Translations under genes and position numbers: made by a program
The notes under the pieces: model-generated
What the model was told of the DNA's origin: nothing
Database searches by the model: none
The model's input: only the letters and a program-made list of their open reading frames with translations
Source: Desulfurococcales archaeon
Lineage (GTDB): Archaea > Thermoproteota > Thermoprotei_A > Sulfolobales > Acidilobaceae
Direction: 5' to 3'
Length of the DNA: 38,113 nucleotides
NCBI GenBank assembly: GCA_015521205.1
Contig: WAOQ01000004.1
Location: 1 to 38,113 of the forward strand
Shown here: positions 1 to 38,113 of the stretch, piece by piece
Layout: every line of letters starts with the position of its first letter
How positions within the stretch are numbered: position 1 is the stretch's first letter

Positions 1-773
1 AACTCATAGTTGAGCTAGGCGGAAAGCCTGCTTTTCCCTGTAACGTATCGATAAATGAAGTGGCGGCCCACTATTCTCCCGACATAAATGATGAGCTAAC
101 TATACCTGAAAATGCCGTTGTAAAAGTTGATGTCGGCGTACATATTAATGGTTATATCGCGGATACGGCTATAACAGTAGATTTATCAGATAAGCAAGAA
201 TTACTTCTTGAGGCAGCAAAAGAAGCTTTGGAAGAAGCTATACGAAACGTGAAGCCTGGTACCTCACTTTACGTCATTGGAGCATCAATAGAGCGTACGA
301 TAAAAAAGTATGGCTTTAAGCCGGTGAAGAATCTTACAGGTCATAGCATTGACAAGTACAAGCTCCATGCCGGGATAAGCATACCTAACTACGCTGATAG
401 GTTTGCAGTTAAAAAACTAAAAAAGGACATGGTCCTTGCAATAGAGCCTTTCGCTACAAACGGTCGTGGGCTAACCCGCGAGGGTAAAATAACAACAATC
501 TATAGCATGGTAAAAAGGAAAAGCCAGCTCCCTGGGAAGATAGCAAAATTCTATATTGCCATCCAAGAACGTTTCCATGGGCTACCATTCTCTCCCCGTT
601 GGCTACTAGATTTGGGTTCACCTGAAGAGGTTAAACATGCCATTCGATATCTTGAAAAACAGCGGGTACTCCATGGATACCCAATCCTTATCGAAGTAGG
701 ACACGGCCTTGTCTCACAGTTTGAACACACCGTTATAGTTTCTGACGGGGATCCCATCGTGACGACACGGTAA
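1..773 (+). CDS. map: Methionine aminopeptidase, archaeal type II, 5'-truncated by window edge
   Basis: The open frame extends upstream of the ORF-track start (…LIVELGGKPAFPCNVSINEVAAHYSPD…). Motifs VDVGVHINGYIADTA, LTGHSIDKYKLHAG, AIEPFAT and FEHTVIV match MetAP-II. Confidence 0.93.
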   Translation, partial: LIVELGGKPAFPCNVSINEVAAHYSPDINDELTIPENAVVKVDVGVHINGYIADTAITVDLSDKQELLLEAAKEALEEAIRNVKPGTSLYVIGASIERTIKKYGFKPVKNLTGHSIDKYKLHAGISIPNYADRFAVKKLKKDMVLAIEPFATNGRGLTREGKITTIYSMVKRKSQLPGKIAKFYIAIQERFHGLPFSPRWLLDLGSPEEVKHAIRYLEKQRVLHGYPILIEVGHGLVSQFEHTVIVSDGDPIVTTR

Positions 774-839
774 AACTACGCATATATTACCGTTCTTCAT
801 CCCCACCATTGCGTAGAGAGCTTGGGGGTGTAATAACTA

Positions 840-1991
840 GTGGCAGACGTCGCCTCCGGCAGTAGTATAACGGATTGGATAACAGCCATCAGTCAGTTAG
901 CCTTCCTTATAATATTCATTCTCCTATTCACCGGAGCAAATCAACGTTTCCAAATGTATCTATGGGGTAAAGAAATACGTGCAGGGCTAGCAGTCCTTCA
1001 ACGATATGTAAAGGATGCAGAAGAAAAGAGCAAAGACCTGCTAGCTAAGTATGGCTCCAAACGTCCCAAAACTCTAGTAGAACGGCTAAAAGACTACGTG
1101 TTCATCTCGCCCGTAGACATAGAGCCCACAGACATCATAAGGAGGCTTGACCATTTACTAGAAACAAGAAGAGCCCAGATCAAACAGCTTCTAATGGAAG
1201 AACTCACCAGTGTAGGAAAGGTTGAAAGGTACAAGGCAGAAACTAGCCTTGAGATACTTAGTGCTCTAAACATGATATACAAAATTGTACGACACATTCT
1301 ACTTTTAGGCGAGAAGACCAATAACTTCCTGTTAGTGATGCAACTTAGACTTCTTCTACCACAGATAATGAAGATAGCAGAGGGTTACAGGAAGGCGCTA
1401 GACGATTTCATTAAAGGAGCACCAATAGGAGACTCGATAGGACCACAGATAGCACTACATATGGCTGGAACAGAGACTCCATGGATCCATTTAGACGATG
1501 ACACTGTAGCCGCCAAAGCAGAATACGATGGTAGAACGCTAATACTGGTAAAAGCCGAGGGGCCAGCCTCCAATGTAGGCAGACCCGGGGTTGCCGTGGA
1601 AAAGATCGTTGAAGAAGATATTTTCGGGACGGGGAAACCTTCTCTTATAATAACTGTGGATGCAGCACTCAAACTAGAAGGCGAAGACACAGGTTCTATA
1701 GCTGAAGGTGTAGGAGCCGCCATAGGGGATCCTGGCCCCGAGAAAATAAGAATAGAAAGAACCGCGTCCAAGCATAAAATACCCCTCCGTGCGGTTGTCA
1801 TAAAAATGGGGATGGAAGAAGCTATATTGACTATGAAAAAAGAGATCTATGAAGGAGGAGTAAAGGCCATAGAACGGCTCAAAGAGATAATCAATGAAGA
1901 AACAAACCCGGGAGAAACCATCCTAATAGCCGGGATAGGTAACAGCATAGGAATAGGGCAAAAGCTCGAAAAAACAGAGGTGACACAGTAA
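840..1991 (+). CDS. DUF1512-family membrane-anchored protein
   Basis: 383 aa, GTG start, N-terminal TM (ITAISQLAFLIIFILLFTG); the overall pattern resembles archaeal DUF1512 proteins. The stop overlaps the next ATG (TAATG). Confidence 0.7.
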   Translation: MADVASGSSITDWITAISQLAFLIIFILLFTGANQRFQMYLWGKEIRAGLAVLQRYVKDAEEKSKDLLAKYGSKRPKTLVERLKDYVFISPVDIEPTDIIRRLDHLLETRRAQIKQLLMEELTSVGKVERYKAETSLEILSALNMIYKIVRHILLLGEKTNNFLLVMQLRLLLPQIMKIAEGYRKALDDFIKGAPIGDSIGPQIALHMAGTETPWIHLDDDTVAAKAEYDGRTLILVKAEGPASNVGRPGVAVEKIVEEDIFGTGKPSLIITVDAALKLEGEDTGSIAEGVGAAIGDPGPEKIRIERTASKHKIPLRAVVIKMGMEEAILTMKKEIYEGGVKAIERLKEIINEETNPGETILIAGIGNSIGIGQKLEKTEVTQ

Positions 1992-2302
1992 TGCCGCTAG
2001 GACTCTTTGACGATCCGGTATTACAGATGTTCATCTTCATACTTTTCATAGGAATGACGATCTATATCTTTCTCCAAACATCTCAACAAGCAAAAAAGAG
2101 AGAACCACCACGGAAGACGTACACGCTCATAACATGCACTAGCACTGGTCAAGAGGAAAAGAGAGAATATAAGGAAGGTGATTATGTAGGCAAAGAACTA
2201 GGTACCTGTGGAGATAATAACGAAGGAAAACTCATAGTAAAAGCCATCTACACCGAGGAAATCAAGCCCGCTACGGGGAAACCGGGAAGCAAAGGGCAGT
2301 AA
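1991..2302 (+). CDS. Small single-TM protein of unknown function
   Basis: 103 aa, N-terminal TM (VLQMFIFILFIGMTIYIFLQ), translationally coupled (TAATG) to the DUF1512 gene. Confidence 0.6.
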   Translation: MPLGLFDDPVLQMFIFILFIGMTIYIFLQTSQQAKKREPPRKTYTLITCTSTGQEEKREYKEGDYVGKELGTCGDNNEGKLIVKAIYTEEIKPATGKPGSKGQ

Positions 2303-2315
2303 AGCTTATAAGCAG
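2302..2315 (+). promoter_or_regulatory. Putative TATA box of the 5S rRNA gene
   Basis: AAAGCTTATAAGC lies about 27-36 bp upstream of the 5S 5' end and abuts the stop of the upstream CDS. Confidence 0.5.
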
Positions 2316-2339
2316 AGCCCAATATGAAAGGATCATCTT

Positions 2340-2468
2340 GCCCGGCCCGGTCATAGCGACCGGGCAACACCCGGACCCATTTCGAACCCGGCAGTTAAGC
2401 CGGTCGCGTCGGGGTTCCCAGTAGGATCCGAGAGGGCCTGCAGGGGCCCCGAACCGGGACCGGGCACC
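2340..2468 (+). rRNA. rrf: 5S ribosomal RNA
   Basis: GCCCGGCCCGGTCATAGCGACCGGGCAACACCCGGACCCATTTCGAACCCGGCAGTTAAGCCGGTCGCGT…GGGACCGGGCACC: conserved archaeal 5S core (CACCCGGACCCATTTCGAACCCGGNAGTTAAGC) and closing terminal stem. Confidence 0.95.
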
Positions 2469-2812
2469 TTCCACTCCACTGGTTATAAAACCAAGCATTC
2501 GTGAAGGCTTGGATATACTATGGATGCCACATTAACAATCCCCAACTAAAATCCTATATTTATATGAGATAAAATATTCATTCGTGAGCAGATGTTTAGG
2601 GCAGAACATGATTACTATGTAGGTATCCCCCGTCTATTTCAGGGTTATATAACGCATGAACATAGGACAGAGACGAACTTAACGTCTGTGAAGTCAACCA
2701 CATTGCTGAACCTAACCTCAAGATAATAGGTTTCGAGACTTCTAACTATGTCAAAAGGTATGAGGTGATCTCCTAGCTTTACCAAACTATTATGTATACA
2801 ACAATATTGCTT

Positions 2813-2890
2813 TGGTGGGCCCGCGGGGACTTGAACCCCGGACCTCCGCCGTGTGAGGGCGGCGTCCTAACCAGGCTAGACGACGGGCCC
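2813..2890 (-). tRNA. tRNA-Val (anticodon CAC), CCA encoded
   Basis: Minus strand GGGCCCG-TC-GTCTAGCCTGGTTAGGAC-G-CCGCC-CTCACAC-GGCGG-AGGTC-CGGGGTTCAAGTCCCCG-CGGGCCC-A-CCA; complete cloverleaf, loop CU-CAC-AC. Confidence 0.95.
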
Positions 2891-3012
2891 GAGCGTTTGA
2901 GCTCCCGGTGATGATGGTTTTAGAAGAGTTTGGGTTTTTATTGGTTATCGGTCTTGCACGCTTGAATGTGTATAGGATAGGGGGTTAGGAGCCCTGTTAC
3001 CCCTTATGGGTG

Positions 3013-3183
3013 TGGTGGGCCCGGGGGGACTCGAACCCCCGACCTACGGGTCTCCCCGCGCTCCAGTAATAGTTCATCCCCCAGGTTCGCCGGGGTCGGT
3101 AGACCCGTATTTCCCGTCGGAAGCCTATGCGGCTTCCTATTCGCGGGTCTTTTTGTTTGCGGGGTTCACTGGAGCATCGGCCC
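3013..3183 (-). ncRNA. tRNA-like RNA: intact T-arm, acceptor 3' strand and CCA, but no recognisable anticodon (split/multi-intron tRNA half, decayed tRNA or novel tRNA-like RNA)
   Basis: Minus-strand 3' end …AGGTC-GGGGGTTCGAGTCCCCC-CGGGCCC-A-CCA is a canonical tRNA 3' half. Upstream are GCGGG-GAGA-CCCGT, 8-bp arms GCTCCAGT/ACTGGAGC, hairpin GGAAGCC-GCATA-GGCTTCC and a 5' GGGCC. Confidence 0.6.
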
Positions 3184-3291
3184 TGCCCCGTCCCCGGTTT
3201 ATTGGATAATTAGGATGGCGTTTTTAGTGTTAATGTTAAGGATTTGCGGGGTTCGTGTTGTGCGCCGGGGTCCCCTCCACATAGGCTATTA

Positions 3292-3367
3292 TGGCGCCGG
3301 GGAGGGGACTCGAACCCCCGACCATCGGGTTAACAGCCCGACGCTCTACCAGCTGAGCTACCCCGGC
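3292..3367 (-). tRNA. tRNA-Asn (anticodon GTT), CCA encoded
   Basis: Minus strand GCCGGGG-TA-GCTCAGCTGGTAGAGC-G-TCGGG-CTGTTAA-CCCGA-TGGTC-GGGGGTTCGAGTCCCCT-CCCCGGC-G-CCA. Confidence 0.96.
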
Positions 3368-3428
3368 ACGGCCCCCTTCTTCTCGGGGCACCTAGAAGTT
3401 TGATGTTCGTTGTATGGTTTATAAGGGT

Positions 3429-3773
3429 TTAGAGGTGGGTGTGCTTTATTTTGCGCCGTTCATGTATTGCTTCACCTATCAGCGTTTCTCCCAGGTAGGC
3501 TTTTATATAAAATAGGTAACGGGTATCTGTGCTCTCGAATAGTTTTGCGCGGATCCTGATTTTTTGATTTAGATATGCTGGTTTTAGGTGCCTTACATCA
3601 ATCCTGTATCCTACAGTGGCTTCGTCGGGCTCGAGTGTAGAGTCTAAACATTCGCGTGTTGTTGCTTCCATGAAAAGTATTAGGCAAGGCGTTGAGAGAA
3701 CGTAGATCCCCTTGTCTGCTAGATGTTGTGCCGCGTGTTCTTTGCTTATTTTCCAGGTCTTCGTGCATTCCAT
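3429..3773 (-). CDS. Hotdog-fold thioesterase family protein
   Basis: 114 aa; pattern VLSTPCLILFMEATTRECLDSTLEPDEATVGYRIDVRHLKPAYLNQKIRIRAKL…ETLIGEAIHERRKI matches fluoroacetyl-CoA thioesterase-like hotdog proteins. Confidence 0.8.
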   Translation of the reverse strand: MECTKTWKISKEHAAQHLADKGIYVLSTPCLILFMEATTRECLDSTLEPDEATVGYRIDVRHLKPAYLNQKIRIRAKLFESTDTRYLFYIKAYLGETLIGEAIHERRKIKHTHL

Positions 3774-3788
3774 GTTGGAACGTGCCTC

Positions 3789-4490
3789 CTACTGTATCGG
3801 CGTCTTTTTTGCCCAGGAACTTGAGAGTGCTGTTGCTAGTTCGTTGAGTTTGGACTGGGGCTCTTTATGTTTCATTACTGCTGAGGCTACCAAGACACCG
3901 GCAGCCCCTAATTGGATTGCTGTGTATGCGTCGTCGCCGTTGGTTATGCCTGCACCGGCAAGTACTGGTATTGAGGGGTTTATCTTAGATACTGCATCTA
4001 TGGATTGTGTTATAATCTCTGGTTTTGCTTTCGAAACCGGTATTCCTGTCCCGATCAGTTCTGGTGGTTCTATGGCTATGTAATCTGGTTCGGCTAGGGC
4101 GATCGCCTTTGCTTCTACTGGTGTTTCGGCACAAACTATTGTTTTAAGCCCATAGCGTTTGGCGTTGGAGATCATTTGGACTAGCATATTGTAGGGTATT
4201 TTCTTTTCGCTATGGTTTATGAGTACGCCTTTTGCCCCGGCGGATACTATCATTTCTAATGAAACTCTGCCCGTATAAGCTCCTTGCCCGGATATGTCAG
4301 GTGGTTGTCCATAAGTTTGGCTGTAAACCTGTGAGATACGGTATATCTCTGTATGGGGGGGTACGAGTATTATCTCAGTCTCTACCTGGTTTGATACATG
4401 GAAAGCTGCTTTTGCCATTTCCAATGCTTTCTGTCCATGGGACGTTGGATATGCTTTGAAGTTGACTACTAATAAGGGCTTTCTGATCAT
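3789..4490 (-). CDS. tpiA: Triosephosphate isomerase (archaeal)
   Basis: VNFKAYPTSHG, GVLINHSEKK, VCAETP, YIAIEPPELIGTGIPVSKAKPE, VLAGAGITNGDDAYTAIQLGAAGVLVASAVMK. Confidence 0.95.
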   Translation of the reverse strand: MIRKPLLVVNFKAYPTSHGQKALEMAKAAFHVSNQVETEIILVPPHTEIYRISQVYSQTYGQPPDISGQGAYTGRVSLEMIVSAGAKGVLINHSEKKIPYNMLVQMISNAKRYGLKTIVCAETPVEAKAIALAEPDYIAIEPPELIGTGIPVSKAKPEIITQSIDAVSKINPSIPVLAGAGITNGDDAYTAIQLGAAGVLVASAVMKHKEPQSKLNELATALSSSWAKKTPIQ

Positions 4491-4562
4491 GATTATTCCA
4501 TCACCCCGAGTTAAACTTGTTAAAAACGTGTTTAGTTTTGAAGAAAAGATAGAATTGGAGGT

Positions 4563-5720
4563 TTAGTCGTGTTCAATGTCTGCTGTCGCTGGTTTCTTGG
4601 CCTTGTATCCTGTTTCAGCTTTTTGGAATCTGTCTTTTAGCTTCTCTAGTACTTGTGGTAGCGTGGTATATTCCATCTCTTCAGGGCCGAGGCGATGTGG
4701 CATGAATGGCCCGTGTCTTCTTAAATAGTCCGCTATTGTATTGGCTGTACGTCTAGCTTCGTCGAAGGCTGGATCGTCGAATAGGTCGGCTGGGCCTATT
4801 AGGCGTCCATTTTTCACTTGGAATCCTAGCGCTACTATTCTGGGAGGCCCGTCGAAACGAGTACATTTGGCGTGTCTAAGTCCTACTGGCATCATGGGTC
4901 CATGATGGCTTCCCCTCATCCAGCCGGCTACGAGGTGGGGAAAGGTAAAGGGTTCTAATATTTCGCCGGTTGCTGGGAACCCGCTTTGTGCACGTACAAT
5001 GGCTACCGGGTCGTCTTTACCCACATATTTGCCTGCTATTAGGTTTAGACGTTCGCTACTAATTACCGCCGCTATTTCATTATCGGTTCTCCTCAAAACT
5101 CGTTTTATCACGTATCTTGCTGGTGTGCCTATGAGAGCTAGTATATCGTAGAGTTCTTCAGGTGCGTTTAGCATAACGCTTTTTCCTTCAAATACATCTA
5201 GTATCTGGAATCGAAAGCCTGGATGCATTCTTGGATCGATTACCAGTCCCGCAGTGTTAAACGGATCTGCAAATATTTTGAAGAGCGGGAAGTTGAAAGC
5301 TCCAGGTTCTGTTTTGTCAGCCATGAACACTATGACAGGTTCGGAGGGACGTTCTTCAAATTCCATTTCAGCGACGCCCGGCCCTAGTCCTCGTACGTTT
5401 CCTGAGAAAGCGTCTGATAGGAGATCTTGACCAGCAGCGTATAGCCCCAGTTCTTTCGCCACTTTGGCTGCTTCGCTAAACGCGTTCCAAGCTAGTCCAT
5501 GTATCTCCGGGCTGTCGACACCTTTAGTGTGAGTCATTATTAGTTGGAGGTCGTCACCCACGTGAGAAACGAAAAAGTCGATTATAACTCCATCTCGTTT
5601 GGCCTCTACCAGGACTTTCGATGCAGCCGCTATCGTGTCTGGGTGGACGACATGGTGTCCCGCTAAGGAACCTATATCTGCTTTTATTACGCTTAGCGTG
5701 ATCTTCAAGTGCGGGGTCAC
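4563..5720 (-). CDS. fbp: Fructose-1,6-bisphosphate aldolase/phosphatase (type V)
   Basis: KITLSVIKADIGSLAGHHVVHPD, SHVGDDLQLIMTHTKG, GQDLLSDAFSGNVRGLGPGVAEMEFEERPSEPV, FNTAGLVIDPRMHPGF. Confidence 0.96.
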   Translation of the reverse strand: MTPHLKITLSVIKADIGSLAGHHVVHPDTIAAASKVLVEAKRDGVIIDFFVSHVGDDLQLIMTHTKGVDSPEIHGLAWNAFSEAAKVAKELGLYAAGQDLLSDAFSGNVRGLGPGVAEMEFEERPSEPVIVFMADKTEPGAFNFPLFKIFADPFNTAGLVIDPRMHPGFRFQILDVFEGKSVMLNAPEELYDILALIGTPARYVIKRVLRRTDNEIAAVISSERLNLIAGKYVGKDDPVAIVRAQSGFPATGEILEPFTFPHLVAGWMRGSHHGPMMPVGLRHAKCTRFDGPPRIVALGFQVKNGRLIGPADLFDDPAFDEARRTANTIADYLRRHGPFMPHRLGPEEMEYTTLPQVLEKLKDRFQKAETGYKAKKPATADIEHD

Positions 5721-5806
5721 CCCTTGGATTTTTGATGGTTCGTTTGACCTGGTTTAGAATATGGTTGGGAAGGATTTAATGTGTTGAGCCTGGATTAGTT
5801 TTGGGT

Positions 5807-7636
5807 TTACATATAGTATTCTCCTTTGGCTTTCTGCATTCTGTCAAGGTAGCTTCCTTCACGATTTATTCTTGGTCTTCCGGTATCTGGGTCTTTTCTG
5901 AAGGTAACACCAAGTTCCCTAAGGAACCTGTTCATCCCCTCTTTGAGGGACAGTGGTTTTGAAGCATGCCCCCGTAGTCCGGGTTCACCTAGTATGACTA
6001 TAACTCGATCGCTGACATAGTCTTGTATGAGTACATCGTGTTCAACTACAAAAGCGGCGACTTCCCTTGTCTCAGTTAGTCTGCGTATTATTTTTGCTAC
6101 ACTAAGTCGTTCCTCTACATCAAGATAGGCGGATGGCTCGTCTAACAAGTAGATATCAGCGTCTCTTGCTAGTGTTTGTGCTATCGCCAGTTTTTGTAGT
6201 TCGCCTCCGCTGAGGGTTGACGCACGGCGGTCGTAGAACCGATCTAGTCTCATTTTCTTTACTAGTTCCATGTAGAGCCAGCTCCCCGGGGTAACGGCGT
6301 CGGGGTTTGCCTCGTAAAGGACTTGGTAAACTGTTTTGTCTTCATATTCTTCGGCCCTGATATATTGAGGTTTATAACTTACTTTGAAATCGCCCAGAAG
6401 TGCTACGTACCCTTGTTCTGGTTCTATTTTCCCGGCCAGTGTGTTTACAAAGGTTGTTTTTCCTATTCCATTGGGACCTATGATTCCTATGATCTCGCCT
6501 TCTCCTATAACGCCCGGCTCTGTCTCAAGCGTAAAATCTCCCCTTTTGACTAGTAGGTTGCTCCATTCTAGGAATGGATGCTGTTTTTTAGTCATGTCCG
6601 ATACTTGGCGTGCGAATTTGAATGTTATGGGTTCTTTTCTGATCCGCATGTTTTCTGCTGGGAGGTATCCGTCTAAGAAGTAGTTCACACCGTTTTTAAC
6701 GCCATAGGGTGATGAGACTATTCCATAGACTCCGGGTTCACCGTATAGTATTGAGACTAGGTCTGAGATGTAGTCTAGAATCGAGAGGTCATGTTCTATC
6801 ACAATATAGTATCTGTTGTTTTTTACGAACTCCCTGATAAGTTTGGATATACGTATTCTTTCCCTCACGTCTAGATAGCTAGAGGGTTCGTCAAAGATAT
6901 ACGTGTCGGCATCCTTGCTTAGCACCGCAGCAATCAACAGTTTTTGCAGTTCACCTCCACTCAAACGGGATATCTTCCTATCCCATATATTGTGCAAGCC
7001 TAGTTCTTTGGCTATTTCTTTAGCTATGCCCAGTTCATCGGCTTTAACGAGTAATTGTCCTACTGTTCCCTTCACGACTCGGGGGACTAGATCGACGTAT
7101 TGTATCTTATGGGCCACGCGTATTCTACTGTTTGCAATGTCTCTGAGATAGTTCATCAGTTCGTTTCCACGGAAGTGTTTTATTATCTCGTCCCATTCAG
7201 GGGGGTCTTCCGGACGTCCTAGGTTAGGCTTTAGTTCTCCCGCCAAAATTCTTACTGAGGTGGTCTTTCCGGTCCCGTTGCGTCCTATTATTCCGAGAAC
7301 CTTTCCTTTTTTGGGTACTGGGAGACGATAGAGCTTGAATTGGTTGGTTCCATACCTGTGTATCGCGTCTTCTTCAAGTTCTCGTGGAATATTGACGATC
7401 GATATGGCTTTGAAGGGACACTTTCTAACGCATATGCCACAACCAATACATATGTCTTCGTATATTATTGGTTTGTTCTTGTTTGACGGATCTGACTCGA
7501 TCGCTTTTTGTTTTCCGGTTTTGTTTATCGGACAAAACACTATGCATTCTTGATGACATTTTGTAGGTTTGCATAAATCGTAGTCTATCACTGCTAACCT
7601 GCTTGCCCCGGACATAGCTTCTCCCTCAACACCCAT
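5807..7636 (-). CDS. ABCE1/Rli1 ribosome-recycling Fe-S ABC ATPase
   Basis: N-terminal Cys-rich ferredoxin-like domain (CKPTKCHQECIVFCP…CIGCGICVRKCP); two Walker A (GRNGTGKTT, GPNGIGKTT) and two LSGGELQK signatures. The likely start is the internal ATG (MSGASRLAVIDYD). Confidence 0.96.
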   Translation of the reverse strand: MGVEGEAMSGASRLAVIDYDLCKPTKCHQECIVFCPINKTGKQKAIESDPSNKNKPIIYEDICIGCGICVRKCPFKAISIVNIPRELEEDAIHRYGTNQFKLYRLPVPKKGKVLGIIGRNGTGKTTSVRILAGELKPNLGRPEDPPEWDEIIKHFRGNELMNYLRDIANSRIRVAHKIQYVDLVPRVVKGTVGQLLVKADELGIAKEIAKELGLHNIWDRKISRLSGGELQKLLIAAVLSKDADTYIFDEPSSYLDVRERIRISKLIREFVKNNRYYIVIEHDLSILDYISDLVSILYGEPGVYGIVSSPYGVKNGVNYFLDGYLPAENMRIRKEPITFKFARQVSDMTKKQHPFLEWSNLLVKRGDFTLETEPGVIGEGEIIGIIGPNGIGKTTFVNTLAGKIEPEQGYVALLGDFKVSYKPQYIRAEEYEDKTVYQVLYEANPDAVTPGSWLYMELVKKMRLDRFYDRRASTLSGGELQKLAIAQTLARDADIYLLDEPSAYLDVEERLSVAKIIRRLTETREVAAFVVEHDVLIQDYVSDRVIVILGEPGLRGHASKPLSLKEGMNRFLRELGVTFRKDPDTGRPRINREGSYLDRMQKAKGEYYM

Positions 7637-7696
7637 GCATGGATGAGTCCCATTGGGGAAATTAGTGTTTAAAGGCTGTGCTTCTATGTTTTGTTA

Positions 7697-7770
7697 GGGG
7701 GCTATGATGTGTGGTGACGGCTCTGAGGATATCTAGAAGTTCTGTGAAGAGTTCTAAGAACCGAGCCCCC
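7697..7770. other. 74-nt hairpin-closed intergenic element (7-bp terminal stem), function unknown
   Basis: GGGGGCT (7697-7703) is the exact reverse complement of AGCCCCC (7764-7770). The interior carries ATGATGT, CTGA and AGTTCT repeats. It lies just 3' of the Cgi121-like stop on the minus strand. Confidence 0.45.
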
Positions 7771-7771
7771 T

Positions 7772-8227
7772 TCACGTTATTAGTTCTAGATGCGTTTCTA
7801 TGATCTTCATGTGAGAATCGGGTTTGCACCGTGTCTGTATTTCTTTTTCACATGGTACCATAGAGATTAGATAAAGACAAGCAAGCTGAGTTTGTTTTGC
7901 CTCTTCTTTTAATTTCTTGATGAGTTTTAAGATTTGTGTTTCACCGTATATCCTCATCATGATTTCAAATTCGATATATTTGGATCTACGTTTACCTAAG
8001 GCGTCGGCGTCTATACTGTGAAGGTATGCTAGCAGAACTTTGCATGGAACGTGTTGATGGGGTGAAACTATTACTGCCTCGTATTTTTGTAATTCGTTTC
8101 CATGTTTTTTGACAAAATCTACTAGTTCATCGTATGAACCGTCACCTTGGTTACAGGTTTGCTCTATACGTATACAATGGTTGCTATCTATAGGGAAAAA
8201 CGTAGATTCCTTTATTTCTAGTTTCAT
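7772..8227 (-). CDS. Probable KEOPS subunit Cgi121-like protein
   Basis: 151 aa; KRRSKYIEFEIMMRIYGETQILKLIKKL resembles the Cgi121 core (strand followed by the ‘GxxQI’ helix). Overlaps the upstream PRTase gene by 4 nt. Confidence 0.55.
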   Translation of the reverse strand: MKLEIKESTFFPIDSNHCIRIEQTCNQGDGSYDELVDFVKKHGNELQKYEAVIVSPHQHVPCKVLLAYLHSIDADALGKRRSKYIEFEIMMRIYGETQILKLIKKLKEEAKQTQLACLYLISMVPCEKEIQTRCKPDSHMKIIETHLELIT

Positions 8228-8979
8228 GGTTCGTACCTTCCCGCTAGCTCTTTCTTTACCTCGTTAGTCTCCCAAGGGAAGACTATCCATTCCTCCACAG
8301 TGTATGCAAAGTAATCGGGTACGAATGTAGACCATGGTTTAAGATATAGTGTTGCCGTGTGTATGAGGGATGGACCGTGGAGTGATATAGCGGTTAATGC
8401 AACTTGAAGGCTCTTTCCAGTGTCTGAGACGTCATCTACTATTAACACTTTCTTGTCTTCTATATCAAGTGTTAGTGGTTGTCTTACGATGGGTTTTGTC
8501 CTTGTTTCACCTGGGGCTATATAGAATTTTATTTCTATAACCCCTATATCTCTTATATCTAACTTATCGGCTAAGAGTCTTGCAGGTATTAGTCCACCTC
8601 TCATTATAGCCACTATAGTATCATATTTTTCTCCTCGCTTAACAATGGTTTGCGATATTTTCTCTACTGCGTCATCTATCTCGCTCCAGGTCAGATTCCT
8701 TATTTTCAACTCTCCACCGTGAGTTATCGGTATAACCGTGATCTCTATATCACCGCTAAACTCTCGGGTATCAATCAATCTCGCGTCTGTACCATTAACA
8801 AATATGATATAACCTGGTTTAGGATGTCCATTTTCATGCAAAAATTCTCGTGCTTCTGGAATATATTCGAGTATTCGTCTTGCTATCTCTTGGAATTTTT
8901 CGTTTTTAGGAGTATATTTTATTTCTTTCTTTTCACCAAACCTGTTTTTTAACGAAGCAACCGTCTTTATCGTTATCAA
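8224..8979 (-). CDS. Fusion: N-terminal MoaD/ThiS-like beta-grasp domain (…VIPITHGG) + phosphoribosyltransferase
   Basis: Residues 1-89 MITIKTVASLKNRFGEK…FVNGTDARLIDTREFSGDIEITVIPITHGG; then the PRTase with VAIMRGGLIPARLLAD and PRPP loop KKVLIVDDVSDTGKSL. Confidence 0.85.
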   Translation of the reverse strand: MITIKTVASLKNRFGEKKEIKYTPKNEKFQEIARRILEYIPEAREFLHENGHPKPGYIIFVNGTDARLIDTREFSGDIEITVIPITHGGELKIRNLTWSEIDDAVEKISQTIVKRGEKYDTIVAIMRGGLIPARLLADKLDIRDIGVIEIKFYIAPGETRTKPIVRQPLTLDIEDKKVLIVDDVSDTGKSLQVALTAISLHGPSLIHTATLYLKPWSTFVPDYFAYTVEEWIVFPWETNEVKKELAGRYEP

Positions 8980-9025
8980 AAATAAACACCCTTCTATTAA
9001 GACCGGAAAATAAGGGTGACAAATA

Positions 9026-9244
9026 TTATCGTTGTTTCCTCATCTGAATCTTCATAAGGTGCGTGATATAGCCAGCTATTCTATTTCTTATTCTCTTAGA
9101 CTCATACTCTACCAGCTGCGATACTATCTGCTTATTTGTTTCAAAGTCAGTTGTGAATATGTCGGGATACCGGGCTAATAGTTTCTTAGCCGTTCTTTTT
9201 ACGATGGTAGGCCTAACTTTCCCCATGGACTGGCACCTCCACAC
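9026..9244 (-). CDS. rps17e: 30S ribosomal protein S17e
   Basis: MGKVRPTIVKRTAKKLLARYPDIFTTDFETNKQIVSQLVEYESKRIRNRIAGYITHLMK; start probably at the MGKVRP Met. Confidence 0.95.
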   Translation of the reverse strand: MWRCQSMGKVRPTIVKRTAKKLLARYPDIFTTDFETNKQIVSQLVEYESKRIRNRIAGYITHLMKIQMRKQR

Positions 9245-9315
9245 ATCTTCCTTGTGTGAATGAAGCTCGTTAAGGGAGCTTTATAGTTTATTCCCTTATT
9301 GTTAAATGTGGTTTA

Positions 9316-9333
9316 ATCTCCTACACTGGAGAT
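9316..9333. promoter_or_regulatory. Inverted repeat ATCTCC-tacact-GGAGAT upstream of the thermosome TATA box
   Basis: Perfect 6-bp arms with 6-nt spacer, directly upstream of AATTTTATAT (about 9334-9343). Confidence 0.5.
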
Positions 9334-9399
9334 AATTTTATATAGAACCAGTATTACACGATTTACGTGAGTTCAACGTATGGAGGGGTGAATAGTAAA

Positions 9400-11043
9400 A
9401 TGGCAATGGTAGAACCCACCGGGATTCCTGTGATCATACTCAAAGAGGGAACCCAGCGTACAGCTGGCAGAGACGCTGTCAGAACAAACATCATGGCGGT
9501 AAGAGCCATCTCTGAAATGCTAAAAACCACTTACGGACCCAAAGGAATGGATAAAATGTTAGTCGACAGTCTGGGCGACATCACCATAACTAATGATGGA
9601 GCCACTATACTGGATAAAATGGATATACAGCATCCAGCTGCTAAGATGATTGTACAGATATCCAAAGGACAGGACGAAGAAGCAGGAGACGGTACAAAAA
9701 CCGCCGTTATACTGGCTGGAGAGCTACTCAAACAAGCAGAGCTTTTACTAGAAAAGGGGATCCACCCAACGCTCATAATATCTGGTTATAAGAAAGCGTT
9801 GTCCAAGGCTGTCGAAACGATCCGTAAGATCGCAGAAGATGTATCCTTAGAAGAAGACGAGAAGCTTCTCTTAATAGCCAGAACTAGCCTAAACAGCAAG
9901 GCTGTGCACAGTGCAAAAGAGCACCTAGCAAAGATCGCTGTAGAGGCCGTCAAGACCGTTACCGAGAAAAGAGGGACTGATGGATACTACTATGTGGATC
10001 TAGATAACATACAAATCATAAAGAAACATGGCGGCGCCGTGCTAGATACCAGGTTAATCAAGGGCATCGTTATAGATAAGGAAGTCGTACATCCAGGTAT
10101 GCCTAAGAGAGTTGAAAAAGCCAAGATCGCGCTCCTCGACGCGCCACTAGAGGTAGAGAAACCTGAAATAGACGCTGAAATAAGGATTACTGACCCCTTA
10201 CTCCTGGAGAAGTTCTTCGAGGAGGAAGAAAAGATACTGAGAGAGATGGTAGACAAAATAGCAGCTACCGGCGCCAACGTAGTGATAACTCAGAAAGGCA
10301 TTGACGATGTAGCACAACATTTCCTGGCCAAGAAAGGCATACTAGCTGTTAGGAGAGTCAAGAGAAGCGATATTGAGAAGATAGCACGGGCCACTGGTGC
10401 TAGAATAGTTAGCAATATCGAAGATCTAAAGCCTGAGGATCTCGGAGAGGCCGAGCTTGTTGAGGAGAGGAAGATCGGAGAGGACAAAATGGTGTTCATT
10501 GAGGGAGCCAAAAACCCGAAGAGTGTCACCATACTCATCAGAGCAGGACTTGAGCGTCTAGTAGATGAAACGGAGAGAGCAATACATGATGCCTTGAGCG
10601 CTGTTGCCGATGCTATTAAAGACGGGAAAATAGTGGCCGGAGCTGGAGCCGCTGAAGCTGAAGTAGCCAAGGCTTTGCGAGAATATGCACCTACCGTAGG
10701 CGGTAAGGAACAGTTAGCCATCGAGTTCTATGCAAGAGCTGTGGAGGCTATACCGACTATACTGGCCGAGAACGCCGGTCTAGATAGCATCGAGATACTA
10801 ATGAAGCTTAGGGCGGCACACGAAGATCCTGCGAAGAAGTTCTACGGGATTGACATAACAAGCGGTGAGATCAAAGATGTCTATGCCCTAGGTATAATTG
10901 ATCCTGCTAGAGTAAAGATAAACGCGTTGAAAGCAGCGACAGAGGCGGCCACACTCATACTAAGGATAGATGATATAATAGCTGCTAGCAGGACAAAGGA
11001 AGAAGAAGAAAGTAAAACTGGTGGAGAAGAGGAGGAAGAGTAA
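9400..11043 (+). CDS. Thermosome subunit (group II chaperonin)
   Basis: [55 protein letters not shown]; acidic C-tail. Likely start ATG 9400 ([11 protein letters not shown]) after GGAGGGGTGA; the ORF track extends to 9367. Confidence 0.97.
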
Positions 11044-11166
11044 ACCTCTTTTCCATCGAATCTAACTTTCATTTATTTTCAATGGTTTTTGTTAGACAAC
11101 CAATCTTTTTAGTTAATTATAAAGCAACGAGTTTACATTCTCGACGACACATAGAGGTCACAAGGC

Positions 11167-11763
11167 ATGGGAGACAAAATCCTGTTTGTTGTAGGAGTCC
11201 CGGGCACAGGTAAAACCACCCTCTCAAAAAAATTAGAATTAAAAGGAATATGCTATCGAGTTAAAATCAACCCAGAAAATGGAATACTCGCCTCGTGGGA
11301 CCCGCTCAGTCAGTCCCTGATCTTGAACGACGAACACCTATTGATCAAAGCCATACTTCACAAATGGGAAAATTTCCAATGCATAATCATAGAAACTCAC
11401 ACGCCGGGCATACTCTCAAACGTGATAACTCCAACACACATTGTCATTTTACGCACCAACCCACTGATACTTTACGAACGCCTTCGTTCAAAGGGATGGG
11501 GGTTCCGAAAAATCCTTGAGAACGTTGAGGCCGAGTATCTTGGTATCCCATCTTTAGAGGTTCGTAAACTCTATAATTACACCACAAGTAAGATCTTAGA
11601 AATAGATACCTCTGGTGTCAAATCTGAGGAGTTGGTTGATCATTTAATGGATTTCCTTCATGACGGTGGGTCGATGATAGATTCTGGATATATAGACTGG
11701 ACCGCAACAAAGTACGCCACAGATATAGAGTCCCTTATTTTTCAGAATCTGAAAATCCTATAA
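11167..11763 (+). CDS. AK6/Fap7-like adenylate kinase family NTPase
   Basis: P-loop GVPGTGKTTLSKKL; IIIETHTPGIL; HIVILRTNPLILYERLRSKGWGFRKILENVEAEYLGI. Confidence 0.85.
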   Translation: MGDKILFVVGVPGTGKTTLSKKLELKGICYRVKINPENGILASWDPLSQSLILNDEHLLIKAILHKWENFQCIIIETHTPGILSNVITPTHIVILRTNPLILYERLRSKGWGFRKILENVEAEYLGIPSLEVRKLYNYTTSKILEIDTSGVKSEELVDHLMDFLHDGGSMIDSGYIDWTATKYATDIESLIFQNLKIL

Positions 11764-13437
11764 CTCCACTTTTATAAAAAGGGGGTTCTTATATCTCGGT
11801 GATACAAGTATCGCCTCGCCCGTATCTAAGGTGGGTAGAAGACTCGCTATGTCATCTGGCAGTTTTGTAGCACCTATTATTGTTTGATAATCGACGCCCG
11901 AACGAATCGAATGTATGATTTTCGTGCCAGTATTCATTATTATATCAGCGCTTAGTTTAGAAGGATTCTGAGTCGAAATAACAATCGAAACACCAAATTT
12001 TCTTCCTTCCACGACCAACTCTTCCAGTATGGGATAATTCTCGTTTCTAAAGCTTATTAGATTCTGCAGTTCGTCAAGAAATATGATTAGATCACCCCGT
12101 AACAACCTGTTTTTCTTCAGTTGATACATCATCGCGACTAGAAGGAAAGCATAAACACGACGGACAAACCCATTTTTTATCTTAAAAAGATCGATTATTA
12201 TTGGTCTGTGAGTACTCAATTTCTCTTTCAGGGAACCTATGCTACATTTTCCTTCAAATAGAATTTTGTTATGTTTGTTCGAGATGAGTGAAAGTCTGCG
12301 TTCGATTGAAAATTTTATTTCACGATCCCAGTAGCCTTCGCTGGGTATATAGTCCTGGAAAAGCTTGTATAGATCTCTGAACGATAGAGGCTTATGAGAA
12401 GATATTATTCTCGTCAAAAAAGCTGTTTGAGGAACCGACAGACTCAGCACGGAAGAAAGTACTTCAGCAATATTTTCGGGTTCAAATATATCATAGCAAA
12501 AGATGTTTATTGGAAGTTCTCCCTGACTGGGGTCGATTACTATATAGTCGGATACTCCTAAATTGCCAAGTATCTGGGGATATTCACCGTGCCAATCTAG
12601 TACCATCGTCAAAAAACCTGTCTTTCTCTTACCCTTAATATTATAGAGCCCAGAAATTATTTTTGCTAAAGTCGTGGACTTCCCGCTTCCGGTAGAACCA
12701 AAAACAGCGACCCTGTTGAGAAGTTCCTCATAGGCTAAACCTACTTTTATAACATTTCTTGTATTAAGCGTCTTTCCTAGCTCGATATCAAAGGAGATAT
12801 CTGGGTCTAAATCCACATATCGTTTAATCTTGGTTCTGCTTGTTATTGTCCGATTAACAGCGAATCCTGCTTCACTAACTATATCCTTTATAGAACTTAT
12901 GTATTCTTCTTTTTCGAGAACCGGGCGTTTCTCCAAAACTCTTACGTTAGAGCAACTAGCTAGAATAGAGGTGTACAATACCTCCGCCTCAAATTTCGCA
13001 TTGTTCGTGTCATCAATTACTACTAGGTATGAAATATTGTTCTTGTAGTCAGTTAGGTCTAGTATTCTAGATCTGGAAGTCTGGGATCTCGTTTTAACAA
13101 TAGATTTTACACACGTGTCACTTCCTATCGTAGAATCAGGCATCGTATATTTTATTATGTAAAGTTGAGAAGGTTCAACTTTCCTTTTAATAAGACCCCT
13201 TAATCCCAGGCTATTAATAAAAGGGCTTAGGTTGCTAAGGACAATAATCGTGAAGATCAGCATTGTAGTGATCAAAAAATACGGGCTGAAACCTGGTTTG
13301 AGAGCATAAGAGATTAGTGTCAATGATGCTAAAGTGCCCGTTAAAGGAATCAAAACGTTCTTATATTTAACCACAAAGTACACTTCCTCCCCCATACTTT
13401 TTGGGGAAAACACTAAAAGCGGGGGGATTTGTGCCAT
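11758..13437 (-). CDS. HerA/VirB4-family ATPase (DUF87) with N-terminal TM helices, CedB-like candidate
   Basis: Walker A FGSTGSGKSTTLAKI; MVLDWHGEYP; Walker B LIIFLDELQN; VSIVISTQNPSKLS; hydrophobic N-terminal segments VLIPLTGTLASLTLISYAL and YFLITTMLIFTIIVLSNL. Confidence 0.85.
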   Translation of the reverse strand: MAQIPPLLVFSPKSMGEEVYFVVKYKNVLIPLTGTLASLTLISYALKPGFSPYFLITTMLIFTIIVLSNLSPFINSLGLRGLIKRKVEPSQLYIIKYTMPDSTIGSDTCVKSIVKTRSQTSRSRILDLTDYKNNISYLVVIDDTNNAKFEAEVLYTSILASCSNVRVLEKRPVLEKEEYISSIKDIVSEAGFAVNRTITSRTKIKRYVDLDPDISFDIELGKTLNTRNVIKVGLAYEELLNRVAVFGSTGSGKSTTLAKIISGLYNIKGKRKTGFLTMVLDWHGEYPQILGNLGVSDYIVIDPSQGELPINIFCYDIFEPENIAEVLSSVLSLSVPQTAFLTRIISSHKPLSFRDLYKLFQDYIPSEGYWDREIKFSIERRLSLISNKHNKILFEGKCSIGSLKEKLSTHRPIIIDLFKIKNGFVRRVYAFLLVAMMYQLKKNRLLRGDLIIFLDELQNLISFRNENYPILEELVVEGRKFGVSIVISTQNPSKLSADIIMNTGTKIIHSIRSGVDYQTIIGATKLPDDIASLLPTLDTGEAILVSPRYKNPLFIKVEL

Positions 13438-13473
13438 TCATAGAATGCTTTGCAGACAGTAATCCGGTGCAAT

Positions 13474-13818
13474 TTAGATTATACAAGCATAAACCTCTTC
13501 TTTATCAGTCATATACTCCGCCACATCATTATTTTCGATTACCCATACAAAACCAGCTACCGAGACGATTACTTTATTTTCACCGGATTTTTCAACCAAC
13601 CTGGTTTTAGCACAGAAAACGGCCTTATCGACTAGCTCCTTATCCATATCTTTTGTAAATATTACTTTGATTTCTTGTTCAGGGTTCAATCTAACGAGTG
13701 TATCGGGAAGATCCATTTTCAGAGCACCATTCTCTAGGTTTATCTCATATATAGTTGTAGCGGGTATCTTTCCAGGTTCGGATCCCATCACTTTACCCTT
13801 TATTTCCAAAGCAACCAC
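13474..13818 (-). CDS. Possible RNA polymerase subunit Rpo8 (RpoG)-like protein
   Basis: 114 aa, beta-rich OB-like pattern ALKMDLPDTLVRLNPEQEIKVIFTKD…NKVIVSVAGFVWVIENN…EEVYACI; a family-level guess only. Confidence 0.45.
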   Translation of the reverse strand: MVALEIKGKVMGSEPGKIPATTIYEINLENGALKMDLPDTLVRLNPEQEIKVIFTKDMDKELVDKAVFCAKTRLVEKSGENKVIVSVAGFVWVIENNDVAEYMTDKEEVYACII

Positions 13819-13934
13819 TTCATACTCACCAACGATACACTTGACAACTCAACCCATATTAATTTAAAAGCGACCTTTTACCCACCAACCTAATATAGCA
13901 TAGTGCAATAGGTATTCGAGAAAGGTGTAGAACC

Positions 13935-14369
13935 GTGCGTGGACCAAACGTCAAAATTATGACAAAAATGAACAGTCTTGTAGGACGTAAAATACGTGTG
14001 GTATTAGCGAATGGACGCAACTATACTGGTAAACTTGAAGGTTTTGACATCCAATCGTTTAATCTTTTACTAGTTAACGCTGAAGATAGTCAAGGAAATG
14101 TATTTCCCTCGGTTATAATTAATGGAAATATGATATCAGAAATAATAGAAACAGAAAAGAAACTATTTGATCCAAAAGAATTTAGAGATTTAGTAATCAA
14201 AAAATTGGGTCTACGAGAATACGACGTTACCGTCATAGAAGAAGCAGGCACCGTAGTTATAATGAGGAAAATTACTGTTTCGGAAAAAGGCGTTGAAGGC
14301 AGCGGACCACTTCTCAATAGTGTGTACGCGATATATAATGAATACATGAAAAAGAAACAAGAAAGCTAA
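13935..14369 (+). CDS. Sm-like protein with C-terminal extension (SmAP3-type)
   Basis: Sm1 LVGRKIRVVLANGRNYTGKLEGFDIQSFNLLLVNAED, Sm2 PSVIINGNMISEI; followed by an extra domain of about 70 aa. Confidence 0.85.
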   Translation: MRGPNVKIMTKMNSLVGRKIRVVLANGRNYTGKLEGFDIQSFNLLLVNAEDSQGNVFPSVIINGNMISEIIETEKKLFDPKEFRDLVIKKLGLREYDVTVIEEAGTVVIMRKITVSEKGVEGSGPLLNSVYAIYNEYMKKKQES

Positions 14370-14393
14370 CTCAAAACTAGGGGATACAATGCT

Positions 14394-15905
14394 ATGTTTA
14401 GAATAAAACATGTGGATTTAGCAGGGAGAATAGGAGAGATACAAGTTAAAAGTAGGAAAATCGAAACCCCCGCCCTTTTCCCCGTGATAGATCCGCTACG
14501 CCAAGAAGTTTCCGCGAATGAAATCGATAGCATCGGGTTCAAACAAGTTATAACAAACGCGTACCTAACCTACAAACGATTTGGCGCTAAAGCTGAAGAA
14601 CAAGGAATACACAAAATCATAGGATTCGACGGAGTAGTTATGACAGACTCGGGGGCATATCAACTCTTAGAATATGGAAGTGTTGACATAGAACAGGAAA
14701 CCGTACTTAGATATCAAAAGAGAATAGGAAGCGATATAGGCGTCATACTCGATGTACCAACAGGAAATGTGGATAAGGAAAAAGCAGAACAGACGGTTAC
14801 AGAAACGCTGCGACGTGCACGGAAAGCATTGGAAATAATAGATCCTCTCCAAGATCCAATAATATGGGTTCTCCCTTTACAAGGCGGCCGGTTCCTAGAT
14901 CTTTTAGAATATAGCGCGAAAGAGGCGGTTAAGCTACCCTATAGAATGTATAGCCTGGGTAGCCCCACCGTTTTCCTAGAAAAGTATCAATACGATATAA
15001 TAGGAGATATGGTATATACTGCACGAAAAATCCTTCCCTGGGGAAAACCGCTCCACTTGTTCGGGGCTGGACACCCTCTCCTCATACCATTCATGGTGGC
15101 ACTGGGCGTTGACACCTTCGACTCTGCATCCTATATACTATATGCGAGAGACAATAGGATTATGACGAAAAACGGGGTGCATAGGCTAGAAAAATTAGAA
15201 TACATGCCATGCTCGACGCCTATATGTCTAAAGTATACGCCGAAGGAATTGCTTGAAATGGATAAAAACGAAAGGACACGTTTACTGGCATTACACAATT
15301 TATATGAGATAAAAGCCTCGATTAATGAAACAAAAGAGGCGATACGGGAAAATAGATTGTGGGAACTGTTAAGGGAATATGCGTCCCTCCACCCTAGCAC
15401 ATACACGTTATTCGACAAGTTTAGGAAGTATGCATCCTACCTTGAAAAATACACTCCCAAAACTCCTATCAACACAAGAGGCCGAAAAATCCTAGACAAA
15501 AAAGATACTTGGAACCCCATAATTTTACGTCACTTAAATTATCTAATTTGTAAACTAGACATAAAGGTAGACAATATTATAATCGTACCAGAACCCGAAG
15601 ATAGGGCCGTCCCAGGCAAAAACAACGTTTTCTATTTTAAACCAATAATAGGTCTGATACCCTCGAACCTATCCAGGACTTATCCTTACCCACAAATCTC
15701 ATATCCCCCTATACTAGATTGGGAATCGTGTGAATGGACGAAACAAGTTATAATAACATTTCTCATTAAGAAGAATATAAAACATGTAAAAATAGCAATT
15801 ACAGATAAAAACATGCCCTGTCTAAAATACATAGCAAATTCTCTGAAGGAAAAAATCTCCAAGAAAGGAATAACTGTAGAAATACTCAGCCTAACGCATG
15901 CCTAA
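14394..15905 (+). CDS. tgtA: Archaeosine tRNA-guanine transglycosylase (catalytic part; no PUA at C-terminus)
   Basis: IKHVDLAGRIGEIQVKSRKIETPALFPVIDP, GVVMTDSGAYQLLEYGSVDIEQ, WVLPLQGGRFLDLLEYSAKEA, HLFGAGHPLLIPFMVALGVDTFDSASYILYARDNRI, ERTRLLALHNLYEI. Confidence 0.93.
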   Translation: MFRIKHVDLAGRIGEIQVKSRKIETPALFPVIDPLRQEVSANEIDSIGFKQVITNAYLTYKRFGAKAEEQGIHKIIGFDGVVMTDSGAYQLLEYGSVDIEQETVLRYQKRIGSDIGVILDVPTGNVDKEKAEQTVTETLRRARKALEIIDPLQDPIIWVLPLQGGRFLDLLEYSAKEAVKLPYRMYSLGSPTVFLEKYQYDIIGDMVYTARKILPWGKPLHLFGAGHPLLIPFMVALGVDTFDSASYILYARDNRIMTKNGVHRLEKLEYMPCSTPICLKYTPKELLEMDKNERTRLLALHNLYEIKASINETKEAIRENRLWELLREYASLHPSTYTLFDKFRKYASYLEKYTPKTPINTRGRKILDKKDTWNPIILRHLNYLICKLDIKVDNIIIVPEPEDRAVPGKNNVFYFKPIIGLIPSNLSRTYPYPQISYPPILDWESCEWTKQVIITFLIKKNIKHVKIAITDKNMPCLKYIANSLKEKISKKGITVEILSLTHA

Positions 15906-16359
15906 CTCTAACCACTTCTCCTCTCGGAACACTTTTCATGGCAGAACACGACATTTTTGCCCGCCCAACCCCCATAAGTTGATCGTCGGGCGAAACTATT
16001 AGAACCTCATCTCCGCCCCTTATCCCATCCCAACAATCCAGAACACCTGGTGCTAGCAACGAACCTTTTAGTACCACACCACTATCAGCTACAACTCTAT
16101 ATTCATTTGACGTTATTTCATGTAAAAGCCGTGCAGAACTTGGCGTTAAAGAAAACAGACCGTCTGACGGTCGAAGCACTAAGAAGAGCTCTTTCCCTGA
16201 GTAGAAATATCTAGGTGACCCGCTTCTAGCAATCTCCACTTCGGATACTTCCTTCAAAGCTCTTTTAGCAAACATTATGTCAAACTGGTATTCAAGAATT
16301 CTCAGTAAAAATTCTTCCATGTCAGGGTCGATCTTCACTCTCTTCATGTCAAACACCAA
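15886..16359 (-). CDS. Stand-alone PUA-domain protein (ArcTGT C-terminal-like)
   Basis: RYRVVADSGVVLKGSLLAPGVLDCWDGIRGGDEVLIVSPDDQLMGVGRAKMSCSAMKSVPRGEVVRVR-type PUA (sequence reads SNEYRVVADSGVVLKGSLLAPGV…). Convergent with tgtA with a 20-nt overlap. Confidence 0.85.
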   Translation of the reverse strand: MVFDMKRVKIDPDMEEFLLRILEYQFDIMFAKRALKEVSEVEIARSGSPRYFYSGKELFLVLRPSDGLFSLTPSSARLLHEITSNEYRVVADSGVVLKGSLLAPGVLDCWDGIRGGDEVLIVSPDDQLMGVGRAKMSCSAMKSVPRGEVVRVRHALG

Positions 16360-16461
16360 GTTGTCGGATGGTATTATGACAGAAAGTTGATAAGACTATC
16401 TCGTATTCGTTGTTGATTTTGTGAAGGGTATGGGGGTGAAGTTACCCCCGAAAGATACGGG

Positions 16462-17691
16462 TTAGAACACTAGCATTTGAGACGAACTCTTCTTCTGGGA
16501 GGCAATGGGTCTTAGAGGTTTATCTTTGAGGACGGTTTGTATAGCTTCCTGGAAGTCACTCATAGTTATTGCAGTGTCTCCACGTCTTATAGCCTGATAC
16601 CCGGCCTCCACAACTATGGATTTTATCTCGGCTCCCGTAGCTCCCTCTGTCAAACGAGCCAGGATCTCAAAATCAACGTCCTGAGCTAACTTAACATTCC
16701 TAGTATGCACCTTGAAAATTTCGATTCTACCCTTTAAGTCCGGCGGTGGGACCTCGATTAGACGGTCGAATCGTCCCGGTCTTAGTAGCGCCGGATCTAG
16801 TATGTCAACCCTGTTCGTAGCGGCTATTATACGGACATTGTAAAGATCATCGAATCCGTCCATCTCAGCTAACAACTGCATAAGGGTTCTTTGGACTTCC
16901 CTTTCCCCACTAGTGCCGATATCAACCCTCTTTGCCCCGATCGCATCTATTTCATCAATGAATATGATGGCTGGAGCCTTCTTTCTAGCTAAGGCAAAAA
17001 CTTCACGTACTATTCTTGCACCTTCACCGATAAATTTCTGAACGAACTCGGTAGCTACGACTCGTATGAAAGTCGCGTTAGACTCCCCAGCCACAGCCTT
17101 TGCAAGTAAGGTTTTGCCCGTGCCTGGTGGACCATATAGTAGGACTCCTTTCGGTGGGTCTATACCTATCTCCTTAAAGATCTCCGGCTTCTTTAATGGC
17201 AACTCTATAACTTCTTTTACCTGCCGTATCTGATCGGCAAGGCCACCAATATCACTGTACCGGTAGTTTGGTCTCTCGATTATTTCCATCGCCTGCACAT
17301 AGGGATCATTTCTTTCAGGTAATACTTCTACTATTGCTGACCCACGTTGGTTAAGAGCCACTTTCGTGCCGGGTTTAAGGGCTGACAACTCGATGCTGCC
17401 ACTAATATTCACGATAAGATTTGGACCGGTGGTGCTTTTTACAACTGCTCTATTATCTGGAAGAAGCTCTAATAATACGGCTTCGATCAACGGTGGTGCA
17501 AGAAGCTTCTCAACCTCTCGTTTGTAATATTCAAGCTCACGCATAAGGCTTATTCTCGCTTCATTCAATTGAGCTACTTGTCTTCTAAGATAACGAACTT
17601 CTTCCTCGAGGTTTTTCAGATATTCTTCTTCGCTTACCTCGTTCTCACCGTCATCGTAAACTATAATTCCATTGTCCTTCGCCATTGACAA
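16462..17691 (-). CDS. pan: Proteasome-activating nucleotidase (PAN)
   Basis: N-terminal coiled coil; [76 protein letters not shown]. Confidence 0.96.
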
Positions 17692-17771
17692 TTGCTCCCA
17701 CCGTCATAGCTTTTTGTATCCCACACTTTATATACTAACCGACTGGATGATTGCTCACGTAATCGCGTTCG

Positions 17772-17796
17772 TATACCGGAGTATATAGGCGGTATA
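17772..17796. promoter_or_regulatory. Dyad TATACCG-N11-CGGTATA in the PAN/MBF1 divergent intergenic region
   Basis: Perfect 7-bp arms flanking GAGTATATAGG. Confidence 0.5.
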
Positions 17797-17868
17797 TCCC
17801 GGGGTAACTATATTTGCTCAGCTGGAACAGGTTATCCCTGGAACCATTGTGGGGAAGGTGGAGAGGAG

Positions 17869-18450
17869 TTGAAAAGTAAGGCCGGGCTTCAATACTGTGA
17901 ATTATGCGGTGCACCCATCTTTGGACGAAAATATGTTGTGGAAATCGAGGGAGCGGAACTCACAGTCTGCCCTTCCTGCTACCTTAAGCTCGTTAGAAGT
18001 GGTAAAATAAAGATACCGCGAAAGACAAAGAAAGCCGAACCGGTTATCCGTAAAACGACACCCACGAAACCAGGGTCTCAAAGCCACGGCAGTTCAAGCA
18101 AACCTACAGGCAAACCACAATACCGTTCTTCTAAGATCCCGCTTGACAGATACGAAGTTGTTGAAGACTACGCAGAACGTATCCGAAGAGCAAGAGAAAA
18201 GCTTGGATTGTCCCGCGCCGAGCTTGCAAGAAAGGTACAGGAAAGAGAGGTTACCCTAGGAAAGATCGAGACAGGAAGGCTACGTCCAACTCTTGAACTT
18301 GCTCGACGGTTAGAACGTGTACTCAAGGTTAAGCTTCTAGAGCCTATAGTAGACTCAGATTTAGAATTGGAAGAATTGGAAGAGGACAGATCAAGAGGTA
18401 AGACAACCCTCACACTTGGAGATGTTGCTGTATTAAGGAAGAGGGACTAA
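17869..18450 (+). CDS. Multiprotein bridging factor aMBF1 (Zn ribbon + HTH)
   Basis: CELCGAPI…CPSCYLKL zinc ribbon; HTH RIRRAREKLGLSRAELARKVQEREVTLGKIETGRLRPTLELARRLERVLKVKLLE. Confidence 0.94.
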   Translation: MKSKAGLQYCELCGAPIFGRKYVVEIEGAELTVCPSCYLKLVRSGKIKIPRKTKKAEPVIRKTTPTKPGSQSHGSSSKPTGKPQYRSSKIPLDRYEVVEDYAERIRRAREKLGLSRAELARKVQEREVTLGKIETGRLRPTLELARRLERVLKVKLLEPIVDSDLELEELEEDRSRGKTTLTLGDVAVLRKRD

Positions 18451-18456
18451 AGTAGT

Positions 18457-19533
18457 ATGAAAAAGGCTATACTCCTGGTCCCCCGGATCTATAGGGGGTA
18501 TATAGAAGAAATCCTTTCTCTCGCAACTACTGCCGGTCTTGAAATAGTACATATTATGCCCTTGCGGAGCGTTAGCCGCATAGGTAGGGGGAAGCTGGAA
18601 GAGCTCGTTTATCTTGTTGAGGAGCTAAAACCAGACATAATAATATTCTATGGAGAGCCGAAACCATCGGAAATATATAAGATAACCCGGGAAACGCGGG
18701 TAGAACTGTGGGATAGAACGCTCCTGATACTGGAAATATTCCGGCTACATGCTGGTTCTCGAGAGGCAATAATGCAAATCGAAATGGCTCGACTACAACA
18801 TTTACTTCCATTAATCCGGGAATGGATCAGGAGGAAGAGGATAGGTGAATTACCTGGATTCATGGGACCAGGCATACAGGACATAGAAAAATATTACAGA
18901 CACGTAAGGCGCCGAATAGTCAAACTGCGTAAGGAACTAAGAAAGGTTCGAGAACGGAGGAGAACCACCAGGGAAAAAAGACGTTATCCGCATGTAGCTA
19001 TAGTCGGCTACGCTTCCGCGGGAAAAACAAGTCTTTTCAACCTAATAACAGGCGAATCAAAACCGGTAGCCGAGGAATTCTTCACCACACTATCACCCAA
19101 ACACAAAGCAGCACTAATAGACTCTCAAAAAGTCATCTTTATAGACACCGTCGGCTTCATACGGGATATACCTCCCGACATAGTAGAAGCCTTTAACGCC
19201 ACGCTAGAAGAGACTGTAAACTCGGACATAATTATCTTCGTATTGGATGCTTCAGAATCTAAGGAGTCTATACAAGAAAAGTTTGAGGCGGGAATAAATG
19301 TATTGGCAAAGATTGGAGCTCTGCATCACCCAATAATTATCGCACTAAACAAGATAGACCTTCTAAAAAAGAAAAACATAGAGCCCTCACAGATAACGAC
19401 GCTTTTTAAGAGTGCACACAAGGACTGGGGCCTCAATATAGTAGGGCTCATCCCCATATCCGCCAAGACCGGGGAAAACATTCCTCTTCTACTCGAAACA
19501 ATAAGAAAGGCGATAAAACAGAATAAGGTGTAA
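18457..19533 (+). CDS. hflX: GTPase HflX
   Basis: GRGKLEELVYLVEELKPDIIIF; HAGSREAIMQIEMARLQHLLP; G1 GYASAGKTSLFNLITGE; DTVGFIRDIPPDIVEAFNATLEE; NKIDLL. Confidence 0.95.
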   Translation: MKKAILLVPRIYRGYIEEILSLATTAGLEIVHIMPLRSVSRIGRGKLEELVYLVEELKPDIIIFYGEPKPSEIYKITRETRVELWDRTLLILEIFRLHAGSREAIMQIEMARLQHLLPLIREWIRRKRIGELPGFMGPGIQDIEKYYRHVRRRIVKLRKELRKVRERRRTTREKRRYPHVAIVGYASAGKTSLFNLITGESKPVAEEFFTTLSPKHKAALIDSQKVIFIDTVGFIRDIPPDIVEAFNATLEETVNSDIIIFVLDASESKESIQEKFEAGINVLAKIGALHHPIIIALNKIDLLKKKNIEPSQITTLFKSAHKDWGLNIVGLIPISAKTGENIPLLLETIRKAIKQNKV

Positions 19534-19538
19534 CTGGT

Positions 19539-20072
19539 ATGGGCACACATGTTTATGTACTTAGGCTAGGTCATCGGCCAGAGCGAGATAAAAGGATAAC
19601 AACACACGTAGCGCTTGTAGCTCGCGCTTTCGGTGCTAGCGGATTTTTACTTTCGGGGATCTGCGATCCGAATGTCATCCAAACATTAACAAGAACATTG
19701 AAACAATGGGGAGGATCCATGGAAATAGCATGTGTAGAAAAACCCAAGGAATATGTAAGAACATGGAAAAGGTTAGGGGGAGAAGTTATTCACCTAACAA
19801 TGTATGGACTCCCAGTCGATGAAATCATCTCTAAAATACAGGTTTCAAGCAAAGACAAACTAGTTATAGTAGGTAGTGAAAAAGTCGATCCATTCTACTA
19901 TGAAGAAGCAGACTATAATATAGCTATAGGAAACCAGCCCCACTCGGAAGTCGCTGCCTTAGCGGTCTTCTTAGACAGGTTATATAAGGGCAGGCAACTA
20001 TATACATACTTTAGCGATGCCAAACTGAACATCATACCGCACCCAAGGGGGAAACACGTTGAGCACAGATAA
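19539..20072 (+). CDS. tRNA (cytidine(56)-2'-O)-methyltransferase aTrm56
   Basis: VYVLRLGHRPERDKRITTHVALVARAFGA; VIHLTMYGLPVDE; LVIVGSEKVDPFYYEEADYNIAIGNQPHSEVAALAVFLDRL. Confidence 0.94.
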   Translation: MGTHVYVLRLGHRPERDKRITTHVALVARAFGASGFLLSGICDPNVIQTLTRTLKQWGGSMEIACVEKPKEYVRTWKRLGGEVIHLTMYGLPVDEIISKIQVSSKDKLVIVGSEKVDPFYYEEADYNIAIGNQPHSEVAALAVFLDRLYKGRQLYTYFSDAKLNIIPHPRGKHVEHR

Positions 20073-20718
20073 ACCAACACAACCCGAGCCAAACGATGCC
20101 AACGGAACGCCGAAAATAGACCAAAAGGAAATAGACATGATGAGGCGCTTCGTCAAGAAAATGTTCATCAAAGTCAAAAACCCAAGATTCCAGATGGAAG
20201 GCTCTGTAGCTACCGAAAAGAGATGGCTAGCCAGCATAGATCCCGACGAAGCAGCGACCATATTCATCACGCTATACACAAAAGCGGGTTCCAAAGGTCT
20301 AAGCGACGAACAACTAAGTAAAATGCTAGGTTTCCGTGAAACCATGATAAGACGGGTACTCAACAAGCTCCTCGAGAACGACCTTGTGAGATACCGACGA
20401 GGAAAATCCGAGAAAGGGGAAACACGGTTCTTCTGGTACGTAAACAAAAACATGCTAAACTCTGTTTTGCTAGCACGCAAAAAGCTCGCATTAGAAAAAC
20501 TGAAGATCAGGCTCCAGTACGAACAAGAAAACGAATTCTACTACTGTCCAGTATGTAGGATAAGGTACACTTTCAATCAAGCCTATGACTATGAATTCAT
20601 CTGCCCCCGCTGCGGGACCGAACTCGTCGTCGACGAGGATAGCGAGCTAAGAGCAGAAATACTCAGACGCCTTATACGCGAACTTGAGAGGGAGATAATG
20701 GAAGATGAGAAACGATGA
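20059..20718 (+). CDS. tfe: Transcription factor E (TFE alpha)
   Basis: wHTH GLSDEQLSKMLGFRETMIRRVLNKLLENDLVRYRR; Zn ribbon YYCPVCRIRYTFNQAYDYEFICPRCGTELV. Confidence 0.93.
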   Translation: MSTDKPTQPEPNDANGTPKIDQKEIDMMRRFVKKMFIKVKNPRFQMEGSVATEKRWLASIDPDEAATIFITLYTKAGSKGLSDEQLSKMLGFRETMIRRVLNKLLENDLVRYRRGKSEKGETRFFWYVNKNMLNSVLLARKKLALEKLKIRLQYEQENEFYYCPVCRIRYTFNQAYDYEFICPRCGTELVVDEDSELRAEILRRLIRELEREIMEDEKR

Positions 20719-21670
20719 AACCCCCAGCTTCATAGACTTGTTCTCCGGGGCTGGCGGTTTCTCACGTGGCTTCGAGGAAGCCGGGTTCAAGGGACTCGTA
20801 GCTGTTGACAATCATCCCCCCACAGCTAAAGCCTACAAGGAAAACTTTCCCCATACCATAGTCCTCCAGGAAAATATAGCCACGCTTAACGGTTTTTCAC
20901 TCATCCAATTTTCAAGGAAAAAACCACTCGTCGTCTTGGCAAGCCCGCCCTGCGAACCGTTTACCGCTGCAAACCCTCACAGGCAAAAACATCCCATAGA
21001 CCGGCTTTACAAGGATCCTGCTGGAAGATTATATCTTCACGCGATCCGGTTAATAGGCGAGATCCAGCCAGAATACTTTGTAATCGAAAACGTGGCAGGA
21101 ATACTTGATGACGATATACGTTCAAGCATAGAACGGGAGCTGGGAAAAAGAGGCTATGGGGAAGTCTACTTCAACATTCTAAACGCCGAAAAGCACGGCG
21201 TCCCCAGTAAGCGTAGACGAGTTTTCGTCGCTAATTTCAAGATAGCATTGAAAAAAGAAGATCCCATACCAGTAGAAGAAGCACTAAAAGGTCTCCCCCC
21301 TCCAGGAGCGCCATACCCGTTTAACCACGAAGAAACGATATTATCGCCTAGAAAAACAAGAAACATCCCAAAACTCCGCTGGGGAGACGCCTTAATACGG
21401 TATACCGGCGCCGGCGGTCGAAAATATCCCAACTACATAAGACTTCATCCTAAAAAACCGGCCCCCACAGTAATGGGCACCTCCAGGTTCGTGCATCCAT
21501 ACGAAGATAGGCTACTTACTGTCAGAGAGCAAGCAAGGTTAATGGGCTTCCCCGACTACCACGTGTTCGTCGGTAGCAAAGACTCCCAATATAACCAAGT
21601 GGGAGAAGCGGTACCCCCACCCTTATCCAAGAGAATAGCAGAACAAGTCCTAAAACTCATTTCTGCTTAA
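20705..21670 (+). CDS. DNA (cytosine-5-)-methyltransferase, solitary
   Basis: Motif I FIDLFSGAGGFSRGFEEAGF; motif IV ASPPCEPFTAANPHRQ; motif VI FVIENVAG; motif VIII GVPSKRRRVFVANF; motif X NQVGEAVPPPLSKRIAE. Confidence 0.94.
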   Translation: MRNDETPSFIDLFSGAGGFSRGFEEAGFKGLVAVDNHPPTAKAYKENFPHTIVLQENIATLNGFSLIQFSRKKPLVVLASPPCEPFTAANPHRQKHPIDRLYKDPAGRLYLHAIRLIGEIQPEYFVIENVAGILDDDIRSSIERELGKRGYGEVYFNILNAEKHGVPSKRRRVFVANFKIALKKEDPIPVEEALKGLPPPGAPYPFNHEETILSPRKTRNIPKLRWGDALIRYTGAGGRKYPNYIRLHPKKPAPTVMGTSRFVHPYEDRLLTVREQARLMGFPDYHVFVGSKDSQYNQVGEAVPPPLSKRIAEQVLKLISA

Positions 21671-21743
21671 ACACTTTATTCCCCCAAGCGAACCTTCCAC
21701 CTAGGTAAGAACCTGTAAATAATGAAGGAGGCTCCAATCGTCT

Positions 21744-22199
21744 TTGGGGTGCATGTTAATGCCTTTACAGGGAGTGGTGCTAAATAACACTGCAAGCGCT
21801 AACAGAGTTATCGAGACTATCAAAATAGCGCGAGCATACGGTATAAGCACGGTATACTTTACCCGTGTATACGGAGCCGCAGCCCAATCTGGTATACCAG
21901 AAGCCTTCAAATACGCTATGAAACACGGGATCGCAATCGCAGTCTTTCCTGAACTAAGCGATCTAGTAGAAATCGTGAAAGGAGAGCTATATCTACTAAC
22001 ACCTACCGGCGAACCAATAGAGTCCGAGTCTAAAACAGACTTCTACCTAGTTATAGACGGCTCCGATTCGGGATTCGAACCACTAGAAGCGAGATTAGGC
22101 AAAAAAGTCTCAATAACAGATCTACCAAAGGGATTACCAGCCACCGCCATGCTAGCAGTTGCACTCCATAATTTAACACGGGGGAAGAAGACGGGTTGA
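21744..22199 (+). CDS. SPOUT-like knot protein (COG4080 type), function unknown
   Basis: TTG start; GVVLNNTASANRVIETIKIARAYGISTVYFTRVYG…DGSDSGFEPLEARLGKKVSITDLPKGLPATAMLAVALHNL, a trefoil-knot-like C-terminal pattern. Confidence 0.6.
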   Translation: MGCMLMPLQGVVLNNTASANRVIETIKIARAYGISTVYFTRVYGAAAQSGIPEAFKYAMKHGIAIAVFPELSDLVEIVKGELYLLTPTGEPIESESKTDFYLVIDGSDSGFEPLEARLGKKVSITDLPKGLPATAMLAVALHNLTRGKKTG

Positions 22200-23365
22200 G
22201 AGTAACCAGCATACGTTCACTCCTACTCTTCCTCAAGGACTACTCTGGAATAGCCATAGACCTCGCCCTTTACAGCCTCGTATGGAAAGACAGGAGAACA
22301 GCCTTTGAAGTATTAAACCTTGAAAAAGAGATAGACCGCATCCTAGAACAACTCCTATACACCGTAATCGTAGCAGGGCGATCCCCAGCAACCGCCGAAA
22401 CACTAGTCCCCATAATCCGCCTTGGAGTAGCATTCGACAGAATAAGCAACGCCGCAGGCGACATAGCCGCACTAGTTCTAAGAGACATCCCCGTACACCC
22501 AGCCGTCAGGGACGCCATCCTACGAGGCGACGAACTCACCGTCCTAGTGAAAGCCATGGATGTCCCTCCGGCAGGCATAGAAATAGAGGCCCTCGAGGAA
22601 AACGTTTCAAGAATAGACGTCCTAGTACTACGAAGCGGAGATCGATACATTCTCGCACCCAGCACCGATGCCAAGATCAGGCCCGGAGACGTCGTCATAG
22701 CTAGAGGCAGCATAGACGAGATCGAAGATCTAGCCCGCGTTCTAGGAGATGTAGAGGTACAAAAACTTGTCAGAGAACTAGAAAAAAGCGTTCTAAGAGA
22801 CGTGCTTTCGGAAAAAATGGAAGAACTCTATGACCATGCACAACTAATGCTTGACCTCGCTTTCCACAGCCTCTTCAACGGCGACACCAAACTAGTCTCA
22901 CTAGTAAAGGACCTAGAAGATCAACTAGACTCCCTCTTCATAGACATCCTCAGAGAATCATTCACACATCACAACCCGGCCATAGCAGAATACGGGCCAA
23001 GCGTCTCTATAGTAGCTAAAAGCCTTGAAACACTCGGAGATGCCGCAACAATGATCGCTACAACGGCAACCAAAGGCGCGGCCCGCCAAGTAGTAGAAGA
23101 GGCTGGAGAAGAAAGTAGAGAAACCATACTAGAACTACGTTACCAGGGACCCAAGACAACCCTTACAAACCTCGAGTTAGAAGATCTCGGGGCGATCGTG
23201 CTGGCAGTCCAAAAGAAGGACAAATGGGTTCTAACACCACCTGAATCAACAGTGATAGAAGAGGGAGACCTGATCCTAGCAAAATTCTACCTAACCACAG
23301 ACGATGTAGAAGATAGGATCTACCAGGACCTAAAAGAGAAAAGGTTAGAGATTGAAGAAGAATAA
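22196..23365 (+). CDS. Tandem PhoU / TrkA-C (RCK_C) domain protein
   Basis: Two copies of a PhoU-like helical domain, each followed by an RCK_C-like domain (VLVLRSGDRYILAPSTDAKIRPGDVVIARGSIDEIEDL; IVLAVQKKDKWVLTPPESTVIEEGDLILAKF). Confidence 0.85.
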   Translation: MRVTSIRSLLLFLKDYSGIAIDLALYSLVWKDRRTAFEVLNLEKEIDRILEQLLYTVIVAGRSPATAETLVPIIRLGVAFDRISNAAGDIAALVLRDIPVHPAVRDAILRGDELTVLVKAMDVPPAGIEIEALEENVSRIDVLVLRSGDRYILAPSTDAKIRPGDVVIARGSIDEIEDLARVLGDVEVQKLVRELEKSVLRDVLSEKMEELYDHAQLMLDLAFHSLFNGDTKLVSLVKDLEDQLDSLFIDILRESFTHHNPAIAEYGPSVSIVAKSLETLGDAATMIATTATKGAARQVVEEAGEESRETILELRYQGPKTTLTNLELEDLGAIVLAVQKKDKWVLTPPESTVIEEGDLILAKFYLTTDDVEDRIYQDLKEKRLEIEEE

Positions 23366-23406
23366 CGAGATAGCGACCAACAATCATGATAAAGGTGTAA
23401 GAGAGC

Positions 23407-24630
23407 TTGCCCTCCATAAACCCCAAGCTATGTACCATATGCAAAGGCTACAAACGCCTCTGTGGGCTTCCACGATGTCCAATCCTCGAGAGGTTCAAAT
23501 GGAACGTATCAGCAACCGCCCTCATCAGCGAAGAAGTAGAGGGGCAAACGCCGCCCTCAACCCTAGTGGGAGAATTCGGGTATCCAAAGGTTCGCATCTA
23601 CTACGCTGTCCCTCCCGATTCCGATAATCCAAAACTACACGATGATCCCCTAACCTGGAGTATGAAACGCTTTCCCTTGCCCAAGATAGTTAGCCTCAGG
23701 GCAAGCTTGGTATCAGGCACCTTAATACTAGACGCGCGGAACCCTGAGGTGTTATTAGACCGGGAGATAGCCTTCGCGGCCGTATCCGACAGGACCGTAG
23801 ACAGTGAAGTATTTCTTGAAAAGAAGCCTGTACCAAAACTACGGTTCGACGGTCTAACAAAACCTGTTGGACCATCAAGTAAGGCCAGAGAAATAAAAAT
23901 CACGGGGAACCCAGCGCCCCCTCGCCCTTTAGAGAAGCTTGTTTACGATGAGGTAAAAGCCGAACAAGCTGCCTGGATACTCTACACTTCAGGAGTAGAT
24001 ATTTACACGATAACCAGGGCATTCAGTTTGGGAATGCTAGGTTTACCCAAAAACAGGAGACTAGTACCGACCAGGTGGTCCATCACAGCCGTAGACACAC
24101 TAATAGCCGGTAGAATGCTGGAACGAGTACGACGCTCTAAACGTACAATTAATTCAATAGAAGTTTACACCTCATACTATCTAGGAAACAAGTTCGTCAT
24201 AATCCTACTCCCCGGACCCTACAAGGGAGACTGGATCGAGGCCTGGCAGGCGGGAACGCTCTGGACCCGGGGGGCTAGACGCCATATAATAATCACTGTA
24301 CACGAAGACGAAAGAGGCCGACAGGACAAGATGGACGGCGGCTTTATGGCTGCCCGCCTCCCGGTCATAGAACACTTATACAGGAGGAAAGCGAGAGCAT
24401 CCTTCATCATCCTAAGAGAAATTTATCCTTCGTATTATGCCCCAGTCGGAAACTGGCACATCAGGGAAACAGTCCGCCGTGCATTAGCTAGTCCCCCCTA
24501 TAAACCTGAAACGAGGAAAGACCTGGAAAGATATGTATCCTCCCAAACCCGCGTCGGTTTAGAACTGTTGGAGAAAAGCAAAGTGTATAGAGAGTATTTC
24601 CGGGTAAAACGACTCGACTCATTCTTCTGA
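23407..24630 (+). CDS. Nre-family DNA repair protein (NreA/NreB) with C-terminal PIP-like motif
   Basis: N-terminal Zn motif CTICKGYKRLCGLPRCP; Nre core YDEVKAEQAAWILYTSGVDIYTITRAFSLGMLGLPKNRRLVPTRWSITAVD; C-terminus RVKRLDSFF. Confidence 0.9.
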   Translation: MPSINPKLCTICKGYKRLCGLPRCPILERFKWNVSATALISEEVEGQTPPSTLVGEFGYPKVRIYYAVPPDSDNPKLHDDPLTWSMKRFPLPKIVSLRASLVSGTLILDARNPEVLLDREIAFAAVSDRTVDSEVFLEKKPVPKLRFDGLTKPVGPSSKAREIKITGNPAPPRPLEKLVYDEVKAEQAAWILYTSGVDIYTITRAFSLGMLGLPKNRRLVPTRWSITAVDTLIAGRMLERVRRSKRTINSIEVYTSYYLGNKFVIILLPGPYKGDWIEAWQAGTLWTRGARRHIIITVHEDERGRQDKMDGGFMAARLPVIEHLYRRKARASFIILREIYPSYYAPVGNWHIRETVRRALASPPYKPETRKDLERYVSSQTRVGLELLEKSKVYREYFRVKRLDSFF

Positions 24631-24680
24631 CAAGAAAACCTTGTTTATGACTCGAGAAAGAGTATTATCCTAGCTTCCCA

Positions 24681-24698
24681 TTTAACCGGGGGGTTAAA
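24681..24698. repeat. 18-bp palindrome TTTAACCGGGGGGTTAAA, copy 1
   Basis: 7-bp perfect arms TTTAACC/GGTTAAA with GGGG spacer; exact reverse complement present at 28110-28127. Confidence 0.85.
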
Positions 24699-24805
24699 CG
24701 CCCGTGATTAGTTCCTTTACCCTACCAAACGAAACCGTCGTTATGGTATCACCATGCCGTACCGACAAAAGATTAGAATAGACAAAATATCCTTAGGGGT
24801 AGATA

Positions 24806-25576
24806 GTGAGAGAAACCGATCCTTTAATCTCACTTATAACAGAGGAGCTAAAGAAGAAAAGCAAAGAACACCGGGGTGGCCCCCGGAGCAAGGTAGTGGA
24901 GGCAGCATTAGTCCTTCTCCTAGCCCGTCCGATGAAAGCAGCAGAGATAGCATCTAACCTAGGCCTAGAGACAAAGTATGTTTCCAGCTACCTCTCCTAT
25001 TGGAAGACACGAGGCCTACTCGAATATAGTTCAGGTCTATGGTATCTAACCCCTAAAGGAGAGGAGTTAGCAAAAGAAATCGTTGAGAGAGCCCTTGCAA
25101 GCAGGGTTAACGAGTACATCGCCATAGCAAAGCAGCTGATCGGTGAGAAAGTCGTTAGCCAGACAAGAAAAGACAAGAGAATGCCTAAGAAAGACTTGGA
25201 TACCGATAAACTTTTGTCATTCATTGTCAACGAAACAAATAAAGAACACAATAAACAACAAAATAAGAGATCACGAAAACCCAGCCATGGAAAATGTCTA
25301 AAACAAATCATAGACGACTTCCGCGATCTTCTGTCTGAGGAGGAAATAGAAATCCTAGAAACACTTCTCTTCCACTACGCAAAATGGGGATCCACGTACA
25401 TGTACGTCGACCAAATACAGGAACTACTCCAAGCTGACAGCCACTATCTCATGAAACTCTTGAGAAAACTACAATCCAAAAATGTCATCTATCTTTACAC
25501 AGATCCAAAACTGGGGATCAGGGTCGGACTCTCAAGGAAGATGAAAGACCTCATAGCAGACGTTTGCGAGGATTGA
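24806..25576 (+). CDS. Two-domain winged-helix DNA-binding protein
   Basis: N-terminal wHTH AAEIASNLGLETKYVSSYLSYWKTRGLLEYSSGLWYLTPKGEELAKEI; C-terminal wHTH YVDQIQELLQADSHYLMKLLRKLQSKNVIYLYTDPKLGIRVGLS. Confidence 0.75.
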   Translation: MRETDPLISLITEELKKKSKEHRGGPRSKVVEAALVLLLARPMKAAEIASNLGLETKYVSSYLSYWKTRGLLEYSSGLWYLTPKGEELAKEIVERALASRVNEYIAIAKQLIGEKVVSQTRKDKRMPKKDLDTDKLLSFIVNETNKEHNKQQNKRSRKPSHGKCLKQIIDDFRDLLSEEEIEILETLLFHYAKWGSTYMYVDQIQELLQADSHYLMKLLRKLQSKNVIYLYTDPKLGIRVGLSRKMKDLIADVCED

Positions 25577-25780
25577 ACAGACTTTCACTATAATTTCTAC
25601 TACTGTAAATCGAAATATTACTGTAGCGAGTAATGCATTCTTTCTTATTTTCTGAACACTGTATTATTATTGGTTTGTATCAAGATCAAACATCCACAGA
25701 CAATAATACATATCGAAAGTCCCGAAAAACGATACAAAGAAGAAGCATCTTTGGTAGTAGATTGTTACGATAGGAGCTGA

Positions 25781-26395
25781 TTACCTACAGTGATGCTTGA
25801 GAATCAAACGAGGTATGGCTGATAGACAGCTTATGAAACATTCTTCAGGGCAGAAGAATGTAAGGCTCCTCATAGCTTGTTCGCCGGGGCAGGCATACTT
25901 CCTTATACTGTTTGTATATTCGTCTTGTATGCCGGGGAATATCGGTTTGCCGTTTAGACAGCCGCCTATTACGACGGAGCGGCATCCCTCTTCAACAAAG
26001 TAGTCTCTGAGCAGGTAGACTTCAACTAGATCTGTCGGAGGTGTTGCGTCCTTGACGGTTATAACGTACTCTTTGTCGAAGAAGTATTCGCTTTGTTGGA
26101 TTTTTATGTTCTGTTCGATTTTTTGGAGGATCTCTTTGCCTTGTGGAGTTATTATTGTTCCATAGGATTTGGAAACGTTGACTAGTCCTTCGTTTTTGAG
26201 GTGTTTTATTAGAGTCTTTACAGATCCTTCTCCCAAGCCTAAGCGTTCTCGTAGCAGTTCTCGGCTGTGTGGTGCTTGATCTAGGTATTTGAGCGATAGT
26301 ATCACGTGCCCAAGGGTGAATGCTGGGGGTTGTGGTGCTTGTGCTGTTGCCCTAACCTTTTCCAGAGCCTCGCAGAGTGTATCTAGGACTGGCAT
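25781..26395 (-). CDS. wHTH regulator with DUF4443-like C-terminal domain
   Basis: LGHVILSLKYLDQAPHSRELLRERLGLGEGSVKTLIKHLKNEGLVNVSKSYGTIITPQGKEIL, then …LRDYFVEEGCRSVVIGGCLNGKPIFPGIQDEY. Confidence 0.7.
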   Translation of the reverse strand: MPVLDTLCEALEKVRATAQAPQPPAFTLGHVILSLKYLDQAPHSRELLRERLGLGEGSVKTLIKHLKNEGLVNVSKSYGTIITPQGKEILQKIEQNIKIQQSEYFFDKEYVITVKDATPPTDLVEVYLLRDYFVEEGCRSVVIGGCLNGKPIFPGIQDEYTNSIRKYACPGEQAMRSLTFFCPEECFISCLSAIPRLILKHHCR

Positions 26396-26651
26396 CCCAA
26401 GCCCCTTCGTCTGGTTCTATATTTTTTTCTCGTAAAAGGATCACGATGTCCTGTGGTGTGATCTCGTCGGATTTAAGGATTGTACGTTCAAGACCTTTCC
26501 AGTCGTTCCTACCTGGTTTGACTCCAAACTCTTCGTATAGCCATTCTTGGATCTCGGCTGGTGTGAAATTATTCTTTATGTATTCTAAGAGTGCTGTTTT
26601 TATTGCTCTGAGCTTCATCCGCCTGGCGTATGGTTGCATTTTACCTGACAC
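26352..26651 (-). CDS. Conserved-looking hypothetical protein
   Basis: 99 aa, soluble, helical; overlaps the downstream regulator gene by 44 nt. Confidence 0.5.
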   Translation of the reverse strand: MSGKMQPYARRMKLRAIKTALLEYIKNNFTPAEIQEWLYEEFGVKPGRNDWKGLERTILKSDEITPQDIVILLREKNIEPDEGAWDASPRYTLRGSGKG

Positions 26652-26740
26652 CTCTTAACCGTGTGTTGCGTGTTAAGCGTTATAATCCTGTAGTTGTGCG
26701 TGTATTGTTGTGACGGGACGCTTGGATGTAGGCATCCTAG

Positions 26741-27712
26741 ATGTTTTACCGATTTAGGGGGTGGTCCTTGTTGTCGATATATGATCTGAAGGGTAGGGAT
26801 ATGCTGTGTTTGTGTAATTTTTCTGCTGAGGAGCTCTGGCACTTTATCAGGCATGCATTGGAGCTTAAGCGTCGGTACTATGCTGGAGAGCGTGTTATAC
26901 CGGTATTGGCGGGGGCATCCGTGGCGTTGATCTTCCAAAAACCTAGTACTAGGACGAGGGTTAGCCTGGAAGTGGCTATCAACCAGCTTGGAGGCCATCC
27001 CATGTATCTAGGATGGCGAGACTTGCAGCTGGGTCGTGGCGAGACGATACATGATACTGCTAAGGTTTTGTCTAGGTATGTAGATGGTATTGTTGCTAGA
27101 GTTTTTGACCATGGTGATCTGGAGGAATTGGCTGAGCATTCGGATGTTCCTGTGATTAACGCATTAAGCGACTTTACTCACCCGACACAGGCATTGGCTG
27201 ATATGATTACGATCTATGAGAAGTTTGGCCGGCTTCGTGGGCTAACGATGGCTTTTGTGGGTGACGGGAGGGATAATGTTTTGAATAGTTTGCTGTTTGC
27301 GTCCGCCATTTTGGGGGTTAACATGCGCGTAGCTTCTCCGAGAGAGTTACAGCCTGAGAAGAGTGTTATGGATCGTGTTGAGGAATTGGCTTTGGAGAGC
27401 GGGGCCGAGATAACGGTGATGGAGGATCCCGTGGAGGCCGTTAAGGGGGTGGACGTGGTCTATACTGATGTATGGGTGAGTATGGGCCAGGAAGACGTTG
27501 CTGAGAAGAAGATGGAGCTTCTAAGGCCCTACCAGGTCAACAGGGAGTTAATGTCATATGCCAAGGAGACTGCGATTTTTATGCATTGTTTGCCAGCTAA
27601 GCGTGGTGAAGAAGTGACTGATGATGTAATTGATGGCACCCAGAGCACTGTCTGGGATCAGGCAGAAAATAGGCTTCACGCGAATAAGGCTATACTTTCA
27701 CTGTTGCTTTGA
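26741..27712 (+). CDS. argF: Ornithine carbamoyltransferase
   Basis: [74 protein letters not shown]. Confidence 0.96.
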
Positions 27713-28020
27713 GGTATTGGTGTGAGTGGGAAGCCTGCAGGCCCAAGTATAGTTTTCTCTTTTAGTTGGTTGAATACTGCTTCCTCGAGTTCATCAAAGC
27801 CGGGTATTCGTCCCTCAACAATTTTTTCTCCATTTATAGTGACCGTTGGGAGCCCGTCTTCCATTTCCGGGACTTCTATGATGGTCAGCTCTATTGATAG
27901 TTTATAGGTTTCATAGATCATTTTTGTGAAGTCTCTTATAGCGTGTTCTGCTATCGCACTTTCAGTGTTGAGCCCTTTGTAGAGTATAATATGTACCTCG
28001 GTGGTGAAGGGTTTTGACAC
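27676..28020 (-). CDS. Thioredoxin-fold protein lacking a CXXC motif
   Basis: [76 protein letters not shown]: Trx-like with cis-Pro segment LPTVTING; 37-nt convergent overlap with argF. Confidence 0.6.
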
Positions 28021-28109
28021 TCTTTCTCACCGTGTTGGTGTTTTAGTGTTTTGGAGGTGTTTAGGATACTGGTGGAGTGATACCGGGTTCTAGTGTGTCG
28101 GTATGTAGA

Positions 28110-28127
28110 TTTAACCCCCCGGTTAAA
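28110..28127. repeat. 18-bp palindrome TTTAACCCCCCGGTTAAA, copy 2 (inverted relative to copy 1)
   Basis: Exact reverse complement of 24681-24698; contains the TAA stop of the YrdC/Sua5 gene on the minus strand. Confidence 0.85.
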
Positions 28128-28734
28128 CTTTGATTGCACCCTGACGTAGTACTCGCAGTTTTTTGTTATCTATTATTTCCACAACTGTGGACGGGGTCTT
28201 TTCTGCGGGCCCGCAGTCTATTATTAAGAGGGGGCCCTTCCAGTTTTGTCTGATTTGTTGTTCTATTTCTTCTGGGTTTGATGGTGTGGGCAACCCTGAA
28301 ATATTGGCGGACGTGCCTATGATATATCCTTCAAGGCTTGCTGCTAGGATCCTGGGAATGGGGTGTGCTGGTAGCCTTACACCTATTTTTTCCCACTTCC
28401 TGAAGATCGGGGGCGTATTGGGGAGTTTTTTGGACACTATTGTTAGAGGTCCAGGCCAGTATTTTCTTGCTAGTTCCCAGAAAATGGGTGGTGTTTCAAC
28501 GAGTAATGTTGCTATGTGTGATTCTGATAGAAGTATAGGGGTAGGTTTCGTTTGTTGTCTACCCTTTGCTTGATATACAGCTTTTAACCCTTGAGGGGTG
28601 GTGTCACCGGTGATCCCGTATACAGTGTCTGTAGGGTATACTACTAGTCCTCCTTGTTTGAGCACGTGTAATGCCTTGGTTATTATTTCATTCTGTAGTT
28701 TGCATAGTTTTGTTTTCATGATAGCTGTTTTCAT
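28123..28734 (-). CDS. YrdC/Sua5-domain threonylcarbamoyl-AMP synthase
   Basis: KQGGLVVYPTDTVYGITGDTTPQGLKAVYQAKGRQQTKPTPILLS; YWPGPLTIVSKK; GVRLPAHPI; GTSANISGLPTPSNPEEI. 203 aa, so YrdC domain only. Confidence 0.93.
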   Translation of the reverse strand: MKTAIMKTKLCKLQNEIITKALHVLKQGGLVVYPTDTVYGITGDTTPQGLKAVYQAKGRQQTKPTPILLSESHIATLLVETPPIFWELARKYWPGPLTIVSKKLPNTPPIFRKWEKIGVRLPAHPIPRILAASLEGYIIGTSANISGLPTPSNPEEIEQQIRQNWKGPLLIIDCGPAEKTPSTVVEIIDNKKLRVLRQGAIKV

Positions 28735-28839
28735 ATGTATCCCTCCAAGTTCTTCTCGAGTTGGGGGTATCGTTAGCTATTATATGCCTAAGATGTCCTA
28801 ATTACTTGTTGATGTGCATAGTGAGGGTGTGACAGGGAG

Positions 28840-29940
28840 TTGTCGACTAGGCTAGAGGCGACGAGGCGCGAATTGATAGAAATAATAAAGGAGCTCAGAC
28901 AGTGGAAGGCCCCCGCCACCGTGTTGCTTAGCCTGTATATCCCGCCGGGACGACCGCTTAGCGATGTATTGAATATGCTTAGGCAGGAGTATTCGATAAC
29001 GGATAACATTAAGTTAAAGAAGACTAGGGATGCAGTCCAACGTGCCTTGTCCGCGGCTATAGATAGGTTATCCAAAATCCAGAAAGTGCCGCCAAACGGT
29101 CTTGTTGTCTTCTGCGGTGAGAACATGGAGACCGGCGACTTTGTATGTTACGTGTTTTCACCCCCTGAGAAGGTTCCAGTGTATTTCTATAGGACGGATA
29201 AAGAGTTCCACCTGGAATTCCTTGAGGATATGGTTGAAGAACAGGATGTTATTGGTATTGTGGTCGTCGAGCGCGACGAGGCTACTATAGGTTTACTGAA
29301 GGGTTCCAGACTGGAAGTACTCGAAGAGGTATCAGACTATATTCCAGGCAAACATAAGATGGGTGGGCAAAGCCAACGTAGATATGATCGTATTATTGAG
29401 CAGATGGTATCTAACTTCTATAAAAGGATAGGTGATCGTGTAAACAAGTATTTCCTCCCCTATTATGAGAAGGGTAAACTTAAAGGTATAATCGTGGCAG
29501 GGCCAGGATACGCTAAACGGGACTTCTTATCAGAAGGTGGCCTTGATTATAGGTTGAAGAAGCTTGTCTCTAAACAGCTGGTTGACGTGGCATATCAAGG
29601 TATCCAGGGCTTAAAAGAAGCGGTAATGAAGGCTGAGGATGTGATAGCTGCGCAGAAGTACCGTGATGTTATTAACGCTATAGAGGAATTCAAACTCCAT
29701 CTAGCTAAGGACACCGGGATGGCTATTTACGGAGAAAAGGACGTACGCCGCGCCTTGGAGTCTGGCATGTTAAAGGCTATTATAATACATGAAGATAGGG
29801 AGGATGTCGACGAACTTTCACATCTCGCAGAAATGTATGGGACAAAAGTTGTCGTTGTACCTAAAAGTGTCCCTGAATCGGAATGGATTAAAACAGCGTT
29901 CGGCGGGCTTGTGGGAATATTGAGGTTTAAACCTAGATAA
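28840..29940 (+). CDS. prf1: Peptide chain release factor aRF1
   Basis: YSITDNIKLKKTRDAV (NIKS position); GKHKMGGQSQRRYDRI (GGQ); YRTDKEF; archaeal eRF1 C-terminal domain; GGLVGILRF end. TTG start. Confidence 0.95.
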   Translation: MSTRLEATRRELIEIIKELRQWKAPATVLLSLYIPPGRPLSDVLNMLRQEYSITDNIKLKKTRDAVQRALSAAIDRLSKIQKVPPNGLVVFCGENMETGDFVCYVFSPPEKVPVYFYRTDKEFHLEFLEDMVEEQDVIGIVVVERDEATIGLLKGSRLEVLEEVSDYIPGKHKMGGQSQRRYDRIIEQMVSNFYKRIGDRVNKYFLPYYEKGKLKGIIVAGPGYAKRDFLSEGGLDYRLKKLVSKQLVDVAYQGIQGLKEAVMKAEDVIAAQKYRDVINAIEEFKLHLAKDTGMAIYGEKDVRRALESGMLKAIIIHEDREDVDELSHLAEMYGTKVVVVPKSVPESEWIKTAFGGLVGILRFKPR

Positions 29941-29947
29941 ATACTCT

Positions 29948-30505
29948 CTAGTCGCTACTCATGATGTCTCTTATCCTATCCACGCCGCCTATTTCCTCTA
30001 TGTACTCTGCTACGCCGGGGGGTACTAGTCTGCGCCATTCTGGATTGTTTTGTGCAATGAGTCTGCGTATATGTGTGGCTCTATATTTTTCTCGATCGAA
30101 TAGTGGGGGGGTTAGTACCTTATAGCCAGCATCTTTGAATATTCTGGCGATGGTCGGGTTTCGTGTTACTATTGCTTCAATCTTTGGTACGTAGCTTAGT
30201 ACATAGTATGTGCATCCAATGTTTGTTTCTAGGGTAGGGATAGCGGAAGTAATTATCTTGTCGAGCCCTATGCCAGTGGTCTCGGCAGCTATACGTATCA
30301 TTTCTATTCTTTCTCCTGCCGTGAATGGGTTTTGGGGGGTATAGTTTTCAGAGGCCATGCCTACGAGTACTGCTATTTCATCGAAGCCTCGGGCGAGGGT
30401 CCACTTAAAGAGTTCTATATGTCCCAGATGAAGCGGTTGGAACCTACCGAAAATCATCGCACGTCGTTTCATAATTCGGTACTCCCCCGTAAGCCTAAGT
30501 TGCAT
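29948..30505 (-). CDS. nadM: Nicotinamide-nucleotide adenylyltransferase (NadM)
   Basis: MKRRAMIFGRFQPLHLGHIELFKWTL; NPFTAGERIEMI; RNPTIARIFKDAGY; YRATHIRRLI. Likely start at MKRRAMIFG. Confidence 0.95.
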   Translation of the reverse strand: MQLRLTGEYRIMKRRAMIFGRFQPLHLGHIELFKWTLARGFDEIAVLVGMASENYTPQNPFTAGERIEMIRIAAETTGIGLDKIITSAIPTLETNIGCTYYVLSYVPKIEAIVTRNPTIARIFKDAGYKVLTPPLFDREKYRATHIRRLIAQNNPEWRRLVPPGVAEYIEEIGGVDRIRDIMSSD

Positions 30506-30604
30506 TAGACGATGACGCCCGCTATTGTCTCAATGTTTGTTGTGGGAAATAATTAACTATCCCCTAAAGGCGGGATACTAGTACCTGACCAATAGCTTGG
30601 AGGG

Positions 30605-31711
30605 ATGGGCCGGAGAATGTTTAGACTGGGCTTCATAGTCAATCCAATAGCTGGTATAGGGGGGCCCGCCGGCTTCCCCGGGAGCGATGGCATCGTGGAG
30701 AAAGCTATTATTAGAGGCGGGTATCCGTTATCCCCTAGAGCTGCTTATACCTTTGTTTCAAGATTCTCAGAACTATTGGAACAGCCGGGTACAGTGGAAA
30801 TTATTGCGGCTCCGTCATTTATGGGTTGCTCTTATACAAGACTATTGTCTAGGAACAGTGTGAGCACAATATGTTTGAACGAAGAAATAGTATTTCCAAC
30901 AAATAGGAGTCATACACTTCGTTACACAAGAGTCCTCTCTAGACATATAGATCTATTGGTTTTCGTCGGCGGCGATGGTACCGCACGCGATGTATTAGAA
31001 GCCTTGGAGGGAGCCCCGCTCCCGGTGCTCGGGGTACCTGCAGGCGTAAAAATACACAGCGGCGTGTTTGCGTCGACCCCCGAAAATGCCGCTTTGGTGG
31101 CTTACTATTTCATAAATGGAAGGACAGTTCTTCGTAAGAGACCGGTTTTAGAATATTTGGCTGGGAAACGTTACCATTACGGAGATCTCTATGTACCTTA
31201 TGTGGAAAATCTTATCCAACCTTCCAAGTCGCCAGGATGCCTTGAAGGCATAGAGGGTATTGCAGAATACATACGTGAAATGATGGAGGAGGAACTGGAT
31301 AGAGTCTATTTGTTCAGTTCCGGCCCGACCATATATCGTATAATGAAGTATCTAGGTTTAAATGGTAGCATGTTTGGCGTGGATGCTGTTTTTCAGGGTA
31401 AGGTAATTGGTAAGCAGTTATCTGAAAGGGATATTTTGAGGATCATAAGAGATCATGGAAAACCACGCTTGGTCGTGACGCCTATAGGTGGGCAGGGGTT
31501 TGTACTGGGTAGAGGTGCTCGAGCGTTCTCATCGAGGGTTCTGGAATATCTCGATAAGGAGGATTTGATAATAGTGGCCCCTGAATGTAAGATGTTACAA
31601 CTAAGGGTTTTACATGTAGATACCGGAGATCCCATATTAAACGCACGTTTTCACGGTTACGTGCGTGTAATAACTGGGTATCGCGAAGAGACGGTGAGGA
31701 AAATTGTTTAG
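30605..31711 (+). CDS. ATP-NAD kinase family protein (AcoX/COG3199-like)
   Basis: LGFIVNPIAGIGGPAGFPGSDG; DLLVFVGGDGTARDVLEAL; PVLGVPAGVKIHSGVFASTPENAA. Confidence 0.9.
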   Translation: MGRRMFRLGFIVNPIAGIGGPAGFPGSDGIVEKAIIRGGYPLSPRAAYTFVSRFSELLEQPGTVEIIAAPSFMGCSYTRLLSRNSVSTICLNEEIVFPTNRSHTLRYTRVLSRHIDLLVFVGGDGTARDVLEALEGAPLPVLGVPAGVKIHSGVFASTPENAALVAYYFINGRTVLRKRPVLEYLAGKRYHYGDLYVPYVENLIQPSKSPGCLEGIEGIAEYIREMMEEELDRVYLFSSGPTIYRIMKYLGLNGSMFGVDAVFQGKVIGKQLSERDILRIIRDHGKPRLVVTPIGGQGFVLGRGARAFSSRVLEYLDKEDLIIVAPECKMLQLRVLHVDTGDPILNARFHGYVRVITGYREETVRKIV

Positions 31712-32264
31712 ATCGCATCGGATAGTGGGTGAGCCGGCTTCATGGGTCTTTGGCACCATATCTATAGTATTCGCGTTCATAGGATCTGGCTATAGAAGGT
31801 ATCTTGGACCCGAGTATCTCGCGGCGATTATAACCAGTGTTGTAATTGGTTTGTTGGTCCATGAATACATGCATCGTCTACAAGGTAGAAAATATGGTTG
31901 TCATTCAGAATATGTAGTAACTCTTTGGGGAGTACTTGTCACCATATTGTCGGGGTTTTTGCCATTCCTTATTCTGATACCTGGGTATACATCCATTAGA
32001 TGCTATTTAGGTTTGGGTAAGGAGAAAAACGGTGTTATAGCTGCTGTGGGCCCGATATCGAACTTGTTCCTGGCATATATCGTGTTAATCGTGGAATACT
32101 TTATTCATGTCTCATTTTTAGAAATTTTTGTAAAAATAAATTTGTGGTTAGCTCTTTTCAATTTGTTACCGTTTTACCCGTTGGATGGGAGTAAAATAAT
32201 GGCATGGAATACTGAGGTTTGGGGTGTTCTAGTTATACTCTCTTCTCCAGTGTTATTTCTTTGA
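31704..32264 (+). CDS. M50/site-2-protease-like membrane metalloprotease
   Basis: HEYMH in TM (VIGLLVHEYMHRLQGRKYG), AAVGPISNLFLAY, NLLPFYPLDGSKI; 8-nt overlap with the upstream gene. Confidence 0.87.
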   Translation: MFRSHRIVGEPASWVFGTISIVFAFIGSGYRRYLGPEYLAAIITSVVIGLLVHEYMHRLQGRKYGCHSEYVVTLWGVLVTILSGFLPFLILIPGYTSIRCYLGLGKEKNGVIAAVGPISNLFLAYIVLIVEYFIHVSFLEIFVKINLWLALFNLLPFYPLDGSKIMAWNTEVWGVLVILSSPVLFL

Positions 32265-32413
32265 ATAAACATATATTCATGTTGCTACCAATACGGGCGG
32301 AATCCATTAATATCCGCTGTGCACTATATAATATCAAGGCTATGCAGCCCAATGATTGATTAATATCTGGTATGTTCTGAGGGCAACCCCCGTACCGGAG
32401 GTGGCTATTCTCC

Positions 32414-32677
32414 ATGAAAGAAACGACTCGGATCAACATACTCGAACTCATTGTAAATGGCGGCCTTATAGAAGACCTGGTTAAATGGCTCCGCGAGGCA
32501 AAGGGCTACATAGACGATATCCCACCGCTACGTAGCCTTCCTTACGATCTGCTAATGGAATATGCGAAAACTAGGGGACTAGTAGGGCAGGATGAAATTA
32601 TGGTTCCGGAGGAAGACAAATATCTTGAATATGAGCCTCTGGAAGTTAGGCCTAGGTTACAGCCTAAACGTAGTTAA
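32414..32677 (+). CDS. Hypothetical protein
   Basis: 87 aa, ATG start preceded by a GGAGGTGG Shine-Dalgarno (32397-32404). Confidence 0.5.
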   Translation: MKETTRINILELIVNGGLIEDLVKWLREAKGYIDDIPPLRSLPYDLLMEYAKTRGLVGQDEIMVPEEDKYLEYEPLEVRPRLQPKRS

Positions 32678-32735
32678 TGTTTTGGTGAATATAAAAAGAA
32701 ATATTTTTGTTTACCTAATAGATACTATTTTTGTC

Positions 32736-33095
32736 TTAGAAACCATGTCCATCGAACAAATATTGTTCTTCGGGATATTCACCTTCATAATCCTCGTAAT
32801 AGGTTATTGTGCCATCGGATAGGAAATATCGACCCTGCTTATCATAGTCGACTTTCCGCTCCTCCACTAGCATATTTAAAGCGCGTCTAATCTTATCTTC
32901 GCTCGCAAGTCCTGAGAGAACGCTATGGAGTTGCCGTATGGTTTTAGGACCTTCCATTAGAATATTAACAAGTATATCCCGAAGCTCCTCCTCATTAGGA
33001 GCTGTCATAACAACTAATTCTTCATCGTCGTAGAGTACAGACAAATTGATTTCTTCGTTATTCTCGTTTTTCTCCGCCATCCAGGTGCACCTCAA
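32736..33095 (-). CDS. Small winged-helix-like acidic protein
   Basis: EELRDILVNILMEGPKTIRQLHSVLSGLASEDKIRRALNMLVEERKVDYDKQGRYFLSD: wHTH-like pattern. Confidence 0.55.
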   Translation of the reverse strand: MRCTWMAEKNENNEEINLSVLYDDEELVVMTAPNEEELRDILVNILMEGPKTIRQLHSVLSGLASEDKIRRALNMLVEERKVDYDKQGRYFLSDGTITYYEDYEGEYPEEQYLFDGHGF

Positions 33096-33201
33096 GATCC
33101 AGCCGTTTAAGCCGCTGTAAAATGACTTAATCGAACCCCATAAACTTTACTAATAGAGGCTCAAGGAGCTAGGTCAGTCTCCTTATTAGCATCATATCGC
33201 T

Positions 33202-33684
33202 GTGAAAGATAATACATGGTGGAAGGTGGTGGGCATTCAGGCCGAATGTAGTGGCCTAGTATATCTGTTGGGTTCTTACCATAATCACCTGGAACAACTA
33301 GTTAATGGATACTTAAAACTATTTGCTATCCATACTAAATTCGAGTCGGCCGACCGTGCACACCTAGTAAAATCGAATCTATGGAACATTGTAAAAGTTC
33401 GTGATGCTCTACGGGAGTTGCTGGAACTGCTTGGAGATTCTTTTTACGAGGAACAAAAGATGGTTGGAGTAGTCAAAGGCGTTGGAACGTCGGTTTCTTC
33501 TGGAAGCGATCTACTATGTTGCATACGTCTATCAAAATTGAGGGATATAGTGTACGAGGTCATGACCAATATGCAGAGTAATAATGTGTTGCGAGCGTTT
33601 TATGGTCAGGCACTGATAGTATTGAGAGATATATACAGGATCCTTTTCGACATAACTAATAAATATTGTAAAAGTATCGTGTAA
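33202..33684 (+). CDS. Hypothetical helical protein
   Basis: 160 aa, GTG start, no recognised motif. Confidence 0.5.
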   Translation: MKDNTWWKVVGIQAECSGLVYLLGSYHNHLEQLVNGYLKLFAIHTKFESADRAHLVKSNLWNIVKVRDALRELLELLGDSFYEEQKMVGVVKGVGTSVSSGSDLLCCIRLSKLRDIVYEVMTNMQSNNVLRAFYGQALIVLRDIYRILFDITNKYCKSIV

Positions 33685-33692
33685 TTTGAAAA

Positions 33693-33944
33693 TTAATCTT
33701 CAAGACCCTCTAGAATTAGATCGCCGTACCTCTTTATAGGACAGCTTTCCCAGTGTTCTTCGCACAACTGTACCTCATGGCGCGTCAAATTACGTTCTAG
33801 GATTTTGCAGTGTGCTACGTATCCATCTTCTACCTTCCACATCTGGAAATAGGGGCATTTTGATTCTGGCCTGTATTTAACTACATGCACCATTGACAAG
33901 AAGCTTTCCCTAGAAGAGGCCATGATATTTGACCTTCTACTCAT
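33693..33944 (-). CDS. Small four-cysteine (putative metal-binding) protein
   Basis: CPYFQMWKVEDGYVAHCKILERNLTRHEVQLCEEHWESCPIKRYGDLI: Cys-X15-Cys-X15-Cys-X6-Cys-like spacing. Confidence 0.6.
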   Translation of the reverse strand: MSRRSNIMASSRESFLSMVHVVKYRPESKCPYFQMWKVEDGYVAHCKILERNLTRHEVQLCEEHWESCPIKRYGDLILEGLED

Positions 33945-34016
33945 CTTGCAGACCTCCTGCCAGTATTCTGTTAATAAAGAGTGGATAGGTTATAAAGTGT
34001 TTGACCCCACAATGTT

Positions 34017-35354
34017 TTAAGGGAGCTTGTGTTTCACTTGTCCAAGAAACCTGTCTATTATATCCTTTATGCTAGGACCATTCTTTATCTCAAGTTCATA
34101 TGTCACACGGGCAACTGGCTTGTCTATATTTATCAGCCTGGTTATATCCGCAGGTGTCCCTAAAATAACGGTATCGGCGGGAACCCTGTTTAGGGTTTCC
34201 TCTAGATCACGAAGTTGCCTTTTCGTATAACCAGTGCTAGGAACCACCGGGCCTAAATGCTTATACTCCCTATACATTTCCGCTATAACACCCACAGCAT
34301 AAGGTCTAGGATCAACAATCTCACCTGCACCATAATTTTGAGCCGCGACATAGCCAGCTGCGTATGGGAGGCCGCCGTGGGTGACGGTAGGCGAATCTTC
34401 TACAACAACTACTCTTTTTCCTTTAACAAGTTCTGGTTTATCAATATTAACGATGCTCCACGCTATAGAAATAGTCGCCCTCGGATTTACCCGTTTAGCA
34501 TTGTTTATAATAGTCTCTATGGCTTCTTCTGAGGCTTGATCTGCTTTGTTAATTACTATGTGGTCTGCCATTCTAAAGTTAACTTCTCCTGGGAAACTAC
34601 CGAGTTCCTGTCCAGGCCTCATCGCATCAGCTACTACTAACATATAATCCGGTTTGATAAGTGGCCAATCGTTGTTGCCTCCATCCCATAATATTATATC
34701 GGCATCTCTCTCTGCTTCCTTCAAAACATCGCCGTAGTCTACTCCAGCATAAACCTTGAGACCCATCCGTATGTACTGCTCGTACTCCTCGCGTTCCTCA
34801 ACAGTTACGCCATACCTGTCTAGATCATCAAATGTCTCAAAAACCTGAACCCTCATAGCTTCAAGATCACCGTAGGCCATGGGATGTCGGATCACGCCAA
34901 CTCTATATCCACGCGAGGTTAGCTCACAGACGATAGATCTGGATACAGTGCTTTTCCCTGCCCCGGTTCGTATTGCGGTAACCGCTATTACTGGCTTGGA
35001 ACTAGGTATCATAGTCTCGGCTGGGCCAAGTATCATAAAGGAGGCCCCGGCGCTGAGAACCTTGCTATATTTTTCTCCCACATCTGCATGGAGAAGATCA
35101 CTGTAAGCCAGTACAACTATATCGACATTATTTTCCTTGATTACGCGTTCTAGTTCTTCTTCCGGCAGTATTGGTATTCCTGAGGGATAAAGTTTTCCTG
35201 CGAGTGCCGGTGGGTACCGCCGTCCCAGTATTCCAGGTATCTGGGAAGCGGTAAAAGCGACTACATGATACAATTCGTTATCCCGGAAGTACACATTGAA
35301 ATTATGGAAATCCCTTCCTCCCGCACCCATTATAATTACACGTGTTTTCCTCAT
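34017..35354 (-). CDS. COG2403-type P-loop GTPase / cyclic 2,3-diphosphoglycerate synthetase-like
   Basis: IMGAGGRDFHNFNVYFRDN; Walker A AIRTGAGKSTVSRSI; ILWDGGNNDWPLIKPDYMLVVADAMRPGQE; INKAD; PTVTHGGLPYAAGYVAA. Confidence 0.85.
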   Translation of the reverse strand: MRKTRVIIMGAGGRDFHNFNVYFRDNELYHVVAFTASQIPGILGRRYPPALAGKLYPSGIPILPEEELERVIKENNVDIVVLAYSDLLHADVGEKYSKVLSAGASFMILGPAETMIPSSKPVIAVTAIRTGAGKSTVSRSIVCELTSRGYRVGVIRHPMAYGDLEAMRVQVFETFDDLDRYGVTVEEREEYEQYIRMGLKVYAGVDYGDVLKEAERDADIILWDGGNNDWPLIKPDYMLVVADAMRPGQELGSFPGEVNFRMADHIVINKADQASEEAIETIINNAKRVNPRATISIAWSIVNIDKPELVKGKRVVVVEDSPTVTHGGLPYAAGYVAAQNYGAGEIVDPRPYAVGVIAEMYREYKHLGPVVPSTGYTKRQLRDLEETLNRVPADTVILGTPADITRLINIDKPVARVTYELEIKNGPSIKDIIDRFLGQVKHKLP

Positions 35355-35572
35355 TTATATTACACCTCTCAAACCAGGTTTGGACGAGCTAGTTCCCAGT
35401 CCGACAAATCAGCATCTATATTTCCTCTACCCGGTATTGGCAGTTAGATCTGCTATAATAATTATTTGAGTACGGGTCTCAAGTAGTTAAGGCCCAAGAG
35501 GACAGGCAATCACATATTAATGGTACCAATGACTCTTATGGTCTAGTTAGGAGTGCATGAAAAGGGAAGACG

Positions 35573-38032
35573 GTGATGTCCTTGCCGAATAAGGATAGAA
35601 AGAGTAACGAGAAAAAAAGGAAAAGCCGTGGCGGTTACGAATTAGGAAAAATATCCACATTAATCATAGATACCGCTATACGATTCAGAAAGATTCTTGG
35701 TTATTCTCTTCTATTAATAATAGCAATAGTCGGCGGTTACATTAGATACCTACCTGCAAAGAATTTCGGTCTCGAACTCGATGCAAACGATCCTTGGATC
35801 GCATATTGGATAGCAGATTACTTCCATAAACACGGACTCTTAGCGTTTTCTGGACTCCGACATGTAGAATCTTTCTGGTGGCCAGTTGGTAGAAATTTTC
35901 TTGCAACAGAGTTCATTGGTCCTTCTTGGTTAGCAGCGGCAACGTACCCTATAGGATCAGTTTTCGGTCTAACACTCAAAGAATGGATTGCATTATTCCC
36001 GGTATTTGCGGGAGTCTTAACTGTAGTTTTAGCTTTCTATTTAGTGGTACGACTGACTGGTAGCTATACGGGCGGTCTAGTATCTGCTTCGCTTTTCGCC
36101 GTGTCACCTGGTGCTGTATCTAGAACTACGGTTGGCTTCGTAGAAAAGACTGGAATTGCTCTTCCCATCATACTAGGCGCCTTCATACTACTGGATTTAG
36201 CGCATAAGGAAGTTAAACCAAAGAATAAACTGACATATTCTTTACTAGCAGGCATAGTGGCTGGGACAGTGGCATATTTCTGGGGAGGTGTACATATAGT
36301 AACGGCACTGCTTGCCTTATATCTGATAATTTATCCGCTAGTAATTAAGGGGTATGACCTAGAGATATTGAAAGCACATCTAGTCCTTACATTGGGTTAT
36401 ATAATAGTTGCTGGTTCCTACCCTAAAATAGGGTATAATTATTTTGTAAGTAACATTGGTGTACTGATGATATATGCTTTATTTTTAAACTGGATCTGGA
36501 TAGAGCTTCGGAAAAGGGATTATGGTAAACCAGAATATTTTGTTTCATTTTTGGGCACCGCTTATCTTGGCATGGTAGCTATATTTTCTGGTGCTTTACC
36601 TTTGGGAGGACGAGTTCTGGCGGCTTTTGGCATAAGAAGATTGAGTCCTCTGGTTGAATCTGTACAGGAAAACCAGCCTGCATCGATAGGTTATATAGTG
36701 AATCAATACGGTGTAGCCCTAATACTTGCCTTGCTGGGTATACCCTTATTGGCCTATATATATTATGTTAGACGCCACGTAAACCCCATCAAGACGCTTA
36801 TATACATCAGTGTTTTAGGCCTTTTCTATGCAAATCTAAATTTATCATATTTTACACAGTTTTCTTCTACTATTTCAACAATAGCTGCCGGAATATTTGT
36901 TGGAGACCTAGTATCACTAGCGTTTGGCGAAATAGAGAAGACGGCCTTGTCCAAAAAAGCTAAGAAATCACTAAAACGTGGAGTTGATATTGCAAGACTA
37001 GGACTTAAAAAGGCTAGGCGGGAAGTCGATCCATTGCCAGTCATAATTGCTGGTTCTATACTTTTACTTGTTGGTGCAAGCATAGCATTGCAATTCGATA
37101 CGAGCTACCAGGTAAATAGCTTCCATGCACCGCAAATACTAACATCAGGGCTAGGGCCATATAGGTTGTCCAATGGGACAACCATAGTGCCGTTAAATGA
37201 TGCTTGGAAAAATACACTCAAATATATCAATGAGAGCACACCTAGGGATGCCCTGATCATAACGTGGTGGGATTACGGTTACTGGGTAACAGTCAACACT
37301 GGACGCAAAACCATGGCTGACGGAGCTACCTTAAACGAAACCCAGATACGTTACTTGGCTAGAATCTTAACGGGTAACGAGGACGCTGCTTCCTTCTTAT
37401 TATATAAGATAGGGGCTAAACCTAACGAGACGTATATACTAACTTATGAGATATTCTCCGTATACCGTCCAGCCAATTCCAGCCGTATATACGTCTTCCC
37501 TGTATTCAATAGTCCATCAAACGATGTTCAAGAATACCTCTATAAGACATATGGGTACAAGATAATAAGTCATGGCGGAGAAGACTGGCCTAAAAGCTTC
37601 CAAATGCTTAGAATAGGACGTAGGGTGGATCCATTCGTAGGCACACCCTATGAGACCAATTATTCGAGCCTCTATGGCGGCATCTGGCGGAATTTCCCCG
37701 GACTTGTGGGTCAACCACAAGAAAACGTACAACTGGCTAGAAGTGCGTTGATATACAGGTTACTAGTCAACGGTGCCTTCCAACTTACCAATCCCAATGT
37801 AGTCTATGGCGGATGTTACAAGCTATCCAACTTGCTGGAAGGAGGTACTATCTCGTTCCACATCAACGCCGATGGTAGTGGTAGCTTCAACATAAACAAC
37901 CAGATTCTTCCAACACAGGTTATGCTCCATCGGTTCCAAGTAGAGAAGATATTCCCGGGATGCGCGTATTCGAGCCCTGACGGCTCTTATATGCAAATCG
38001 TGCTGGTCGTACTTTACAAGTGGACAGGCTAA
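35573..38032 (+). CDS. aglB: Archaeal oligosaccharyltransferase AglB (STT3 family)
   Basis: Multi-TM N-terminus; LELDANDPWIAYWIADYF; FWWPVGRNF; WWDYGYWVTVNTGRKTMADGATLN catalytic motif. Confidence 0.95.
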   Translation: MMSLPNKDRKSNEKKRKSRGGYELGKISTLIIDTAIRFRKILGYSLLLIIAIVGGYIRYLPAKNFGLELDANDPWIAYWIADYFHKHGLLAFSGLRHVESFWWPVGRNFLATEFIGPSWLAAATYPIGSVFGLTLKEWIALFPVFAGVLTVVLAFYLVVRLTGSYTGGLVSASLFAVSPGAVSRTTVGFVEKTGIALPIILGAFILLDLAHKEVKPKNKLTYSLLAGIVAGTVAYFWGGVHIVTALLALYLIIYPLVIKGYDLEILKAHLVLTLGYIIVAGSYPKIGYNYFVSNIGVLMIYALFLNWIWIELRKRDYGKPEYFVSFLGTAYLGMVAIFSGALPLGGRVLAAFGIRRLSPLVESVQENQPASIGYIVNQYGVALILALLGIPLLAYIYYVRRHVNPIKTLIYISVLGLFYANLNLSYFTQFSSTISTIAAGIFVGDLVSLAFGEIEKTALSKKAKKSLKRGVDIARLGLKKARREVDPLPVIIAGSILLLVGASIALQFDTSYQVNSFHAPQILTSGLGPYRLSNGTTIVPLNDAWKNTLKYINESTPRDALIITWWDYGYWVTVNTGRKTMADGATLNETQIRYLARILTGNEDAASFLLYKIGAKPNETYILTYEIFSVYRPANSSRIYVFPVFNSPSNDVQEYLYKTYGYKIISHGGEDWPKSFQMLRIGRRVDPFVGTPYETNYSSLYGGIWRNFPGLVGQPQENVQLARSALIYRLLVNGAFQLTNPNVVYGGCYKLSNLLEGGTISFHINADGSGSFNINNQILPTQVMLHRFQVEKIFPGCAYSSPDGSYMQIVLVVLYKWTG

Positions 38033-38038
38033 GCAGGG

Positions 38039-38059
38039 TTTGGAGATATAACCTCCAAA
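38039..38059 (+). terminator. Hairpin TTTGGAG-ATATAAC-CTCCAAA followed by T-rich tract after aglB
   Basis: 7-bp perfect stem 7 nt after the aglB stop, then TCACTTTTATCTTTCC. Confidence 0.45.
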
Positions 38060-38095
38060 TCACTTTTATCTTTCCAAGTTTTAACGATTACGAGG

Positions 38096-38113
38096 CTGTC
38101 TCTTATACACATC
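38096..38113. other. Tn5 mosaic-end / Nextera adapter sequence (artefact)
   Basis: CTGTCTCTTATACACATC equals the first 18 nt of the 19-bp Tn5 mosaic end used in Nextera libraries. Confidence 0.95.

What the first reader, a model, noticed from the sequence alone, without database searches (positions are those of the whole stretch)
3013..3183. tRNA-like RNA with CCA, acceptor 3' strand and T-arm but no anticodon
On the minus strand, 3013-3053 reads as a textbook tRNA 3' half: AGACCCGT-AGGTC-GGGGGTTCGAGTCCCCC-CGGGCCC-A-CCA. Upstream there is no standard 5' half. The region holds dense complementarity: GGGCC (3179-3183) can pair with the acceptor GGCCC; GCTCCAGT (3175-3168) pairs with ACTGGAGC (3067-3060) where a D-arm would be; GCGGG-GAGA-CCCGT replaces an anticodon arm with a GNRA-type tetraloop; and an insert of about 100 nt carries GGAAGCC-GCATA-GGCTTCC. 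CGGGTCT (3107-3101) can pair with either AGACCCG at 3150-3144 or AGACCCG at 3053-3047, so two exclusive folds exist. Possible explanations are a 3' half of a split or multi-intron tRNA (known in Thermoproteota), a decayed tRNA, or a novel tRNA-like RNA. The pairing and the canonical T-arm argue against random decay.
Basis: partly seen in the sequence, partly recalled or inferred. Interest (0 to 1): 0.75.

Follow-up and report, generated by a model that had tools for sequence, protein, structure and literature searches.

The report
Split tRNA-Trp gene, 3' half
The odd tRNA tail in this archaeal genome is the back half of a tryptophan tRNA whose front half is encoded elsewhere in the genome and must be joined to it as RNA, a rare arrangement apparently not reported before for tryptophan.

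Summary
Window 3195-3013 (minus strand) is the 3' half of a split (trans-spliced) tRNA-Trp(CCA). The missing 5' half was found on another contig of the same genome (G000:C35:17623-17653, +). Its trailer pairs over 14 perfect base pairs with the leader at 3195-3182, and the junction forms a canonical bulge-helix-bulge at positions 30/31. A second, ordinary 117-nt intron lies at 37/38, which is why no anticodon was visible next to the T-arm. Joining the three exons gives a 77-nt tRNA-Trp cloverleaf. Three species of a sister genus show the same split with coevolved leader and trailer; 35 other members of the family and 21 outgroups in the order have an intact gene, many with an intron at exactly the split site. 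No intact tRNA-Trp was found in a 95%-complete split relative. Gene order shows that the break lies inside an ancestral Nudix/tRNA-Trp/HTH/tRNA-Asn block. Split tRNAs are a known kind, and the 30/31 site is known for tRNA-Lys(CUU). In the papers I could search, no split tRNA-Trp is described. Transcription and splicing are inferred, not shown.

The parts
3220..3227 (-). A+T-rich TATA-like element (CTAAAAAC) 52 nt before the first exon base, candidate promoter of the 3' half
   Evidence: shuffle p 0.012 in G000; in the g4 species a TTAAAAYC-like element lies at -52/-53 (G003, G015) or CTTTAAAG at -58 (G023) but does not beat shuffles there. Weak support.
3182..3195 (-). Leader strand GGGGACGGGGCAGG; pairs in trans with the trailer CCTGCCCCGTCCCC of the 5' half (G000:C35)
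   Evidence: 14 contiguous Watson-Crick pairs; fixed-register shuffles 0/200000
3176..3181 (-). GCCG|AU: intron-side strand of the central 4-bp helix (pairs with exon CGGC) and first two bases of the 3' bulge
   Evidence: Same motif GGYCGAN|GCTCCAG as the 3' end of the 30/31 intron in many intact relatives
3169..3175 (-). Exon 2a, GCTCCAG = tRNA positions 31-37, anticodon CCA at 3172-3170
   Evidence: Alignment to intronless tRNA-Trp of relatives (L024, L099); ARAGORN on the joined sequence
3052..3168 (-). 117-nt canonical intron at 37/38, with helix to exon 2a, GGGTCTACCGACC hairpin, GGATGA motif and a segment complementary to AGACCCGTA of exon 2b
   Evidence: Orthologous introns of 51-114 nt at the same site in 21 other loci compared
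3060..3067 (-). ACTGGAGC, intron strand pairing with GCTCCAGT (exon 2a plus first intron base)
   Evidence: Conserved with compensatory changes (e.g. CTCCAGATC/GATCTGGAG in L216, GCTCCAGCA/TGCTGGAGC in L023)
3013..3051 (-). Exon 2b: A38, anticodon-stem 3' strand, variable loop, T-arm, acceptor 3' strand, encoded CCA
   Evidence: 100% identity of the shared part to tRNA-Trp of relatives G007 and G026

Best explanation
This is the 3'-half gene of a trans-spliced tRNA-Trp(CCA). Proposed path: the 5' half (G000:C35:17623-17653 plus trailer) and the 3' half (window 3195-3013, minus) are transcribed separately. The G+C-rich trailer and leader anneal (14 bp), building an hBHBh' motif: exon helix GAG/CUC, central 4 bp CGGC/GCCG, bulges GG|G and AU|G. 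The tRNA splicing endonuclease cuts both bulges and the RtcB ligase joins G30 to G31. The same enzymes remove the 117-nt intron at 37/38, and the ends are trimmed to give the cell's tRNA-Trp. The split arose once, in the common ancestor of the window's genus (g1) and its sister genus (g4), by a rearrangement that broke the gene at the site of a 30/31 intron still present in relatives. Shown: both halves, their pairing and its covariation, the cloverleaf, the conservation, the lack of an intact copy in G015. Inferred: separate transcription, cleavage, ligation and use in translation.
For: 5' half found at G000:C35:17623 with zero mismatches to the 31-nt degenerate pattern, at a place where the tRNA model finds no tRNA. 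Same arrangement in G003, G015, G023. Cognate helices of 14 (G000), 15 (G003) and 14 bp (G015), and 14 bp with one bulged A in G023; exchanged pairs between g1 and g4 reach only 5-9 bp, so leader and trailer coevolved. Joined exons give a Trp cloverleaf in all four. 34 family genomes with the whole gene plus G002 with a gene cut at a contig end, and 21 order outgroups, have a contiguous gene; many have an intron at exactly 30/31 with the same flanks ACC...GGCCGAN. G015 (95% complete): 43 tRNAs by covariance model, none tRNA-Trp. Synteny break inside the gene. The four split genomes form one clade in an ABCE1 tree (100/99). Endonuclease catalytic subunit in all four; relatives of the A. pernix second subunit and RtcB in the three g4 genomes.
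Against: No expression data. The window genome is only 55% complete, so an intact copy elsewhere in it cannot be excluded from G000 alone. The promoter signal before the halves is weak. The G023 helix is interrupted by a bulge and its longest uninterrupted run alone (9 bp) is not beyond chance (1474/20000). RtcB and the second endonuclease subunit were not found in G000, presumably because of incompleteness.
Confidence: 0.95

Rival explanations
1. A decayed tRNA-Trp: the 3' part is the remnant of a broken gene and an intact copy lives elsewhere.
For: The window genome is 55% complete; archaeal genomes of this group do carry orphan tRNA 3' ends, e.g. tRNA-Arg remnants in G015 and G000.
Against: Both halves kept in four species whose ABCE1 proteins are 72-75% identical between genera, with covarying leader/trailer, intact splice motifs, conserved intron helix and no other tRNA-Trp in G015.
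Confidence: 0.02
2. A permuted tRNA gene, or one gene with a very long intron, processed from a single transcript.
For: Permuted tRNAs are known in Thermofilum pendens (PMC3218864).
Against: No 5' half lies within the region examined around the 3' half; in G015 the halves are on contigs C27 (at 180.9 kb of 215 kb) and C14 (at 14.9 kb of 33 kb), so at least about 49 kb apart with genes in between.
Confidence: 0.01
3. A novel stand-alone tRNA-like RNA with its own function, using the alternative folds.
For: Weak sub-threshold tmRNA match (25.7 bits against a gathering score of 47); conserved alternative pairings in the intron.
Against: The pairings are properties of the 37/38 intron, shared by intact tRNA-Trp genes across the order; the T-arm and CCA explain the tmRNA score.
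Confidence: 0.02

Closest known systems
Split tRNA-Lys(CUU) of Staphylothermus marinus, S. hellenicus and Nanoarchaeum equitans (PMC3218864)
   Same: Ligation site 30/31, canonical BHB, G+C-rich trans helix (13 nt in Staphylothermus), separate loci
   Different: Different isotype (Lys, not Trp); no additional cis intron is listed for it in Table 1 of that paper
[quoted passage not shown]
   Same: Related archaea (A. pernix is G012, same family as the window genome); 14-bp G+C stem; in T. aggregans the break in gene order lies inside the tRNA
   Different: Site 37/38, halves adjacent in the genome, different isotype
Split and tri-split tRNAs of Caldivirga maquilingensis (Fujishima 2009, as reviewed in PMC4090602 and PMC4033280)
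   Same: Non-canonical split sites, including 29/30 in tRNA-Ala; combination of canonical and non-canonical junctions in one tRNA
   Different: Three-piece tRNAs there; here two pieces, with the canonical junction still a cis intron; different isotypes
tRNA-Trp intron acting as box C/D guide RNA (Haloferax volcanii; Clouet d'Orval 2001, cited in PMC3491384 and PMC4090602)
   Same: Intron at 37/38 of tRNA-Trp with segments complementary to the anticodon region and to the 3' exon
   Different: No RUGAUGA box C in any of the 22 introns compared here; CUGA in only 5 of 22, and not in the window's

Membership tests
Archaeal split (trans-spliced) tRNA | 5' and 3' parts encoded at separate loci | tested here: met
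   G000 C35 and C4; G003 C44 and C56; G015 C14 and C27; G023 C242 and C150
Archaeal split (trans-spliced) tRNA | Joined exons form a complete, isotype-consistent tRNA | tested here: met
   77-nt cloverleaf with CCA anticodon by ARAGORN in all four genomes
Archaeal split (trans-spliced) tRNA | Bulge-helix-bulge motif at the junction | tested here: met
   GAG/CUC, CGGC/GCCG (4 bp), 3-nt bulges GG|G and AU|G, read from the sequences; duplex folding gives -43 to -50 kcal/mol for cognate pairs and about -30 to -34 for G000 exchanged with g4
Archaeal split (trans-spliced) tRNA | G+C-rich complementary leader and trailer | tested here: met
   13-15 bp, 0/200000 shuffles at fixed register in three genomes; G023 has one bulged A
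Archaeal split (trans-spliced) tRNA | No intact gene for the isotype | tested here: met
   G015, 95% complete: none among 43 tRNAs. In the window genome itself inconclusive (55% complete)
Archaeal split (trans-spliced) tRNA | Each half has its own promoter | tested here: inconclusive
   A+T-rich elements at similar places in all four, but mostly not better than shuffles
Archaeal split (trans-spliced) tRNA | Both halves transcribed and joined in vivo | not testable with these tools
   Needs RNA
Box C/D guide RNA (tRNA-Trp intron type) | Box C RUGAUGA and box D CUGA | tested here: not met
   No RUGAUGA in 22 introns; CUGA in 5 of 22, not in the window; only a GGATGA-like motif recurs
Permuted tRNA | 3' half just upstream of the 5' half in one transcript | tested here: not met
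   Halves on separate contigs in four genomes

The most novel reading that the evidence does not exclude
The 37/38 intron carried in the 3' half is itself a functional conserved RNA: a two-state element whose segments pair alternately with each other and with both exons (anticodon loop and AGACCCGTAG), so that trans-joining at 30/31 and cis-splicing at 37/38 are ordered relative to each other, or a modification of tRNA-Trp is guided. Trans-splicing would then depend on a cis element inherited from the intact gene.
Probability: 0.15. Interest if true: 0.7.

Novelty: new member of a known kind. Interest (0 to 1): 0.55.

Why it matters
It adds tryptophan to the list of isotypes made by trans-splicing and places the split in a densely sampled family where intronless, 30/31-intron, 37/38-intron and split forms of the same gene coexist. 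That makes 'introns become splits' (late splitting) directly testable: the split site, flanks and BHB of the intron in relatives are those of the trans junction, the break in gene order is visible, and the split has lasted through the divergence of two genera with coevolving helices. tRNA-Trp(CCA) is needed for every UGG codon, so trans-splicing would be essential in these cells. It also shows why tRNA finders miss such genes.

Tried and rejected
Naming the organism by a genome-contig scan with the window's triosephosphate isomerase returned only distant archaea; the kinship came instead from recognising G012 as A. pernix K1. A first impression that the 37/38 intron is a box C/D guide RNA was tested and not upheld. 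An apparent lack of the 5' half near the 3' half in g5 and g11 genomes was a pattern artefact: one extra base in the D-loop; those genes are intact. An apparent lack of tRNA-Lys(UUU) in g4 was an ARAGORN mis-call of an intron-containing gene, GGGCTTTTAACCCG. A learned promoter matrix did not discriminate well. My early notes give the split as 29/30; counting with position 17a makes it 30/31. Rfam at E<=1 gave only sub-threshold matches (tmRNA, mascRNA) explained by the T-arm and CCA.

Full report
What is in the window. On the minus strand, 3051-3013 reads as positions 38-73 plus CCA of a tRNA. ARAGORN and Rfam at gathering thresholds find only the neighbours, tRNA-Asn (3367-3292) and tRNA-Val (2890-2813), and a 5S rRNA.

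Identity. A search of 60 related genomes with the locus gave matches over the last ~50-105 bases in most of them. Reading those loci shows tRNA-Trp(CCA). The intronless form in G026 is GGGCCCGTAGCTCAGCCAGGCAGAGCGGCGGGCTCCAGACCCGTAGGTCGGGGGTTCGAGTCCCCCCGGGCCCACCA. Other relatives carry an intron at 37/38 (GCTCCAG|...|ACCCG), an intron at 30/31 (GCGGCGG|ACC...GGCCGAN|GCTCCAG), or both. In the window, GCTCCAG (3175-3169) is preceded by GGCCGAT, which is the 3' end of such a 30/31 intron, but no 5' exon precedes it. The same holds in G003, G015 and G023, the three species of genus g4.

The missing half. A pattern search for the 5' exon (GGGCCCGTRGCTCAGCYNGGNAGAGCGGCGG, up to 3 mismatches) in these four genomes found, beside known tRNA-Lys, Met and Ala genes, one orphan 5' exon in each: G000:C35:17623-17653 (+), G003:C44:5502-5532 (-), G015:C14:14925-14955 (-), G023:C242:9989-10019 (-). 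The G000 place is not among the 27 tRNAs that the Rfam model finds in that genome. The exon is followed in G000 by G-CCTGCCCCGTCCCC, whose reverse complement GGGGACGGGGCAGG is exactly the window's 3195-3182. In G003 and G015 the trailers A-CUCCGUCCGCCCC and A-CCCCGUCCGCCCC face leaders GGGGCGGACGGGG; in G023 the pairing has one bulged A. Trailer and leader in g1 and g4 differ, yet each pairs with its own partner and poorly with the other genus's (14-15 bp cognate against 5-9 bp exchanged; -43 to -50 against about -30 to -34 kcal/mol for G000 exchanged with g4). Shuffles at the fixed register never reached the observed run (0 of 200,000 for G000, G003 and G015).

Junction. Reading the paired halves gives a canonical hBHBh' motif: exon helix GAG/CUC, central helix CGGC/GCCG (GUCG in G003), 3-nt bulges GG|N and AU|G, then the trans helix. 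Cutting between the second and third base of each bulge joins G30 to G31 (the 31-nt exon includes position 17a). Joined with GCTCCAG and ACCCG..., this is a 77-nt cloverleaf with U33 and anticodon CCA in all four genomes. Position 30/31 is also the ligation site of split tRNA-Lys(CUU) in Staphylothermus and Nanoarchaeum (PMC3218864, Table 1).

No intact copy. G015 is 95% complete; the tRNA model finds 43 tRNAs there and none is tRNA-Trp. The window genome is 55% complete, so the same statement for it alone would be weak.

How widespread. Of the 48 genomes of the family, 4 are split (g1, g4), 34 have a contiguous gene, one (G002) has an apparently intronless gene cut off by a contig end, and 9 gave no tRNA-Trp. 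Twenty-one genomes from other families of the order that I read all have a contiguous gene. One of the genomes, G012, is Aeropyrum pernix K1: its single contig has 1,669,696 bases (my knowledge of that genome's size) and the split tRNA-Asp halves lie where PMC3218864 puts them. A tree of ABCE1 puts g1 and g4 together with support 100/99, so one splitting event is enough. In that single-gene tree the clade lies nearer to families f4, f7 and f10 than to the rest of f1, so I do not lean on its exact placement; f10 includes G044, which has both introns, the expected ancestor of the split form.

How it broke. In intact relatives, A. pernix among them, tRNA-Trp sits between a Nudix gene and a small HTH gene followed by tRNA-Asn; in G008 the DUF1512, M24 peptidase and ABCE1 genes lie a few kb downstream. 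In the split genomes the 5' half keeps the Nudix and PP-loop genes upstream, the HTH gene downstream is inverted, and the 3' half sits after tRNA-Asn beside DUF1512/M24. The break in gene order is therefore inside the tRNA. The exact rearrangement is not resolved; a tandem duplication with complementary loss would explain why tRNA-Asn is now upstream of the 3' half, but this is conjecture. The Clp1-like kinase gene near the 5' half is suggestive by its eukaryotic relatives' role in tRNA splicing, but there is no evidence of a link.

Processing enzymes. The splicing endonuclease catalytic subunit is in all four genomes; relatives of the second A. pernix subunit (34-37% identity) and the RtcB ligase are in the three g4 genomes. 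Not finding the last two in G000 fits its incompleteness.

The 37/38 intron. The window's intron (3168-3052) is longer than most because of an extra hairpin (GGAAGCC-GCATA-GGCTTCC), absent from g4. Across 22 loci the recurring features are a helix between GCTCCAGN.. and ..NCTGGAGC with compensatory changes (most loci), a GGGTCNNNNGACC hairpin, a GGATGA-like motif and a segment complementary to the 3' exon AGACCCGTAG. Some archaeal tRNA-Trp introns are box C/D guide RNAs (PMC3491384, PMC3218864), but the defining boxes are not conserved here, so I do not file it there.

Novelty. A 2014 review counts 29 trans-spliced tRNA genes for 12 anticodons and its text never mentions Trp (PMC4033280); PMC3218864 lists Asp, Lys, Gln, Glu, His and iMet among the split ones; later searches of the open library found no split tRNA-Trp. 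Subscription papers and tRNA databases were not searchable, so 'not reported' is limited to this library.

Noticed in passing
window 2994-2984 (-), and downstream of tRNA-Trp in L008-L017, L025, L026 and of tRNA-Lys in L206-L209, L241, L243: A motif GGGCTCCTAA(C) (or close to it) recurs about 15-35 nt after the CCA end of tRNA-Trp and tRNA-Lys genes across the order; possibly a termination or 3'-processing signal. Not after the window's tRNA-Val or tRNA-Asn.
   Followed up: partly
L242 (G015:C10, about 105853, 106836, 107778); L255/L261 (G003:C18); L253 (G000:C45:256): Extra copies of the last ~48 nt of tRNA-Arg genes behind or away from the intact gene, like attachment sites left by integrated elements.
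   Followed up: partly
L304:214-3069 (-) (G015:C23): RtcB ligase gene is a 951-aa frame in which about 450 residues interrupt the family match after ...GVGYDVN and before CGVRVMV..., the look of an intein; same in G003.
   Followed up: partly
L008, L010, L011 (g4), inside the 37/38 intron: The g4 introns contain GGCTCCAGACCCG, a 13-nt copy of the spliced anticodon arm of the mature tRNA; L009 holds a copy of the 3' exon start (GGGAGACCCGTAG). Unexplained.
   Followed up: no
L147:3597-4652 (-): A Clp1-like polynucleotide kinase gene lies 0.5 kb from the 5' half in g1 and g4 and was not seen next to intact tRNA-Trp genes.
   Followed up: no
G000 and relatives: tRNA-Lys and tRNA-Trp have nearly the same 31-nt 5' exon, differing in a base or two in the D-loop, so a 5' half could in principle serve both; the tRNA-Lys genes seen are intact.
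   Followed up: partly
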